Source of the DNA: an uncultured Bryobacteraceae bacterium
GTDB lineage: Bacteria > Acidobacteriota > Terriglobia > Bryobacterales > Bryobacteraceae
Reading direction: 5' to 3'
Assembly: GCA_937920635.1 (NCBI GenBank)
Contig: CAKZUE010000006.1
Location: 124,001-188,000 of the forward strand
DNA: 64,000 bases
How positions within the stretch are numbered: position 1 is the first letter of the stretch; each line of letters begins with the position of its first letter. The notes under the pieces were generated by a model, which was not told where the DNA came from, did not search any database, and saw only the letters and a program-made list of their open reading frames with translations. Below, in pieces: positions 1-64,000 of the stretch. The translations under genes were made by a program, and so were the position numbers.

Positions 1-2473
1 CGTCGAGGACACCAGCTTCCAGCGCGTGCCCACCGCTGCCATGCGGGAAGGCGACTTCAGCGAGCTGCTTCAGCCGAGCATTTTCTACGGTACCGCTCGC
101 ATCCTTCGGGACCCGGCGACGGGCAATCCGTTCCCCGGCAACATCATCCCGAAGGCGCAGCAGAGCCCCAATGGCATGGCGTTCCTCCGCACCTACCCGC
201 TGCCCACTGGCGCCTATCAGGGCAACACCAACTGGTTCAAGGTGCGCCCTTCGAGGCAGAACCAGCGCAAGGACACAATTTCGATCGACTACAACCCGTC
301 CACCAATCACTTCCTCAAGTTCCGCCACAACAACTACGCCTACACGGCGCTGGACAGTTTCCGCTCCGGCTTTGATTACGCGATCACCGATTGGTCGCGC
401 CCGAACAAGACCGCCAGCCTCGGCCATACCTGGACCCTGAGCCCGACCATGATCAATGAAGCCTTGATCACGGCGTCGGTCGACCGCGTCTACATCGGCG
501 TGGACCGCACGGGCGAGCGCTACCTGCGGAGCCGCAGCGGGATCAATTACCCCTACATCTTTCCGGAGCGCAAAGAAATCTTCGACAAGGTCCCGACCAT
601 CGCGATTCCCAACGTCGGCACAATCGACGGCGGACCCTACCCGGCCAGCTCCACCGGCCCCATCTATCAGCTCGCCAACAACTTCACGATGATCAAGGGC
701 AACCACACCTGGAAGTTCGGCGTCAGCTTCGAGCGCTCCGGTCAGAATGACTTCGACCAGATCAACGTCACCGGCGTGCCCGGCGGCACCAACAACCAGA
801 ACGGGCGCTTCGTCTTTGACGATGTGCGCCCGGGCGGCGCGCCTGGTACCGGCACCGGACTCGGCAATGCCGCAATGGGCCTGTTCTCAACCTACGCCGA
901 AATCGGCCCCCGCAGCTTCACTCCCTACCGCGGCCACATGTTCGAGTTCTTCGGCCAAGACTCCTGGCGCGTGAACTCGAAGCTGAAGCTGGAACTCGGC
1001 GCCCGCGGCACCTGGATGAACGGCTACTACAAGTCGCTCTGGGGCAACATCGCCGTCTTCCGGCCCGACAAATACGACCCAGCCAAGGCTGCCGTGCTCG
1101 ACCGCGCCACCGGCAACGTCCTTGCCGGCGACCGCTACAACGGCGTCGTGATCCCCGGCAAGAAGTTCCCTGATGCCGGCCGCGGCCGCGTCCCGGCCAT
1201 CGACAGCGGCGAGTTCGACCGCCTGCTCGACGGTGGAAGCCCCTATCCGTCGCCGAACCAGTTCAATCTGGTGCCGCGCATCGGCCTGGCCTACCAGGCC
1301 AGCTCGAAGAACGTCTTCCGCGCCGGCCTCGGCGGCTTCGTCTCCCGTCCCGGCGTGTACGACAGCGTCTTCCTCGGCGGCAACCCGCCCTGGCAGCCCA
1401 TGGTCTCGGTCACCAACGGCGTCGCCGACAACCCGGGCGCCGGCCCCAAGGTGGCCTTCCCGCAGTTCTTCATGACCATCGATCCTGTCTACCGCATTCC
1501 GCGCAGCTACAACTGGAACGTCAGTTACCAGCGGCAGCTCACTGGCGACACCACGGTGGAGGTCGGCTACATCGGTTCCACCGGCATGAACCTGTCGCGC
1601 GAGCGCGACCTGAACCAGTTGCCCACCGGCACCACCTTCCAGCCCTGGGCCGCCGGCGCCAACGTCAACTGGCTCCGGCCCTACAAGGGCTTCGCCAACA
1701 TCCCCATGCTCGAGCACTCCGGCCGCAGCGAGTACAACGGTCTCCAGATCGAGGTCAATCGCCGCTTCTCCAAGGGGCTGCTGTACAACTTCGCTTACAC
1801 CTTCTCCAAGTTGATGGACAACAACTCCGGTCCCCGCGAAGGGTTCATCGACGTGTATAACCAGCAGCTCAACTGGGGCAAGTCGGGCAACGACACCCGC
1901 CACGTGGCCATCTCCAGCTTCGTGTGGGATATGCCGTTCTTCAACAACGCCCAGTCGCGCTTCGTGCGCACCACCGTCGGCGGCTGGCAGATCTCCGGCA
2001 CCCTCCACTTCCAGACGGGCGCGCCCATCTCGGTTGGCCGCCAGGATGACTACCTCGGCATCGGCTCCTCCAACGCCAAGCCCTGGAACCTGAACGGCAT
2101 GCCCAACCGCCCGCAGAAGTTCGCCAGCGTGAACGCCAGCGGCAACTACACGGGCATCACCGATTACTGGTTCGAGCCTACCGTCAACGGCCAGCCCTGG
2201 GCCACCAAGCCGGCCAACGGCACCTACCCGAACCAGAACCGCAACTCCATCCCGTTCAACAACGTCGGCTTCCAGAACTGGAACATCACGCTGTTCAAGA
2301 GCTTCCGGATCACGGAAAAACAGTTCCTCCAGTTCCGCGCCGAAGCGTTCAACTTCCCGAACCATCCGAACTGGGGCGGCGTCGACACCAACCCGACGTC
2401 GGCCACCTTCGGCATGGTCACCAGCAAGAGCAGCGAGCGCAACATGCAGTTGAGCCTGCGCTACAGCTTCTAG
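1..2473 (+). CDS. TonB-dependent receptor, Oar-like, C-terminal part (5' end outside window)
   Basis: The open frame runs in from the left edge (first complete codon at position 2), so the signal peptide, the carboxypeptidase-like domain and most of the plug lie upstream. About 820 residues are visible. They contain repeated aromatic-ended beta strands, loops of the 'NFGLR/PRIGLAYQ' kind and a terminal LSLRYSF, an outer-membrane barrel ending in Phe. Phrases such as 'REGDFSELL', 'YNGLQIEVNRRFSKG' and 'GWQISGTLHFQTGAP' are typical of the large Acidobacteria receptors annotated as TonB-dependent/Oar-like. The family sits in the outer membrane and imports large substrates using TonB energy. The substrate cannot be read here. 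A strong terminator follows 22 bases after the stop, and the downstream gene is a separate DUF1080 protein. Confidence 0.9.
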   Translation, partial: VEDTSFQRVPTAAMREGDFSELLQPSIFYGTARILRDPATGNPFPGNIIPKAQQSPNGMAFLRTYPLPTGAYQGNTNWFKVRPSRQNQRKDTISIDYNPSTNHFLKFRHNNYAYTALDSFRSGFDYAITDWSRPNKTASLGHTWTLSPTMINEALITASVDRVYIGVDRTGERYLRSRSGINYPYIFPERKEIFDKVPTIAIPNVGTIDGGPYPASSTGPIYQLANNFTMIKGNHTWKFGVSFERSGQNDFDQINVTGVPGGTNNQNGRFVFDDVRPGGAPGTGTGLGNAAMGLFSTYAEIGPRSFTPYRGHMFEFFGQDSWRVNSKLKLELGARGTWMNGYYKSLWGNIAVFRPDKYDPAKAAVLDRATGNVLAGDRYNGVVIPGKKFPDAGRGRVPAIDSGEFDRLLDGGSPYPSPNQFNLVPRIGLAYQASSKNVFRAGLGGFVSRPGVYDSVFLGGNPPWQPMVSVTNGVADNPGAGPKVAFPQFFMTIDPVYRIPRSYNWNVSYQRQLTGDTTVEVGYIGSTGMNLSRERDLNQLPTGTTFQPWAAGANVNWLRPYKGFANIPMLEHSGRSEYNGLQIEVNRRFSKGLLYNFAYTFSKLMDNNSGPREGFIDVYNQQLNWGKSGNDTRHVAISSFVWDMPFFNNAQSRFVRTTVGGWQISGTLHFQTGAPISVGRQDDYLGIGSSNAKPWNLNGMPNRPQKFASVNASGNYTGITDYWFEPTVNGQPWATKPANGTYPNQNRNSIPFNNVGFQNWNITLFKSFRITEKQFLQFRAEAFNFPNHPNWGGVDTNPTSATFGMVTSKSSERNMQLSLRYSF

Positions 2474-2495
2474 CTGGTTTCCGGCAACCTGAACC

Positions 2496-2543
2496 GCAGG
2501 GCCGGGACGCGCCTTTCAGGGTCGTCCCGGCCCTGCGTGTTTT
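2496..2543 (+). terminator. Rho-independent terminator of the TonB receptor gene
   Basis: A perfect 14-bp stem (GCAGGGCCGGGACG at 2496-2509 pairing with 2523-2536) and a 13-nt loop are followed by GTGTTTT. It lies 22 bases after the receptor stop codon and is the clearest intrinsic terminator in the window. Confidence 0.9.
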
Positions 2544-2580
2544 CCCGCGACTCCAGGGCTTTCGATATGATGCGCGTGGA

Positions 2581-3294
2581 ATGAGAAATGCACTGTTCGT
2601 GTTGATTTTCTGCGCCTGTGCCGCCCCGGCGCAGGAATGGACGCCTCTGTTCGATGGCAAGACCCTGAGCGGCTGGCGTGTGGAGGCGAAGCCCGCCGAT
2701 GCTGCCATGGGGTACTGGAAAGCTGCGGAAGGAGTGATCGTCTGCGACTCGCGCGGGCGCGGCGATCACGATTACGTCTGGCTGATGACGGAGCGCGAGT
2801 TCGACGACTTCGAACTCAGGCTGGAGGTGCGCAGCTTCCGCTCGAGCCCCGGCAACTCCGGTGTGCAGGTGCGCAGCCGCTACGACCGCGAGGCGCAGTG
2901 GCTCGACGGGCCGCAGGTCGACATCCACCCGCCCGCGCCCTGGCGCACCGGGCTGATCTACGACGAGACGCGCGGCTGGAAGCGATGGATCCATCCCATG
3001 CTGCCGGACTGGAAAATCGGCCCTGAGCACGCGCCCGCCAGGTGGGAGTGGCGCCATGCAGACGAGGGCAGCGGCTGGAACGAGATCCGGATTCTCTGCG
3101 AGGGCACGCGCATCCGCACCATCGTGAACGGCCACGCCGTCACGGACCGCGACTTTGCGGGCATCCTCGACGATGAGCACCACCGCGCGCGCCGCGTGGG
3201 TCTGCGCGGCTGCATCGCCCTGCAACTGCACATGCGGGACGAGCTCTACATCCAGTTCCGCAACATCGCCGTGCGCGAGCTGCGCGGGCGCTGA
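2581..3294 (+). CDS. Secreted DUF1080 (3-keto-disaccharide hydrolase-type) protein
   Basis: This 237-residue protein starts with a short hydrophobic signal peptide (residues 1-17, cleavage near APA-Q). The remainder is one DUF1080 domain, beginning with the hallmark 'LFDGKTLSGWR' and continuing with strands of a concanavalin-like jelly roll ('NSGVQVRSRY', 'WNEIRILCEG'). The family includes glycoside hydrolases acting on 3-keto sugars and is greatly expanded in Acidobacteria and Planctomycetes. The actual substrate is unknown. It follows the TonB receptor on the same strand but is separated from it by a strong terminator, so it is probably its own unit. The Met start directly precedes the signal peptide. 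Confidence 0.85.
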   Translation: MRNALFVLIFCACAAPAQEWTPLFDGKTLSGWRVEAKPADAAMGYWKAAEGVIVCDSRGRGDHDYVWLMTEREFDDFELRLEVRSFRSSPGNSGVQVRSRYDREAQWLDGPQVDIHPPAPWRTGLIYDETRGWKRWIHPMLPDWKIGPEHAPARWEWRHADEGSGWNEIRILCEGTRIRTIVNGHAVTDRDFAGILDDEHHRARRVGLRGCIALQLHMRDELYIQFRNIAVRELRGR

Positions 3295-3301
3295 GCCGCT
3301 G

Positions 3302-3724
3302 CTACGGCAGCCGCGCGCTCTGGTGCGCCACCATCTGCCACTGTCCGCCGTTCTTCTTGAACACGTGCAGCAGCGCCAGGTTCATCGGCGTCTCCTTGCC
3401 CTGCTGCATCGTGACAATCAGCGCGCGGCAGTTGGCCGTGGCGATGTCGGGCGTCAGCAGGCGCACCTTGAGTTCGCTGTACTCGACCTTGATGTAGCGG
3501 CTCGCTCCCGACCTGAGAGCGCCGATATAACTGTCGCGGGAGTCGACCTTGCCGTTGGAGTGCGTGTAGACGAGGTCCGGCGCCAGCACTTTTTCAAGCA
3601 GCGCAAAGTCGTTGGCAGTGACGCCGCGCGCCCAGCCGCGCTCGGCTTCCTCCACGGCTTTCGCCTCGTCGGCGCCCCAGGCGGCCGCGGCGCAGAAAAA
3701 CAAAAAGGCCAGAATCCGTTTCAT
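3302..3724 (-). CDS. Secreted SnoaL/DUF4440-like (NTF2-fold) protein
   Basis: The 140-residue product has a signal peptide (residues 1-17, 'MKRILAFLFFCAAAAWGA') followed by an NTF2-like domain. 'ERGWARGVTANDFALLEKVLAPDLVYTHSNGKVDSR' is the typical DUF4440/SnoaL opening, in which a helix pair leads to the cone-shaped sheet. The C-terminus 'NGGQWQMVAHQSARLP' is also characteristic. The start at 3724 is preceded by GGAGG at good spacing and overlaps the stop of the M28 peptidase gene as ATGA, so the two are probably translationally coupled. Longer open frame upstream exists but is antisense-like sequence inside the peptidase gene. The molecular role is not evident, as the family ranges from enzymes to binding proteins. 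Confidence 0.8.
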   Translation of the reverse strand: MKRILAFLFFCAAAAWGADEAKAVEEAERGWARGVTANDFALLEKVLAPDLVYTHSNGKVDSRDSYIGALRSGASRYIKVEYSELKVRLLTPDIATANCRALIVTMQQGKETPMNLALLHVFKKNGGQWQMVAHQSARLP

Positions 3725-5130
3725 GCCAATCCTCCGGTCGGGTGGAATTCCTCTGCCAGCCGCTCTTCCATGTCGGCCAGGACATAGCCCAGGACAGCGA
3801 GCGCGGCCACGTGTTCCTGAAACTCGCGGCGGTCGATCTTGTCGAGCGTGTCCGCCTCGGTGTGATGCCACTCAAAATACCGCCTGCCGGTGGTCAGGTG
3901 GCCGATGCCCGGCACGCCCTCGCGCATCAGCGGGCTGATGTCGGCGCCGCCCCCGCCGCGGACCATCTCCACGGCGCCGAGCGGGCGCATGAGCGCGGCG
4001 ATCTCCTGCATGCGCTCCATCGCGTGATCGAGGGCGGCGCCCGGCGCGCCCTGAATGGAAAGGCCGAAGCCCCGCAGCTTCTCCGCGCCGCCGTCCATCT
4101 CGATGGCCGCCACGTGGCGGCGGACGGAATCGCCGGCCCATTCGCGGTAGGCGCGCCCGCCGCGCAGCCCGTTCTCTTCGTTCGTCCACAGGCAGACGCG
4201 CAGCGTGCGCCGCGGCCGCAATCCCAGGGACTTCACCAGCTGCACCGCCTGCCATGTCGCCGCGCAACCGCTGGCGTCGTCGTGCGCGCCCTGGCCGACG
4301 TCCCAGGAGTCGATGTGCCCGCCCATTACCACGATCTCTTCCGGATGCTCGCGCCCGCGGATCTCGCCGATCACGTTCGCCGACGCCACGTCTTCCAGCG
4401 TGCGCGCCGCCATCTGGAGCTTTACCACCACGCGCACGCCCTGCCTGTGCAGCCGCTCCAGCATCATGGCGTCTTCGATGCTGATTGCCGCGGCGGGGAT
4501 CTTCGGCGCATCGGCGGCGTAGTTCAACGAGCCGGTATGCGGCGTGCGCAGCCCCGCCGGTGTGACGCTGCGCAGCAGCACGGCGCGCGCGCCCAGCCGC
4601 GCGGCGCGCGAAGCGCCCTGGCTGCGGTAGGCCACTGTTTCGCGGTAACCGCGCCACGGCTGGTTGTAGACGGCCACCTTGCCGCGCACCGCCTCCGCGC
4701 CGAGTTTCTCGAGCTGCTCGAAACTCTCCACGCACACCGCCTCCGCCGTGATGCCCTCCGGCGGCGTGCCCACGCTGCCGCCGAGGCCCAGCATGGCCAG
4801 CCGCGCCTCGCGCGGCTCGAGCAACCACGCCGATTCCTCTCCGCGCACCCACACGGGCACCTGGACGGCGGGCGTGACGACGTTCTCCAGACCTTCGCGG
4901 CGCATTTCGCCCGCGGCCCATGCAATGGCGCGTTCCAGACCCTTCGAGCCCGACAGCCGCGGTCCGATCCGGTCGCAGAAATAAGCGAGCTTCGCCCAGC
5001 CGCCTTCGTCCGCCAGCGCCGCGTCGAGGATCCGCCGCGCCGCTTCTTCATATCCAGCCAGCGCGGAGGCCCGCCCCCGCCGGCCCAGCAGCAGCAGCGG
5101 CGCCCCGCGCAGGAGATCTCTTCTGTGCAT
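3721..5130 (-). CDS. M28-family zinc metallopeptidase (carboxypeptidase Q-like) with PA domain
   Basis: From the Met at 5130 the protein has 469 residues. It opens with a twin-arginine-like motif ('HRRDLLRG') and a hydrophobic stretch, suggesting export. A protease-associated insert (about residues 90-240) precedes the M28 core. All expected di-zinc ligands are visible: His in 'GGHIDSWD', Asp in 'AHDDASG', the Glu pair in 'TNEENGL', Asp in 'EMDGG' and a late His in 'EWHHTEADTLD'. Family knowledge predicts an exopeptidase removing N-terminal residues or cleaving dipeptides. An alternative Met at 5151 adds seven residues. The gene is divergent from ferrochelatase and its stop overlaps the SnoaL-like gene start by four bases. 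Confidence 0.88.
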   Translation of the reverse strand: MHRRDLLRGAPLLLLGRRGRASALAGYEEAARRILDAALADEGGWAKLAYFCDRIGPRLSGSKGLERAIAWAAGEMRREGLENVVTPAVQVPVWVRGEESAWLLEPREARLAMLGLGGSVGTPPEGITAEAVCVESFEQLEKLGAEAVRGKVAVYNQPWRGYRETVAYRSQGASRAARLGARAVLLRSVTPAGLRTPHTGSLNYAADAPKIPAAAISIEDAMMLERLHRQGVRVVVKLQMAARTLEDVASANVIGEIRGREHPEEIVVMGGHIDSWDVGQGAHDDASGCAATWQAVQLVKSLGLRPRRTLRVCLWTNEENGLRGGRAYREWAGDSVRRHVAAIEMDGGAEKLRGFGLSIQGAPGAALDHAMERMQEIAALMRPLGAVEMVRGGGGADISPLMREGVPGIGHLTTGRRYFEWHHTEADTLDKIDRREFQEHVAALAVLGYVLADMEERLAEEFHPTGGLA

Positions 5131-5197
5131 CGTTTCTCTGAATTCTCTCATAGGCCTGCGCCGCCGCGCCGTGAGCGTGCATCCTAGTGTGTAGCCC

Positions 5198-6181
5198 ATG
5201 CCGCACTACGACGCTTTTCTGCTGCTGAGTTTTGGCGGGCCGGAGAAGCCCGAAGATGTGATGCCCTTTCTCGAACGCGTGACACAAGGGCGAAATATCC
5301 CGCGCGCGCGCCTTGAAGAGGTCGCCGGGCATTACTACCACTTCGGCGGGCGCAGCCCGATCAACGATCAGTGCCGCGCCCTGATCGAAGCTCTGCGCCC
5401 GCACCTCGACATGCCCATTTACTGGGGCAACCGCAACTGGCATCCGTTCATCGAAGACACGATGCGGCAGATGATGAACGACGGCGTGGAGCGGGCGCTG
5501 GTGTTTGTCACCTCCGCTTACAGCTCGTATTCCGCCTGCCGGCAGTATCTCGATGACATCGAGCGGGCGCGCGCCGCCGCCGGTCCGCTCGCCCCGCGGT
5601 GCGACAAGATCCGGCACTTCCACAACCATCCCGGCTTTGTCGAAGTGAACGCGGAGCGGCTCCGGGAGCAGCTTGCGGTCTCCGGTCCCGCGCCCGTGCT
5701 CTTCACGGCGCACTCGATACCGCTGGAAATGGCGCGCACCTCCCGCTATGTGGAGCAGCTCGAAGAGACCGCGCGTCTGGTGGCCGGGGCGGCGGGCGTG
5801 CAAGAATACCGCCTGGTCTATCAGAGCCGCAGCGGCCCGCCGCATCAGCCGTGGCTTGGGCCGGACATCCTGGAGGCGCTCGATGAGGTCCGGGCCGGCG
5901 GAGCGGAAAGCGTGGTGGTCGCGCCCATCGGCTTCATCAGCGACCACATGGAGGTGCTCTACGATCTGGACGAGGAAGCGGCGCGGCGCTCGGAACAGAT
6001 CGGGTTGAAAATGTTCCGTGCCGGCACGGCCGGCACGCACCCGCGCTTCATTCGGATGATTCTGGAGCTGGTGGAAGAACGCCGCCGGGACGCGGCGTGG
6101 GCCGAGCCTTGCCACCAGCTCTGCTGCCCCGCTCCGCTGCGCGTGCCGCCGCCGCAGGCTGCGCCTCAGGCTGCCGGATAA
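5198..6181 (+). CDS. hemH: Ferrochelatase
   Basis: This 327-residue protein catalyses iron insertion into a porphyrin at the end of heme synthesis. Evidence includes the N-terminal 'LLLSFGGPEKPEDV', the catalytic His172 in 'FTAHSIP' and Glu252 in 'GFISDHMEVLYDLD', all classical ferrochelatase landmarks, in a Rossmann-like two-domain chelatase. Whether it uses protoporphyrin or coproporphyrin III cannot be decided by eye. The C-terminus has a compact cysteine group (Cys305, Cys309, Cys310) and then a Pro/Ala-rich tail. Some bacterial ferrochelatases carry a C-terminal [2Fe-2S] cluster bound by four cysteines, and Cys135 could be the fourth, but this is speculative. It is divergent from the M28 gene and convergent with an ArsR-like gene only 5 bases away. 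Confidence 0.9.
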   Translation: MPHYDAFLLLSFGGPEKPEDVMPFLERVTQGRNIPRARLEEVAGHYYHFGGRSPINDQCRALIEALRPHLDMPIYWGNRNWHPFIEDTMRQMMNDGVERALVFVTSAYSSYSACRQYLDDIERARAAAGPLAPRCDKIRHFHNHPGFVEVNAERLREQLAVSGPAPVLFTAHSIPLEMARTSRYVEQLEETARLVAGAAGVQEYRLVYQSRSGPPHQPWLGPDILEALDEVRAGGAESVVVAPIGFISDHMEVLYDLDEEAARRSEQIGLKMFRAGTAGTHPRFIRMILELVEERRRDAAWAEPCHQLCCPAPLRVPPPQAAPQAAG

Positions 6182-6182
6182 A

Positions 6183-6196
6183 GCGCTCAGGAGCGC
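6183..6196. terminator. Short palindrome between convergent hemH and arsR-like genes
   Basis: GCGCTC-AG-GAGCGC spans the last bases of the arsR-like gene just after hemH. It could be a small bidirectional hairpin terminator, but it is short and has no T-run on either side. Confidence 0.3.
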
Positions 6197-6564
6197 GCCC
6201 GGCGCTGTCCCGCCTCGCGAACCTCTTCCTGCCGGATCTCCCGCAGCAGTTGCTGCGATTCGCCGAGAATGCCGGGGCATGCCTGCCGCAGCAGCACCAG
6301 CACTTCCGCGAAGGAAGGATGGCGCAGCGAATAGAAAACCTGATTGCCTTCCTTGCGGCTGACCACCACGCGGCGCGCGCGCAGCACGGCCAGATGCTGG
6401 CTGGCGTTGGCCTGCTCGATGCCCAGGCGCTCGATGATCTGTCCGGCGGAGAGCTCGCCATGCTGCAACTCTTCGACGATGGCGATGCGGGTCGGGTGGC
6501 CGAGCGCCTGGAGAATTTCAGCCTTGAATTTCCGCAGTGTGTCCGCCACTTCCGCTTTCCTCAC
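6187..6564 (-). CDS. ArsR-family winged-helix transcriptional regulator
   Basis: The 125-residue protein has an ArsR-type winged helix-turn-helix over residues 10-95: 'LQALGHPTRIAIVEEL', recognition helix 'GIEQANASQHLAVLRA' and wing 'VSRKEGNQVFYSL'. No CxC or other classical metal motif is present in the alpha-3 helix, so the inducer is not evident. The GTG start at 6564 overlaps the stop of the preceding hydrogenase-like subunit as GTGA, which places the regulator as the last gene of the Ehr-type membrane operon and suggests autoregulation of that operon. It is the only gene of the operon besides the small and antiporter-like subunits that appears undamaged. Confidence 0.85.
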   Translation of the reverse strand: MRKAEVADTLRKFKAEILQALGHPTRIAIVEELQHGELSAGQIIERLGIEQANASQHLAVLRARRVVVSRKEGNQVFYSLRHPSFAEVLVLLRQACPGILGESQQLLREIRQEEVREAGQRRARS

Positions 6565-7442
6565 TTCTCCCGCTCCCCGGCTGGCCGGAGCGCTTCCCGC
6601 CCGGGCGCCAGCCGTCCCACCGCCAGCGGGATTCCATAGAGCAGGCTTTCCGGGCGGGGCGGGCAGCCCGGCACGTACACATCCACCGGAACGACCTCGT
6701 CCACGGCGCCGCGCACCGCGTAGTTCCGGCCGAAGATGCCGCCGCTGATGCCGCAGGCGCCCACTGCCACCACGACCTTCGGATCAGGCGTCGCGCGCCA
6801 GGTCTTCAGCAGCGCCAGTTCCAGGTTGCGTGTCACCGGTCCGGTCACCAGCAGCATGTCGGCGTGCCGTGGCGAGGCGACGAAATGGATGCCGTACCGC
6901 TCCAGATCATAGAGCGGATTGTTGAGCGCATGAATCTCCACCTCGCAGCCGTTGCAGGAGCCGGCGTCGACTTCGCGGATGGCCAGGCTGCGGCCCAGAA
7001 TTTTGTGCACGGCATGACGGACAGCCGCTCCGGTGCGCTCGACGGAGCCGGGGGATGCGGCGCGCACGGGGCCTTCCGCCAGCCGCGTCTGCATGCCTTC
7101 GGAATCGATTTCGTATTTCGCGGAGAGGATCAGATCCTGCCTGCACAGCGCGGGCGGTTCGAGTTCGCGCTCCATGCGCACCGCCGGCTCGGGACACGCC
7201 TCCGCGCATTCTCCGCAGAAGATGCAGAGGCCGTAATCGACCTTCACCTGCCGGGACGCGCCCGAGTCGAGCACGGCGACGGCTCCGATAGGGCAGGCGG
7301 CAGCGGCCGGACAGGCGTCGCGCCAGGAGGCGAAATCGAAACGGGGCGTGCCGCGCCAGGCCGGCGGAGGATTGAACGAGCCGATCGGATCGCCGATGGT
7401 GACGAGCCCCGTGCCCAGAGACTTACAGAGTATGTTCAGCAT
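6561..7442 (-). CDS. Fused ferredoxin-like (HyfH) and NuoB-like small subunit (HyfI) of an Ehr/hydrogenase-4-type complex
   Basis: This 293-residue protein combines two usually separate subunits. Residues 1-100 are HyfH/NuoI-like. The second ferredoxin motif is intact (Cys73, 76, 79, 83), but in the first only Cys50 of the canonical four is in register, positions 40, 43 and 46 being Trp, Ala and Ala. Residues 150-280 are the NuoB/HyfI domain with all four N2-cluster ligands: Cys163 and Cys166 ('SCNGC'), Cys230 ('GACGISGG') and Cys260 ('PGCPPRPE'). It would form the cytoplasmic electron-transfer arm. The ATG lies 3 bases after the large-subunit stop, and its own stop overlaps the ArsR-like GTG. 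The fusion and loss of one cluster site are noted as findings. Confidence 0.85.
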   Translation of the reverse strand: MLNILCKSLGTGLVTIGDPIGSFNPPPAWRGTPRFDFASWRDACPAAAACPIGAVAVLDSGASRQVKVDYGLCIFCGECAEACPEPAVRMERELEPPALCRQDLILSAKYEIDSEGMQTRLAEGPVRAASPGSVERTGAAVRHAVHKILGRSLAIREVDAGSCNGCEVEIHALNNPLYDLERYGIHFVASPRHADMLLVTGPVTRNLELALLKTWRATPDPKVVVAVGACGISGGIFGRNYAVRGAVDEVVPVDVYVPGCPPRPESLLYGIPLAVGRLAPGREALRPAGEREK

Positions 7443-7445
7443 AAA

Positions 7446-9034
7446 TCACCGGTCCGTGCCCGAATATGAGAGGTTGAAACTCTTGTTGATGACCGGGAAA
7501 TCCGGGATGATATTTCCCTGAATTGCCTCCACCAGGGCAGGCCAATTATTGAGCGACGGATCCTTGATCCGGCAGCGGTCGAGGCGTCCGTTCTCGCCCA
7601 TCCGGATCCAGTGCAGAATCTCGCCGCGCCAGCCCTCGACGGCGGAAAGCGCAGTCGTGCCGGGAGCGATCTCCGGCAACGGCGACTCGGCCGGGCCTTC
7701 CGGCAGTTCCGCGGCCGCGGCCCGTATCAATGCCAGTGAATCCAGAACCTCCTCCGCGCGGACCCGCATCCGGTGCAGGACGTCGCCCTCGGAGAAGACG
7801 GGAACGCGCGGCTGGAACTGCCGGTACCCGTCGAACGGATGGTCCCTGCGCACATCCAGATGCTGGCCGGAAGCGCGCCCCGCCACGCCGGCGATGCCAA
7901 GGTCGCGCGCCTTGGCTGGCGGCAGCGTGCCCGTCGTTTCCAGCCTGTCCCTGGTGGAGTCCGAATTTTCGATCAGATCCAGAAGGCCGCGGAACTCGCG
8001 CCCGAAGGAATCCAGCTTTTCGAGGACCGGCGCCAGACGCTGCGCCTCGATCGGACGGCGCAGGCCGCCGGGCTGGAGGAGCCCCCGCAGCAGCCGGCTT
8101 CCGGTCAGTTCTTCGTTCAGGCGCAGCATCTGCTCCCGGAGCCGCGTGGCATGGGAGTTGGCGATGACGAAGCCTACGTCCGTGGCGATGGCGCCGATGT
8201 CGGCGGTGTGGTTGTAGATGCGTTCCAGTTCGAGCAGGATGACCCGCGCGAGGCGCGCATGCGCCGCAGCTTCCACGCCGGCCGCGCGCTCCAGAGCCAG
8301 GCAATACGCGAGACCGTGGCCGAAACTTGTGTCTCCGGAAACGCTCTCTGCAAGAAAAATGCCATGGTTCAAAGGCACGGTTTCAAAGCGTTTTTCGACG
8401 CCTTTATGTGTGTAAAACAGGCGTAGCTGGAGGTAAATGACGGGCTCGCCCGCCACGGCGAAATGGAAGTGGCCCGGTTCGATGATGCCGGCGTGCACGG
8501 GCTTCACCGGGACGTAAAGGACTCCTTCGCCGATCGTCTGGCGGAAGACGTGCGGGTCGCCTTCGAGCGGAGGCAACAACGTGTCGATGGGGAAGTCCTT
8601 GCGCAGCGGGTGTACATCGGGCCAGTGGTCGTGAAGCGCCACGCGGCGCGGGTTGGGGTGGCCTTCGGCCTCGATGCCAAACCAGTCCTGGACCTCGCGC
8701 TCCATCCAGTTGGCGGCCGGAGTCTGCACGGAGATGGAGGGGAACTGCGGCTGATCCGGCGCCACCCGGTAGCGGATGACGAGATATCGCTGGTCGTCCG
8801 GGTGTTCGACCACGTCGTAGAGATAGCAGGCGCCTTCGGCTGCGCGGCGGTCTTCGGCAAAGACGGAAGCGAAACGGCAGCCCCTCTCCAGCAGCGCCCC
8901 GGCAAGTTCCTGCCTGCCGGAGGCTTTTCCAGGAATACGCGGACTTCCGCAGGCGTCTTCTCGCAGGGGGCGGCAGCCAGCGCGCGCACCTCCGCCATCA
9001 ACCCATCGAATGCGGCGGATCCGGGCCGGCTCAT
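7446..9034 (-). pseudogene. Large subunit (HyfG/NuoC-NuoD-like) of an Ehr-type complex, single-base frameshift near codon 42
   Basis: A NuoC-like N-terminal part and a NuoD/[NiFe]-hydrogenase large-subunit part form one protein of about 529 residues if one base is restored. The start ATG (9034) and about 42 codons lie in one phase. The rest ('ELAGALLERGCRFASVFAEDRR' region onward to 'YSGTDR') lies in the -1 phase, and the shift point is at the CC run 8909-8910. The hydrogenase L1 motif RxCGxC is replaced by a segment with Ser and Thr at the cysteine places (about 233 and 236). The C-terminal DPCxxC is replaced by 'NLSYSG' (Ser and Gly). No Ni-Fe site can form, which is the mark of Ehr complexes. 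A shorter product from an in-frame GTG at 8813 (455 aa) is possible. The shift may be a homopolymer sequencing error. Confidence 0.75.
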
Positions 9035-10513
9035 GATCTCACCTCCAGCAGGCTGGGCGGCCTGCGTCAGCAGAGATGAAAGCGCGGAGGGCATCCAGAA
9101 CGCCAGCGCCAGCAGCAGCACGGCCAGCACGCCAAGCGGATACACGGTCCAACGGTTGCGGTCCCCTGGGGGAAGATCGGGCGCCGGACCCAGCAGCAGC
9201 CGGGCCGCGTGCGCGAACATGCCCGAGAAAATGAGCACCAGCAGGATCACGGCGAGGATCGACGCCCAACTGTGCCCCTGGGCGAAACCGGCCCGCAGCA
9301 CCGTGAACTCGCTCAGGAACAGCGGAAACGGCGGCGTGCCCGTGACGGCGAGCACGACGGCGAACAGAGCCGCGCCGCTGACCGGGAGAACATGAATCAG
9401 TCCGCCGGCCGTGTTTCTGAGCGAATCGCCGCCCGTGTGCTGCTGCGCGTTGCCGGCGGAAAAGAACAGCAGCGGCTTGGCCAGCGTGTGAAAGGCCATG
9501 TGCAGGACCGCGCCGAGCGAGCCCAGCGGGCCGCCGAAGCCGAGGCTGAGCGTGATGATGCCGCAGTGGTCAATGGAGGAATAGGCGAGCAGTCTCCGGT
9601 AGGACTTCTGCACAAGAATGAACTGCGTGGCGACGGCGATCGAGAGGAGGCCGAACAGCACCAGCAGCTTCGACGGCATGGCCGGTCCTGTGGCGCGCGC
9701 CGACAGCAGGAAGAGGCGGCCCAGGCCGTACAGCGCGCAGTTCAGCATCGCCGTCGCCATCAGCGCCGCCGCGGGCTCAGGCGCTTCGCTGTAAGCGTCG
9801 GGCTTCCAGGTGTGCATCGGGGCCAGCCCCGCCTTGGTGCCATAGCCGAGCAGGATCAGGATGAAAGCCAGCCGCATCACCAGCGGGTTGAAGCTGGGCG
9901 CGGCGGCGAACAGGAACGGCCAGTTCAGCGCCTCCCAAGTCTCCATCCCTGTGCCTTCAAAAGCCGCATAGTGAGTCAGAACCGTCCCGAACAGCGCCAT
10001 CGACAGGCCGACGCCGCCCAGGATGGCGTACTTCCAGGCGGCCTCCAGCGAGGTGGGCTTTCCGCCAAACGCCACCAGAAACACGGACGCCAGCGTCGCG
10101 CCTTCCAGCGCCACCCACATGATTCCGAGATTGCCGGTGAGCGAAACGGCCAGCAGCGTGAACGCGAATAGATGCGAGAGCGTGAAATAGAGCCGGAGAT
10201 CCCGCAGGCTGAGATGGGCGGGCGAAGCAGCCGGCTGCGGTCCGCGCAGGTAGCCCACGGTGTAAGGAGCCGAGACAGCCCACACCACCGCTGTCAGCAG
10301 CGTTACCAGCGCCGAGAGGGCGTCCGCGTACAGGAATCCGTTCAGGAAACTCACCGGGCCGCCGGTGATCACCGCCGCCGCCAGAAATACGGACGCAACC
10401 AGCACGGCGCCTGCGCCGCCGCAGTAGATCAGCTCAATCCAGGCGCGCCGCCGCCCGGCGAACGTCGCAGCCGCGCCGGCCAGTGGAACCGCGAGAATCC
10501 AGGCGAGAGCCAT
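9031..10513 (-). CDS. HyfF-like (NuoL/M/N-type) antiporter-like membrane subunit, C-terminal phase shift
   Basis: About 493 residues with around 14 hydrophobic segments and the conserved pattern of complex I antiporter subunits: 'GNLGIMWVALEGATLASVFLV', 'YGTKAGLAPMHTWKPDAYSEAP', 'LLAYSSIDHCGIITL' and 'HTLAKPLLFFSAG'. These match hydrogenase-4 HyfF/HycC-type proteins with lysines for proton translocation. It lies 10 bases after hyfE. In the given sequence the phase has no stop before the next gene and would run on to 8504. Removing one base in the GGG run at 9055-9057 gives a tail ending in LLEVRS and a TGA overlapping the next ATG (ATGA), exactly like the hyfB/hyfC junction. I therefore place the end at 9031 and regard the extra base as an indel. 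Confidence 0.78.
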
Positions 10514-10523
10514 CGGTTCCCTT

Positions 10524-11210
10524 TCAACCCCGCAGCCGGCTCAGCCGGGTCACATCCATCGAATCGAACGCCTCGCGAATCCGGCCCGCCAGGATGGTCA
10601 GCACGAGAACCGCTACCAGCACGTCGAAGAACACGCCGAGCTCCACAATCAGGGGCATGCCATAAGTGAGCGAGATCGCGGCCAGAAAGAGCCCGTTCTC
10701 CAGCGACAGCAGCGCCAGCACCTGCGACAGCGCCTTCCGGCGGTTCGCCATCAGGAAGAATCCGATCAGGAACAGCGCCACCGCCACGGGCAGCGTATTG
10801 TGGCCCAGCGACGAAGGGCTGCCGTAGCTCATCCCGTGCTGGAGCGGCTCGGCCACCACATAGGCCAGCAGCGTGAGCATGCCGGAGATCACCACGGAGA
10901 CGGGCACGTTCAGCAGCGGTTTCATCTCGTGCTCGATCCGGATCTGCTCCACCAGCCGCAGCAGAATGGCCGGCAGCAACAGGGACTTCAGCAGGAATGT
11001 GAGCGCGGCCGCCAGATAGATGTGGCCGGCGCCGGTGAACCAGGCGATCGTGCCCGCGATGGCGGCCAGCAAAAACGATTGCAGGGCGAAGACGTAGATG
11101 CTCGAAACCAGCGATTTCTGGGCGACCAGCGTGATCTGAAGCACGAGCACGATGGCCGTCATCAGGGTGATCATGGTCTGTCCGAACATCGGATCGGATA
11201 GCAGTGGCAT
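10524..11210 (-). CDS. HyfE-like (NuoK-type) membrane subunit
   Basis: The 228-residue protein has about seven membrane segments, several acidic residues within them and a conserved 'LLSLENGLFLAAISLTYGMPLIVELGVFFDVLVA' region (residues roughly 155-205), typical of the HyfE/NuoK-like subunit of group 4 hydrogenases and Ehr complexes. It would sit in the membrane arm next to the antiporter-like subunits. The start at 11210 is chosen because AGGA lies upstream at normal spacing. A Met at 11234 would extend it into the hyfC coding end. The hyfF gene begins 10 bases after its stop. No disruption is visible. Confidence 0.85.
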   Translation of the reverse strand: MPLLSDPMFGQTMITLMTAIVLVLQITLVAQKSLVSSIYVFALQSFLLAAIAGTIAWFTGAGHIYLAAALTFLLKSLLLPAILLRLVEQIRIEHEMKPLLNVPVSVVISGMLTLLAYVVAEPLQHGMSYGSPSSLGHNTLPVAVALFLIGFFLMANRRKALSQVLALLSLENGLFLAAISLTYGMPLIVELGVFFDVLVAVLVLTILAGRIREAFDSMDVTRLSRLRG

Positions 11211-11220
11211 GGGGGTCTTC

Positions 11221-12170
11221 CTAGCGGCCTCCAAACAGAAACGTGGAAATCAGCGCCAGCGCGCCCAGCACGAACGCCACCGACAGCAGCTCCGGCACGC
11301 GGAACAGGCGCATCTTGGCATTGGTCGTCTCGACCAGCACCACGGCGGCAGCCAGCAGAAGCACTTTCAAGAGATAGAGAGCGGCGGCGGAAAGAACCGC
11401 CGGCGCGCCGGGCGCCGAAGCCAGCGTGAAGGGAAAGAAGAGTTTGGCAAGCAGCGTCAGCAGCACCAGTTGCTTCATCGACGCGCTCCATTCGATGAGA
11501 GCCAGCCACGGGCCGGAGTATTCCAGGATCATCGCCTCGTGGATCATGGTGAGCTCGAGGTGTGTGGCGGGATTGTCCACCGGGATGCGGCCGGTCTCGG
11601 CCAGCAGCACGATGAACAGGGCCGCGAACGCGAGCATCTGCGAGGGCGCCAGAAAACGCCAGCTCTGTCCGATGGCCGCCTGCGCCATCCTGGAAGGGCA
11701 GTCGAGCCGGCCGTCAGCGCGACTGTGAAGAGAGCCAGCATCAGCGCGGGCTCGGCCAGCGCCGCGATCGTCATCTCGCGGCTCGAACCCATGCCGCCGA
11801 AAGAAGTGCCCGTGTCCAGCGCAGCCAGCGCCAGAAAGAAGCGGCCCAGTCCGAGCAGGTACACGAGCGAGAGCACGCCCCCGAACTGGCTCAGCGGCGC
11901 GGCGGCGAACACCGTGGGCGCCAGCAGCCCCGCCAGCAGCGTCGTCGAAAACAGAACGAATGGCGCGGCGGCAAACACCGGTGATGCGGTTTCCGGGGTC
12001 ACCATGCCTTTGCGCAGCAGCCTGGCCAGATCGCGGTACGGTTGCAGGGGCGAGGGGCCGCGGCGGGTTTGCAGCCGCGCCTTGGCGGTCCGGATCAGCC
12101 CCGACACCAGCGGGCTCAGCAGCAGAAGCAGCAGCGCCTGGAGCGCGGCGTTGAGCGCGGAACTGGTCAT
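11221..12170 (-). pseudogene. HyfC-like (NuoH-type) membrane subunit, frameshifted
   Basis: Two abutting frames encode one NuoH/HyfC-like protein of about 316 residues. The first part (12170 to about 11690) has 'RRGPSPLQPYRDLARLLRKG' and ends in '..TAGSTALPG'. The second (from about 11688) begins 'MAQAAIGQSWRFLAP' and contains the conserved 'LLAETGRIPVDNPATHLELTMIHEAM', the family signature for the quinone-side/HyfC subunit. One base is missing at the CC run 11689-11690. Restoring it joins the halves perfectly. The start overlaps the hyfB stop as ATGA. Either the gene is inactivated, the second half is made separately from the ATG at 11688, or the base loss is a sequencing error. Confidence 0.8.
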
Positions 12171-13475
12171 GATCTCACCCCGAACAGCAGCAGCAGCATG
12201 AGCGTCACGAAGATGTATGCCAGATAGGCGTGGATGCTGCCCGCCTGGATCTGCCGGGTCCGGAGCGCCAGGCGCAACAGAAACTCCTGCGCCGCCGTGT
12301 GGAGCGAGGCGCCGGGCGCGGGGCGGATCTCCGACTCAAACCGGATCTCGCTGGGGAAGTACGGAGAAGCCTCGAACTTCGGCTGAATCTCCCGCCTGGG
12401 GCGGAAGACCACGCTGAAGATCATGCGGATCGACTTGGAGAAGGCCATGGCCGTGTATTCGTTGGACGCGCTCACCGCGGGGAGTCCGCAGTCCCACACG
12501 GGTCCCACAACCGTGTTGACGCGCCGGCGGCGCAGCATCCAGAGCACCCACGGCGTCAGCCCAAACGCTGCCAGCAACAGGCCCAGCGCCAGCGGCGATG
12601 CCGCTCCCGTGCGCGGCGGCGGCGCCTGAATGGCCGCTGTGGGGAGCGAAACCGCGGCCAGCGAAACCCGCGTCTTCAGGAACTGCATCGTGACGCCGTC
12701 GAAACCTTGCAGGAACCACGGGGCGCCCAGCCCCAGCAGGATGCAGGCCAGCGCCAGCCAGGCCATGCCCGTGCGCATCGAGGGCGCGCACTCGGCCGCC
12801 TTCCGGGCGTGCTCGGAGCGCGGCAGCGCCAGGAAGGTGATGCCGTAGGCTTTGACGAAGCACGCCGCCGCCAGCGCCGCTGTCAGCGCCAGCATGGCGC
12901 CCGCGGCGGGAAAAGCCACCCGCGTCACCTCGGCCGTAGTTCCAAAGCCGGCCAGCAGAGCCTGGTAGGTCAGCCACTCGCTGACGAACCCGTTCAGAGG
13001 CGGCAGCCCCGAGATGGCGACAGCACCGATGAGGAAGTAGAGCGCAGTGCGTGGCATCCGGCGGATCAGGCCGCCCATCTCTTCCATGTTCCGCGTGCCC
13101 GTCTCATGCACCACCGCGCCCGCGCCCAGGAAAAGCAGCCCTTTGAACAGCGCGTGGTTCAGCGTATGGAAGAGTCCGGCGGTCAGGGCCAGTGCGGCCA
13201 GCTTCGGATGGCCATAGGAGCGCAGCAGCAGGCCGCCGCCGAAACCCATCAGGATGATGCCGATGTTTTCAATGCTGTGGAAGGCGAGCAGCCGCTTCAG
13301 GTCGTGTTCCATCAGAGCGTAAAGCACGCCGAGCAGGCATGAGATGACCCCGGCGGCGAGCACCACCATGCCAGCCCATGGAGGCAGGGCGCCGTAAAAG
13401 TCGAAGCAGACGCGCGCGATGCCGTAGATGCCGGTCTTGATCACGATGCCCGAAAGCAGCGAGGAGACATTGCGC
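12167..13475 (-). pseudogene. HyfB-like (NuoL-type) antiporter subunit, 5'-truncated
   Basis: From about 13475 to the stop at 12167 the translation (about 435 residues) matches the C-terminal two thirds of HyfB/NuoL-type proteins: 'SSLLSGIVIKTGIYGIARV', 'LLAFHSIENIGIILMGFGG', 'FHTLNHALFKGLLFLGAGAV' and 'GLPPLNGFVSEWL'. The usual N-terminal region of roughly 230-250 residues is missing. Upstream of 13475 the frame stays open to 13582 but encodes non-homologous Arg-rich sequence made of the leader of the divergent cyclophilin gene. So the 5' part and the operon's promoter have been lost by a rearrangement, or by a mis-joined assembly. Its stop overlaps the hyfC ATG. Confidence 0.8.
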
Positions 13476-13544
13476 GGGCGCCGCCCGCGGCTCCTTATCC
13501 GTTCCTCGCGCGGCCGGCGGGAACCTGCGACAATGGAGTCACCC

Positions 13545-14060
13545 ATGTCACAAGCCTTCCGCGTCAAGTTTGAAACAAGCAAGGGCGATTTTGTCGCCCA
13601 GGTGAATCCCGAGTGGGCGCCTCTGGGCGCCGCGCAGTTCCGATCGCTCGTGGAGGCGGGCTTCTACGATGGAGCCAGGTTTTTCCGCGTGGTTCCCAAC
13701 TTTGTCGTGCAGTTCGGACTGGCGGCGGATCCGGCGGTGACGGCGAAGCTCGGGTCGAGCCCGATCCCGGATGACCCGGTGAAGGAATCGAACCGCCGCG
13801 GTCGGCTCACCTTCGCCACCGCCGGGCCCAACACGCGCACCACGCAGCTCTTTATCAACCTCGGCGACAACACCTTCCTCGACCGGCAGGGGTTTGCGCC
13901 GTTCGCCGAAGTGGTGGAAGGCATGGACGTGGTGGACTCCATTTATGCCGGCTACGGAGAGCAGCCGCACCAGGGGCAGATCCGCGCGCAGGGCAACCGG
14001 TACCTGGAGGCGAATTTCCCTTTGCTCGACGGCATCGTCAAAGCCTCCGTCGCCGAGTGA
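13545..14060 (+). CDS. Peptidyl-prolyl cis-trans isomerase, cyclophilin type
   Basis: A 171-residue single-domain cyclophilin that catalyses cis-trans isomerisation of Xaa-Pro bonds. The expected core is present: 'FFRVVPNFVVQFG' (catalytic Arg), 'FATAGPNTRTTQLFINLGDN' and 'FAPFAEVVEGMDVVDSI'. No signal peptide is seen, so it is probably cytoplasmic. The start at 13545 is preceded by GGAG at 6 bases. A Met at 13533 would add four residues. It is head-to-head with the truncated hyfB-like gene, whose missing 5' part would have lain where this gene's leader now is. It is convergent with the M1-like peptidase gene, with a hairpin between them. Confidence 0.9.
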   Translation: MSQAFRVKFETSKGDFVAQVNPEWAPLGAAQFRSLVEAGFYDGARFFRVVPNFVVQFGLAADPAVTAKLGSSPIPDDPVKESNRRGRLTFATAGPNTRTTQLFINLGDNTFLDRQGFAPFAEVVEGMDVVDSIYAGYGEQPHQGQIRAQGNRYLEANFPLLDGIVKASVAE

Positions 14061-14130
14061 GAGTACCCGCGCCGGCGTCCGGGCTGCGGTGACAGAACCG
14101 CGCGTGGCGGGTGCGCAGCGCCCGCAACAA

Positions 14131-14163
14131 GCGGCCCACGCAGGGTCAGCGCCGCGGGGCCGC
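14131..14163. terminator. GC hairpin between convergent cyclophilin and M1-like genes
   Basis: GCGGCCC (14131-14137) pairs with GGGCCGC (14157-14163). It lies in the 214-base gap between convergent genes, consistent with a bidirectional terminator, though no T-run follows. A CTTCAGCCGCGG copy of a dispersed motif is at 14188-14199. Confidence 0.45.
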
Positions 14164-14274
14164 TCCTTCCCGCGGGCCTGCGGGTGGCTTCAGCCGCGGA
14201 TCCTTTCCGGACGTCACCGCGTTCGACTCGGCTCGCGGCGCCCGAGGCGGCGTGGATGACCGTTCTCGCGTCTC

Positions 14275-16227
14275 CTACTGGTCCTTCCGCTGGTAGGGCT
14301 CCTGGAGGTACTTTGCGGCTTCTTCCAGGGCGCCCTGAGTGTTGTCCTTGGTGCGGAGGGCCTGCTGGTATTCGTTGCGGGCGCGCTCGCGCTGCTGGGT
14401 GATGTCGAAGATCTTTCCGAGATTGATGTGGCTCCAGACGACGGTCCAGGCGGGCTCCTGGTCGCCGTTCAGGGCTTCGCGGAAGGAGTTGGCGGCGCTC
14501 TGGTAGTTGCCCATCAGGAAGAAGACCTCGCCCACGCGGTAGTGGGCCAGCGAGCTGATGGAGTTGACCTCAAGAGCCTTCTGGTACTCCTTCAGCGCAT
14601 CGTTGTATTGGCCGATTTCGGCGAACTGCTCGCCGCGGCGGATTGCGACCGCCACGCGCATCTCGCGGCTGAAGCGCAGCACGCGCCCGTTGGGATCGAT
14701 GACGACCTTCTTCGGCTTGCCGAAGGTCTCGACGGAGAAATCGGTGGAGGGGCCGACGACGATGACGCGCGTGAATTCGGGGTTGCCTTCCGTGTCGATG
14801 CGGAGTTCGACCGGCATGCGGAAGGTGTCGAGGTCCTGGGCGATCGTGCCCATGACGCGGAAGCCCTTTTGCGTGCGGTAGATCGTGTACTTGAGGCTGA
14901 ATTCGGGCGCGTCGGTGGATTCAAGCCACTGGATGAAAAAGCCCTGGAGGTTCTCTCCGCTGACCTCTTCGGCGAGCTTGCGGACATCGTCGGTCGCGAT
15001 GGATTGGTTGGCGAAGCGGTCCGTGGCGGCTTTGAGAAACTTGCGGAACGCCTCCTCGCCGACGACCCAGCGGAGCATGTGATAGACAGTGGCGCCTTTG
15101 CTGCCGGTGACGGCGAAGAACTCGGGGCTGTAATCTTCGAAGCGTGCCGCCTGGCGCACAGGGGCGTCGGTCACGGTGAGCGCGTCGACGTACAGATCGC
15201 GGATTTCGGGCTCGATGGCCTGGGCGCCGTTGACGTGCTCGAGATAGAGAATTTCGGCATACCGCGCCATGCCGTTGGTGATCCAGATATGGTTGCGGTT
15301 GGAGGGCGAGAAGAGCCCGCCATACCACTGCCGGGCGATCTGGTTGGCCAGCAGCCGCTGGTTCGGCTTGCCCGAGGCGGCCGAGGAGGAGATGAACAGC
15401 AACCCGGGAGCGGAGTAACCGTTCGGCGCGCCCTCGCCGGTTTCCACGATCGACAGATTGCGGAACGGCGGCACGCCGAGCGTGTCGGAGAGAAACGCCA
15501 TCACTTTGCCGGTCTCCTCGCCCCAGGCCTGAGCCTGGGCGGCGTTGGCGCCGCGGAACCAGATTTCACTGGTGCTGCCCTCGGACTGGACGCGGCGCGG
15601 CTCTCCCTGGACAAGCGCGAGACTGCCGTAGAAACCCGGCGAGGTGGAGCGGAACACGGCCGCCTGGCCGCCGTCGGCGGGCAGCGCAATGCCGCTGGAG
15701 ACGGCCCTGAAGCCGGCGGGGGCGCGGACGATCAACTCCATCTGATAACGGTCGGTGGTGTAGCCGCTCACCGGGAACCAGCGGCCCGGATAGAGCAGCC
15801 AGGCGTGATCGGATTTGATGGCGGCGAAAGTGATGCCGTACACGGGAGACTCTTCCTCGCCGCCGAGACGGCCGCTGATCTGAAACGTGACCGTGACGGG
15901 CTTGCCGCGTTCGAGGGGCTGCGGGAAGTAGATCTCCACGGTGTGCTCGTTGAAACGGCGGTTGGTCTGGAGAGCCTCGCCGCCGGGGCCGGCGGCGGAG
16001 ATGACGTTGAGCGAGTTGTGCAGCTCAAAGGCGGCGGCCTGGACGCGGTCTTCCGTGGGCGTGAAGGTGACGGCGGTGCGCTGGCTGAGGGTCTGCTGGG
16101 CGGGTTCGACGATGAGCTCGATGCGGTAGCTGTCGACATCGATGGCGCCGCGGCGCGGCTGGGCGGCGGCGGCAAGAACCAAGGCCGACGCCAGGACCAC
16201 AGAAAAGGGCAAAGTACGGCCTGTCAT
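14275..16227 (-). CDS. M1-type aminopeptidase-like protein lacking zinc ligands, with C-terminal TPRs
   Basis: The 650-residue protein has a signal peptide (1-22), an M1-type N-terminal beta domain, a thermolysin-like domain and C-terminal TPR units (about residues 545-640). The fold is clear from 'WITNGMARYAEILYLE' and the preceding helix, which align with the family's NEGFA and HExxH helices. However, HExxH reads Asn295-Gln-Ile-Ala-Arg299 and the third ligand Glu of NEG is Asn318 with Thr before it. All zinc ligands are therefore gone and it cannot be an active M1 peptidase. A binding or scaffold role in the periplasm is likely. It starts inside the lpxB stop (ATGA overlap), so it is co-translated with lpxB. 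Confidence 0.82.
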   Translation of the reverse strand: MTGRTLPFSVVLASALVLAAAAQPRRGAIDVDSYRIELIVEPAQQTLSQRTAVTFTPTEDRVQAAAFELHNSLNVISAAGPGGEALQTNRRFNEHTVEIYFPQPLERGKPVTVTFQISGRLGGEEESPVYGITFAAIKSDHAWLLYPGRWFPVSGYTTDRYQMELIVRAPAGFRAVSSGIALPADGGQAAVFRSTSPGFYGSLALVQGEPRRVQSEGSTSEIWFRGANAAQAQAWGEETGKVMAFLSDTLGVPPFRNLSIVETGEGAPNGYSAPGLLFISSSAASGKPNQRLLANQIARQWYGGLFSPSNRNHIWITNGMARYAEILYLEHVNGAQAIEPEIRDLYVDALTVTDAPVRQAARFEDYSPEFFAVTGSKGATVYHMLRWVVGEEAFRKFLKAATDRFANQSIATDDVRKLAEEVSGENLQGFFIQWLESTDAPEFSLKYTIYRTQKGFRVMGTIAQDLDTFRMPVELRIDTEGNPEFTRVIVVGPSTDFSVETFGKPKKVVIDPNGRVLRFSREMRVAVAIRRGEQFAEIGQYNDALKEYQKALEVNSISSLAHYRVGEVFFLMGNYQSAANSFREALNGDQEPAWTVVWSHINLGKIFDITQQRERARNEYQQALRTKDNTQGALEEAAKYLQEPYQRKDQ

Positions 16228-17372
16228 GCGGAAACCTCACGATTCAGGAACGCGGCGATGCGCGCCGCGGAGACTTCATAGGGATCGCGGTTCGTGGCCA
16301 GCGCGCGGCGCACGCCGTCGAGCGCCTTGCGCATCTGGAGGCGTTGCTCGTCGCCGGCCAGCAGGCGGAGAGCTTCCGAGGCGAGCCGCTCTCCGGTGCA
16401 ATCGTTCTGGATGAGTTCCGGCGCCACTTCGCGGCCGGCAGCCAGGTTGACGATGGAGAAAAACGGGACGCGGACGAGGGGCCGGCCAATCCGCCAGGTG
16501 AGCGGGTGGACGCGGTAGAAGATGATCATGGGCGAACCGAGCAGGGCGGCCTCGGTGGTGACCGTGCCGCTGGCGGCCAGCGTCAGATCGGCGTGTGCCA
16601 TGGCGTCCCAGGTTTCTCCCTCACAGTATCGGACTGCGCCCGCCCCACAAAGGGGTTCAAAGAAAGCTTGTCCGAACCTCTCCGCGCTGCCCGCCGGAGC
16701 GGCCAGCAGAAACGTGCAGGCGCGGGCCGCGGAGATGCGCTCGACGGCCTCGCGCAGCACGGGCAGGTGGCGGGCGACTTCGCCGCGGCGGCTGCCCGGG
16801 CAGAGAGTCACCAGCGGCCGGCCGGCCGGAATCCGGTGGCGGGAGAAGAACTCGCTCCGCGCAAGCGACGGCCGGACCACGCGCGCCAACGGGTGGCCGA
16901 TGTAGTGCGCGTTGACGCCGCGGGAGCGGAAAAAATCCTCCTCCAAAGGGAAGATGCAGTGAAGTTCGGTCACGTTTCGGCGGAGTTGGCGGACGCGGCC
17001 TTCGCGCCAGGCCCAGGCCTGCGGCGCCACGAGGTGGAAGACGGGGATGCCGAGGCGGCGCAGGCTCGCGGCGACGCGCAGATGAAAGGCGGCGCTGTCG
17101 GTGAGCAGGGCGGCGGCGGGGCGTTCGAGGCGCGCGGCGGCGGCGAGGCGGCGATACTCGCGCCAGATGGCGGGCAGGTGGCTGATGACCTCGACAAGGC
17201 CGACGACGGAAAGGGCGGAGGGATCGGCCACGGCCCGCACGCCGGCGGCCCGCATTTCGTCGCCCGGGCAGCCGAAGAAGTCCGCACCGGGAAGAAGGCG
17301 CGCCAGCGCGCGCACGACGCCGGCGGCATAGCGGTCTCCGGATGGCTCGCCCGCCGAAACCAGGATCTTCAC
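16224..17372 (-). CDS. lpxB: Lipid-A-disaccharide synthase
   Basis: From the GTG at 17372 the product has 382 residues, the normal LpxB length. It is a GT19 glycosyltransferase joining UDP-2,3-diacylglucosamine and lipid X on the inner face of the cytoplasmic membrane. Signatures include 'ILVSAGEPSGDRYAAGVV', 'FHLVAPQAWAWREGR', 'FPLEEDFFRSRGVNAHYIGHPL', 'LCPGSRRGEV' and 'LAASGTVTTEAALLGSPMIIFYR'. The open frame continues upstream to 17450 but only this start aligns with the family. No other lpx gene is nearby. Presence of lpxB implies an outer membrane with lipid A. The stop overlaps the ATG of the M1-like gene. Confidence 0.95.
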   Translation of the reverse strand: MKILVSAGEPSGDRYAAGVVRALARLLPGADFFGCPGDEMRAAGVRAVADPSALSVVGLVEVISHLPAIWREYRRLAAAARLERPAAALLTDSAAFHLRVAASLRRLGIPVFHLVAPQAWAWREGRVRQLRRNVTELHCIFPLEEDFFRSRGVNAHYIGHPLARVVRPSLARSEFFSRHRIPAGRPLVTLCPGSRRGEVARHLPVLREAVERISAARACTFLLAAPAGSAERFGQAFFEPLCGAGAVRYCEGETWDAMAHADLTLAASGTVTTEAALLGSPMIIFYRVHPLTWRIGRPLVRVPFFSIVNLAAGREVAPELIQNDCTGERLASEALRLLAGDEQRLQMRKALDGVRRALATNRDPYEVSAARIAAFLNREVSA

Positions 17373-17452
17373 GCCAGATACCAGTCTGCCACGGCGTGCC
17401 GGCGCGGCGATGGGCGGCGCGCGGCTCTGGTATGCTGAAAACACAGACATTG

Positions 17453-18211
17453 ATGTCTTTGCCCACCCTTCCTTCCCGCCTCCAGGTTGCGCAATTCGCC
17501 GACCATTTCCGCAACGAAATGGTGCCGCTGGGAAACCGGATCCAGTATTTTGCGGCGGCGGTGCCGCTGAGCGAGGAAGACCGGCGGGAACTGCTGGAAG
17601 AGCCGGTGGCGGCGCTGCCGCCGGCGATTGCGGCGCTGCTGCCGGAGATGCGGATTTTGCTGGTGCCGTATCTGTGCAGGGCGCGGGCGCACCGGCGGCG
17701 CGAGGGCGAAGAGACCTTCATTTCCACCGAGCCGCCGGACAGCCGCGAGCAGGTGCAGTCGAGCACGACGATGGCGCGCGACGGAGCGGTGCTGGCGTTC
17801 GCCGTGAAAGGCGCCGATGTCGCCGATCATCACTACCGCTTTTACCGCGCGATCGCTGAATTGACGGCAGCCTCGCTGCCCGGAGGCGCGCCTGAGGAAT
17901 ACGCGGCGTTGCTGGAGGCGGAGATGAAGGCGGGCGTGCACGGGGAAGTGGATGAACGGGCGTGGCGGCTGAAGAACGAGCTGACGCGGCGGGACCGCAA
18001 TTTCAGCCGGCCGACGGTACGGCTCCAGCAATACATCCGGCAGAGCTTCATCGACACGCTGACGCTGTATCTGCACGGCATCTGCTGCGATATCGACGTG
18101 GAGCCGGGGCCGCGGCAGATCCCCTCGAACTGGCTGAGGAAGCGGCTGCTCGCGCTGAAAACGCTGTTCCCCCCGCCGCCAAATTACGCGGTCTTCCCCG
18201 AAGATCTGTAA
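17453..18211 (+). CDS. Conserved hypothetical protein upstream of rimO
   Basis: A 252-residue soluble protein with no signal peptide or membrane segment and no domain I can name. It is rich in charged helices with 'HHYRFYRAIAELTAASL' and 'RPTVRLQQYIRQSFIDTLTLYLHGICC' as the most distinctive parts, and ends 'PPPNYAVFPEDL'. Codon usage and strong third-position GC agree with a real gene. The start is uncertain: ATG 17453 is taken, and ATG 17432 is also in frame. It is divergent from lpxB (80 bases between starts) and followed after 32 bases by rimO on the same strand. No function is proposed. Confidence 0.7.
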   Translation: MSLPTLPSRLQVAQFADHFRNEMVPLGNRIQYFAAAVPLSEEDRRELLEEPVAALPPAIAALLPEMRILLVPYLCRARAHRRREGEETFISTEPPDSREQVQSSTTMARDGAVLAFAVKGADVADHHYRFYRAIAELTAASLPGGAPEEYAALLEAEMKAGVHGEVDERAWRLKNELTRRDRNFSRPTVRLQQYIRQSFIDTLTLYLHGICCDIDVEPGPRQIPSNWLRKRLLALKTLFPPPPNYAVFPEDL

Positions 18212-18243
18212 CCGGCGGCCGGCCGGCTGGAGAGAAAATCCCG

Positions 18244-19677
18244 TTGAATTCTAAGGAAAACAAGCTGAAAATCGGTTTCGTCAGCCTGGGCTGCCCCAAG
18301 AACCTGGTGGACACGGAAGTGATGATGGGGACGCTCGCGGCGCGGGGGCACACGCTGACGGCGGATCCGGCGGAAGCGGACGCGATCGTCGTCAACACGT
18401 GTTCGTTTATCGACCCGGCGAAGCAGGAGTCGGTGGACGCCATTCTGGAAATGGCGGATTTCAAGAAAAACGGGCGGGCGAAAAAGCTGATTGTGGCGGG
18501 CTGCCTGGTGGAACGCTTCCGCGGTCACATCCGGCAGGAGATTCCGGAAGTGGACGCGGTGGTGGGCACGAACGAGCTCGAGCGGATCGCGGATGTCTGC
18601 GAGGGGCTGGAATCCGGCGGCGCGGATGCGGCGCCTTATCTCTACCACGACCTGACGCCCCGGGTGCTGGCGACGCCGCGCCACTACGCCTATCTCAAAA
18701 TCAACGAGGGCTGCGACCACCCTTGCACGTTCTGCGTGATTCCGCAGTTCCGGGGGCGGTTCCGCAGCCGGCGTCCGGAAAGCGTCCTGGCGGAGGCGCG
18801 GGCGCTGCTCGGGCAAGGGGTGCGGGAGCTCAACCTGATCGGGCAGGACACGACGGCGTACGGCGAGGATCTGGGGCTGAAGGACGGGCTGGCGTCGCTG
18901 CTCGGACAGTTGGCGCAGATCGAGGCGCCCGGGGGGAAATGGATCCGTTTCCTGTACTGCTATCCGAACCGGATCACCCCGCGGCTGCTGGAGACGCTGG
19001 CGGCGCACGAGGCGCTGGTAAAGTACATCGATATGCCGTTGCAGCACGCTTCGGCGAAAATTCTGAAGCGCATGAAGCGGGGCGCATCGGGGGAGATTTT
19101 CCTGCGGCTGCTCGAAAAGATCCGGCGCGCGGTTCCCGGCGTGGCGGTGCGGACATCGATGATCGTCGGATTTCCAGGTGAAACGGAGCAGGATTTCGAG
19201 GAATTGTGCCAGTTTGTAGAAGCAGCTCAATTTGAAAGGCTCGGTGTATTCGGCTACTCGGACGAAGAAACCAGCCAGAGTTATCATCTGGAAGGAAAAG
19301 TGGACCGGCGGACGATTTACAACCGCAGGCGGCGGTTGATGGCATTGCAGAGAAAGATTTCCAGGCGGCGCAACCGGGAACTGGTGGGGCGCGAATTGCC
19401 GGTGCTCATCGAGGGGCCATCGGCCGACAGCCCGCTGGTATGGCAGGCGCGGCTGGAGTCGCAGGCGCCCGATATCGACGGAGTCTGCTACGTGGCCGAT
19501 CCCGGGCCGCAGGCGCCGCAGCCGGGCCAGTTCCGGCGGATGCGGATCCGCAAGGCCCACGATTATGATCTGGTGGGAGACCTGACGGACGAGGCGCCGG
19601 CCATCGCGCCGCCCGCGGCGCCGGGCCCGTTCCGCATCATTCATGGCGCGGCAGGCAGGCCGCACGCGCATCCATGA
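18244..19677 (+). CDS. rimO: Ribosomal protein S12 methylthiotransferase
   Basis: RimO adds a methylthio group to a conserved Asp of ribosomal protein S12 using two [4Fe-4S] clusters. From a TTG at 18244 (GGAGAG about 10 bases upstream) the protein has 477 residues. The UPF0004 domain has Cys17, Cys53 and Cys87 for the auxiliary cluster. The radical-SAM motif is CxxxCxxC at Cys157, Cys161 and Cys164 ('CDHPCTFC'), and a C-terminal TRAM-like region ends near residue 450. '[16 protein letters not shown]' and the Q-D-T-T-A-Y-G segment fit RimO rather than MiaB. About 30 residues of Pro/Ala-rich tail exceed the usual length. Its stop overlaps the yacG start (ATGA). Confidence 0.92.
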
Positions 19678-19859
19678 CGCTGAAATTGAAATGTCCGATT
19701 TGCCGGAAAGACGTGCCGTTCGGGGCGCCGGAGATGCCGTTTTGCAGCGAGCGCTGCCGGCTGATTGACCTGGGCAAATGGGCCGATGAAGAGTACCGGA
19801 TTCCGGCCGAACCGGCGCCGGCGGCGGAAGAAGGACACGAGAAAGCGGATGAAGGGTAA
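19674..19859 (+). CDS. yacG: YacG-type zinc-ribbon protein (DNA gyrase inhibitor family)
   Basis: A 61-residue protein with Cys7-x2-Cys10 ('CPIC') and Cys24-x3-Cys28 ('FCSERC') zinc ligands followed by the YacG signature '[15 protein letters not shown]'. E. coli YacG binds GyrB and inhibits gyrase. Whether that role holds here is inferred from family only. It overlaps the rimO stop by four bases and the start of pgpA lies inside its last codons, so the three genes form a tight translational chain. The acidic tail after residue 45 is typical. Confidence 0.88.
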
Positions 19860-20328
19860 GGCGGCGCTGGCGCTGGCGACGTGGTTCGGCTGCGGGTACT
19901 GGCCGCTGGGACCCGGCACGGCGGGCTCGCTGGGCGCGCTGGCGGCGGCGTGGGCGTTGCACCGGTGGCTGGGCTTCGCGATGGGGTGGCATGCGGCGCT
20001 GGCGGCGGTGTTGCTGCTGCCGGGCGTGTGGGCGGCGGGAGAGGTGGCGCGGCGGCGGGGCGTGGAAGATCCGGGAATGGTTGTAGTCGATGAAGTGGTG
20101 GGGCAATGGGTCGCGCTCGCCGGCGCGGGCGCGTTCACATGGACGGAGGGCGCGGCGGCGTTTGTCCTGTTCCGGCTGTTCGACATTCTCAAGCCGTGGC
20201 CGGTGCGGGCGGCGGAGAGGCTGCCCGGCGGGTGGGGCATCATGGCCGACGATGTGCTGGCCGGGATCTACGCAGCGCTGGCGCTCGGCGCGGGGCGTAT
20301 GCTGGCGGCAAACATGTTTCAATCGTAA
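19849..20328 (+). CDS. pgpA: Phosphatidylglycerophosphatase A
   Basis: The 159-residue integral membrane protein has the PgpA landmarks: '[18 protein letters not shown]' near the N-terminus, '[12 protein letters not shown]' with the acidic DE pair, '[13 protein letters not shown]' and '[13 protein letters not shown]'. PgpA dephosphorylates phosphatidylglycerol phosphate to phosphatidylglycerol at the inner membrane. Three to four hydrophobic segments are visible. The ATG at 19849 is in the last codons of yacG (11-base overlap). The frame is open further upstream, but this is yacG coding DNA read in another phase. Confidence 0.9.
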
Positions 20329-20346
20329 GAGGAAGCCGGAGACGGG

Positions 20347-21375
20347 ATGCCTTCCATGAGGAACTCAACAGACAAGCCGGTGATCGAATCGGTGACGCCG
20401 CCGGCGGCGATGGCGGGCGGCGAGATTCAGATCCGGGGCAGGAATTTTCCTACGGCGCCGCGGCCGGTGGTGACGATCGGCGGCTGCGCGGCGCCGCTGA
20501 CGGTGTCATCGGGCCACTACATCGTCGCGCGCGTGCCGCAAGAGGCGGTGTATGGCGAGGTGCTGGTTCGCAACGGCAGCGCCGGCAGCGATGCAGCCGA
20601 GGTGGTGGTGGCGACGCTGGTGGCCGACAACCTCCACCCCGTAGCCAACCCGGCGATCGACCGCGAGGGCAATGTCTACACGACCTTCAGCGGCTCGCGG
20701 GGGCAGAAGACGCCGGTGAGCGTCTACAAAATCGACCCAGCCGGAGAAGTGACGCCGTTTCTGTCCGAGCTGACGAACGCGACAGGGCTGGCGTTCGACC
20801 CCGAGGGCGTGCTGCACGTCTCTTCGCGCTTCGACGGGATCGTCTACCAGGTGTCGGAAGCGGCCATTATGACGGTGTACGTGGAAGGCATGGGCGTGGC
20901 GACAGGGCTCGCTTTTGACGCCGAGGGGAACCTGTTCGTGGGGGACCGCTCGGGCACAATTTTCAAGATCAGCCGGAGCCGGCAGATTTACGTCTTCACG
21001 ACGCTGGAGCCGTCGGTGGCGGCCTATCATCTGGCGTTCGGCCCCGACGGGCATCTGTATGTGACGGGACCAACGACGTCGAGCTACGACTGCATTTACC
21101 GGGTGGCGCCGACGGGCGAGGTGGAGACGTTTTTCCGCGGGCTGGGACGGCCGCAGGGGCTGGCGTTCGACGAAGCAGGCAATCTCTATGTGGCGGGGTC
21201 GTGGCGGGGGCGGAAGGGGATTTTGCGGCTGAACCCGAAGGCGGAGATCTCGCATTACCTGTCGGGGCCAAACATCGTGGGGCTGGCCTTTGCGCCTTCC
21301 GGGGATCTGTACATCACGACCACCGGTGCGCTGTACCGCGCGCCCGTGGGCATCCGCGGCTGGTGGCCGTACTGA
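20347..21375 (+). CDS. IPT/TIG-domain plus NHL/SMP-30-like beta-propeller protein
   Basis: A 342-residue protein without a signal peptide. Residues 10-90 form an IPT/TIG immunoglobulin-like domain ('PVIESVTPPAAMAGGEIQIRG', 'VVTIGG'). Residues 95-342 contain about six propeller blades with the repeated pattern 'GLAFDxEGNLFV/LYV' ('NPAIDREGNVYTTF', 'GLAFDAEGNLFVGD', 'LAFGPDGHLYVTG', 'GLAFDEAGNLYVAG', 'GLAFAPSGDLYITT'). Such propellers occur as lactonase-like enzymes or as binding modules. No metal-site residues can be assigned by eye. GGAG precedes the ATG by six bases. It lies between pgpA (18 bases) and cinA (11 bases) on the same strand, so it is probably in that operon. Confidence 0.8.
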   Translation: MPSMRNSTDKPVIESVTPPAAMAGGEIQIRGRNFPTAPRPVVTIGGCAAPLTVSSGHYIVARVPQEAVYGEVLVRNGSAGSDAAEVVVATLVADNLHPVANPAIDREGNVYTTFSGSRGQKTPVSVYKIDPAGEVTPFLSELTNATGLAFDPEGVLHVSSRFDGIVYQVSEAAIMTVYVEGMGVATGLAFDAEGNLFVGDRSGTIFKISRSRQIYVFTTLEPSVAAYHLAFGPDGHLYVTGPTTSSYDCIYRVAPTGEVETFFRGLGRPQGLAFDEAGNLYVAGSWRGRKGILRLNPKAEISHYLSGPNIVGLAFAPSGDLYITTTGALYRAPVGIRGWWPY

Positions 21376-21386
21376 GGCGGGGCGCC

Positions 21387-22625
21387 ATGAACGCGGAAAT
21401 CATCGCCGTAGGCAGCGAGTTGCTGACGCCCGCGCGGATCGACACCAACTCGTTGTGGCTGACGGCGCAACTGAACGGACTCGGCGTGGAAGTGATCCGG
21501 AAGACGGTGGTGGGCGACGAGCGCAATCTGCTGGCGCAGGCGGTTGCCTCGGCGCTGGACCGCGTGCCGCTGCTGCTGATCACCGGGGGGCTGGGCCCGA
21601 CCGAAGATGATGTGACGCGCGAGGCGGTGGCGCAGGCGCTGAAGAGGCGGCTGCTGTTCAGCGAGGAGATCCTGGCGGGGATCGAAGAGCGGTTCCGGCG
21701 GCTGGGGCGGACGATGGCGCCGAACAACCGGCGGCAGGCGTTTCTGATCGAGGGTGCGATGCCGCTGCCCAACCCCCACGGCACGGCGCCGGGGCAGTGG
21801 CTGGATCTGCCGAGCGGGATGGTGGTGTTGTTGCCGGGACCGCCGCGGGAACTGCAGCCGATGTTCGAGAACCAATGCCTGCCGCTGCTGCGGGAGCGGC
21901 TGCCGCAGGCCTTCATCCGTACGCGGTTTTTCCGGGTAGCAGGCATGGGCGAATCGGATCTGGACAACCGGATCGCGCCGATCTACAAGCCGTATGCAAA
22001 CCCGGTGACGACGATCCTGGCGGCCGAAGGCGATGTGCAGATCCACCTGCGCGCTCGGGGAGCGACTGAGCAGGAGGCCGAAGCTCTGGCTGAGGAGCTG
22101 GGAGCGAAGATTCTGGCGGCGCTGGGAGACAGCGTGTACTCGACGGACGGCTCGCCGCTGGAGGCGGTGGTGGGCCGGGCGCTGCTCGGGCGGGGCGAGA
22201 CGGTGGCCGTAGCCGAGAGTTGCACGGCGGGACTGCTGGCGGCGCGGTTGACTGAGGTGCCGGGGGCGTCCGGGTGGTTCGCCGGAGGTTTTGTCGTGTA
22301 CGGCGAGGCGATGAAGACACGGCTGCTGGGGCTGGACGAAGCGCTGGTGAAACGGCACGGAGTGGTGAGCGAGGCGGTGGCCGTGGCCATGGCGGAATCG
22401 GCGCGCGACCGGACGGGCGCTTCTTACGCGTTGTCGATCACGGGAGAGGCGGGGCCGGAGACGTCGACGCCGGGCATTGAGCCGGGAACGGTGTGGATCG
22501 GGCTGGCGACGCCGGCGGAGGCTGCGGCGCGGCTGTTCCGGTTCCCCACGGGACGGGAGCGGGTGCGGCGGTTTGCGGTGCAGAATGCGCTGCACCTGCT
22601 GTGGCGGCGGCTCAAGACGGACTGA
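21387..22625 (+). CDS. cinA: CinA-family protein (competence/damage-inducible; nicotinamide-nucleotide amidase)
   Basis: The 412-residue protein has the full two-domain CinA layout. The N-terminal MoaB-like/COG1058 domain covers residues 1-170 ('AEIIAVGSELLT', 'TGGLGPTEDDVTREAVA', 'PNPHGTAPG', 'LLPGPPRELQPMF'). The C-terminal CinA domain covers about 255-412 ('AVAESCTAGLLAARLTEVPGAS', 'FVVYGEAMKTRLLG', 'SITGEAGP', 'GTVWIGLA'). The family hydrolyses ADP-ribose-type pyrophosphates with the N-terminal domain and deamidates NMN with the C-terminal domain in pyridine nucleotide salvage. The ATG at 21387 comes 11 bases after the propeller gene's stop. It is convergent with the TPR gene. Confidence 0.93.
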   Translation: MNAEIIAVGSELLTPARIDTNSLWLTAQLNGLGVEVIRKTVVGDERNLLAQAVASALDRVPLLLITGGLGPTEDDVTREAVAQALKRRLLFSEEILAGIEERFRRLGRTMAPNNRRQAFLIEGAMPLPNPHGTAPGQWLDLPSGMVVLLPGPPRELQPMFENQCLPLLRERLPQAFIRTRFFRVAGMGESDLDNRIAPIYKPYANPVTTILAAEGDVQIHLRARGATEQEAEALAEELGAKILAALGDSVYSTDGSPLEAVVGRALLGRGETVAVAESCTAGLLAARLTEVPGASGWFAGGFVVYGEAMKTRLLGLDEALVKRHGVVSEAVAVAMAESARDRTGASYALSITGEAGPETSTPGIEPGTVWIGLATPAEAAARLFRFPTGRERVRRFAVQNALHLLWRRLKTD

Positions 22626-22663
22626 CGGCGCGGCGCGGGGGGACGCGGGCGCGCAGGCGGCTC

Positions 22664-24259
22664 TCAGTCGCCGAAGTAGCCTTCAGCGAGTTCCGGTTTG
22701 ATTTCGAGGGCCTGGCGCCAATAGCTTTTGGCTTCCTCGGCGCGGCCCTGGGCCTTGAGGGCATGGCCGAGGTTGAGAAGCGCTTCGGGGAACTGCGGGC
22801 GCATGACGATGGCCTCGCGGTAGAGGGCGACAGCGTCGTCGAGCTGGCCGCGGCGGTGGAGCAGCAGGCCGGTGTTGTAGAACAGTTCGGGCGAGCGTTC
22901 CCCGAGGTCGATGAGCTTGCCCTGGAGTTCGAGGGCGCGGGGATCATCGCCCTGTTCGACGGCGAGCGCGGCCATGGCGCGGAGCGCCTCGACAGAATCG
23001 GGCTTGAGAGCGATCGCCTGCTGAAGGTACTGTTGGGCGCGGTCGGACTCGCCCGTCTGTTTGTAAGCGAGGCCGAGGTTGATGAGGGCCTCCAGCCAAT
23101 CCGGTTTGGCGCTGAGGCACTGCTCGAAGGCCTCGATGGCGCCGAGGGCATCGCCGCGGCACAGCCGGAGGTAGCCGAGGCGGAAGTGGGCGTCGGCCAG
23201 TTCCGGATGCTTTGAGGTGAGGCGGGCGTAGAACGCTTCGGCCTCCTCTGTCTGGCCCTGGGCTTCGAGCAGACCGGCGAGGTTGGCGGTGACTTCGGGC
23301 TGGTCGGGGTTCAGCCGGAGCGACGTTTCATAGGCCTCGCGCGCGCCACGGGCGTTGCCAAGCAGTTGGCGGACCATGCCGAGGTTGGCCCAGGTCTGCA
23401 CATGGTCGGGCCGTAGGCGGGCGGCCTCTTCGTAGGATTTCTCGGCCTGCTCGTAGCGCTCCAGTTTCTGGAGCGCCACGCCGAGGTTGTAGCGGCGCTC
23501 GAAGTGCTCGGGAGTCAGTTCGACGAGTTTGGTGCAATAGCGGGAGGCGGCCTCGTAGTCCTCGCGGTGGAACGCGCACCAGGCGAGGCCCTCCAGAGCG
23601 GTCTGGGAGAACGGGCGGAGTGCGAGCAGGCGCTCGCTGATTTCCGAGACGAGGGCTTCGTCGCCGCGGCGCATGCCGATGTGGATCATGTTCGACATCG
23701 GCTCTTCGGCGTTCGGGTTGGAGGCGAGAATCTGGCGGTACAGGCCGAGGGCTTCCTCGAAGCGGGTGAGCAGTTCCAGGGCGACGGCCTTGCCGAAGAG
23801 CGCGGTCTCGCTGGCGGGGTCGGCCTTGAGGCACTGGTGGAAGCACTCCAGGGCGTGCTCGGCCTTTTTCAGGTGAAGCAGCGAGATGCCGAGGCCGAGG
23901 CGGGCGTCATTGCGCGCCGGGTCGTGTTGCAGGACACGCTCGAAGTTGGCGGCAGCCTCGGCCCAGCGGCCGAGCTTTTCCTGGCAGACCGCGAGGTTGA
24001 AGTAAGCCGACTGGGCGTTGGGGTCGATGGTTGTCAGCGACTCGTAGCTCTTGACGGCGTCGTCGTACAGCTCCAGCTCGAACTGGATGTGGCCGCGGGC
24101 GGCATACACCTCGCGCGGCGGATCGCCGCTCTCGAGCGCCCGGTCCAGCTCCTGGAGCGCCTCGCGGCCTTTGCCTTCCAGATGAAGGGCGACGGCGCGC
24201 GCCAGGGAGGTGCCTTTTTCCGGCTTGAGATCCTCCAGCAGGCGATTGTCTTCTCGCAT
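22664..24259 (-). CDS. Multi-TPR protein
   Basis: A 531-residue protein composed almost wholly of tetratricopeptide repeats, about 14 in tandem, with regular 34-residue spacing and the consensus W/Y-G-A-P pattern ('AYFNLAVCQEKLGRWAEAAANFERVLQHDP', segments such as 'ALINLGLAYKQTGESDRAQQY'). There is no signal peptide, so it is probably cytoplasmic or bound to a membrane partner. TPR arrays scaffold protein complexes and no enzymatic part is present. It begins 20 bases after the stop of the 902-residue zinc-finger/TM protein on the same strand, so the two probably function together. It is convergent with cinA. Confidence 0.85.
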   Translation of the reverse strand: MREDNRLLEDLKPEKGTSLARAVALHLEGKGREALQELDRALESGDPPREVYAARGHIQFELELYDDAVKSYESLTTIDPNAQSAYFNLAVCQEKLGRWAEAAANFERVLQHDPARNDARLGLGISLLHLKKAEHALECFHQCLKADPASETALFGKAVALELLTRFEEALGLYRQILASNPNAEEPMSNMIHIGMRRGDEALVSEISERLLALRPFSQTALEGLAWCAFHREDYEAASRYCTKLVELTPEHFERRYNLGVALQKLERYEQAEKSYEEAARLRPDHVQTWANLGMVRQLLGNARGAREAYETSLRLNPDQPEVTANLAGLLEAQGQTEEAEAFYARLTSKHPELADAHFRLGYLRLCRGDALGAIEAFEQCLSAKPDWLEALINLGLAYKQTGESDRAQQYLQQAIALKPDSVEALRAMAALAVEQGDDPRALELQGKLIDLGERSPELFYNTGLLLHRRGQLDDAVALYREAIVMRPQFPEALLNLGHALKAQGRAEEAKSYWRQALEIKPELAEGYFGD

Positions 24260-24279
24260 ATCTAACCTCGTCTTTGGAG

Positions 24280-26988
24280 CTAATCAGCGGGCAGATTCTG
24301 CACGCCGTAAGGGGACAGCAGGGCGCAGAGCCTGCCAAGGTAGTCGTACTGGTGGGAGATTTCCACCCACCGCAGCAGCGCCCGGTCGCCGCGGGGGCTG
24401 TAAAATCCGATGCCGCCCGACTTCAGGCGGCTGTCGCTGAAGTGATCCACGATCTGGTTCTGGACATAAGTGGTGAAATCGTTGCCGCGCACCTCCATCC
24501 GCACGAGATAGAGAGTGTCCGGCTGAACGGGGAAGGGAATCGGCAGGCTCTTCACCTCCTGTTGGCTGCCGTTGATCACGACCGAGCGCACAAGGACAGC
24601 CTCCGGGAGCGGCCCGCTGCGGGTGACGGCGATGCGCATGGAGTAATAGTTGTCCAGGTCCTTTGCGCGGAAAACCCAGTTCAGGCTGCGGCGTTCGATC
24701 TGGCCCAGGAAAGTCAACGTGTAATCGGTGAAGCCCAGGCTGGGCGAGAGGAGAGCCAGATCTCCGGGCTGGACGAAGGTGGCGTCGCCATAGCGCCAAG
24801 TCTTGGCCCAGCCGTTGTTTCCCTGCCAGGAGCCGAGACCGCCGCGGAAATCGTCGAACAGGCGCACGCCGGCACGGCGCATGATCATGCGCTGAAGGGC
24901 GTTGACCCTGAGCCAGGGCTGTTCGGCTCCGCTGGCTGCGCGCGCTGTGGTTGTGGCCGCCATCCCGGCTTCTCCTGCGGGAATGTTCGGCTTGTTGCCG
25001 CTAAAACTGTAGACCACGACCACCAGGAGCAGGGGCAGGGCGACGGCGATCCACTTCAGGTCAGAGGGGGCATGGGCCCAAAAGCGGCTCTTTCCGCGGG
25101 TCCGCGCCAGCCTGATTCTGGAGGGCCGCTGGCCCGCGTGGCGCCTGGGGCCCGAGCCATCGGCATGGTCAAGTTCCAGCCGAAGGCTGGGGTGAGCCGG
25201 GCTCAGATCGTCAAGAGTGGCCCAGCAGGACCGGACCGAGGCCGAGGATGCCAGAACCGGCCGGCAAGGAGAATCCAATGGGCGGACCGGCATCACTGGC
25301 AGGCGGCCGCACACACCGGGGGCCGGCTCGAGCGCGGGTTCCAACTGCTCTCTGTCTGCAACCGGGGGCGCTGCGGGGAGCGCGCTGTCCTCTGCTGCAA
25401 GCTCCCGCCCGGTTCGGAACCGGACGGGATCCGAATCCGCTGCGTCGCTCTCGTGGCAGGCGGCCACGGCGCGGCCGAGCGCGTGCAGACCCGCCTCCTG
25501 GACCTCATCGGGTGCGGCAGGCGCCGGGCAAAGGGGATCGGGCGGTTGAAGATCCAGCCGGAGCGGCGGGGGCGCAGCGCAGGAGAGCGCCCAGCCCGGC
25601 CCTGAGGGCGGCGCCGCCTGCGCCAGGGGGAATACCGCCGCGGCGGCCGGTTCGACTGCCAGCACCCGGTGGGCGAGACGCAGCTGCCTGAGCGGGAGCG
25701 GCCGCGAGACGGCCGGAGCCAGGGCGTCATTCGGGGCGATGGGAGCCGGCAGCAGGGGAACAGCACACGGCGGAACCGCAACTCCGACCGGTGGCGTGGC
25801 CAGGGGCGCCAGACCGGCAAGCACGGGCCAGGACTGCCAGCAGGCGCTGGCCGCCCGGTGGAGCCGGGGCATCTCCTGCTCCGCCTCCACAGGCGCAAGG
25901 AACCAGCGGGCCGGGGCTGCGCAATACAGGACCTGCCGGGCCGGCGGCGGAAGGGCGGCGTTGAGCCGCGCCAGCGGCCGCAGCCGCGGCTCGGCTCCAA
26001 CGATCATTGCCGCGCCCGAAGAGCGAGGCAGAGCCGTGCAACCCTCCGTTGGCAGCGGCCCGAAGACAGCGGCTGACGGCCCGAAGGCAGCCGGCACGGC
26101 TGGCGGCGCAGCCAGCGTGAACAGCGCCAGGCGCAGGGGCGGATCGGAAGGATGATCGAGACGGTGCGGAGGCTCTGCTTCAGCCGTGGCAGTCGCCTTT
26201 ACCCAGTCCGGCGGGTCGAGAGACGCCGGCGGCGCCGGGAAGACCTCAACGGGCGGTGTGGCGAGCCGGGCGGGCTCGCCATGGGTGGGCCGGTTTTCAG
26301 CGGCACGGGCCGGCTGCAACGCCGGCGTCCATGCCACAAAGGAGGCTGGGGTGATTTGGCCGGTCTGCGGGCCCAAGCCGGACTTGGGTACGATGACGAC
26401 CAGCTTGCGGCGAGGCAGCGGCCGGATTTCCAGCAGCGGCCATTCCTCCCGGAGGTACGGCTGGACCGGCAATGGGAGCAGGGGCTGAGGAGGAGCTGCC
26501 GGATCCTCGGCGGGAGCGGGCGGGGCGCCGCTCAGAGGCTGGGGGGCATCCACTTCCGCCGACAGGACAGGGAGAATGTTCGGTAGTGTCCCGTTGGCAG
26601 GCTTCGGCGGCACCGCCACCTGCCAGATTGAGGGCGGTGGCGTGGGCAATCCTCGAACGATCGCACGGAGGGACGATTCAGGGAGAAAGTGGACAGGCAA
26701 GAAGACTGCCGGCTGGACGGGCAGCGGCACGACTCGCCGGCAGTCAATCCAGACTGCCGCCTGGGGCAACAAAGGCGCATGGGGCGGCAGACCCGCCGCG
26801 CCTCCTCTGCCCCGTTTCTGCGCCTTCGGCTGACTGCCCGCCCTGCCGGAACGGGTATCGGCCAGACGAGTCAGGGCCAGTTCGTCCTGCAACCGCTGGT
26901 GAGCTTCGCGGTGTGCGTCGGAACAGAACTCCCCGTCCGCGAATCTGCGCAGAAGCGACAGCCTGGTCCCGCAATAAAGACACCGCAT
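24280..26988 (-). CDS. Large protein: N-terminal zinc finger, long Pro/Ala-rich linker, one TM segment, C-terminal jelly-roll domain
   Basis: The 902-residue product has an unusual order. Residues 1-30 form a small zinc site (Cys3, Cys6, Cys22, His26, perhaps His30) of treble-clef/YacG flavour. Residues about 50-600 are Pro/Ala/Leu-rich, probably disordered, with loosely repeated 'PLPVQP' motifs. A transmembrane helix starts near Trp646. The last 220 residues resemble a concanavalin/DUF1080-like beta sandwich ('DDFRGGLGSWQGNNGW', 'NWVFRAKDLDNYYSMRI', 'GGIGFYSPRGDRALLRWVEI'). The topology implied is a cytoplasmic zinc finger and an outside sugar- or ligand-binding domain. Frame integrity over 2.7 kb and the conserved ends argue it is real. 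It is followed by the multi-TPR gene. No function is known to me. Confidence 0.78.
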   Translation of the reverse strand: MRCLYCGTRLSLLRRFADGEFCSDAHREAHQRLQDELALTRLADTRSGRAGSQPKAQKRGRGGAAGLPPHAPLLPQAAVWIDCRRVVPLPVQPAVFLPVHFLPESSLRAIVRGLPTPPPSIWQVAVPPKPANGTLPNILPVLSAEVDAPQPLSGAPPAPAEDPAAPPQPLLPLPVQPYLREEWPLLEIRPLPRRKLVVIVPKSGLGPQTGQITPASFVAWTPALQPARAAENRPTHGEPARLATPPVEVFPAPPASLDPPDWVKATATAEAEPPHRLDHPSDPPLRLALFTLAAPPAVPAAFGPSAAVFGPLPTEGCTALPRSSGAAMIVGAEPRLRPLARLNAALPPPARQVLYCAAPARWFLAPVEAEQEMPRLHRAASACWQSWPVLAGLAPLATPPVGVAVPPCAVPLLPAPIAPNDALAPAVSRPLPLRQLRLAHRVLAVEPAAAAVFPLAQAAPPSGPGWALSCAAPPPLRLDLQPPDPLCPAPAAPDEVQEAGLHALGRAVAACHESDAADSDPVRFRTGRELAAEDSALPAAPPVADREQLEPALEPAPGVCGRLPVMPVRPLDSPCRPVLASSASVRSCWATLDDLSPAHPSLRLELDHADGSGPRRHAGQRPSRIRLARTRGKSRFWAHAPSDLKWIAVALPLLLVVVVYSFSGNKPNIPAGEAGMAATTTARAASGAEQPWLRVNALQRMIMRRAGVRLFDDFRGGLGSWQGNNGWAKTWRYGDATFVQPGDLALLSPSLGFTDYTLTFLGQIERRSLNWVFRAKDLDNYYSMRIAVTRSGPLPEAVLVRSVVINGSQQEVKSLPIPFPVQPDTLYLVRMEVRGNDFTTYVQNQIVDHFSDSRLKSGGIGFYSPRGDRALLRWVEISHQYDYLGRLCALLSPYGVQNLPAD

Positions 26989-27281
26989 TCCGCGAGTGAG
27001 ATCCTTCCACTGTTATCTTCGGCCAGGGAGGGGAAGAATACTATGCGGGATTTCACCGAATTTGTAGCCCTGTGCGGTGGGTCGTACTAAGGCAATTCGC
27101 TGAGCGAGGGTGGATTCTGAAATAGCTTTCGTCGGCCGAAGCCTCCCCGCAGCCGGCTGGCGAGGCAGGCTGGAGAGAGGAATCCTGCCAGGGACGGATT
27201 CCGGTTTCGGATGCACAAGAAGGCGGCGGGGGTCAGCAAAACGCCGCGAGGCTGACGCCGTGGCGTGACGGAGAACTTCGT

Positions 27282-27791
27282 TCAGAGCGGCTCGGGGAAT
27301 CTCAGGCTCGCCTTGGCGAGAGACCGGGAGAGCAACTCCACAGCCTCGGATTCGGAGATGCCACGCGAGGTGGCCAGTTCCGATACCAGCATGAGGCGGG
27401 CGCGTTCGAGCATTTTCTTTTCGCGGAAAGACAGCGGTTTGTGTGACTGAATTTCCACGAGAGACTTCAGAACCTCGGCGATTTCGAGCAGACTTCCGCT
27501 CTGCATTTTGGCGGAATTCTCCTTGAAACGGTCCTTCCAATCCTGGCAGGTCCTGCCGTGCCCGTTGGCCAGATAGATCAGGACTTTTTGAATGTCGCCG
27601 TTCCGTGTCACCTTGCGCAGTCCCACCTGCTCGACATGCGAAAAGGGTACCATGACGGTCATATTGTTCGCGGAGAGCCGGAGGAGATAGAATTTCTCGG
27701 TCTGATTGCCGAAGGTTCGGGAACTGATGTTCTCGATCGTGCCTACCCCATGGTTCGGGTACACCACCTTCTCACCGATTTGAAAGGTCAT
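27282..27791 (-). CDS. carD: CarD/CdnL-family transcriptional regulator
   Basis: A 169-residue protein. The N-terminal Tudor-like RNA polymerase-interacting domain (residues 1-65) starts 'MTFQIGEKVVYPNHGVGTIENI', the CarD signature, and contacts the RNA polymerase beta subunit. The helical C-terminal part (about 70-160) binds upstream DNA, stabilising open complexes, classically at rRNA and growth genes. 'WKDRFKENSAKMQSGSLLEIAEVLKSL' is the usual start of the helical domain. Its own leader has a good -35 element, and a palindrome covers the -10 (see separate entry). The gene lies upstream of the 902-residue gene on the same strand, with 293 bases between them in which I see no gene. Confidence 0.92.
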   Translation of the reverse strand: MTFQIGEKVVYPNHGVGTIENISSRTFGNQTEKFYLLRLSANNMTVMVPFSHVEQVGLRKVTRNGDIQKVLIYLANGHGRTCQDWKDRFKENSAKMQSGSLLEIAEVLKSLVEIQSHKPLSFREKKMLERARLMLVSELATSRGISESEAVELLSRSLAKASLRFPEPL

Positions 27792-27845
27792 TCCGGAACC
27801 TCACTGCCACTATTCAGAAGTTGTATCTTCTTTCTACATAAGGGA

Positions 27846-27882
27846 GTTACCCAAGGGTAACCCGAAACTAGCCCAGTGTCAA
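27846..27882 (-). promoter_or_regulatory. Probable carD promoter with palindromic operator over the -10
   Basis: On the minus strand a perfect TTGACA (27877-27882) is followed after 17 bases by TACCCT (27854-27859). The latter lies inside a 16-base perfect palindrome, GTTACCC-AA-GGGTAAC (27846-27861). The arrangement suggests sigma-70-type initiation about 60 bases upstream of carD and repression by a dimeric protein bound at the -10. The -10 match is only moderate (T, A and final T). Confidence 0.55.
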
Positions 27883-28312
27883 CCCTTCTTTGACGCCAAC
27901 GCCATGACGCGATTGTATTTAGCGTCTTTAATGGAGGGGGCGGCCGAGGGCTGCCGGGCGCTTTGAATCAGATCTGGCTATCCGAATTCGGCGCCCCTGC
28001 CACCAGCCGGTGGTGCAATCCAGTTGACTGAAAAACCACACGCTTTTCGTGTCTCGTCATAGGTGCCGCGGCTTTGGCCATGCGGGGGGGCGCTCCCGCG
28101 AAAATCACCCCGCAAGTGATCGCAACAGAGTGCTTGCGCTCTTGATTCGAAGCCATGGGGCAGGCGGGGCGGGTCGCGCCGGATTTCATTCCTGCTGATG
28201 TCCCGCAGGGTCATGGCGGCTTGCTCCGGCCGCTGGCGCGGCCTCCAAGGGCAGCTTTCTTGCTGTGCAAACAACCGGGACGGAGCGGGCCAGGGTTTGA
28301 CGGCGTTACGGC
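27883..28312. other. Non-coding region upstream of carD and downstream of the small TPR gene
   Basis: Apart from the promoter entry, I see nothing convincing in this roughly 430-base stretch. It starts comparatively AT-rich (27900-27940) and then becomes GC-rich. Short open frames on either strand have no family resemblance and lack good ribosome sites. No tRNA or small RNA structure was recognised. Confidence 0.5.
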
Positions 28313-28654
28313 TCAGCGCGCGATGGCCACGGCGGCGCGGGAGCGGGCGGGCGGGGGAGTGGGAGGAGCGGCTGCAGCCTGGAGAGCCAGGGCGAGCAGG
28401 TTGCGGCGGGGTTCGTCCATGCCCGGCCGGGCGCGCAGGGCGCGGCGGTAGCAGTAGATGGCGTCGCGGGGATTGCCCAGGGCCTCCAGAATGACGCCGA
28501 GGTCGTTCCAGGCGGCAGCGTTTCCGGGGTCGAGCTCCACGGCGTGGCGGAGCCAATGGACGGCATCCTGGATGTGGCCGGAATCAAGGAGTTCAAGTCC
28601 GGCGAGGTGGGACTGGGATGCCGTGGGCGGAGGAACGTCGTGGGGATGCGTCAT
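28313..28654 (-). CDS. Small TPR protein downstream of flagellin
   Basis: A 113-residue protein with two to three TPR units (residues 14-80: 'AGLELLDSGHIQDAVHWLRHAVELDP', 'AAWNDLGVILEALGNPRDAIYCYRRALRARP' split across helices) and an Ala/Pro-rich tail ending in a basic helix. No signal peptide. It lies 113 bases after flagellin on the same strand, with a hairpin between the two. It could be a flagellin-associated chaperone-like or glycosylation-related TPR protein, since such genes often neighbour flagellins, but this is only contextual inference. Confidence 0.7.
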   Translation of the reverse strand: MTHPHDVPPPTASQSHLAGLELLDSGHIQDAVHWLRHAVELDPGNAAAWNDLGVILEALGNPRDAIYCYRRALRARPGMDEPRRNLLALALQAAAAPPTPPPARSRAAVAIAR

Positions 28655-28701
28655 CGGGTGACCCTCTGAGGGGGAGGATCGGCGGAAGGACTGAGAAACT
28701 T

Positions 28702-28735
28702 GAGGCCCGGGGGCGCGGGGGCGCCGCCGGGCCTC
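28702..28735 (-). terminator. Hairpin after the flagellin gene
   Basis: GAGGCCCGG (28702-28710) pairs with CCGGGCCTC (28727-28735), a 9-bp GC-rich stem 33 bases beyond the flagellin stop. The downstream minus-strand sequence AAGTTTCTC has only a short T-run, so termination may be partial and allow read-through to the TPR gene. Confidence 0.55.
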
Positions 28736-28767
28736 GGGGATCGGCCTCAGGGGGTAGTGAGGAGCGA

Positions 28768-30393
28768 TCAGCCGCGGAGCAGGCTGAGGACGGCCTGCGG
28801 GGCGGCGTTGGCCTGCGCCAGGGCGGCGACGCCGGCCTGGGTCAGGATCTGGGCCTTCGTCAGGTTGGCCGCTTCGAAGGCGAGGTCGGCATCGCGGATG
28901 CGCGACTCGCTGGCAGCGAGGTTGGTCAACTGGGTGGCGGCGAGGCTGACGGCGAAGTTGAACTGGTTCTGGCCCTTGCCGACGACGGCCTGAGCCTGGC
29001 CGAGTTTCTTCACGGCTTCGGCCAGAGCGTTGACGGCGCGCTCGGCGGCCTGCTGGGTGGAAACGGAGAGGTTGGCGCCGCCGCTGGAGTCGAGCGTCGT
29101 TTCCACTGTGGAGTTGGTGGTGGAGTCGACGGTCGTGGCGCTGCCGCCATTGAGGCCCTCGGCCGCAGTGCCGGCTTGCACCACGAGTTTAAAATTGGAG
29201 GTGCTGGCGAAGGTGATGCGGTCGGTGCCGCTGCCGGCTTCGGCGGCCACGATCTTCATCAGCCCGTCCTTGTTGCTGGCCAGCAGGGCGGTGTTGATGG
29301 CATCGGCGGCGGCTTCGGCGGAGCTGGCGTTGGTCGCGTTCAGGGTGACATCGACCGACTGAAGCGAGCCGTCCGAGCCGATGGCAGAGATCGTGACGAT
29401 CTGCGTGTTGGCGCCGGACAGAGCGGTGAAAGACTGAGACCGCGCCTCCAGCCCGCCGGCCACCTTCACGTTGGCCGCTGCGCTGAGGCCGAACATGCGC
29501 CGGGCCGCGAGGTCGGCGCCCGCTTCGACGGCGAAGGCGCTGGAAGACGACACGAGCGAGAAGCCCTTGCCGTCGGCGTTGATCTGGGCTGTGATGTTGG
29601 CGTTGCGCAGGGCGACGGCGCCGGGCGAGGTGCCTCCGGCGGCGCTGGCGATGCCGGCGTTAATGGCCTCGACCAGGCCCTTCAGATCCTGCACGCCCGT
29701 CAGGTTCACGGTGACCGTCTGATCGTCAAAGCCTACGCCCGACAGATTGAACGTCATCGACGTCGCGCCGCCGATGGCGCTTTCGAGATCGCCGGTGGTG
29801 CCGTCGTCGTAGACGCTCATGTTGTACGTGGTGGTGTCGCTCGAGGCCGAGTAACCGCTCAGGCCGAGGCTGCGGGCGTCGACGGTGGATTGCCGCAGAT
29901 CGACGCCGACGCTGCCGTTGGTGATGACTTCGGAGTTCGTGCTGCCGCGGCCGCCGCCGATGAACACGCTGAGGTTCTTGGCGAAATCGCCGCCCTGGTT
30001 CAGGCCGATGGCCTGCGCCTGGCGGTTGATCTCTTCGATCACGCTCTGAAACTCGCTGTTGAGCACCGCGCGGTCGCCGTTGAACGTGCCCGAGGCCGAC
30101 TGCGTCGCCAGCGTGCGGGCGCGGTCCAGCAGCTTGCTGATGTTGTTGATGCCGCTGTCGATGGTCTGCAACGTCGCCAGGCCGTCGTTGGCATTGCGGA
30201 TGCCCTGCGTCAGCACCGCCTGGTCGCTGCGGAACCCGTTGGCAATGGCCAGGCCGGCGGCGTCATCGCCCGAACTGACGATGCGCAAACCCGACGTGAC
30301 CCGGCTGATGGTTTTCGTCTGAAACTCCTGCGTGACGCGCAGGTACTCCTGCGCCTGCATGGAGGCGATGTTGGTGTTAATCGTAAACGCCAC
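28768..30393 (-). CDS. Flagellin
   Basis: A 541-residue flagellin, the subunit of the flagellar filament. The conserved D0/D1 regions are clear at both ends: N-terminal 'FTINTNIASMQAQEYLRVTQ', 'ISRVTSGLRIVSSGDDAAGLAIANGFRSD' and 'IRNANDGLATLQTIDSGINNIS'; C-terminal 'ESRIRDADLAFEAANLTKAQILTQAG' and 'QANAAPQAVLSLLRG'. The middle (about 145-440) is Ser/Thr/Ala-rich, variable and surface-exposed. It starts with GTG at 30393 behind AAGGAGAAG. A FliA-type promoter lies about 90-115 bases upstream. No other flagellar gene occurs in the window, so the filament gene stands apart from the basal-body operons. Confidence 0.95.
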   Translation of the reverse strand: MAFTINTNIASMQAQEYLRVTQEFQTKTISRVTSGLRIVSSGDDAAGLAIANGFRSDQAVLTQGIRNANDGLATLQTIDSGINNISKLLDRARTLATQSASGTFNGDRAVLNSEFQSVIEEINRQAQAIGLNQGGDFAKNLSVFIGGGRGSTNSEVITNGSVGVDLRQSTVDARSLGLSGYSASSDTTTYNMSVYDDGTTGDLESAIGGATSMTFNLSGVGFDDQTVTVNLTGVQDLKGLVEAINAGIASAAGGTSPGAVALRNANITAQINADGKGFSLVSSSSAFAVEAGADLAARRMFGLSAAANVKVAGGLEARSQSFTALSGANTQIVTISAIGSDGSLQSVDVTLNATNASSAEAAADAINTALLASNKDGLMKIVAAEAGSGTDRITFASTSNFKLVVQAGTAAEGLNGGSATTVDSTTNSTVETTLDSSGGANLSVSTQQAAERAVNALAEAVKKLGQAQAVVGKGQNQFNFAVSLAATQLTNLAASESRIRDADLAFEAANLTKAQILTQAGVAALAQANAAPQAVLSLLRG

Positions 30394-30481
30394 GATCTTC
30401 TTCTCCTTTTGGGCCGAGGCTTCGGCTGGAGTCCTTCCAGCCGGGACCGCTTCGAGTCCTGCGCTCCGGCTTCATCTGCGC

Positions 30482-30508
30482 TCATCGGTCCGGGCGATGA
30501 CGGCTTGA
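30482..30508 (-). promoter_or_regulatory. Sigma-28 (FliA)-type promoter of flagellin
   Basis: Minus-strand TCAA (30505-30508), exactly 15 bases, then ACCGATGA (30482-30489), against the FliA consensus TAAA-N15-GCCGATAA: 3 of 4 and 6 of 8 matches. It lies upstream of flagellin in the expected place and orientation, giving a leader of about 80 bases. Confidence 0.65.
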
Positions 30509-30609
30509 GGAAAAAATCCGCCGGCGCCCGCTGCCCTGAAGGGCCGCCACTCGGGACACGTGCTTTCCGCAGGGTGATGCGATATAGTGCGCGGCAAGGA
30601 GATTGATTG

Positions 30610-31821
30610 ATGTCCCAAGCTGCCCTGGTTCGAGAAGCGCTCGCCGCCGGAGAAGGCGTTCTGCGCATGGCCCCCTGCTGGGTGCCGCGCTCTTTTCTGA
30701 TGCCCGGCGGAAGATTGAAACTGCACCCCGACGATCTCTACGCGCTCGGCGCGCACCGCGGAGGGATTGACGAGCGCTGGTTCTCTTCGACGACCCGCGC
30801 CGACAACGGCCCCGGCACCCCCGAAGACGAGGGGCTGAGCTACATCGACATCGCCGGCCGCCGCGTGCTGCTGAAGGAGGCCATTGAGGAGATCGGCGAC
30901 GAGCTGCTCGGCGCCGATGTGATGCGCGAGCACGGCGGCTTCAACATTCTCTGCAAGTTCTTCGACAACCTCGGCCCGATTCCGCACCATATGCACCAAA
31001 TGGAAGAGCATGCGGCAAAAGTGGGCCGCAAAGGAAAGCCCGAGGCGTATTATTTTCCGCCGCAATATAATTTCCACGGCAACAATTTCCCTTACACATT
31101 CATGGGGCTCGAACCGGGCACGACGAAGGACGATGTGCGGCGGTGCCTGGAGCGGTGGAACCAGGGCGACAACGGCATCCTCTACCTGTCGCGCGCCTAC
31201 AAGCTGGAGCCGGGCACGGGGTGGCAGGTGGACGCGGGCGTGCTGCACGCGCCGGGCTCGCTGGTGACTTACGAACCGCAGGTGAACTCGGACGTGTTCG
31301 GCATGTTCCAGTCGATGGTGGAGGGCCGCGCCGTGCCGTGGGACCTGCTGGTGAAGGACGTGCCGCCGGAGCATCACCACGATCTGGACTACATCCTGTC
31401 GATGCTCGACTGGGAGAAGAACACCGACCCCGAATTCGGCCAACACAACAGGGTGTTCCCCGTGCCGGTGCGGGACGAGGGGGCGATGGCGGAGGCAGGG
31501 TACCGCGAGGTGTGGGTGACCTACGGGCGGCCATGGTACTCGGCGAAGGAACTGACGGTGATGCCCGGGCGCAGCGTGGTGATCCGCGACGCGGCGGCGT
31601 ACGGGATGATCCTGACCCAGGGTTACGGGCAAGTAGGCGTCCATGAGGCCGAAACGCCGACGCTGATCCGCTTCGGGCAGATGACAAAGGACGAGTTCTT
31701 CGTAACGCGGGCGGCGGCGGAAGCCGGGGTGCGGATCACGAACCGCAGCGGCTGGGAGCCGCTGGTGATGCTGAAGCACTTCGGGCCGGGCAACCCGGAC
31801 GCGGCGCCGCTGGTGCATTGA
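30610..31821 (+). CDS. Mannose-6-phosphate isomerase-like cupin protein
   Basis: A 403-residue cytoplasmic protein with a cupin fold related to ManA-type phosphomannose isomerases. Metal-binding candidates are His126, His127 and His129 ('HHMHQ'), Glu145 and a late His in 'VLHAPGSLV', matching the HxH...E...H cupin pattern. AAGGAG lies 8 bases before the ATG at 30610 (a TTG at 30607 is in frame). It starts a plus-strand carbohydrate cluster with a sugar isomerase TIM barrel (17 bases after) and a Gfo/Idh oxidoreductase. The sugar cannot be named. The context suggests interconversion of an aldose/ketose or its phosphate. Confidence 0.8.
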   Translation: MSQAALVREALAAGEGVLRMAPCWVPRSFLMPGGRLKLHPDDLYALGAHRGGIDERWFSSTTRADNGPGTPEDEGLSYIDIAGRRVLLKEAIEEIGDELLGADVMREHGGFNILCKFFDNLGPIPHHMHQMEEHAAKVGRKGKPEAYYFPPQYNFHGNNFPYTFMGLEPGTTKDDVRRCLERWNQGDNGILYLSRAYKLEPGTGWQVDAGVLHAPGSLVTYEPQVNSDVFGMFQSMVEGRAVPWDLLVKDVPPEHHHDLDYILSMLDWEKNTDPEFGQHNRVFPVPVRDEGAMAEAGYREVWVTYGRPWYSAKELTVMPGRSVVIRDAAAYGMILTQGYGQVGVHEAETPTLIRFGQMTKDEFFVTRAAAEAGVRITNRSGWEPLVMLKHFGPGNPDAAPLVH

Positions 31822-31838
31822 ATCCAAGGAGGCAAGCC

Positions 31839-32783
31839 ATGAAAATCTCGATCGGGAGCTGGGCCTACACGATCGGCCCGTGGGCGGCGCATCCGGTGCC
31901 GTTCGACGCGGTGATCGAAAAGCTGAAAGATCTGCGCTTCGACGGCGTGGAGCTGGGAGCGTTTCCGCCGCATCCGAATCCGGGCAATCCGAACGGGCCG
32001 GACAGCGAGTGGCCGGGCGCGATGCCGGAGAAGGCGCAGCGGGCCGAATTGCGGGCGCGGATGCAGGAAATCGGGCTGGAATTCAGCGGAATCGCGGCCA
32101 ATTTATGGGGTGAAAAACTCATCAACACTGACGATCCGTCAAAATATATCCAGGAATTCCGCCGCAACGCCGAGTTCGCATCGGACCTGGGGATTCCGGC
32201 GGTGCGGGTGGATACGGTGCAGCCGCCGACGATTTTGAGGGAGGTAGATCCACGCGTGGCGGAAGAGCGCGTCGTGCGGGCCTGGCAGGCATGCTGCGAC
32301 ATCGCGGCGGAGTATGGCCTCGACGTGGTGTGGGAGTTCGAGCCCGGGTTCGCCTTCAACAAGCCGTCGGAGATCGTGCGCATTCATGATGCGGTGAACC
32401 GCGAGAATTTCGGGCTGCTGTATGACACCTGCCACGGGCAGATGGCGGGAGTGGTGGGCGCGCGGCAGGAGGGCCCGAAGGAAGTGTTCGCGTCGCAGTT
32501 GGACTTCATCCGGATGCTCGACGGGCGCATCCGGCATGTCCACGTGATCGACAGCGACAACACCTGCCACAAGGACGCCGAAGGCCATGACGAGACTTCT
32601 GCGCATCCGCCGTTTGGCCTGGGCGTGCTCGATTTCGATACGCTGTTGCCGGCGTTGCTCAAGGCGGCGCGGCTCAAGCACGGGTGGATCACGATCGATC
32701 TCTGCTTCTGGCCCGAGGCGTGGGAAGCCACTGCGAGCTGCAAGAAGCGGGTGGACGAACTGGTGGCGAGGTACGCGTCATGA
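31839..32783 (+). CDS. Sugar phosphate isomerase/epimerase (xylose isomerase-like TIM barrel)
   Basis: A 314-residue AP-endonuclease-2/xylose isomerase-like TIM barrel. Metal-site residues include Glu in 'DVVWEFEPG', Asp in '[10 protein letters not shown]' with its His, His in 'RHVHVIDSD' and a final acidic residue in '[11 protein letters not shown]', the usual strand-end positions of the family. The start is set by AAGGAGG about six bases before the ATG at 31839. Its last bases overlap the next gene (ATGA), so it is translationally coupled to the Gfo/Idh oxidoreductase, a pairing common in inositol and amino-sugar catabolism. The substrate is unknown. Confidence 0.85.
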
Positions 32784-33925
32784 AAGAGCTGCGCGTGGCG
32801 GTGATCGGATACGGCTTCATGGGGCGGGCGCACACCAACGCTTACAAGCGGCTGACGGATTTCTTCCCGGTTCAGCGGCGTCCGGTGTTGCAGGCTGCCT
32901 GCGGGCGCAACGGGGAGAAAGTACGCTCGTTCGCCGCGCAATGGGGTTATGCGCGCGCCGAGACCGACTGGCGCCGCGTGGCAGAGGCGCCCGACGTGGA
33001 TCTGGTGGACATCTGCGCGCCGAACGATATGCACGCCGAAATCGCCATCGCCGCGGCGGAGGCGGGCAAGATGGTGCTGTGCGAAAAGCCGCTGGCGCGC
33101 ACTCTGGACGAGGCGGAAAAGATGGTGGAAGCGGTGGAGCGCGCGGGCGTGCCGAACATGGTCTGGTACAACTACCGGCGCGTGCCCGCGATCGCGCTGG
33201 CGAAGCAACTGGTGGAGGAGGGCCGGATCGGGCGGCCGTTCCACTACCGCACGAACTTCCTCCAGGACTGGACGATCTCGCCGGAAGTGCCGCAGGGGGG
33301 CGCGGCGCTGTGGCGGCTGGACGTGCACGCGGCGGGCAGCGGCGTCACGGGCGATCTGCTGGCGCACAACATCGACACGGCGATGTATCTGAACGGTGCG
33401 ATTACGCGCGTGGTGGCGCGCACGGAGACGTTTGTGAAAGAGCGCGTGCACGCGCTGACGGGGAAAACCGAGCCGGTGGGGATCGATGATGCTTCGCTGT
33501 TCCTTGCGGAGTTCGCCAACGGCTCGCTTGGGCTGTTTGAAGCCACGCGCTACGCCCGCGGGCACAAAGCGCTGAAGACGCTGGAGCTGAACGGCGCGGA
33601 AGGCTCGGTGCGGTTCAACCTGGAGGAGATGGAGTATCTCGATTACTTCGAGTATCCGGGCGTGCCGGGCCATGTGCGGGGCTGGCGGCGGATCCACGTG
33701 ACCAACTCGGAGCACCCGTACATGGACCGCTACTGGGTGCCGGGGCTCGTGATCGGCTACGAACACACGTTCCTGAACGCGCTGGCCGACTTTGTGCGCG
33801 GGCTGGAGACGGGCGAGCGCGCGCAGCCGGATTTCCGCAACGCCCTTCAGACGCAGAAGGTGTGCGAGGCGGTGCTGCGGAGCGCGCGCGAGGGGCGCTG
33901 GGTGGAGACCGGCGTGGAGCTCTAG
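32780..33925 (+). CDS. Gfo/Idh/MocA-family NAD(P)-dependent sugar oxidoreductase
   Basis: The 381-residue protein opens with a Rossmann dinucleotide motif ('[17 protein letters not shown]'). It carries the family's catalytic-Lys motif '[15 protein letters not shown]' near residue 100 and the C-terminal sheet domain with '[17 protein letters not shown]', where Asp and His are the usual substrate-site pair. These enzymes oxidise or epimerise sugars and inositols. It overlaps the upstream TIM-barrel gene by four bases. A dispersed hairpin repeat begins 1 base after its stop and probably terminates the three-gene unit. Confidence 0.9.
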
Positions 33926-33926
33926 C

Positions 33927-33958
33927 AAAAAGGGGACAGGAACACAATTCCCCTTTTT
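33927..33958. repeat. Dispersed hairpin repeat, copy 1 (terminator-like)
   Basis: AAAAAGGGG (33927-33935) pairs with CCCCTTTTT (33950-33958) around the loop ACAGGAACACAATT. It starts one base after the oxidoreductase stop. The same loop and stem occur at 37635, 49651 and 61959. The flanking A- and T-runs make it look like a bidirectional terminator. Confidence 0.75.
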
Positions 33959-34241
33959 CTGCCCGCGTCACGCACGGTGTGCCTGCCGCCCTTGGGTCTT
34001 GCAAGGCACCCGAAGGCTGCAGTGTTGGTCCGTGCCGCGGCTGAAGCGGGCCAGAGGCCCGCGAATGGCGCGGTGCCCAGCCCTGGTCATGAGCGGTGCA
34101 ATCCGGGAAGACGAATTGCCGCGGAAGAGTGGCGCGGCACGAGCCTGCTCCTGGACGGACTTGCGGTCCGGCCGCGCGCCCTTTGTCGCGGCGGTTTGTC
34201 GCAGAATAGAATGAAGCGCGAACGGCGCGGGAACCAAGGCG
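33959..34241. other. Non-coding gap between the sugar cluster and the aldehyde dehydrogenase
   Basis: No gene is recognised. Besides the hairpin repeat at its left edge, it contains a minus-strand copy of the CTTCAGCCGCGG motif (34035-34046). The promoter of the aldehyde dehydrogenase/aldolase pair must lie near its right end, but I cannot define -35/-10 boxes. Confidence 0.5.
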
Positions 34242-35690
34242 ATGACAAGCGATCAAGAGAAGCTGGTGGCCGAGATTGCGCGCGAGGTGCTCGAGCGGCT
34301 GGAAGGCAGGTTGGCGGGCGGCGATGGCGGCGCGCGCAGGGCGGAAGCGGCTGCCGATGGCGACGGCGTGTTCGCGACGGTGGATGAAGCGGCGGAAGCG
34401 GCGGCGGAGGCGCAGCCGAAGATCGCCGCGCTGGGGCTGGGCGAGCGCGAGCGGATCGTGAATCTGATCAAGGATCTGTGCGAGCGCCACGCGGAAGAGT
34501 GGGGGCGGCTGGAGCTGGAAGAGACGGGGCTCGGGCGGCTGGATCACAAGATCGAAAAGCTGCGGATCATCCGCAATGTGCCGGGTGTGGAGACGCTACA
34601 GGCGCGGGCGCGGACGGACAGGGACGGGCTGTGCCTGATCGACCGGGCGCCGTGGGGCGTGGTGGGGATGGTGACGCCTGCGACGCACTCGGCGCCGACG
34701 CTGGCTTCCAACGCGATCAACGTACTGGCGGCGGGCAACACGGCGGTCTTCAGCCCGCATCCGGCGGGGGCGAAGATCGCGATGCGGGCGATGCAGCATT
34801 TCAACCGGGCGATCTTCGAGTCGACGGGTGTGCGCAATGCGCTGACGATGTGCGCTTCGGCCAGCATCCGCGCGGCGGAGGAGGTGTTCCGGCATCCGAA
34901 AATCGCGCTGCTGTGCGTGACGGGCGGTCCGGCGGTGGTGCGGGCGGCGATGAAACACGGCAAGCGGGTGATTGCGGCGGGTCCGGGCAATCCGCCGGTG
35001 GTGGTGGACGAGACGGCGGACCTGGACCTGGCGGCGCGCTCGGTGGTGCAGGGGGCGGGGTTCGACAACAACCTTCTGTGCATTGGCGAGAAGGAAGTGT
35101 TTGTGGTGGCGCAGGTGTTCGACGGATTCGTGGCGGCGATGAAGCGGGCCAAGGCCTACGAGCTGAAGCCGGATGCAATCGAACGGCTGACGCGGGCGGC
35201 GTTCGATCTGGAGCATGACGGCAAGGGCTGCGCCCACGGGCATCTGAAGAAGGACCTGATCGGGAAGGACGTGGCGGTGCTCGGGAGGGCGGCGGGAGCG
35301 GAGGTGCCGCCGGGAACGGAGCTGCTGTTCGGCGAGACGCAGGAAGACCACGTGTTCGTGCAGGAAGAGCAGATGATGCCGTTCGTGCCGGTGGTGAAGG
35401 TGCGCGACGTCGACGACGGGATCCGCGCGGCGCTGAAGGCGGAGCGGGGCTTCCGGCACACGGCGATCATCCACTCGCGGAACCTGAACAACGTGACGAA
35501 GATGGCGCGGGCGATGAACACGACGCTGTTCGTGCACAACGCGCCGTGCGTGGCCGCGCTTGGCTCTGGCGCCCCGGGGTATCTGAGTTATTCGATCGCG
35601 ACGCCGACCGGCGAAGGGGTGACCACGGCGCTGACGTTCACGCGGGAGCGGCAGATTGCGCTGGGGGCGGGGGCGTTGCGGATTCTGTGA
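34242..35690 (+). CDS. CoA-acylating aldehyde dehydrogenase (PduP/EutE-like) with N-terminal encapsulation-type peptide
   Basis: A 482-residue enzyme of the microcompartment-type acetaldehyde/propionaldehyde dehydrogenase family, converting an aldehyde to acyl-CoA with NAD. Catalytic Cys280 is in 'FDNNLLCIGEKEV'. Other family segments are 'PWGVVGMVTPATHSAPTL', 'GPGNPPVVVDETADL' and 'SGAPGYLSYSIATPTGEGVT'. Residues 3-20 form an amphipathic helix ('SDQEKLVAEIAREVLERL') followed by a Gly/Ala-rich linker. This is just the layout that targets PduP-like enzymes into microcompartments. It precedes the class II aldolase by 49 bases. Together they would convert a deoxysugar-phosphate to DHAP, lactaldehyde and then lactoyl-CoA or a similar product. 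No shell protein gene is nearby. Confidence 0.9.
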   Translation: MTSDQEKLVAEIAREVLERLEGRLAGGDGGARRAEAAADGDGVFATVDEAAEAAAEAQPKIAALGLGERERIVNLIKDLCERHAEEWGRLELEETGLGRLDHKIEKLRIIRNVPGVETLQARARTDRDGLCLIDRAPWGVVGMVTPATHSAPTLASNAINVLAAGNTAVFSPHPAGAKIAMRAMQHFNRAIFESTGVRNALTMCASASIRAAEEVFRHPKIALLCVTGGPAVVRAAMKHGKRVIAAGPGNPPVVVDETADLDLAARSVVQGAGFDNNLLCIGEKEVFVVAQVFDGFVAAMKRAKAYELKPDAIERLTRAAFDLEHDGKGCAHGHLKKDLIGKDVAVLGRAAGAEVPPGTELLFGETQEDHVFVQEEQMMPFVPVVKVRDVDDGIRAALKAERGFRHTAIIHSRNLNNVTKMARAMNTTLFVHNAPCVAALGSGAPGYLSYSIATPTGEGVTTALTFTRERQIALGAGALRIL

Positions 35691-35739
35691 AGGAGCACGG
35701 CATTTGAGTCATGAGGCAGGTTTCGAGAGAGGACCGCAG

Positions 35740-36759
35740 ATGAGCCGCAAGGATCTGAGCCGGCACCGCATCATCACGGCGCAGGACGTGGAAGACGCGG
35801 CGCGCGCGGGCGTGGTGGAGCTGCTGCTGCAACCGGGCGCGATGTTGACGCCGGAGGCGGCCGAGGCGGTGGCGCGTCACGGACTGCGCCTGTGCGGGCG
35901 CGAGGGCGGCGACGGGTGGGAGGCGCTGCTGAATTCCGCCGACGCGCAGCCGTTCAAGGAAGAGATCTGCGCGGTGGGGCGGAAGCTGTGGCAGCGGATG
36001 TATGTGGACGGCAACGGGGGCAACATCAGCTACCGGCTGCGGGACGACGCGGTGCTGTGCACGCCGACGCTGTGCAGCAAGGCGGACCTGACGCCGGCCG
36101 ACCTGTGCCTGGTGGATCTCGACGGCAAGCAGTTGGCCGGGGGCAAGGCGCGGACCAGCGAGATTCTGCTGCACCTGGAGATTTACAAGGCGGTGCCGGA
36201 GGCGCGGGCGGTGGTGCACTGCCATCCGCCGCACGCGACAGCGTATGCGATCACGGGGCGCGTGCCGCCGACGTGCGTGATTCCCGAGTATGAAGTGTTT
36301 ATCGGCCGGGTGGCGCTGTCGCCGTATGAAACGCCGGGGACGAAAAAGTTCGCCGAGACGGTGCTGCCGTTCGTGAAGACGCACAACACGGTGCTGCTGG
36401 CCAATCACGGCATCGTCTGCTGGGCCGATACGGTGACCCACGCTGAATGGTACGCCGAGGTGGTGGACACCTATTGCTGGACGCTGATGCTGGCGCAGCA
36501 GTTGGGAGCGCCGCTATCGCACATTCCGGCGGAGAAGGCCGAGGACCTGCTGGCCATCAAGCAGCGGCTGGGTCTGCCGGACGCGCGGCTGGGCGCGGAG
36601 AGCTGCCCGGTGTGCGACATGCCGGAGCGGCCGGGGGCGATCACGACGCTGCCGAATTCGGCTGCCGGTGTGGGAAGTTCGCCGGGGGTCACCGACGAGC
36701 TGATCGCGGCAGTGACGGAAGCGGTGCTGAAGGCGCTGGAGGAGAAGAGGGGCAAGTAG
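35740..36759 (+). CDS. Class II aldolase (fuculose/rhamnulose-phosphate type) with microcompartment-style extensions
   Basis: The 339-residue protein has a class II aldolase/adducin domain at about residues 70-300: zinc ligands His160 and His162 ('VVHCHPPHATAYA') and His223 ('ANHGIVCW'), candidate catalytic Glu141 and 'GNGGNISYR'. It is about 120 residues longer than E. coli FucA. The N-terminal 60 residues ('ITAQDVEDAARAG', 'PGAMLTPEAAEAVARHGLRL') resemble an extension recurring in microcompartment-associated proteins. After a Pro/Gly-rich linker the last 20 residues form an amphipathic helix ('TDELIAAVTEAVLKALEE'), an encapsulation-peptide type. It follows the CoA-acylating dehydrogenase. 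AGAGG lies before the ATG. Probable role: aldol cleavage of a 6-deoxyketose phosphate. Confidence 0.87.
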   Translation: MSRKDLSRHRIITAQDVEDAARAGVVELLLQPGAMLTPEAAEAVARHGLRLCGREGGDGWEALLNSADAQPFKEEICAVGRKLWQRMYVDGNGGNISYRLRDDAVLCTPTLCSKADLTPADLCLVDLDGKQLAGGKARTSEILLHLEIYKAVPEARAVVHCHPPHATAYAITGRVPPTCVIPEYEVFIGRVALSPYETPGTKKFAETVLPFVKTHNTVLLANHGIVCWADTVTHAEWYAEVVDTYCWTLMLAQQLGAPLSHIPAEKAEDLLAIKQRLGLPDARLGAESCPVCDMPERPGAITTLPNSAAGVGSSPGVTDELIAAVTEAVLKALEEKRGK

Positions 36760-36812
36760 AACCAGGCGAAGATCTGTGCGTGGCTGAGGGGATCGCTTTC
36801 TTCGCGCCTTTC

Positions 36813-37265
36813 TCAGTCGGATAACAGCGCGAGGACAGCTTTCAGTTCCTGGCGGACGCGGTCGAGCAGGGCGGCGGCGCGCTCCGGATCGGGAGCGAAG
36901 AGGTGGCGCTGGAGGATGTGCACGGGCGGCGCCGGCGGTGGAGCGGTTTGGGCTTCCTGAGCGGCTGGAGCGGCGCGCTCCTGACGCCTGGCGTGACGCT
37001 GCTCGGCGAGCGCGGCGCGCGCGCCTTCGATGGTGAAGCGCTTCTCCCAAAGGAGCCGCTTGATCTCGAGTACCGTTTCGATGTCCTTGCGGCGGTACAG
37101 GCGCTGGTTGGTTCCGGACTTCTTCGGATGGAGCTGCGGGAACTCGCTCTCCCAGAAGCGCAGCACGGAGGCTTTGACGCCGGTGAGGCGGCTGACCTCG
37201 CCGATACGGAAATAGAGCTTGTCCGGGATCTCCACGGGCTGTGGTTGTGCCGCGGCTGTGGCCAT
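36813..37265 (-). CDS. MerR-family transcriptional regulator
   Basis: From the Met at 37265 the protein has 150 residues. The MerR DNA-binding domain is at about 15-85: 'YFRIGEVSRLTGVKASVLRFWESEFPQLHPKKSGTNQR' covers the helix-turn-helix and wing, and 'YRRKDIETVLEIKRLLWEKRFTIEGA' the following helices, most like HspR/MlrA-type members. A Pro/Ala-rich linker leads to a short C-terminal helix that is probably for dimerisation. No effector-binding cysteines are seen. The start is unsure, as a Met at 37289 is in frame and neither has a clear ribosome site. It is convergent with the aldolase gene and could regulate it, though position alone is weak evidence. Confidence 0.85.
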   Translation of the reverse strand: MATAAAQPQPVEIPDKLYFRIGEVSRLTGVKASVLRFWESEFPQLHPKKSGTNQRLYRRKDIETVLEIKRLLWEKRFTIEGARAALAEQRHARRQERAAPAAQEAQTAPPPAPPVHILQRHLFAPDPERAAALLDRVRQELKAVLALLSD

Positions 37266-37289
37266 AGCGGAAACTGCGCCTACCGTCAT

Positions 37290-37634
37290 CCTAAACTTGA
37301 ACGGCCGCCGCGTCAACAGAAAGCCTCGAAAATGTTTTATGCGCGGCATGGGCGGGCGGCGCCGATAGCGGGATCAGGCGCAGGCTCGCTGGCCGGGAAC
37401 GGGGAGGGAGGCAGCTTCCTGTCGTTGCGCATTCCCCCGGCTTCAGCCGCGGTGCGGGGGCGGGATTTCGCGCGCCGGCCGGGGCGAGGACCGCCTGTTG
37501 CACCGGCGGATTCCGTGCCGCGAGCGAAGGCCGACTGGGCGGCCGAAGGGAGCGGTTCCTACATGGCGGCATGCCGCTGACCGCTCCTTGGGCGCTTCAG
37601 CCGCGGCACAGAAGCGGGTGCGGGGGACAGGGTG
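37290..37634. other. Non-coding, repeat-bearing region between merR-like gene and rlmB
   Basis: No gene is seen. The stretch holds two CTTCAGCCGCGG copies (37441-37452 and 37595-37606), the second close to a GACCGCTCCTTGGGCG segment resembling sequence near 14155 and 49590, and then the hairpin repeat at 37635. It appears to be a small accumulation of short dispersed elements. Confidence 0.5.
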
Positions 37635-37665
37635 AAAAAGGGTAATTGTGTTCCTGTCCCCTTTT
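37635..37665. repeat. Dispersed hairpin repeat, copy 2 (inverted, one mismatch)
   Basis: AAAAAGGGT (37635-37643) faces CCCCTTTT (37658-37665) with loop AATTGTGTTCCTGT, the reverse complement of copies 1 and 4. One stem base is T instead of G. It lies 22 bases upstream of rlmB, so here it precedes a gene rather than ending one. Confidence 0.7.
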
Positions 37666-37687
37666 CTTGCTCTAGTAGGATGAAGCT

Positions 37688-38437
37688 ATGGCTGTGCTGG
37701 CGGGGATTCATCCGGTGCGCGAGGCGCTGCGCGCCGGGCGTCCGATCGAGCGCGTGTCGATTGCGCGCGGCTCGGGCGGCGTCAGGCTTCAGGAGATCAT
37801 CGATCTGTGCCGGCAGGCTGGCGTGCCGGTCCGCTTCGAGCCGCGGGAGGCGCTCGACCGGCTGAGCCGCAACGCGCCGCATCAGGGCGTGGTGGCGGTG
37901 GCAGCGGCGCAGCGGGCGGCGAGCCTCGACGACGTTCTGGCGCGCGCCGGGCTGCTGGTGGTGCTGGATGGCGTGGAAGACCCGCACAATCTGGGGGCGG
38001 TCATCCGCACGGCGTACGCGGCGGGCGCGGCGGCGGTGGTGGCGCCGGAACGGCGCTCGGCGCCGCTGTCGGAAGCGGCAGCCAAGGCGGCGGCGGGGGC
38101 GCTGTCGCTGCTGCCGGTGGTGCGCGTCACCAACATCAACCGTGCGCTGGAGGAGATGAAGCAGGCGGGCTTCTGGATCTACGGCGTGGACGAGCGCGGA
38201 TCGACGGCTTACTATGACGCCGAGTATTCCGACCCGGCGGCGCTCGTGTTCGGCAGCGAGGGGCGCGGGCTGCACGAGCTGACGCGGAAGCGCTGCGACT
38301 TCCTGCTGCGAATTCCGATGTCAGGCCAGATTGCGAGCCTGAACGTCAGCGTGGCGGCGGGGGTGGTGCTGTTCGACTGGCGGCGGCGGATGAAGCCTGC
38401 CGTGCCGCCCGCGCCGGGATCAGCTCCGGACGCGTGA
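37688..38437 (+). CDS. rlmB: 23S rRNA (guanosine-2'-O-)-methyltransferase RlmB / TrmH-family SPOUT methyltransferase
   Basis: A 249-residue protein with an L30-like substrate-binding N-terminal domain (1-80: 'AGIHPVREALRAGR', 'NAPHQGVVAVAA') and a C-terminal SPOUT knot. The three TrmH motifs are present: 'LDGVEDPHNLGAVIRTAYAAG', 'LVFGSEGRGLHELTRKRCD' and 'IPMSGQIASLNVSVAAGVVLF'. It methylates the ribose of a 23S rRNA guanosine (G2251 in E. coli), using SAM. RlmB versus a generic TrmH paralogue is decided by the N-terminal domain and length. Its 3' end overlaps that of purF by 18 bases on the opposite strand. Confidence 0.9.
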   Translation: MAVLAGIHPVREALRAGRPIERVSIARGSGGVRLQEIIDLCRQAGVPVRFEPREALDRLSRNAPHQGVVAVAAAQRAASLDDVLARAGLLVVLDGVEDPHNLGAVIRTAYAAGAAAVVAPERRSAPLSEAAAKAAAGALSLLPVVRVTNINRALEEMKQAGFWIYGVDERGSTAYYDAEYSDPAALVFGSEGRGLHELTRKRCDFLLRIPMSGQIASLNVSVAAGVVLFDWRRRMKPAVPPAPGSAPDA

Positions 38438-39853
38438 AGCCAGCAGTTCCTCGACGGAGACGATGTCGGTGGGATAGCGGCCCGTGTAACAGGCGTAGCA
38501 GTAGGACTGGCCGTCGTCTTCCACCGACTTCATGAGGTTTTCGAGCGAGAGGTAGGCGAGCGTGTCGGCGCCGACGAACTGCCGGATCTCCTCGATGGAC
38601 TGGTTGGCGGCGATGAGCTCGCGCTTGGTGGGGGTGTCGACGCCGTAATAGCAGGGCGACATGGTGGGCGGGCAGGAGATGCGGAGGTGCACTTCGCGGG
38701 CGCCGGCGTTGCGCACCATGCGGACGATCTTCTGCGACGTGGTGCCGCGGACGATGGAGTCGTCCACCAGCACAACGCTCTTGCCGCGGAGGATCTCGCG
38801 CACGGGGTTCAGCTTCAGGCGCACGCCGAAGTCGCGGATGGCCTGCGAGGGCTCGATGAAGGTGCGGCCGACGTAGTGATTGCGGATGAGCCCGTGGCGG
38901 AAGGGAATGCCGGAAGCCGACGAGTAGCCGAGCGCGGCGGCGACGCCGGAATCCGGAATGGGCACGACGACATCGGCATCCACGGGCTTTTCGGTGGCCA
39001 GCAGCCGCCCCATCCTCTCGCGCGAAAACTGCACGCTGCGGCCGAAGACGATGGAATCGGGCCGGGAGAAGTAGACGTGCTCGAAGACGCACTGGGCGCG
39101 GCGCTGGGGCACGGTGAAGAACTCGCGCTCCAGCCCGTTCGGGCCGGCGATGACCATTTCGCCGGGCTCGACATCGCCGATGTGGGAGGCGTCGATCAGG
39201 TCGAAGGCGCAGGTCTCGCTGGCGAAGACGTAGGCGGGGCCGGAGCGCAGGTTCATCCGCCCGATGGCGAGCGGGCGGAAGCCGTGCGGATCGCGGGCGA
39301 CGATGATGCGGTCCTGGGCGAGGAAGACGAGCGAGAAGGCGCCGTCGATCATGAGCAACGCTTCGCGCAAAGCCCCGGAGATGGTTCTCTCCGCGCTGCG
39401 GGCGACGAGGTGAAGAATGACCTCGGTGTCGCTGGTGGCCTGGAAGATGGAGCCGGTCTTCTCCAACTGCCGGCGGAGATCCGGAGCGTTGGTGAGGTTG
39501 CCGTTGTGGGCGACGGCGACGCGGCCCTTGCTGCACGCGACGGAGAAGGGCTGGGCGTTGAGCAGCGCGGTGTCGCCGGCGGTGGAGTAGCGGGTGTGGC
39601 CGATGGCGATATGGCCTGGCAGGCGGGCGAGCACGTCGGCCGTGAAGATGTCGGTGACGTGGCCCATGTCCTTGTGGCAATAGACCATCGACCCATCGCT
39701 CGAAGCGATGCCGGCGCTCTCCTGGCCGCGGTGTTGCAGCGCGTGCAGGCCGAGGTGCGCGAGCTTGGCCGCCTCGGGATGGCCGTAGATGGCGAAGATG
39801 CCGCACTCTTCGTGCAGCTTGTCCCACGCTGAATGCTCGCGCCGCTCAGGCAT
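38420..39853 (-). CDS. purF: Amidophosphoribosyltransferase
   Basis: PurF makes 5-phosphoribosylamine from PRPP and glutamine, the first step of purine synthesis. The 477-residue protein has a 16-residue propeptide before the N-terminal nucleophile Cys17 ('[10 protein letters not shown]'), as in B. subtilis-type PurF. The glutaminase domain follows ('HRGQESAGI', 'IGHTRYST', 'AHNGNLTN'), then the phosphoribosyltransferase with the PRPP loop '[14 protein letters not shown]'. Cysteines in 'GVDTPTK...SYCYACYTG' fit the [4Fe-4S] type. The start at 39853 overlaps the purL end by 8 bases. Last gene of a Tudor-like/purQ/purL/purF run. It is convergent with rlmB. Confidence 0.95.
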
Positions 39854-42092
39854 GGATCTCCTGGCCCGCATGGAGCCACTGTTCCAGCGCCGCCGACCAG
39901 CGCTGTTTCAGTTCCCGCACGGAGACGCGGAGAAGTTCCGCGCCGCGGTTGGACACAACCAGTTCGCCCGCGCCGGTCTCCCCGATCCGCAGGGCGGGCG
40001 CGCCGTGGCGCGCGGCGATCTCTTCCACCAGAGCAGGATTCGCGGTGGAGACAACCACGCGCGAGGGTCCTTCATGGAACAGCAGCAGCTCAGGGCGCAG
40101 GCTGGAATCCAGTTCGACGCGCGCGCCGACCTCATGCGGGAAGGCGCACTCGGCAAGGCACCAGCCAAGCCCGCCATCGCTCACGTCATGAGCGGACTCG
40201 ACGGCGCCGGAGCGCGCCATCTCGCGCACGGCCGCCTGCACGCGCTTCTCGGCTTCAAAGTCGATCTCCGGGGGCAGCCCCCAAAGCGTGCGCAGAACCT
40301 GCTTGGCGTATTGCGTGCCGCCCATGCGCGTCTCGCCGGCTTCGCCGATGCCGCCGATCAGATACAGGGCGCGTCCGGACGCGCGGAACCCGATGCCGGG
40401 CGGTTCGATCAGAGGCATCGTGCCGACGAGGCCGATGACGGGCGTGGGGAAGACAGCCTCGCCAAGGGTTTCGTTGTACAGGCTGACGTTGCCGCCGGTG
40501 ATCGGGGCCTCGAAGAACGTGCAGGCCTCGGCAATCCCTTCAATGGCTTCGACGATCTGGCCCATGATCCCGGGCCGTTCGGGGTTGCCGAAGTTCAGGT
40601 TGTTGGTGGCGCCAACGGGCTCAGCGCCCACGCAGGCGAGATTGCGGGCGCATTCGGCCACCAGAAGCCGCGCGCCCTGGCGCGGATCGAGATAGCAGTA
40701 TCGGCCGTTGCCGTCGAGCGCCATGGCGATCATCGTGCCCGTCTCTTTGATGCGCAACACGGCCGCGTCGGCGCCGGGGCCGAGGACGGTATTGGTGCGC
40801 ACCATGAAGTCGTACTGCTCCCAGATCCAGCGCTTGTCGCAGAGGTCCTGGGCGGCGGCCAGCGTGAACAGATCGGCCGTCAGATCCGCGGAGGCGAAGG
40901 CGGGCGCTTCCATGGGCGCCTCGCGCAGCGGCTTTGTGTAGGGGCGGTTGTAGAGCGGCGCTTCGTCGGCGAGCGGGCGCGCGGGGATCTCGGCGACCAC
41001 CTCGCCGTGGTTCTTCACGCGCATCATGCCGTCGCCGGTGACGTGGCCGACGATGCGCGCGTCCAGGCCCCACTTGCGGAAGACGTCGAGCACCTCCTGC
41101 TCGCGGCCCTGATGGGCTACCAGCAGCATGCGCTCCTGGCTCTCGCTGAGCATGATCTCGTAAGGAGTCATGCCGGTCTCGCGCTGCGGCACGTGCATCA
41201 GGTCGATCTCGATTCCCGTGCCGGCGCGGCTGCCCATTTCGCAGGTCGAGCAGGTGAGGCCCGCGGCGCCCATGTCCTGGATGCCAGCCACCGCGCCGGT
41301 TTCCATGGCCTCGAGGCAGGCTTCGAGCAGGAGCTTTTCCATGAAGGGGTCGCCGACCTGCACGTTGGGGCGCTTCTGCTTGCTTTCTTCAGTGAATTCG
41401 CCCGATGCCATCGTGGCGCCGTGGATGCCGTCGCGTCCGGTCTTGGCCCCGGCGTAGATGACCGGGTTGCCGACGCCGCAGGCGCGGCCGTAAAAGATCT
41501 TGTCGCGGCGGGCGATGCCGAGGGCGAAGACATTGACGAGCGGATTGCCGCTGTAGCTCGGCTCGAACATGGTTTCGCCGCCGACGGTGGGCACGCCGAA
41601 GCAGTTGCCGTAGTGAGCGATGCCGTGGACGACGCCGTCGAGGATGCGGCGGTTGCGCGCGCCGGCGTCCGGGTCATCGAGCGGGCCGAAGCGGAGCGCG
41701 TCCATGACGGCGATGGGCCGCGCGCCCATGGTGAAGATGTCGCGGAGGATGCCGCCGACGCCGGTGGCCGCGCCCTGGAAAGGCTCGATGAAACTCGGAT
41801 GGTTGTGCGACTCGATCTTGAATGCGATCACCCACTCGTGGCCCTCGGCGTCGTGGCCGAGGGTGACGATGCCGGCGTTTTCGCCCGGCCCCTGCACGAC
41901 GTAGCGGCCGCGGGTGGGGAGTTTCTTCAGGTGCACGCGCGAGCTCTTGTAGCTGCAATGCTCGCTCCACATGACGCTGAAGATGCCGAGCTCGGTGAGG
42001 TTGGGTTCGCGGCCGAGAATGGACACGATCCGCTGGTATTCGTCCGGCGTGATCGAGTGCGCCGCGACGATTTCCGGGGTGACTTCGCTCAT
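39846..42092 (-). CDS. purL: Phosphoribosylformylglycinamidine synthase subunit PurL (small type)
   Basis: A 748-residue PurL of the short type that works with separate PurQ glutaminase (and normally PurS) to amidate FGAR with ATP. Motifs: '[15 protein letters not shown]', '[33 protein letters not shown]', '[18 protein letters not shown]' and '[12 protein letters not shown]'. Two AIR-synthase-like halves are present and the length is normal. It starts 4 bases after the purQ stop and overlaps purF, so the genes are co-transcribed. No disruption. Confidence 0.96.
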
Positions 42093-42096
42093 GGGA

Positions 42097-42771
42097 TTAG
42101 CGGGTGCGTTCCGCGAAACAGCGGGCCAGGGAATGGAAGACGCCGAGGCCGCCTGCCGAACCGAGCAGCGGTTCGACGGCGCGCTCGGGGTGGGGCATCA
42201 TGCCGAGCACGTTGCGTCCGGGGTTCAGGATGCCGGCGATGTCGCGCAGCGAGCCGTTCGGGTTGTCGAGATAGCGGAAGGCGACGCGGTCCTCGGCCTC
42301 GAGTTCATCGAGCGTGCGCTCGTCGGCCACATAGCATCCCTCGCCGTGGGCGATGGGGATGACGGTCTCCTGCCCTGGCTCGTAGGCGCAGGTGAAGGGG
42401 GAGTTGACGGTCTCCACGCGCAGCCGCACCGGCTTGCAGATGAAGTTCAGGCCGCGGTTGCGGATGAGCGCGCCGGGCAGCAGGCCGCATTCGGTGAGAA
42501 TCTGGAAGCCGTTGCAGATGCCGAGCACGAGGCCGCCCTCCTGGGCATGCCGCTTGACGGCGTTCATCACGGGAGAGAACTTGGCGATGGCCCCGCAGCG
42601 GAGATAATCGCCGTAGCTGAATCCGCCGGGCAGGATGACGCAGTCGGCGCCGCGCACCGTGTCTTCGTTGTGCCAGAGAAACTCCGCCTGGTGGCCCGCC
42701 ACACGGCCTGCCGCATGCCACGCGTCGTGATCGCAATTGCTGCCGGGGAAAACAACGACGCCGAACTTCAT
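42097..42771 (-). CDS. purQ: Phosphoribosylformylglycinamidine synthase subunit PurQ (glutaminase)
   Basis: A 224-residue class I glutamine amidotransferase supplying ammonia to PurL. The nucleophile is Cys86 ('[10 protein letters not shown]') and the catalytic His-Glu lies in '[11 protein letters not shown]' near the C-terminus. The N-terminus '[16 protein letters not shown]' is diagnostic of PurQ. It lies immediately upstream of purL and 43 bases after a small Tudor-like gene. The purS gene, often just upstream of purQ, is not found in the window. Confidence 0.96.
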
Positions 42772-42814
42772 CGGAGGGAAAGCTCAGTGTAACAGACCGG
42801 CGGCCGGGGCGGGA

Positions 42815-43054
42815 CTACTCGGCGACAGCGGCTGGGGCAGCCGCTTTCTTGCGGGACGCGCGCTTTTTGTCCGACGGCGGCTGGCGGTCGATCTTGCGGA
42901 TGGACGGCAGGGCGATTTCGAGAACGAATTTCTTCTCGCCGTGCTCATCGAACTTGATGGTGATATAGGTTTCGTTGCATTCGGCAACCTGGCCGGCACC
43001 GTACTTGGGGTGCTCGACCTGGGCGCCTTTGGCGAAGGGGGGTTTGGCTGCCAT
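42815..43054 (-). CDS. Small UvrD/PcrA-C-terminus-like (Tudor-like, DUF3553-type) protein
   Basis: From the Met at 43054 the product has 79 residues. Residues 8-50 ('KGAQVEHPKYGAGQV', 'ITIKFDEHGEKKF') resemble the Tudor-like module at the C-terminus of UvrD/PcrA helicases, which binds RNA polymerase, or DUF3553. The tail is a Lys/Arg/Ala-rich nucleic-acid-binding-like extension. A Met at 43078 is also in frame. It lies 43 bases upstream of purQ on the same strand. Its function is unknown; the fold suggests contact with RNA polymerase or nucleic acid. Confidence 0.72.
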   Translation of the reverse strand: MAAKPPFAKGAQVEHPKYGAGQVAECNETYITIKFDEHGEKKFVLEIALPSIRKIDRQPPSDKKRASRKKAAAPAAVAE

Positions 43055-43139
43055 GGCGGGATGGAAATTCCTCGACATTCGTAGGTTAGCAAATTGCATG
43101 CCATTTTGTCGAATGGCAGGCCGGGAGCGGCGGCAAGAC

Positions 43140-44108
43140 TCAGTGCTTGTGGAGGAGACCGCTGCCGGCAGCGCTGTCTTTTTCCACGGTGTCCACGTGC
43201 GAGATGTCGATGAAAGCGCGGAGCCGCTGGGCGAGTCCGGCGTCGAGTTTCTCGAGTTTCTCACACACGCTGCGGGCCTTGCCGCCCTCGCCGGCCATCA
43301 CCAGCGCGAAGCCCAGATAATAATAGGCGGGCGCTAGCTTCGGATCGTGGCGGATGGCCGTTTCATAGCATTCGATGCCGCGGCGGGTGCGGCCGGTCTT
43401 GCCTTCCACGAATCCGAGCTGAAGCCAGGCGCGGGCGTGCGCGGGGTTGGCCTCCACGGCTTTCGTGAAATAGAACCGCGCGCCGTTGAAGTCGTCCGCC
43501 CAGAGGTGGCCAAGGGCCTGCTGATGCTCCGGCTCGCCGCGCAGGTCCTGGGCGGCCCTCCATTCGGCGAGCGTCAGCCGGAGCGAGCCGTGCATGGCGT
43601 CGAAGCGCGCGACAGGGATGCCGAAGTGCATGGTGGCGCCGTCGACGGTCTTCGACAGATGCCAGCCGAGGAGGCGGCCGTTGTCATCGAGCAGCGCGCC
43701 GGCGGCCGGATGGACGCCTTCAGGAAACTCGAGGCGCGCGATCCAGCCGAAGGCCCCGGATTCCTTGGTGTAGCGAACCGTGGCCGTGGCGCCGCCAGCG
43801 CGAACGGTCTTGCCGATTTCCGGCGCGCGGGGCGGACCGGCGGGCGCCTGGTGGCCGACGAAGATCTCGGCGACGCCGGCATCGGGATCATCGCCGCTGA
43901 TGAAGAGCACGGGGTGCAGCGTGCCGCTCGAATCGAGCACCGCGGCCGAGGCGGCGCCGAGCAGCGCGCCCCGGTCCGCCAGAAAGAAGCCGGGTTCGCG
44001 GGCGGCGGCCGAAGAGACGTCCCGCAGCGCGCCGCTGGAATCGTACGTCAGCAGATCGCCCGCGTGAAGGGATGCCGCCAGAAACAGGAAGAGCGCCGCC
44101 CTAAGCAT
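43140..44108 (-). CDS. Secreted protein with degenerate trypsin-like region and C-terminal TPRs
   Basis: From the Met at 44108 the product has 322 residues with a signal peptide (1-16). The middle contains strands reminiscent of trypsin/HtrA-like proteases ('SGALLGAASAAVLDSSG'-type segments, 'GALLDDNGRLLGWHLS', 'MHFGIPVARF'), but no GNSGGP nucleophile motif can be seen. Residues about 195-300 are three TPR units ('HARAWLQLGFVEGKTGRTRRGIECYETAIRHDPKLAPAYYYLGFALVMAG' split over helices). Known acidobacterial proteins pair S1 proteases with TPRs. Here the protease part looks non-catalytic, which is an inference. It is divergent from ileS. Confidence 0.72.
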   Translation of the reverse strand: MLRAALFLFLAASLHAGDLLTYDSSGALRDVSSAAAREPGFFLADRGALLGAASAAVLDSSGTLHPVLFISGDDPDAGVAEIFVGHQAPAGPPRAPEIGKTVRAGGATATVRYTKESGAFGWIARLEFPEGVHPAAGALLDDNGRLLGWHLSKTVDGATMHFGIPVARFDAMHGSLRLTLAEWRAAQDLRGEPEHQQALGHLWADDFNGARFYFTKAVEANPAHARAWLQLGFVEGKTGRTRRGIECYETAIRHDPKLAPAYYYLGFALVMAGEGGKARSVCEKLEKLDAGLAQRLRAFIDISHVDTVEKDSAAGSGLLHKH

Positions 44109-44195
44109 GCCTGAATGCGGGACGCGGCCGCTGCGCCGCGCGTTGCACCCCATTGTACGATGATAGTTTCAGCCCTACCCTGCGGTATTCCCGAC

Positions 44196-47012
44196 ATGGA
44201 CACTGGAAGTCTGGATCTCAAAAAGACCGTCAACCTGCCTTCGACCGGCTTCGGCATGAAGGCGAACCTGGCGGTGAACGAGCCCAAGATGCTGGAGCGC
44301 TGGCGCAGCCAGGGCATCTACCAGCAGATTCGCGAAGCGCGCCGCGGCCGCCCGATGTATGTGCTGCACGACGGGCCGCCCTACGCCAATGGCAACATCC
44401 ACCTCGGCCACGCCTTCAACAAAATTCTCAAGGACTTCATCGTCAAGTGGAAGACCATGACCGGCTACGATTCGCCCTATGTGCCGGGCTGGGACTGCCA
44501 CGGGCTGCCGATCGAGATCAAGGTGGACAGCCAGTTGGGGCCGAAAAAGGCGAAGATGAGCGTGGTCGAGATCCGCGCCGAGTGCCGCAAGTACGCCGAG
44601 AAGTACGTGAAGCTCCAGAGCGGCTCCTTCCAGCGGCTGGGCGTGTTCGGCCGCTGGGAAGATCCGTACCTGACGATGAGCGCGGAATACGAGGCGACGA
44701 TCGCCCGCGCCTTCGTGGATTTCCTCGCGCAGGGTTCGGTGTACAAGGGGCTGAAGCCGGTCAACTGGTGCATCCACTGCAAGACGGCGCTGGCGGAGGC
44801 GGAGGTCGAATACGAGAATCACGCGAGCCCGTCGATCTGGGTGCGGTTCCCGCTCATCTCGGACGCGGCGCAGATCGACCCGGCGCTGGCTGGCCGAGAG
44901 GTCTACGGGCTGATCTGGACCACCACGCCGTGGACGATTCCCGCCAACGTGGCCATCGCGTATCATCCAACGCTCGAATATGCGGCGGTGGAAGCCGGCG
45001 GGGCGGTCTACATCGTGGCCGCCGAGCTTGTGGAAGCGACGGCGCAGAACTGCGGGTGGAGCGATGCGCGCGTGGTGGCGCGCTGCGCAGGCGCGAAACT
45101 GGAAGGGGCGCGGTTCCGGCATCCGTTCCTCGAGCGCGAGTCGCCGGGCGTGCTGGCCGATTACGTGACGCTCGAGCAGGGCACCGGAGCGGTGCACACC
45201 GCGCCCGGGCACGGCGCCGAGGACTATCTCACCGGGCAGAAATACGGGTTGCCGACGTTCTGCCCCGTCGATGCGGGCGGGCGCTTCTTCCACGCCGCGG
45301 GCGCGCCTGGACGGCTGCCGGAGGCGCTGATCGGCAAGACGGTGTGGGAAGGCAACGCGGTGGTCAACTCCATCCTCCGCGAGGCGGGCGCGCTGCTGGC
45401 CGAGAAGAAACTCGATCACTCCTACCCGCACTGCTGGCGCTGCCACAATCCCACCATCTTCCGCGCCACCGAGCAGTGGTTCATCGGCATGGAGCGCAAC
45501 GGGCTGCGCGAGAAGGCGCTCGAAGCGATCCACGAAGTGAAGTGGCATCCTGAATGGGGCGAAGAGCGCATGGCGAACATGATCGCCACGCGTCCCGACT
45601 GGTGCATCTCGCGGCAGCGGGTGTGGGGCGTGCCGATCGTCGTGTTTTATTGCGAGCAGTGCAACGAGCCGCTCACCGACCGCCGGTTTCTGGACCGGGT
45701 GGTGGATCTGTTCGCCCAACACACCGCCGATGCCTGGTACGGCCGCACGGCGGCGGAGCTGCTGGGCCCCGAAGCGAAGTGCGCCTCCTGCGGAGGCACG
45801 GAGTTCCGCAAGGAGAACGACATCCTCGACGTGTGGTTCGACTCGGGCGCGAGCCACCTGGCGGTGCTCCACGAAGGCAACGGGTTGCCCTGGCCGTGCG
45901 ACATGTACCTGGAGGGAGGAGATCAGTACCGCGGCTGGTTCCACTCGTCGCTGCTGGTGGGCGTGGGGCTGCGCGGGCGCTCTCCTTACCGCGAGTGCGC
46001 CACCAATGGCTGGGTGCTGGACGGCGAGGGCCGCGCGATGTCAAAGTCGCTTGGCAACGTCATCGCGCCGGAGGACATCATCAAGCACTACGGCGCCGAC
46101 GTGCTGCGGCTGTGGGTGAGCTCGGTGGCGTTCCAGGAAGACGTGCGGGTGAGCGAGCTGATCCTCGCGCGGCTTACCGAGGCGTACCGCAAGATCCGCA
46201 ACACGTTCCGCTACGCGCTGGGCAACCTGCACGACTTCGACCCCGGGGCCGATGCGCTGCCCGGCAGCGAGCTGTTCGAGATCGACCGCTGGATCCTGTA
46301 CCGCGCCGCCGCGCTGGTGGAGCAGTGCCGCCGCTGGTATGACGAGCTGGCGTTCCACCGCATTTATCAGGCCGTGTACAACTTCACCACCACGGACCTG
46401 AGCGCGGTCTATTACGACATCCTGAAAGACCGCCTGTACACGAGCGCGCCGAAATCGAAGGCGCGGCGCAGCGCCCAGACGGCGCTGTACCGGGTGCAGC
46501 ATGCGCTGGTGCGGCTGTTCGCGCCCGTGCTGGCGTTCACCTGCGAAGAGGCGTGGTCGCACATGCGGCGGCTGCCGGACGATCCGGAGAGCGTGCACCT
46601 GGCGCTGGCGCCGGAGCCAGCCGAGCTCACCGCCGGGCTGCCGGAAGAGCACGAGCGGTTGAGCGCCGATTGGGACCGGCTGATGGAGGTGCGCGAAACG
46701 GTGCTGAAAAGCCTGGAAGAGGCGCGCAACGCCAAGTTGATCGGGGCGCCTCTGGAGGCGAAGATCGTGCTCGAAGCAGATGCCGATTTGTGGCCGCTGC
46801 TTGAACGCTATCAGGGCGAGCTGCCGTCGATCTTCATCACCTCGCAGGTGGAGCTGCGGCGCGGCGGGGCGCTGCGCGCCACGGTGCTGCGCGCCGATGG
46901 AGACAAGTGCCCGCGCTGCTGGAAATACTCGACGCAGATTGGCAGCGATGCCGATTTCCCCGAAATCTGCCCCGTTTGCGCCGCGGCGGTGCGCGAGATG
47001 CTGGGAGGGTGA
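44196..47012 (+). CDS. ileS: Isoleucyl-tRNA synthetase
   Basis: The 938-residue class I synthetase charges tRNA-Ile and edits valine. Visible: the HIGH-type motif 'HLGH' (69-72), 'PGWDCHGLPIE', the CP1 editing domain ('IWTTTPWTIPANVAIAYHP', 'HTAPGHGAEDY'), the 'DVWFDSGASH' region and the signature loop 'GRAMSKSLGNV', where the first Lys of KMSKS is Ala. At the C-terminus is the zinc site 'CPRCWKYS...CPVC'. The start at 44196 is chosen because the N-terminus 'LDLKKTVNLPSTGFGMKANL' matches the family. A Met at 44160 is in frame. lspA follows after 3 bases, the common ileS-lspA arrangement. Confidence 0.95.
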   Translation: MDTGSLDLKKTVNLPSTGFGMKANLAVNEPKMLERWRSQGIYQQIREARRGRPMYVLHDGPPYANGNIHLGHAFNKILKDFIVKWKTMTGYDSPYVPGWDCHGLPIEIKVDSQLGPKKAKMSVVEIRAECRKYAEKYVKLQSGSFQRLGVFGRWEDPYLTMSAEYEATIARAFVDFLAQGSVYKGLKPVNWCIHCKTALAEAEVEYENHASPSIWVRFPLISDAAQIDPALAGREVYGLIWTTTPWTIPANVAIAYHPTLEYAAVEAGGAVYIVAAELVEATAQNCGWSDARVVARCAGAKLEGARFRHPFLERESPGVLADYVTLEQGTGAVHTAPGHGAEDYLTGQKYGLPTFCPVDAGGRFFHAAGAPGRLPEALIGKTVWEGNAVVNSILREAGALLAEKKLDHSYPHCWRCHNPTIFRATEQWFIGMERNGLREKALEAIHEVKWHPEWGEERMANMIATRPDWCISRQRVWGVPIVVFYCEQCNEPLTDRRFLDRVVDLFAQHTADAWYGRTAAELLGPEAKCASCGGTEFRKENDILDVWFDSGASHLAVLHEGNGLPWPCDMYLEGGDQYRGWFHSSLLVGVGLRGRSPYRECATNGWVLDGEGRAMSKSLGNVIAPEDIIKHYGADVLRLWVSSVAFQEDVRVSELILARLTEAYRKIRNTFRYALGNLHDFDPGADALPGSELFEIDRWILYRAAALVEQCRRWYDELAFHRIYQAVYNFTTTDLSAVYYDILKDRLYTSAPKSKARRSAQTALYRVQHALVRLFAPVLAFTCEEAWSHMRRLPDDPESVHLALAPEPAELTAGLPEEHERLSADWDRLMEVRETVLKSLEEARNAKLIGAPLEAKIVLEADADLWPLLERYQGELPSIFITSQVELRRGGALRATVLRADGDKCPRCWKYSTQIGSDADFPEICPVCAAAVREMLGG

Positions 47013-47015
47013 GCC

Positions 47016-47513
47016 GTGGCGCGTCGCTGGCCCTGGCTTGCCGCTGCGGCCGTGGCGGCTCTCGACCGCGCCACCAAGCATCTGATCGAGACGCGCGTGG
47101 CCGAGTGGGAGGCGATCCCCGTGATCGACGGCTTCTTCCGCATCGTGCACACGCGCAATACGGGCGTCGCCTTCAGCCTGTTCGCCGAGCAGGGCGCGGG
47201 CGGGGGGGCGGTCGTGCTGACGGTGATCACTGCTGCGCTCACGCTGCTGGTGGCCGCGCTGCTGTGGCAGGCGTGCCGGACGGCGCGCGAACACTGGACG
47301 CTGCCTGCCGCGCTGGCGCTGATCCTGGCTGGGGCGGCGGGCAATCTGTATGACCGCGTGGCCTGGGGCAGCGTGACTGATTTTCTCGATTTCCATGCGG
47401 GCGCGTATCACTGGCCCGCGTTCAACGTGGCGGACTCGGCCATCACCTGCGGCGCGGCGTTGTTGTTGGTCAACTTGTGGCAAAGCCGGAAACGGGAGTC
47501 TGGCGGAGTATGA
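47016..47513 (+). CDS. lspA: Lipoprotein signal peptidase (signal peptidase II)
   Basis: A 165-residue inner-membrane aspartyl protease that cleaves prolipoprotein signal peptides after lipidation. Four membrane helices are visible, along with 'HTRNTGVAFSLF', the catalytic Asp113 in 'GAAGNLYDRVAWGSVTDFLDF' and Asp140 in 'WPAFNVADSAIT'. It starts with GTG at 47016, three bases after ileS. Translation is probably coupled to ileS, as in many bacteria. Confidence 0.95.
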   Translation: MARRWPWLAAAAVAALDRATKHLIETRVAEWEAIPVIDGFFRIVHTRNTGVAFSLFAEQGAGGGAVVLTVITAALTLLVAALLWQACRTAREHWTLPAALALILAGAAGNLYDRVAWGSVTDFLDFHAGAYHWPAFNVADSAITCGAALLLVNLWQSRKRESGGV

Positions 47514-47562
47514 TGCGGAGGAGCGCCCGGCCCGCGCACGGCCGGGAGGAAGGAGCCGCGTC

Positions 47563-48081
47563 ATGACACCATTTCGTGCCGGGTTGGCCGGGCCTCTCGT
47601 CTGGAAGCAAAGCGCGGCGGTGCAGCGCCATTACGAGCTGCGCGCCGGCGAAGAGCGGATCGCGGAACTCGAGTTTCTGAAGACGTTCGGCACGCTGGCG
47701 CGCGGGCGCGCGGCAACGGGTGTCTGGACGTTCAAGCGCACGGGGTTCCTGTCGCCGATTGTGACGGCGCGCCGCGAGGGCGAAGACAAAGACTGCGCGA
47801 TGTACCACCCGAATTTCAGCGCCAGCCAGGGGCAGCTCCGGCTGGCTTCGGGCGAGGCTTTTGAATTCCGCCTGGCGGGAGTGTGGTCGCGCAGCGCCAT
47901 CCTGGTGGACAACGCCCGGCGGGAAGTGTTCCGGATTCATCTGAAGGGCGAGTTCAGCGCGGGCGCGGCGGTGGAGGTGCGGCTGCCGGAGACGCCGGAA
48001 CTGGAGCTGCTGCTGTTGCTGGCCTGGTATGTGCTGGTGCTGCAAATGCAGGATGAGGCGCTGAGGGCCGGGCGGCAGTGA
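47563..48081 (+). CDS. Conserved hypothetical protein between lspA and a glycosyltransferase
   Basis: A 172-residue protein from the ATG at 47563, which has a very strong ribosome site (GGAGGAAGGAG). It is predicted to be mostly beta-stranded ('RHYELRAGEERIAELEFLKTFG', 'ATGVWTFKRTGFLSPIVTAR', 'ASGEAFEFRLAGVWSR'), possibly a LURP-one/tubby-like barrel, though I am unsure of this. It ends in a hydrophobic helix ('ELELLLLLAWYVLVLQMQDE') that could be a tail anchor. The stop overlaps the GTG of the next gene. No function is proposed. Confidence 0.7.
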   Translation: MTPFRAGLAGPLVWKQSAAVQRHYELRAGEERIAELEFLKTFGTLARGRAATGVWTFKRTGFLSPIVTARREGEDKDCAMYHPNFSASQGQLRLASGEAFEFRLAGVWSRSAILVDNARREVFRIHLKGEFSAGAAVEVRLPETPELELLLLLAWYVLVLQMQDEALRAGRQ

Positions 48082-49427
48082 GCGTGGAGCGCCTCGTCTA
48101 CTGCGCGGCGCACGCGGGCTTTTCCGTGGATGCGCCGCTGGGCGGAGGCGCGGCGGTGGCGCGGCTGCTGGAACAGGAGTGGCGGCGGACGAGGCCGTTT
48201 CAGGTGGAGATGATCACGCCGGCGGTGCTCGGCGCGCACGCGCCTTCCGGCTTTGATCTGGCGGCTTTTGATGAGCGCCGCTACGCCGCCTTCTGCCGCG
48301 ATTTCAGCGACGCGGCGACGCGAAGAATTCTGGAGCACGATCCGCGCGCGGCGGCGGTGCTCGTGAACGACATCAGTGAAGCGCCGGACTTTGCCGCCCT
48401 GGCACGGGCGGGCTTCCGGATCGTGACCATCTATCACGTGGACGTGGCCGCCTACATCGCGCGCATCTATCTGCGGGGCGCCGTGGCGCCGCGGGTGCTG
48501 GCTTCCGCGTGGCGCGGGCTGGAGCGGCTGGGCGTGGCGCGCATCGCTCCGCTCATCCTGCGGCTGATTTTTCAGAGGCAGGCGGAGAGCCTGCGCTATT
48601 CGGCTGCCGTCGTGGTGCCATCTTCGGGGATGAAGCGCACGCTGCTGGAATGCTGGCCGGAGGCGCGCGCGGAGAGGATCCATGTGCTGCCGTGGGGCGC
48701 GCCGCCTGCGGAGGACTTGTGCGGCGATGCAGAAGCGCTGCGGCGCGAGTATCGGATGAAACCGCACGAGCATGTGCTGCTGGCATTGAGCCGGATTTCC
48801 CCGGAGAAGGGACAGGACGTGCTGCTGGAATCGCTTCTCGATTGGGAGCGGACGCGGGGGGCTGCGGTTCCGGATGTGCGGCTGTTTGTGTGCGGCGCGC
48901 CCGCGTTCATGCAGGGACGGGCGCATCAGCGGAAGCTCGAGCGGCTGGCGGCGCGGCTGCGGCGGATCCGCGTTGAGTTTCCCGGCCATGTGACGGGGGC
49001 GCGCAAGGCGGCGTTTTTCCGCTTGGCGGATGTGTATGTGTTCGCGTCGCGGCATGAGAGCTACGGGCTGACGCTGATGGAGGCGCTGCAAGCCGGGCTC
49101 CCCGCGGTGGCCGTGGACAGCGACGGCACGCGGGAGATCATGCGGCCGGAATTCGGCGTGCTGGTGCGGCGCGACGGGGCGCGGCAGAGGCTGTGGCGCG
49201 GCGTTGAGCAACTGTTGGCGGATGAGCCGCGGCGGCAGGCGATGGGCGAGGCGGCGCGGCGGTTTGCTTCCGGCCGGCCGTTCGCCGCGGCCGCGCAGCG
49301 GCTGGCGGAGATCATTTCTCAAGCGCAACCACCGGATTTCGACGGCAATCTGCGCGGCGGCGGAATTGGCCGGTCTCGCCTGTTCCCTCCGTTTCCGCGG
49401 TTCCCGCAGCTTCGTGTCAGACGATAG
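48078..49427 (+). CDS. GT4-family glycosyltransferase
   Basis: A 449-residue GT-B glycosyltransferase. The C-terminal nucleotide-sugar domain has 'LALSRISPEKGQDVLLESLL' and the EX7E motif in 'FASRHESYGLTLMEALQAGLP', then 'VDSDGTREIM', all typical of GT4. The N-terminal acceptor domain is more divergent. Start is GTG at 48078, overlapping the previous stop (GTGA). The last 30 residues, rich in Arg/Pro/Gly, exceed the fold and may be a weak tail or a shifted end. The product is probably a cell-surface glycan or glycolipid, but the substrate is unknown. Confidence 0.87.
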   Translation: MSVERLVYCAAHAGFSVDAPLGGGAAVARLLEQEWRRTRPFQVEMITPAVLGAHAPSGFDLAAFDERRYAAFCRDFSDAATRRILEHDPRAAAVLVNDISEAPDFAALARAGFRIVTIYHVDVAAYIARIYLRGAVAPRVLASAWRGLERLGVARIAPLILRLIFQRQAESLRYSAAVVVPSSGMKRTLLECWPEARAERIHVLPWGAPPAEDLCGDAEALRREYRMKPHEHVLLALSRISPEKGQDVLLESLLDWERTRGAAVPDVRLFVCGAPAFMQGRAHQRKLERLAARLRRIRVEFPGHVTGARKAAFFRLADVYVFASRHESYGLTLMEALQAGLPAVAVDSDGTREIMRPEFGVLVRRDGARQRLWRGVEQLLADEPRRQAMGEAARRFASGRPFAAAAQRLAEIISQAQPPDFDGNLRGGGIGRSRLFPPFPRFPQLRVRR

Positions 49428-49526
49428 AGCCGCCGGCAATCGTTGCCTGCGCTCGGCTACAGAGGAAGAGGGCCGCGCGGAAAGGGCGCGCCGGCGGTTC
49501 CCCGTACGGTTTCCCCCAGGCTTCGA

Positions 49527-49560
49527 GAAAACCGGGGACAGGCCCGCCCGGGCGACAGTT
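49527..49560. repeat. Short dispersed repeat (ACCGGGGACAGGCCCGCC), copy 1
   Basis: The motif at 49530-49547 and its flank CGGGCGACAGTT recur with one difference at 62042-62072. A shorter match is at 61999-62016. It lies 90 bases upstream of a hairpin repeat, as at 62 kb. Confidence 0.65.
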
Positions 49561-49650
49561 TCCCGTCATGTGTTCTGCTCCGGGGCTGCGGGCCGCTCCT
49601 TTCGCCCCTGTGGCGCTTCAATCGCGGTTCTCTGCGGAATCCGGTACAGG

Positions 49651-49684
49651 AAAAAAGGGGAATTGTGTTCCTGTCCCCTTTTTT
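49651..49684. repeat. Dispersed hairpin repeat, copy 3 (terminator of the NtrC-type gene)
   Basis: AAAAAAGGGG (49651-49660) pairs with CCCCTTTTTT (49675-49684), a perfect 10-bp stem with loop AATTGTGTTCCTGT. It overlaps the last two bases of the response-regulator stop codon and lies between it and the convergent glycosyltransferase gene. Confidence 0.8.
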
Positions 49685-51044
49685 ATTCGAGGCCCATCTG
49701 AGAGAGGCGGTAGCGCAGGGCGTTGCGGGTCAGGCCGAGCAGCCGCGCCGCCTGGCTCTTGTTGCCCCCCGCGCGGCGGAGAGCTTCGCGGATCAGTTGC
49801 TGTTCGTATTGCTCGAGCGTCACGCCCTCGGGCAGGAAGCCGTCGCCCGCGGACGGCCCCTGTCCGTTGGCGGCGCGGCGGGGCGCATAGTCGAGGCGGA
49901 TGTGCTCGGGGCCGAGCACCGTGCCGTCAGCGTATAGCAGGCTGCGCTCGATCACGTTTTCCAGTTCGCGGACGTTGCCGGGCCAGTGATACTCGACGAG
50001 CTTGCTCATCGCTTCAGGGGAAATCTCCTGGACACGGGCGCCGGCTTCGGCGGCGAAGCGGCGGAGGAAGCGCTCGGCCAGCAGAGGGATGTCCTCGCGC
50101 CTCTCGCGCAGCGGCGGTATCGTGATGGGGAAGACGTTCAGGCGGTAGTAGAGATCCTCGCGGAAATTGCCCTCCTCCAGGGCGCGGCGCAGATCCGCGT
50201 TTGTGGCGGCGATGACGCGCACATCGATCTGGCGCGTGCGGTTGCTGCCGAGCCGCTCGAACTCGCGGTCCTGGAGCACGCGCAGCAGTTTCACCTGCAC
50301 CGAAGGCGGCACGTCGCCGATTTCGTCCAGGAACACGGTGCCCTTGTCGGCCTGTTCGAATTTGCCCGGACGCGCGGCCACGGCGCCGGTAAACGCGCCC
50401 TTCTCGTAGCCGAACAGCTCGCTCTCCATCAGGTTTTCCGGGATGGTGGTGCAGTTGATCTTGACGAAGGGCTGCGCAGCGCGCGGCGAATGGAAGTGGA
50501 TGGCGCGCGCGATCAGGTCCTTGCCCACGCCGCTCTCGCCGCACAGCAGCACGGTGGTGCGCGTGGGAGCGACGCGCATGACGGCGGCGAGGATCTCCTG
50601 CATCTTCGGCCCCGTGCCGATGATGTTCTCGATGCGGTAGCGGCGGCCGAGCTCTTCGCGCAGGCGCGTGTTCTCTTCGCGGAGCTGCTGCACCTCGAGC
50701 GCCTTGCCGACGACGGCGTCGAGGTGATCGAGAGAGAAAGGCTTGGGGAGGAAATCGGCTGCGCCCTTCTTCATCGCCTCCACGGCGGTCTCCACCGAAG
50801 AGAACGCCGTCATCACCACCACCGGAAGCCGTGCGTTGAGGCGTTGCAGGGACTCGAGCAGCTCGATCCCGTCCATGCCGGGCAGGCGCAGATCGGTGAG
50901 CACAAGTTGCGCCTGCGGCGCCAGGCGCAGCGCTTCCTCGGCGGTGGCGACGGGGACCGGCTCGAACCCCTTCGATTCCAGGTGAAGCGACAGGACGCGG
51001 CGGAGCTTCTCCTCGTCCTCCACAATCAGCACGCGGGGCTGCAT
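49683..51044 (-). CDS. NtrC-family sigma-54-dependent response regulator
   Basis: From the Met at 51044 the protein has 453 residues in the canonical order. A receiver domain (1-120) has phospho-acceptor Asp51 in '[13 protein letters not shown]' and Lys in 'FLPKPFS'. The AAA+ domain (about 135-370) has Walker A '[12 protein letters not shown]', the sigma-54 contact loop 'GAFTGA', 'FLDEIGDVP' and the R-finger region. A Fis-type helix-turn-helix ends the protein ('[22 protein letters not shown]'). It activates sigma-54 promoters when phosphorylated, presumably by the histidine kinase encoded 600 bases upstream on the same strand. The target genes are not evident. Its stop coincides with a hairpin repeat. 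Confidence 0.94.
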
Positions 51045-51145
51045 TCCCGCCTTTATGATAGTGCCGTTGCCGCGTCCCATGGACAAGCCGCCTACGATTG
51101 TGGGACGCGGCCCCCGGAGATGGCGGTTTCAGCGCGGCGGGGCGT

Positions 51146-51460
51146 TCAGGCGGATTCGGGCAGCCAGCAGTAGCCCATGCGGACGATGGTTTTCAGCGCA
51201 TCGGCCTTCGGGCCGAGTTTTCGCCGCAGCCGCTGGATGTGGACATCCACGGTACGGGTGCGGGCGTCTTCGGCGTAGTTCCAGACCGACTTCAGCAGCG
51301 CCTGGCGGCTGATGCACCGGCCCGGATTGTCCATCAACATCTCCAGGAGGGCCTTCTCCTTGCGCGTGAGGCGGATTCCGTCGAGGAACCGCCCGGGATG
51401 CGTGGCTGAGCCCTGGGCGGGATCCCAGGAAACCGGATGCGCGGCGCGGGCTGGACTCAT
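51146..51460 (-). CDS. Stand-alone OmpR/PhoB-type winged-helix DNA-binding protein
   Basis: This 104-residue protein is only the effector half of an OmpR/PhoB regulator. Residues 24-102 match the Trans_reg_C winged helix: 'LTRKEKALLEMLMDNPGRCISRQALLKSVWN', 'RTVDVHIQRLRRKLG' and 'IVRMGYCWL'. No receiver domain is present, and the upstream frame has none. It lies between the histidine kinase (189 bases upstream) and the NtrC-type regulator (102 bases downstream), all on the minus strand. It may be a phosphorylation-independent regulator or a remnant of a full regulator. Confidence 0.8.
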   Translation of the reverse strand: MSPARAAHPVSWDPAQGSATHPGRFLDGIRLTRKEKALLEMLMDNPGRCISRQALLKSVWNYAEDARTRTVDVHIQRLRRKLGPKADALKTIVRMGYCWLPESA

Positions 51461-51649
51461 ACGGCTTCTCTTCCTCCGCTCGGTGCAGTTCCAGACTGGA
51501 TGGGCCGGACGCCTGATTCACCCTCGCGTCCGGCGTGCTTCATACAGCATGGACGATCCAGAGGCCGTTTTGTTCGGCGAAATCCGGCTGCGACTGGTGC
51601 GAAACGGGTCCGAGCCCCAATTTGTTACACAGATGAACGCCCCACGGTG

Positions 51650-52900
51650 TCACTTCGCAGAAGCGGGCAGCGACACGAGGAAGATCGCTCCGGCGTCCGG
51701 TTCGGAGTCGACGGTGATGACGCCGCCGTGGTCGCCGACGATTTTGGCCGAGATGGCGAGCCCGAGGCCGACCCCGCCCGGCTTGGTGGTAAAGAACGGG
51801 TTGAAGATCTGCTCGCGGTGTTCCGGGGGCACGCCCGGGCCGCGGTCGATGACGGCGATCTCGACGCCCTGGGCGGCGCGGCGCGTCTTGACGGTGACCA
51901 GCGCCCCGGGCGGCGACGCCTCCAGCGCGTTGCGCAGCAGATTGAAGAAGACGCGCTCGATCAGCTCTGCGTCCGCCTCGATCAGGGGCAGCGCCGGATC
52001 GTAGTTGCGGTGGATGCGCGCGGCCGAGCCGGGCGACTCGCGGTCGAGGTGTTCGATGGCGGTGTCGATCACGGCGTGGATGTCGGCGGGCGACTTTTCG
52101 AGCCGCGAGGGACGGGCGAATTCGAGGAAGCGCGTGATGAGGGAGTTCGTGCGGTCGACTTCGGAGGAGATGTACTCGGCCAGCTCGCGCACCACGGCAT
52201 TGTCGGCGGGCGCGCGGTCCATCAACATCTCGGCGCTGGCTTTCATGGTGCCGAGCGGATTGCGCAGCTCGTGGGCGAGTCCGGCGGTGAGCTGGCCCAG
52301 CGCGGCCAGCCGCTCGCTGCGCCGGGCGCTGGCTTCGGCCTCCAGCAGGCGGCGGTTGACCTCGGCCAGCTCGGCGGCGGCGGCTTCGGCGCGGCGGGCC
52401 GCGCGGCGGTTTTCTTCGGCCAGAGAGTGAGTGAGATACGCGACCACCGGCAGGAAGAGCACGCGCAGCGTCAGATCCCGCAGATAGAGTCCCTCCAGGA
52501 TGTAGCCGAGGTTGTAAGCCACCGGGATGAAGGCGAGGTAAGCCAGGCAGGCCAGCGCGGTGAACACTGCCGTGCCGGCGGGGCCGAGCGTGGTGGCCGC
52601 CGACAGCACCGGCAACAGCAGGATCAGGTAATAACTGGAAGCGATGCCGCCGGTGACGCCGATGAGGAGAAAGCCGAGCAGGAGCTTCAGCGAAATCAGC
52701 GCCAGGTTGCCGCGCGGCGACTGAAACGCGCGGACGCGGGGCGCGGCCACCTGAAGGACGGCCAGCGCGGAGAGGACCTCGATCTCGGCCGGGCCGCGCG
52801 TGGGGCTGACCCAGGCGAGAGCGGAAAACAGCAGCAGCCAGACGGCGTCCTGCGCGCGCGGCAGGAAGCGCTTCCACGGTGCGCTGTGGTTGGCCTGCAA
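51650..52900 (-). CDS. Membrane histidine kinase (NtrB/HisKA type)
   Basis: A 416-residue sensor kinase. Residues 15-160 hold five to six membrane helices with little periplasmic loop, so the signal may be membrane-borne. A coiled coil (160-200) leads to HisKA with phospho-acceptor His210 in 'LAHELRNPLGTMKASAEML'. The HATPase domain has the N box 'NLLRNALEAS', G1 'DRGPGVP', the F box 'NPFFTTKPGGVGLGLAI' and G2. Its partner is probably the NtrC-type regulator two genes downstream. The open frame of another phase through this gene is not used. It is divergent from the S1 gene by 87 bases. Confidence 0.92.
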   Translation of the reverse strand: MQANHSAPWKRFLPRAQDAVWLLLFSALAWVSPTRGPAEIEVLSALAVLQVAAPRVRAFQSPRGNLALISLKLLLGFLLIGVTGGIASSYYLILLLPVLSAATTLGPAGTAVFTALACLAYLAFIPVAYNLGYILEGLYLRDLTLRVLFLPVVAYLTHSLAEENRRAARRAEAAAAELAEVNRRLLEAEASARRSERLAALGQLTAGLAHELRNPLGTMKASAEMLMDRAPADNAVVRELAEYISSEVDRTNSLITRFLEFARPSRLEKSPADIHAVIDTAIEHLDRESPGSAARIHRNYDPALPLIEADAELIERVFFNLLRNALEASPPGALVTVKTRRAAQGVEIAVIDRGPGVPPEHREQIFNPFFTTKPGGVGLGLAISAKIVGDHGGVITVDSEPDAGAIFLVSLPASAK

Positions 52901-52987
52901 GCCGCCATCTTAGCGCACACGGAGCCGCCGTCCACCCTCGCTCGGGCGCGAGTATGTCAGAATATGAGAGGTCTCGCGAGTTTGTTC

Positions 52988-54703
52988 ATGAATCCAGCAG
53001 ATTCCCCCAACCTGACTGACGTTTCTCCGCTCACCGAAGCGCCCGCTCCGCCGCAGGAAGAGGCTTTCGGCGATATGCTGGCCGCGTTCGAAGCGGCGCA
53101 GAGCAATGGAGATGAAGGCGCAGCCCTGGAGGGCACGGTCGTTTCCATCAACGAAGAAGCGATCGTGGTCGATGTGGGCCGGAAGATGGAGGGCATTCTG
53201 CGGCGCGACACGCCGGGGCTGCCGGCCGATTTGGCGCCGGGCGCGACGCTGATGGTGAACATCAGCGGCCGCACCGATGACGGCTACTATCTGCTGTCGA
53301 CGATCCGCGTCGAGCAGCCGCGGGACTACACGGGGCTTCAGGCGGCGTTCGAAGGCAAGCATGTGATTCTCGGCTTGGTGACCGAGCTCGTGAAGGGCGG
53401 ACTGCGGGTGCAGGTGGCCGACGGGGTTCACGCATTTCTGCCAGCGTCGCGCAGCGGCATCAGCGAGATGGCGGAGCTGCCCTCGCTGGTGGGGCAGCAG
53501 ATCGAGTGCCGGATCACGAAGCTGGAACTGGAAAACCCTGAGCGTCCCGACATCGTCGTGGACCGGCGCGGCGTGCTGGAAGAGCAGGCGGCGGCGGCCA
53601 AACAGGCGGCCTTTGAGCGGCTTCAGGAAGGCATGGTGGTGCAGGGGCGCGTCCGCACGGTGACCGATTTCGGCGCCTTCGTCGAGCTCGCGCCTGGCAT
53701 CGACGGACTGCTCCATGTGACCGACATGAGCTGGAGCCGCGTCGACAAGCCCTCCAGCGTGGTCAGCCCCGGGCAGACCGTGGAAGTGAAGATCCTGAAG
53801 ATCAACCGTGGCAGCCGGAAGATCTCGCTCGGTATGAAGCAACTGGCCCCGGATCCCTGGACCGAGGCGACAGCGGCTCTCAAGCCGGGCGACCGCGTGC
53901 GGGGCAAGGTGGTGCGGCTGGCGGAGTTCGGCGCATTCGTCGAAATCGCGCCCGGCGTGGACGGGCTGATTCACTTGTCTGAGATGTCCTGGTCGAAGCG
54001 GGTGCGGAAGCCGGAGGACGTGGTGCAGGTGGGTGACGCGGTAGAGGCCGTGGTGCTGGAGGTCAAGCCCGCCGAACGGCGCATCGCGCTGGGGCTGAAA
54101 CAGGCGCTCGGCAATCCGTGGGACACCGCGGCAACGCGGTTCGCCCCGGGCACCGTCGTGGAAGGACCGGTGACGAGCCTGGCGCAGTTCGGGGCGTTCG
54201 TGGATCTGGGCGACGGCATTGAAGGCATGATCCATGTGGCCGACATCACCCGCGAGAAGCGCGTGCAGCATCCCAAAGAGGTGCTGTCGCCGGGGCAGGT
54301 GGTGAAGGCGCAGGTGCTCGAAGTGGACACCGAGAAGCGGCGGATCCGGCTCAGCATGAAGGCCCTGGAACCGACCTCCGCCGACATCTTCATCAGCGAG
54401 CATCAGGTGGGCGACCTGGTGAGCGGGCGCGTCGTGGAGACGCACGCGAGCCACGCCAAAGTCGAAATCAGCGAGGGCGTGCACGCCCGCTGCCGGCTGA
54501 AAGAAGCCGTGGGCGAGGGCGAGAAAGCGCGCGCGGCGGCTGCGGACGTCGACGGGCTGGCGGCGCTGCTGGCGGCGAAATGGAAGGGCGGCGGCAGCGC
54601 GGAGAGCGACCGCAAGACCCTGCGCACGGGCCAGTTGAGGCGCTTCCGCATCGTCGCCCTGGAACCGGCCCACCGCCGGATCGAAGTCGAAGTGGCAGAC
54701 TGA
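52988..54703 (+). CDS. rpsA: 30S ribosomal protein S1 (six S1 domains)
   Basis: From the ATG at 52988 the protein has 571 residues and six S1/OB-fold repeats, at about 46-108, 123-193, 214-285, 300-372, 386-458 and 474-570. The last four include the best matches, with 'DFGAFVELAPGIDGLLHVTDMSW', 'EFGAFVEIAPGVDGLIHLSEMSW' and 'QFGAFVDLGDGIEGMIHVADIT' motifs (each cited across two strands). S1 binds mRNA on the 30S subunit and aids initiation. The first and last repeats are divergent, as in E. coli S1. The frame is open far upstream, antisense to the kinase, and an alternative ATG at 52964 would add eight residues. Confidence 0.88.
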   Translation: MNPADSPNLTDVSPLTEAPAPPQEEAFGDMLAAFEAAQSNGDEGAALEGTVVSINEEAIVVDVGRKMEGILRRDTPGLPADLAPGATLMVNISGRTDDGYYLLSTIRVEQPRDYTGLQAAFEGKHVILGLVTELVKGGLRVQVADGVHAFLPASRSGISEMAELPSLVGQQIECRITKLELENPERPDIVVDRRGVLEEQAAAAKQAAFERLQEGMVVQGRVRTVTDFGAFVELAPGIDGLLHVTDMSWSRVDKPSSVVSPGQTVEVKILKINRGSRKISLGMKQLAPDPWTEATAALKPGDRVRGKVVRLAEFGAFVEIAPGVDGLIHLSEMSWSKRVRKPEDVVQVGDAVEAVVLEVKPAERRIALGLKQALGNPWDTAATRFAPGTVVEGPVTSLAQFGAFVDLGDGIEGMIHVADITREKRVQHPKEVLSPGQVVKAQVLEVDTEKRRIRLSMKALEPTSADIFISEHQVGDLVSGRVVETHASHAKVEISEGVHARCRLKEAVGEGEKARAAAADVDGLAALLAAKWKGGGSAESDRKTLRTGQLRRFRIVALEPAHRRIEVEVAD

Positions 54704-54780
54704 CATTTCCGGCGAGACGTTTTTCTCCCTGATCCGTCTGTTCCCGGTGAGGGCGTGCTGTGCCCGACCGAGGAACCACC

Positions 54781-55416
54781 ATGGAACCGGGAGCCACACT
54801 GGCGATCGAAGGCGGCGCCCGCGCGAGCGCCCGGCGGGATGCATGCATGGACGAGGCTGCCACGATCCGCGCCGCGCAGTCCGGCGACGCTGAGGCCTTC
54901 GAGCGGCTGGTCCGCTCCTACGATCAACAGGTGCTGCGGCTGGCGATGAACCTGCTGCGCAACCCCGACGATGCCCATGACGTGTACCAGGAGACGTTTC
55001 TGCGCGTCTTCCGGAACCTGGGCAGCTTCCGCTTCGACTGCAGTTTCTCCACGTGGGTTTACCGCATCGCCACGAATCTGTGCCTGGACCTGCTGCGCAA
55101 GCGCAAAGTCCGGCGCACGGAGCCGGCGGCGGTGGAGACCGGCGAAGGCGTGATGGACCGGCTCGAAGCGGTGCCGGAAGCGCGCCCGGCGGGCGATCCG
55201 CAGCGGGCGGCGCTGAACGGCGAGTTGCGGGCGGTGATCGAGAAGGCGCTAGACGGGCTGACGCCGCGCGAACGGACGGTGTTCGAGCTGCGCCACTACC
55301 AGGGGATGCGGCTCAAGGAAATCGGCGAGGCGCTCGGGGCGAGCGAGGAGGCGGCGAAAAACTGCCTGTTCCGGGCGACGCAGAAGATGCGCCAGGCGTT
55401 GGGAGAGTTCCTATGA
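54781..55416 (+). CDS. ECF-type RNA polymerase sigma factor (RpoE-like)
   Basis: A 211-residue group 4 sigma factor. Region 2 is at about 40-105 ('FERLVRSYDQQVLRLAMNLLRNPDDAHDVYQETFLRVFRNLGSF' across its helices, 'FSTWVYRIATNLCLDLLRKRK'). Region 4 is at 155-205 ('LDGLTPRERTVFELRHYQGMRLKEIGEALGASEEAAKNCLFRA'), where the helix-turn-helix recognises the -35. The ATG at 54781 has GAGGAA in front. Its TGA overlaps the ATG of the membrane anti-sigma gene (ATGA), the classical sigma/anti-sigma arrangement, so its activity is probably released by an envelope signal. Confidence 0.92.
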   Translation: MEPGATLAIEGGARASARRDACMDEAATIRAAQSGDAEAFERLVRSYDQQVLRLAMNLLRNPDDAHDVYQETFLRVFRNLGSFRFDCSFSTWVYRIATNLCLDLLRKRKVRRTEPAAVETGEGVMDRLEAVPEARPAGDPQRAALNGELRAVIEKALDGLTPRERTVFELRHYQGMRLKEIGEALGASEEAAKNCLFRATQKMRQALGEFL

Positions 55417-56330
55417 ACTGCCAGGAAGTCCGGGATCTGATTCCGCTGTATCTGTACGGCGAGCTGAGCTTCGACGAAGAAGAGCGCGTGGAGCGGCATC
55501 TGGCCTCCTGCGCCGCGTGCGCCGCCGAGCGGGCGCGGTGCGAGAAGCTGACGCTCCTGCTCGGAGAGGGCGAGGCGGGCGTTTCAGCGGAGCTGCTGGC
55601 GCGGTGCCGGCGCGATCTGGCGGCGGCGCTCGAGAAAGAACGCAGGCGGCGCGGCTGGGCGGCGCTGCGGCGGTTCTGGACCGAGTGGGTGGTGTCGCCT
55701 CCGATGTGGCTGCGCCCCGTGGGAGCGATGGCGATGCTCGCGCTCGGGTTCTTTGGCGCCCGGATGCTGCCGGAGGACGCGGCGGTGCTGGGCCCGCTGG
55801 CGCGGAGCTCGCCGCCGGCGGTGGTCGGGAAAGTCCGTCTGGTGGACACCACGGACCGGGGCGAGGTGCGCGTGCAGTACGAAGAGATCCGGCCCCGCGA
55901 GTTGCGCGGATCGTTTCAGGATGAGCGGATCCGGCGGTTGCTGCTGGCCGCGGCAAACGACCCCACCGACCCGGGAGTCCGGGTGGAGTCGATCGACCTG
56001 TTGAAGAACCGCACGGCGGATGCGGAGGTGCGGCGCGCGCTGATCAACGCGCTGCGCACGGACGAGAACGCGGGCGTGCGGCTGAAGGCCCTGGAAGCTC
56101 TGCGGCCTTATGCGCATGAGCCCGAGACGCGGCAGGCGCTGGCGCAGGTGTTGCTCGATGAAAAGCATGTCGCCGTGCGGATGGCGGCGGTGGAGATGCT
56201 GGCCGACGTCCAGGAGCCGGACGTGGCGGGAGCGCTGCAACAGTTGCTGCACCGCGAAGAGGACCAATACGTGCGGCAGCGTACGCTGAAGGCGCTGGCG
56301 GCGATGAAGGCGTCCTACGGCACGTTCTGA
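55413..56330 (+). CDS. Zinc-finger (zf-HC2) transmembrane anti-sigma factor with HEAT-like repeats
   Basis: The 305-residue protein starts with a ZAS/zf-HC2 domain: His28-x3-Cys32-x2-Cys35 ('HLASCAAC') preceded by 'CQEVRDLIPLYLYGELSFDEEE', which binds and inhibits the ECF sigma encoded just upstream. A membrane helix lies near residues 95-118 ('MWLRPVGAMAMLALGFFGARML'). The outer half (about 165-300) carries HEAT-like helical repeats ('VRVESIDLLKNRTADAEVRRALINAL', 'VRLKALEAL', 'VRMAAVEMLADV', 'VRQRTLKALAAM'), an unusual sensor module. It overlaps the sigma gene by four bases. Such pairs sense envelope or partner-protein status. Confidence 0.88.
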   Translation: MNCQEVRDLIPLYLYGELSFDEEERVERHLASCAACAAERARCEKLTLLLGEGEAGVSAELLARCRRDLAAALEKERRRRGWAALRRFWTEWVVSPPMWLRPVGAMAMLALGFFGARMLPEDAAVLGPLARSSPPAVVGKVRLVDTTDRGEVRVQYEEIRPRELRGSFQDERIRRLLLAAANDPTDPGVRVESIDLLKNRTADAEVRRALINALRTDENAGVRLKALEALRPYAHEPETRQALAQVLLDEKHVAVRMAAVEMLADVQEPDVAGALQQLLHREEDQYVRQRTLKALAAMKASYGTF

Positions 56331-56358
56331 GCCGCGCGGGAGCGCCGCAGGCGCGACC

Positions 56359-56388
56359 AAGCGGCCCGCACTCGCAGGGCGGCCGCTT
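56359..56388. terminator. Bidirectional hairpin between convergent anti-sigma and VWA genes
   Basis: AAGCGGCC (56359-56366) pairs with GGCCGCTT (56381-56388), in the 100-base gap between convergent genes. It would terminate both; T-runs are short. Confidence 0.6.
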
Positions 56389-56430
56389 GTTCCGGCGGCG
56401 GGCGCCGCGTCCACGTGCGGCACAGTCCCC

Positions 56431-58509
56431 CTACGGCGCCACCACCAGCGGCGCGCGCAGGAATCCCGCCCGCTGCCCCAGCCTGTCGATCACGTTGAGC
56501 TGCGCGATATACTCGCCCGCGGGCAGCTTCAACGGCACTTCCAGCGAAATGGCGGCGCTGCGGCTCTGGGCATCTTTCAGCGCATTCACCACCGCCGGCC
56601 GCGACTGATGCACGAGCTTCCCGTCCCGGTACACCGTCAGCGCCGCCGCCAGCGAGGGCCGCTGCTGAGCCGCGTCCGTCTCCGGATCGTACGCCTCCGC
56701 GTAGACGTACACCGTCTGCCCCTGCCGGAACACCCGCGTCACGCTCGGCAGCAGCTTCTCCCTGCCGCGCACCAGCGGGTGCGTGTCCTGCCTCTTCATC
56801 AATTTCCTGTCCGCCGCGCCCACGGCTTCGCTCACCGGCACGCGCTGCGCCCCCAACACCAGCGAACTCAGCCGCACTTCATCCTTCAGCCCGCCCAGAT
56901 CGGGAATCGTAAAGCGGGTATCAAATGATCCCAGCTTGCCGGTCAGGTTCTCCCGCACCACCATCCGCATCGTGTACGCGCCCGGCGGAAGCGTGAATCC
57001 CGTGTCGTATACCAGGCTGCGCGATCCCAACTGCCCCGCTTTCTCGTCCCGCAACTGAATCTTGATCGAGTCGCGCACCGTCGCCGCTACCGCGCCCCGC
57101 GCGTCCTTCACCTGCCCGATGAAATCGAACGTGGTCGTCTCCGCCGATCCCTGCTTCTTCAGCGGAATCGCCGAACCCGGGATCTTCACCGCCACCGGCA
57201 CGAAATACTGGCTGCGCGCCAGCCGGAACCAGTTCACCTCCAGCGCCAGCCGCAACTGCGTCACCGGATCGCCCGCCAGCAGCGCCTCCTCAAGCTGCTT
57301 CTCCTTGTCGTACCCCGTGAACGCCGCGAAGTCCTTTTCCGCGAAATACCCGCGGCGGTAATCGAGCCGCGCCCGCAGCCGCGCCTGCACCGCCGGCTTC
57401 AGCTTCACCTCCACGCGCCGGTATTGCCCGTCGCGCCGCTCGTCGGTCGAGTAGTAGCCCAGAATGTAATAGCTCTGGATGTCCTGCTGCGCCCGCTGAA
57501 TGCCCAGCGCCAGATCGTTTGAATCGAACAGCGCGCGCCCGCCCGTATCAGAGGCCAGCATCTCCAGCGTGTCCTGCGTATCGTAGCTGCGCTGCCGCTG
57601 TCTGCCCTGCGCCTGCCCGCTGAACAGCCCCGTCCCCGACACCGCCGCCACGCTCGCGCCGCCGCCCGGCGGCTCCGCCTGCAAGCCCCGCACGTCCACC
57701 GGATAAAAGCTCACGTTGGAGCGCACCGCCGCATTCACCGCCGCACGCAGTTGCGCTTCATTGTCCATCCCCGTGCGGCTTACGCCCGCCGTAAAGTACA
57801 CCACCGCCTTCTTCTCCGGCAGCGCCGCCAGCGAGCGCGCCAGGTCCTCCAGCGCCGCCAGCTTGCGGTCCGTGTTGAACACGTTGAATTCCGTGTCGTC
57901 GGCTGAAAACGCCGTGTCCTCGCCCGCCTCCGCATCCGTCGCGCCTTCCGCCGCCAGTTCGCTCATCTCGCCGGTCTGGAATTTCCTGACGGTTTCGATC
58001 AGCGCGTCGCGGTCGCCCGTGAACTCCTGCACCACGCGCAACCGCGAACCAAAGGCCATAATGCGCACCAGGTCCGCGGCTGTCATTTTGTTCCGGATCC
58101 ACTCCTCGGCCGCCTCCTTCGCGCGCACCTGCTGCGCTTCATCGAGCGACGTCCAGTCGAAGTAGAGCACGATCAGCCGCCGGTCGCGGTAACGCACCGG
58201 CAGCACCGCGCCCGTCTGCTGTTCAGCTTGCACTCGCTGCGCCGCGGGCGCCTCCGCCGTCATCACCGCCGCGCCGGGCGCCGCTTCCTCGATCTGCTGG
58301 AACTCGAACACGCGCACCGTCTGCGGCTTGCCGTTCTCGGTAATCAGGAAATCGTCCTGCGTGAGCCCCTTCACCGGGCGCCCCTGCCCGTCGCGCACGA
58401 ACACGGTGACGATCACCAGGTTCGCCGAAGCGCGGAACGTCGGCGTCTCCTCCGGCGGCTGCGCCAGCAGCGCCAGGCAAAGCAGAGCGGACAGCATTTC
58501 CTTCCTCAT
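56431..58509 (-). CDS. Secreted VWFA-related Acidobacterial-type protein
   Basis: A 692-residue protein with a short signal peptide ('MRKEMLSALLCLALLAQ'). Residues about 28-75 form the lead motif of the 'VWFA-related Acidobacterial' family ('VIVTVFVRDGQGRPVKGLTQDDFLITENGK'). A von Willebrand A-like domain follows (about 110-330). Its MIDAS is altered, since 'VLYFDWTSLDE' replaces the strict DxSxS. A long C-terminal part of beta domains ends 'RAGFLRAPLVVAP'. The function is unknown; the family is very abundant in this phylum and often sits beside Oar-like receptors. It begins 3 bases after the stop of the receptor gene, so they form one operon. Confidence 0.85.
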   Translation of the reverse strand: MRKEMLSALLCLALLAQPPEETPTFRASANLVIVTVFVRDGQGRPVKGLTQDDFLITENGKPQTVRVFEFQQIEEAAPGAAVMTAEAPAAQRVQAEQQTGAVLPVRYRDRRLIVLYFDWTSLDEAQQVRAKEAAEEWIRNKMTAADLVRIMAFGSRLRVVQEFTGDRDALIETVRKFQTGEMSELAAEGATDAEAGEDTAFSADDTEFNVFNTDRKLAALEDLARSLAALPEKKAVVYFTAGVSRTGMDNEAQLRAAVNAAVRSNVSFYPVDVRGLQAEPPGGGASVAAVSGTGLFSGQAQGRQRQRSYDTQDTLEMLASDTGGRALFDSNDLALGIQRAQQDIQSYYILGYYSTDERRDGQYRRVEVKLKPAVQARLRARLDYRRGYFAEKDFAAFTGYDKEKQLEEALLAGDPVTQLRLALEVNWFRLARSQYFVPVAVKIPGSAIPLKKQGSAETTTFDFIGQVKDARGAVAATVRDSIKIQLRDEKAGQLGSRSLVYDTGFTLPPGAYTMRMVVRENLTGKLGSFDTRFTIPDLGGLKDEVRLSSLVLGAQRVPVSEAVGAADRKLMKRQDTHPLVRGREKLLPSVTRVFRQGQTVYVYAEAYDPETDAAQQRPSLAAALTVYRDGKLVHQSRPAVVNALKDAQSRSAAISLEVPLKLPAGEYIAQLNVIDRLGQRAGFLRAPLVVAP

Positions 58510-58512
58510 GGC

Positions 58513-61500
58513 CTAAAACCGGAACCTCGCCGTGATCTGCACGCTGCGCATCGAACCCGCGGCGGTCGCCTGGCCGTAGTTGGCCGCGTTCACCACCGTG
58601 CCATAGCTCGTCAGGTTCACGTGGTTCAGAATGTTCTGCCCCTCCAGCCGCAGCTCCAGCCGCCGCATCGCGCTCTCGCCCATCTGGAACGAGCGCCCGA
58701 AGCCCGCGTTCAGCACCACGCTCCCCGGCCCGGGAATCGTGTTGCGCCCCGCATTGCCGTAACGGTCCGCCGGCGGCACGGCGAACGCCGCCGTGTTGAA
58801 GTAGCCCGAGCCGCTCCTGACCGGCAGCCCCGTCGCATCCGCCCGCGCGCTTCCGGTGGCGCCGCTGCCGCCGGGATCGGCCACCGCGCCCAGCACCCGC
58901 GCCGTCAGCGGGCGTCCCGAGTTGGCCTGCAAGTTCACGTTCAGGTTCCAGTCGCGCAGCAGCGTGGTCCACGTGTTGCGCTGCCGCATCCAGATGCCAG
59001 TGGGACCGAAGGGCGACGTGAACATTCCATTGAACTGCAACTGATGCCGCACGTCGAAGTTCGACAGCCCGCGCTCCGCGCGCAGGTTGTTCTCGTCCTG
59101 CACCACCAGATTGCCCGCGCCGCCGATCGAGCTGGCATTGTCGATCGACTTGGAAAACGTGTAGAGCGCGGACCAGCTCACCCCGCGCCGCATCCGCTTC
59201 ACCACGCGCAACTGGCCGGAATGGAAAATCGAGCTGCCCTCCGGGCTGTCAAAGGTGAAGCCCGTGGCGTACGGGATCGGGCGGCGCAGTTCGCTGTCGG
59301 TGGGCGAGCCCGGCGCGGCGCGGTTCGGAATGCGCAGGATGTCGAGCGCCGTGCCCTTCGTGCCCAGGTAGCTGGTTTCGATGACGTAGCCGCGCACGTC
59401 CTGCTGCACGCTCAGGCTCCAGGTCTGCGCGTACGGGGCGCGGTAGTCCGGGTTCACCGCGAACGAGTTCAGGATCGTCTGCTGCTCCGGCCCGCGGAAC
59501 GGCTGCCCCAGCGTCAGCCGCGCCGCCGTGGAGGTGTTGAACGTCGCCGCCGTGGCGAACGGCGGCTGATACACCAGCCGCTGCGCGATCCGGTTGAACA
59601 CGGCCAGGTCGTAAAAGATGCTGTAGCCCAGCCGCACAATCGTGCGCCGCTTCTGGCTCGGCCGCCACGCCAGCCCCAGCCTCGGCGCTACGTTGTTCCG
59701 GTCGGACCGGATCAGCCCGTCCGGCACGCTGCCCATCCACGGCCCCTCGCCGCCAGGCGTCACCACCGCCGCGCCGGTCCATCCCGGCGCCAGATCGAGG
59801 TTCGCCATGCGGCCGTACTTTTCCCGGAACGGAAGCCACGCGTCCCACCGCAGCCCCGCGTTCAACGTCAGCCCCGGGCGCGCGCGCCATTCATCCTGCG
59901 CAAACACGCTGAACACGCTCTGCCGCATATACGTATCCGGCTGCCCGAACCGCACGCTGCTCTGCTGCACGTAGCCAAGCAGGAAGTCCGCAAAATCGTT
60001 GCCCGTGCCGGGAAGCGGCCGCCCCGCCGCGTCCAGCCCGCTGGTCAGCAGACCGCCGAAGAACAGCGTCCCGCGGGCGTTCGGATCGAGCAGCGTGTTC
60101 TGCTGCGTGCGCGTGTAAGCGAACCCCGCCGTGATCGAATGCGCCCGCCGCACGATCGTCCAGCCGTCGCTGAAATTCCACGTGTGCACCATGCGCCGGC
60201 TCCGGTTGCCGTCGCTCAGGTCGCCGTAGTTGGTGAAGTTCAGGTTCGGCGGGCCGAAATTGACCGGATCGCGCGAGGCGCCTTCGATGCCCAACTGCCC
60301 CGCCACGTCCGCCCCGTAAGCGAAAAACGGGATCAGGGCGTTGTAGTTGCGGTTGTAACCGGCGCGGATGTTGTGGATCAGCCGCGGCGCCAGCGTCTGG
60401 CTCCAGCTCACGTTCGTGTTCCAGCCGCGCCCGCGGCTCGGATCGCGCCATCCGAACAACTGGATGTTCTCCGAATACCGCCTCTGCCACGCCAAATCGA
60501 ACGCCAGCCGGTTGCGCCGGTTCAGCGTACGGTTCACGCGGACGTTGAGGTTGTCGTTCGATTGGGGCTGCGCCGCCGACAGCGTCCAGTTCTGCACCGC
60601 GCCCGGGCGGTTCGGCAGCGGGATGTATTCGAGCAGCCCGCGCGCGATAGGGCTCACGCGCGCCTCGGGGATGCGGTTGTCGGGAAACGGCGCGCCGGAG
60701 AGAGGGTCGTAGATCACCGCCGGCCTCAGCGGCTCCAGCCGCCGGAAATCGCCTGCGCGCACCGCCTCGTCCGGCAGCACCGCGAAGCCGTTGTAGACCG
60801 TGTTGCCCCGGCCCGCGTTGTAGTTCACGAAGAAGAACGAATTGTCCGCCCCGAACAGCCGCCCCAGCTTCAACGGCCCGCCCAAAGATCCCCCAAAGCG
60901 CGTCTGCGTGTATTGCGGCTTCTCCACCGGACGCCCGTTTACGCCATAGGGGGCCGCGTCCAGTGCATCGTCGCGCAGGTTGAACATCAGCCCGCCGCGG
61001 ATCTGCTGCCGCGCCCGCTGTGCCCGGTTGCCGAACCCCTCCCGTTGCAGCGCGCCCCCGAAGCGCTCCGCCAGCGCGCGCTTCAGCTTCTCCTGCTCCT
61101 CCGGGCTGAGATTGCGGAACTCCTCCGGCGACATCCGCCCCAGGCCAGGCCCCATGCCGCCGCGCATGCCCGGCCCGCCCCCTGGAGGGCCGCCCATCAT
61201 CCCTCCCCCGGGGCCCATTCCTCCTCCGCGCATCCCCGGGCCTCCGCCCGGTCCGCCACCAGCGCCTCCCGGCCCTCCGCCAAATCCCGCGGGACCGCTG
61301 GGCGCACCCGCCGCGCCGCCTTCCGGCCCGAACGGTCCGCCCGCCGCGCCGCCCGGCCCGAGCATGCCCGCCATCATCGGCGCCGCAAATCCAAACTCGA
61401 AGAAGCCTGGCCGCCCCGCCTCCTGCAACCCGCGGCTCAGAGAGCCCTGCACCAGGAACGACTCGCTCGCATCGCTCGCCCCGGCATTCACCGCCGCCTG

Positions 61501-61896
61501 CGGCTCCAGCACGCGGCTGACCTGGGCCTCCAACGAATCCGGGGTCGAACCGGAAAGCACGCCTCCTTCGGAAGAGGAGGCCGCCGTTGGCGCAGGAATC
61601 GTCATGACGATTTCCACCCGCGTCCTCTCCGCGCCAACAGCCGTCCGCCTCGCCAGATCAAAACCGAACAGCCGCGCCTCCACCTCCACCGCCCCGTCGG
61701 GTACTTCGGCAACGCTGAACCGCCCCTGCTCGTCGGTGATGGCCTGCCATTGCCGTTCCTGTTGACGAACGGTCACCACCGCGCCCGGCACGGGCTTGCC
61801 CCGGAACATGACGCGGCCAGTCACAGCGGGCTGCAGTGTGTCTTCCGCCGCGTATCCAGGCAGCAGGCAAAGCGCGAACAACAGCAGGATTCTCAT
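58513..61896 (-). CDS. Oar-like TonB-dependent receptor with Gly/Met-rich insert
   Basis: An 1,127-residue outer-membrane receptor. It has a signal peptide (about 1-17) and a carboxypeptidase-regulatory-like domain (about 24-105: 'AVTGRVMFRGKPVPGAVVTVR', 'TDEQGRFSVAEVPDG'). A plug region follows and then a large beta barrel ending 'SVQITARFRF'. Residues about 178-254 are a striking Gly/Pro/Met/Arg low-complexity stretch, followed by a charged helix with 'LSPEEQEKLKRAL' (about 258-280). The barrel strands resemble the receptor at the window's left end. GAGG precedes the ATG at 61896. The VWA protein is encoded 3 bases downstream. The substrate is unknown. Confidence 0.92.
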   Translation of the reverse strand: MRILLLFALCLLPGYAAEDTLQPAVTGRVMFRGKPVPGAVVTVRQQERQWQAITDEQGRFSVAEVPDGAVEVEARLFGFDLARRTAVGAERTRVEIVMTIPAPTAASSSEGGVLSGSTPDSLEAQVSRVLEPQAAVNAGASDASESFLVQGSLSRGLQEAGRPGFFEFGFAAPMMAGMLGPGGAAGGPFGPEGGAAGAPSGPAGFGGGPGGAGGGPGGGPGMRGGGMGPGGGMMGGPPGGGPGMRGGMGPGLGRMSPEEFRNLSPEEQEKLKRALAERFGGALQREGFGNRAQRARQQIRGGLMFNLRDDALDAAPYGVNGRPVEKPQYTQTRFGGSLGGPLKLGRLFGADNSFFFVNYNAGRGNTVYNGFAVLPDEAVRAGDFRRLEPLRPAVIYDPLSGAPFPDNRIPEARVSPIARGLLEYIPLPNRPGAVQNWTLSAAQPQSNDNLNVRVNRTLNRRNRLAFDLAWQRRYSENIQLFGWRDPSRGRGWNTNVSWSQTLAPRLIHNIRAGYNRNYNALIPFFAYGADVAGQLGIEGASRDPVNFGPPNLNFTNYGDLSDGNRSRRMVHTWNFSDGWTIVRRAHSITAGFAYTRTQQNTLLDPNARGTLFFGGLLTSGLDAAGRPLPGTGNDFADFLLGYVQQSSVRFGQPDTYMRQSVFSVFAQDEWRARPGLTLNAGLRWDAWLPFREKYGRMANLDLAPGWTGAAVVTPGGEGPWMGSVPDGLIRSDRNNVAPRLGLAWRPSQKRRTIVRLGYSIFYDLAVFNRIAQRLVYQPPFATAATFNTSTAARLTLGQPFRGPEQQTILNSFAVNPDYRAPYAQTWSLSVQQDVRGYVIETSYLGTKGTALDILRIPNRAAPGSPTDSELRRPIPYATGFTFDSPEGSSIFHSGQLRVVKRMRRGVSWSALYTFSKSIDNASSIGGAGNLVVQDENNLRAERGLSNFDVRHQLQFNGMFTSPFGPTGIWMRQRNTWTTLLRDWNLNVNLQANSGRPLTARVLGAVADPGGSGATGSARADATGLPVRSGSGYFNTAAFAVPPADRYGNAGRNTIPGPGSVVLNAGFGRSFQMGESAMRRLELRLEGQNILNHVNLTSYGTVVNAANYGQATAAGSMRSVQITARFRF

Positions 61897-61958
61897 CGCC
61901 ACCTCATACGACGCCCGCCAGCCGCGGACGGATTACCCCTGACCGTAAACTATCGTTA

Positions 61959-61991
61959 AAAAAAGGGGACAGGAACACAATTCCCCTTTTC
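61959..61991. repeat. Dispersed hairpin repeat, copy 4
   Basis: An A-run plus GGGG (61959-61969) pairs with CCCCTTTT (61984-61991) around ACAGGAACACAATT, in the same orientation as copy 1. It lies 62 bases upstream of the receptor start and is immediately followed by two copies of the GGGGACAGGCCCGCC motif. Confidence 0.75.
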
Positions 61992-61996
61992 TGCCG

Positions 61997-62072
61997 AAAA
62001 CCGGGGACAGGCCCGCCTGGCACCAATTTAATCTTCCAAAAACCGGGGACAGGCCCGCCCGGGCGACAATTC
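61997..62072. repeat. Two copies of the ACCGGGGACAGGCCCGCC repeat
   Basis: Copies at 61999-62016 and 62042-62059 are 43 bases apart. The second, with its CGGGCGACAATT flank, is nearly identical to 49530-49560. The copies share GGGGACAGG with the hairpin repeat, so the two families may be related. Confidence 0.65.
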
Positions 62073-62566
62073 CTCTGCTGGGTTCTTCCACAATCCGGTG
62101 CGTTTCGGCCCCAATCCCCGTCCCGCTTCGAGGTCCAAACAGTGCGACAGCCCCAGCGTCTCCACCGTCCTCCCGATCGGTCCAACCCGCACACCCCACC
62201 TTCAGTCCACCCGCCGTGCAACCGCTCATGCCCAACTGCCTGATCCGGCTCTTTCTCCAATTTCGCGAAGGTGCCAGTGGTGCCCGGACCGCTCAGGATC
62301 CCTGCCTCCGCGCCGACGGACCCTGCGCAAGGAGGGAACACACATCCGCGTCTCCGCCGCCGCCAGCCAGCAGCATCGAACGGCCCAGGGCCACGCGAAC
62401 CGCACGGTCGGATGCCCCGACAGCCATGGACTCTGGATGTCGCCCGTGGCCCCACCGTCTTGCCATCCCCCTCGCGGAAAGGTTACGCCCCCCATCCTTC
62501 GGTTACTTCTTTCGTGACCCAACGGCTCCTTTTTCGGTGACATCTTACGGGGCCCACTTCGGGACG

Positions 62567-62596
62567 TTGCTCTTCTTTGCAGCCGCGTGTTATTCT
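62567..62596 (+). promoter_or_regulatory. Possible promoter of the RRM gene
   Basis: TTGCTC (62567-62572), 18 bases, then TATTCT (62591-62596). This is a moderate sigma-70-like match and would leave a leader of about 65 bases before the RRM gene. No strong ribosome site is seen, only GGAG 16 bases upstream of the ATG. Confidence 0.35.
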
Positions 62597-62669
62597 AGAA
62601 GTGCCTCGTGGACTGCGCTTCATCCATAGAATCAGTCCGAATCCCCGACGGAGCTAGCTTCCCATCTCG

Positions 62670-63083
62670 ATGAGTTCAACCGTATTCCTCGGTAATCTTC
62701 CACCCTGGGTCACCGCCGACGACATCAAGGCGTGGCTCGAGGCGGAAAACCTGGTGGCCGATTCAGTCAAAGTCATCCGAAACCCGGAGACCCAGGAGTC
62801 GAAGGGCTTCGCATTCATCGAAGCGCCGAACGAAGAAGAGATGCGCGCCATCATCAAGCGCTTCGACCGCGCTCCTCTTGAAGACCGGCTGCTGCGCGCC
62901 AATCAGGCCCAGCCGCCCAAAGCCAAAGGCGCCCGCCCCGCGCCCCCGCGCACCCAGCAAAGCCAGGCCGCTCCCGGCGCTCAGCCGGCTTCCGAGCCCC
63001 GCCGCGCGCGCGGCGGCAAGAAGCACCGCAAGCCCAGCAGCCCGCCCAGCGCCTTCGCTGAAGAGCTCGCCAAGGCTCTCTGA
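62670..63083 (+). CDS. RRM-type RNA-binding protein
   Basis: A 137-residue protein. An RNA recognition motif covers residues 1-80, with RNP2 'VFLGNL' (5-10) and RNP1 'KGFAFIEA' (45-52) in the eukaryote-like beta-alpha-beta-beta-alpha-beta order known from cyanobacterial and other bacterial Rbp proteins. The tail (80-137) is Pro/Ala/Arg/Lys-rich and disordered, ending in a short helix. Such proteins bind single-stranded RNA and are often cold-induced. A role here is inference. It stands alone, with a repeat-bearing region before it and a ROK gene 132 bases after. Confidence 0.9.
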   Translation: MSSTVFLGNLPPWVTADDIKAWLEAENLVADSVKVIRNPETQESKGFAFIEAPNEEEMRAIIKRFDRAPLEDRLLRANQAQPPKAKGARPAPPRTQQSQAAPGAQPASEPRRARGGKKHRKPSSPPSAFAEELAKAL

Positions 63084-63215
63084 CCTGTCCTGTCCCTGCC
63101 GCCGGTCGGCCCTCGCAGGAACCGGCCCAGGCCTGTGCCCTTTGCTCTTCCCCCATGCAAGCATTCCCTGCTATCGTGGGATTTTCCATCCCATGCTGAA
63201 GGAGCTTCAGCCATC

Positions 63216-64000
63216 ATGAGAGTGGTTGCGGGCGTCGATCTCGGCGGCAATGCCGTCAATTACACCTTCCTGACTGCCAGCGAACAGTTCCTCATCGAAT
63301 CTCTCTGCGAATACCCGTCCCGCTCGAAGGAAGGCCCCGCTGTCTGCCTCCAGCAGATCCTCGACGGGCTCCAGCTTGCGCTGAAGCAGGCCGGAATCAC
63401 GCTGGACGATGTCGCCGTCGTCGGCCTGGACACCCCCGGCCCCGCCAGCGCTGATGGCGTTCTCAGCGCCCGCGGCTCCACCAACTTTGTCCACCCGGAC
63501 TGGGCCGGCTTCGATATCCGCGCCGGCCTCGAGGCCAAGGTGGGCCGCCTGGTCATCTATCTCAACGACGGCAATGCCGGCGCCCTCTGGGGCCACTTCA
63601 ACCTCTTCGGCGCCCACTCCGCCGCCACATCGATCTCCGCCATCATCGGCACCGGGCTCGGCGGCGGCGTCATCCTCGGCCAGACTGTCGTCAAGGGCCG
63701 CAAAGGCTTCGGCGGCGAACTGGGCCACGTCCTCATCCCCTATCAGAGCATCCCCTTCCTCCAGGGCATCCACCCCCGCTGCAATTGCGGCCGCACCGGC
63801 GATCTCGAGTCGCTCTGCTCGCTCACCGCAATCGAGGTCAACTACCTCCCGTACTTCCAGGCGAAGTACTCCGGTCACGAGCTCTACCGTATGGGCGACC
63901 TGCACAAGGCCGCCAAGCTCGTGCGCGGCATGGCCGAGAAAGGTGACGAACTCTGCCGCGAGATCTTCCGCGGCCAGGCCCACGCCCTCGGCCTTTTCTT
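63216..64000 (+). CDS. ROK-family sugar kinase/regulator-like protein (3' end outside window)
   Basis: From the ATG at 63216 (AAGGAG 11 bases upstream), 261 residues are visible before the right edge. ROK features are the phosphate-1 motif 'VAGVDLGGNAVNY', catalytic Asp in 'LNDGNAGALWG', 'IIGTGLGGGVI' and the zinc region with His in 'GGELGHVLI' and 'RCNCGRTGDLES'. The third Cys of CxCGxxGCxE is replaced by Asp here. There is no N-terminal winged helix, so it is an enzyme-type ROK (glucokinase or similar) rather than a NagC/XylR-type repressor. Substrate unknown. Confidence 0.88.
   Translation, partial: MRVVAGVDLGGNAVNYTFLTASEQFLIESLCEYPSRSKEGPAVCLQQILDGLQLALKQAGITLDDVAVVGLDTPGPASADGVLSARGSTNFVHPDWAGFDIRAGLEAKVGRLVIYLNDGNAGALWGHFNLFGAHSAATSISAIIGTGLGGGVILGQTVVKGRKGFGGELGHVLIPYQSIPFLQGIHPRCNCGRTGDLESLCSLTAIEVNYLPYFQAKYSGHELYRMGDLHKAAKLVRGMAEKGDELCREIFRGQAHALGLF

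Follow-up and report, generated by a model that had tools for sequence, protein, structure and literature searches.

The 64,000-nucleotide stretch of DNA analysed here (the window), which belongs to contig C6 of a 4.15-Mb, 91-contig draft genome of an uncultured Bryobacteraceae bacterium, carries on its minus strand a Hyf-type operon composed of hyfB, hyfC, hyfE, hyfF, hyfG, hyfHI and a gene for an ArsR-type regulator (~13,478 down to 6,187; Table 1). Our sequence comparisons support the view that this is an Ehr operon, thus of a known kind, and they show the replacement of the Ni-Fe cysteines in its large subunit to be a conserved character of the family, present where the genes are intact and not a product of decay. 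The copy in the window is itself damaged: on the assembly, hyfB, hyfC, the end of hyfF and the start of hyfG are affected. We give a little better than an even chance to the reading that the Ehr operon of the window was inactivated recently and that its intact relatives encode a redox-driven ion pump without H2 chemistry. A preliminary description of this DNA had pointed to the gene order hyfB-C-E-F-G-HI of hydrogenase-4, which is indeed present on the minus strand between ~13,478 and 6,561.

Table 1. Features of the operon and of its border with ppiB (positions in the window)
Feature	Position	Strand	Basis or remark
hyfB remnant (antiporter-like subunit)	12167..13478	-	NCBIfam hydrogenase 4 subunit B, matched solely over profile positions 241-666 (of 669); start codon and ~256 codons of the 5' part missing; gene of congener L036, 692 aa
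Deletion junction, hyfB remnant / start of divergent ppiB	13478..13545	.	~827 bases of congener L036 unmatched
hyfC (NuoH-like), frameshift near 11,699	11221..12170	-	Two overlapping Pfam NADHdh frames; length differs from intact L036
hyfE, frame intact	10524..11234	-	NCBIfam hydrogenase 4 membrane subunit, E 4.9e-33, under model cut-off
hyfF (antiporter-like)	9034..10513	-	Stop lost, frameshift near 9,057; frame continues to 8,504
hyfG/EhrL, fused 30-kDa + 49-kDa-like (large) subunit	7446..9034	-	Pfam Complex1_30kDa 1.1e-22, Complex1_49kDa 2.8e-42
Frameshift in N-terminal domain of hyfG	near 8,936	-	Comparison with congener
Former L1 Ni-Fe ligand motif, S-V-S-G-D-T-S-F-G-H	8316..8345	-	Frame reading and alignments
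Former L2 Ni-Fe ligand motif, N-L-S-Y-S-G-T-D-R, last residues of protein	7449..7475	-	Frame reading and alignments
hyfHI fusion	6561..7442	-	NuoB-type domain 1.8e-33; HyfI with N2 cysteines
HyfH part of hyfHI (coordinates of the whole fusion)	6561..7442	-	3 of 4 motif I cysteines missing
ArsR-type regulator	6187..6564	-	Pfam HTH_5 / HTH_20

The large-subunit frame is open from 9038 to 7446 on the minus strand. A profile of 17 relatives aligns with HycE in 7z0s at E 8.7e-116 and without gaps at the ligand motifs, so that RVCGICG of HycE faces SISGDSS and DPCYSCTDR faces NLSYSGTDR. In alignments of the window protein with HycE and HyfG of E. coli and with NuoD, Cys1 corresponds to Ser, Cys2 to Thr, Cys3 to Ser and Cys4 to Gly; the alignments with HycE and HyfG thereby bear out what the preliminary description had read for L1 (Ser, Thr) and L2 (Ser, Gly). 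The L1 Arg is also replaced by Ser, and an Asp lies between the two former L1 cysteines. No displaced cysteines were found at L1 or L2 in any of these alignments, that with HycE in 7z0s included, and the large subunit therefore lacks the four cysteines (RxCGxC and DPCxxC) of group 4 [NiFe] hydrogenases. An AlphaFold2 model of the large subunit at locus L062 (mean pLDDT 83.9, below 50 at residues 110-160) has HycE as its best structural match (Z 42.5, 428 residues, 1.8 A), followed by complex I (Z 40.7, 322 residues).

The same site recurs far beyond the window. We compared 84 large subunits at 80 named loci, the nearest 80 of at least 549 relatives found, a sample that leans towards the window's own branch and takes in Acidobacteriota, Verrucomicrobiota, Nitrospirota, Methanoperedens and other archaea, one member of the Bacteroidota and one cyanobacterium. 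Ligand cysteines are absent from 81 of these subunits, all four are present in 3, and none is intermediate. In every one of the 81 cysteine-less subunits an Asp separates the two former L1 positions, Cys3 is Ser and Cys4 is Gly, within a conserved replacement site S-G-D-[STN] / S-Y-x-G; the three four-cysteine subunits have Ala or Ile where the others have Asp. Nine more large subunits likewise have the Asp and lack the ligand cysteines; they are encoded on plasmids of Proteobacteria and Rhodococcus, at 8 loci drawn from 94 plasmid records with a match. Since the same or similar states recur in relatives of several phyla, the loss of the cysteines is not a matter of chance. Among the matches listed, the closest named relatives of the large subunit belong to the Bryobacterales and other Acidobacteriota. 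Within the GTDB family, relatives with an identity of 60% or higher occur in at least 32 of 150 genomes (30 of them long, 2 partial); within the order, 38 of 257 genomes gave matches with E values of 1e-90 or lower. An ArsR-type relative adjoins the operon at 12 of the 15 orthologous loci of related genomes.

Some loci hold other variants. Three from the window's bacterial family (L049, L050, L051) have a different cysteine-less Hyf-like site (L1 FSAKS or FSATS, L2 GLSATE) that lacks the Asp. Some genomes that carry Ehr have a second copy, 44-45% identical (L052 at G092:C195; G207:C90; G234:C886), and that of L052 has all four cysteines, with ELCYSC in place of the DPCxxC motif. At three verrucomicrobial loci (L083, L089, L095) there is a second cysteine-less large subunit, ~39% identical and with its own HyfHI, whose HyfH retains cysteines of both ferredoxin motifs. 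On a Variovorax plasmid (L143:1-3389), two Ehr-like operons lie next to each other, and one of them includes a 4Fe-4S protein.

The tree comprised 52 proteins with the L1 and L2 columns removed; its NuoD rows were two, both from the window's genome, and it took in no Geobacter Ehr, MBS or MBX sequence. The window protein pairs with that of its congener (100/100), within an acidobacterial clade (100/100) that stands beside Verrucomicrobiota (100/99). The four-cysteine proteins of Thermincola, Desulfosporosinus and L052 cluster together (97/94) close to the base of the Ehr group, outside of which lie HycE/HyfG and NuoD. In places the order of the deepest Ehr branches has support below 80, and long branches are present; the tree is compatible with a single exchange of the site, which may thus have occurred once. 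The cysteine-less loci of N. moscoviensis and N. defluvii, presumably the published Ehr to judge from organism and description, also fall in a group with the window. Its large subunit is homologous to group 4 [NiFe] hydrogenases and to complex I (profiles, tree and structure match) and lacks the Ni- and Fe-binding residues, the feature by which Ehr is recognised in PMC6349859 (excerpts). The suggestion of an Ehr-type complex is thus upheld by the grouping with cysteine-less subunits, Nitrospira included, by HycE as nearest solved relative and by the separation from NuoD.

In most Acidobacteriota and Verrucomicrobiota read, HyfH lacks cysteines 1-3 of motif I together with the final cysteine of motif II and keeps the other four; the window and its congener have kept that last cysteine of motif II. 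According to the NuoI ligand scheme, as we take it to apply here, the four missing cysteines bind N6a and the four kept bind N6b, and the single retained HyfH cluster would therefore be the one next to N2. A pattern-based census of 109 cysteine-less rows, in which some genomes are counted twice (e.g. L042/L074, L040/L066), gave an N6b-type cluster only in 51, no ferredoxin motif in 33 (26 from Nitrospirota and 7 plasmid-borne proteobacterial), two clusters in 12 (11 archaeal, one from Bacteroidota) and one full motif in 7 (the window, its congener, L049, the second Variovorax copy and the three second copies of Verrucomicrobia, in which the first motif is there but spaced differently); of the remainder, 5 had no HyfI in reach and 1 was of another type. 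The electron-entry path thus shrinks by lineage, from two HyfH clusters in archaea to mostly one in Acidobacteriota and Verrucomicrobiota and none in Nitrospirota and Proteobacteria. The N2 cysteines are present in the sequences read, the third of them in Nitrospira too. The positions of the complex-I quinone ligands, which we take to be a His and a Tyr of Nqo4, align with Ile and Gly in the window, and for this reason a quinone is without support from its known ligands. The antiporter-like membrane subunits are recognised by profile as hyfB and hyfF, of which hyfB is truncated in the window and full in L036; ten HyfF proteins, those of E. coli and the window among them, are identical at all the Glu, Lys and His columns compared, which presumably have a role in the proton path.

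No HypD match was found in 7 of the 32 carriers listed, three of these genomes being 94-99% complete, and Ni-Fe maturation is therefore dispensable. HypD is nevertheless commoner in the carriers listed, with 25 of 32 (a fragment included), than among the remaining genomes, with 63 of 118; this excess fits poorly with full independence from hydrogenases, without necessarily pointing to a connection. An eighth carrier, the congener with the intact Ehr operon, has no more of HypD than a fragment of 39 residues (G044:C55:33962-34078).

The search for a soluble dehydrogenase partner, which the preliminary description had proposed, was confined to the locus surroundings and yielded none common to the neighbours examined. 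A shared soluble oxidoreductase or donor gene emerged neither from the conservation comparison of 20 loci, nor from Pfam searches of 20 proteins (19 chosen neighbours, including the SulP protein of L129 and two proteins beside four-cysteine sister operons, plus the ArsR of the window), nor from the annotation of 7 of the 8 plasmid loci. Formate dehydrogenase, proposed as the partner of other Ehr (PMC6349859, excerpts), is not among the neighbours identified at the loci. Isolated neighbours occur at single loci: in L046 a DUF362 protein is encoded immediately next to hyfHI, in L039 a flavin amine-oxidase-like gene stands on the opposite strand, and an aldehyde ferredoxin oxidoreductase lies ~2.4 kb from the Desulfosporosinus sister operon (L135). 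A second hyfB-like gene is found in L043 and L109.

Our best guess is that the intact Ehr works like complex I and the energy-converting hydrogenases, as a redox-driven ion pump, and we infer that it can neither produce nor consume H2. Electrons would come from a soluble carrier of low potential, possibly ferredoxin, and enter at the remaining N6b-type cluster of HyfH or, where HyfH is gone, directly at N2; from N2 they would go on to a small acceptor, a quinone or some other, bound in the rebuilt cavity above HyfC, and H+ or Na+ would be driven through HyfC, HyfF and HyfB by the energy released. Odd for an electron-driven machine is the loss of HyfH clusters in most of the Ehr loci examined, and the lack of a donor gene common to the operons counts against a redox pump.

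An anion transporter of the SulP type offers a different lead. It lies beside or inside the operon, on the same strand, at 11 of the 80 named loci (the nearest 80 of at least 549) and in four phyla; in L131 it is ~1 kb away, and a weaker match in L113 was left out of the count. All six SulP proteins scanned have SulP transporter and STAS domains, and for two of them the nearest solved chain is 6ki1, which we take to be BicA. In a locus of the Bacteroidota (L129:6939-9137), a SulP gene whose product has STAS and PTS_EIIA_2 domains is situated between hyfG and hyfHI. Such a neighbour may be a lead to bicarbonate, and the complex might then no longer be redox-driven: its rebuilt site would couple CO2/HCO3- or another anion to proton flow with SulP as partner, in a DAB-like manner. 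This alternative, which we hold to be unlikely, draws on the recurrence of SulP in four phyla against a background of ~1.4 matches per genome, on the loss of HyfH clusters in many lineages, and on published cases: some SulP proteins carry bicarbonate (PMC6458275, excerpts), DAB2 functions without electron transfer (PMC13144422, excerpts), and in Acidithiobacillus caldus a hyfBCEFG cluster is reported to stand beside a beta-carbonic anhydrase (PMC3826726, excerpts). However, N2 is kept, and SulP may also carry sulfate (PMC6458275, excerpts). No SulP gene lies beside the operon at the 20 loci of related genomes (15 of them Ehr orthologues) or at the 8 plasmid loci, and a single query with E. coli Can found no beta-carbonic anhydrase at the loci examined. 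Moreover, similar SulP genes are common in family genomes without Ehr, and the background rate (83 matches, fragments counted, in 61 genomes, 39 of which have any) comes from the acidobacterial family alone.

A related view, which we likewise consider doubtful, is that Ehr is a complex-I relative losing its electron input stepwise. The Ni-Fe ligands and the known quinone ligands would have gone first, followed by the N6a cluster and later by all of HyfH; selection would continue to act on the subunits that move ions and on the new invariant Asp of the old active site. Some lineages may thereby have come to an ion-coupled machine that is non-redox or uses N2 only, possibly linked to bicarbonate/CO2 through SulP.

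The inactivation that forms part of our preferred reading rests on the comparison with the congener G044 (locus L036), where the operon is complete and flanked by relatives of the same neighbours. Relative to it, the window has lost ~827 bases covering the start and approximately the first 256 codons of hyfB, and single-base frameshifts affect hyfC (near 11,699), the end of hyfF (near 9,057, with loss of the stop) and the part of hyfG that encodes its N-terminal domain (near 8,936). The interval 7446-9034 is thus not one intact frame: the hyfG start at 9034 sits in the hyfF frame, and the frame that it opens departs from the large-subunit frame near 8936. Nor does the working complex implied by the preliminary description hold for the window, since hyfB is without its first ~256 codons and three more genes are frameshifted with respect to the intact congener. 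The missing part of hyfB was not found elsewhere in the window's genome (best matches only 26-32% identical), and the operon is absent from three other congeners, in which searches with hyfG and hyfB returned nothing above ~28-34% identity. At orthologous loci not ended by a contig edge, the open frames comprise at least 674 codons for hyfB and at least 313 for hyfC; the intactness of hyfG in relatives is taken from the open frames listed. The dN/dS values against the congener are 0.07-0.19 for the operon and 0.09-0.16 for four neighbouring genes, and from this likeness the loss looks recent, the genes having been under selection until recently.

The purifying selection visible throughout the operon, together with the draft state of the 91-contig assembly, could also mean that the operon is intact in the cell and that the lesions are assembly errors. 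This is distinctly unlikely: four separate departures, the ~827 missing bases among them, would have to be explained, the hyfB remnant abuts ppiB and its missing part is on no other contig, the orthologous hyfB and hyfC frames away from contig edges are open over the lengths given above, and three congeners lack the operon.

MBS and MBX are modified group 4 hydrogenases of the same overall design. This shared design would allow a sulfur compound to be reduced in the former active site of Ehr, as in the archaeal MBS/MBX; no sulfur gene is common to the neighbours examined, however, and we find the idea quite improbable. MBX itself is mentioned as a ferredoxin:NADP oxidoreductase (PMC6349859, excerpts). 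Very improbable is a large subunit that is NuoD proper, part of respiratory complex I. Pfam Complex1_49kDa does score above its cut-off, and the NCBIfam NuoD models match, but all of these remain under their cut-offs; the tree places the window with the Hyf-type proteins and not inside NuoD proper, which stands apart at 100/100. The quinone-site His and Tyr of NuoD and its D-R-M-D-Y motif are absent as well, the best solved relative is HycE, and two other NuoD-type genes lie elsewhere in the window's genome. A true [NiFe] hydrogenase whose cysteines were lost as the window operon decayed has practically no chance, for although that operon is decaying, the idea is refuted by orthologues with the same cysteine-less site, intact relatives from several phyla share this site and its replacement residues, and 0 of 84 subunits (nearest 80 loci of at least 549) have one to three ligand cysteines.

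These observations can be set against earlier accounts of Ehr. HydDB leaves Ehr out on the ground that it is a homologue without H2 metabolism (PMC5037454, excerpts), and Ehr without Ni-Fe ligands has been described in Margulisbacteria and relatives (PMC6349859), in the CPR (PMC7304191) and in Nitrospira (PMC10284858, PMC12342949), with the function given as unknown in the excerpts of these papers. Such complexes are common, and Ehr is reported from about half of the Nitrospirales genomes studied (PMC12342949, excerpts). The Geobacter complex has been called nonfunctional for want of a Ni-Fe site (PMC13194489, excerpts); for the present Ehr branch, the invariant replacement residues and the purifying selection argue against such a label. 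The available excerpts of the Ehr literature make no mention of the loss of HyfH clusters or of a SulP neighbour, either of which may be published; nothing on the Ehr complex was found in those of PMC6606698, PMC8115632, PMC12361115 and PMC3578206, and we found no papers on such operons in Rhizobium or Burkholderia. Our data also narrow the range of possible roles for Ehr, since the complex lacks both a Ni-Fe site and the canonical quinone ligands and many lineages have lost the HyfH clusters as well; the four-cysteine sisters, together with the all-or-none exchange and its new Asp, provide concrete residues for testing.

Among known systems, the Ehr of Nitrospira (PMC12342949, PMC10284858, excerpts) is like that of the window in its gene order, in its cysteine-less large subunit (44-50% identical) and in its SGD and LSYxG sites. 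The Nitrospirota loci examined have no HyfH ferredoxin motif. In the acidobacterial form, HyfH and HyfI are fused, a single N6b-type cluster is kept, and Ser replaces the L1 Arg; the copy in the window is, in addition, damaged. With the formate hydrogenlyase and hydrogenase-4 of E. coli, the operon has subunits B, C, E, F, G, H and I of Hyf in common, and HycE is the best solved match; however, E. coli HycE and HyfG retain all four Ni-Fe cysteines, and the E. coli operons also hold hyfA, hyfD, hycH/hycI/hyfJ and, beside hyc, the hyp genes, none of which was seen in the window operon. The four-cysteine sisters of Thermincola, Desulfosporosinus and L052 are the closest cysteine-bearing relatives in the tree and share the operon type; with their complete Ni-Fe ligand set, they are probably hydrogenases, and they read NKSFELCYSC where Ehr reads NKSFNLSYSG. 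Respiratory complex I (NuoCD, NuoB, NuoI, NuoH, NuoL/M) has the core fold and the N2 cysteines in common with Ehr, and the window operon differs from it in having no NADH module, in the replacement of the quinone-site His and Tyr and in its L1 motif.
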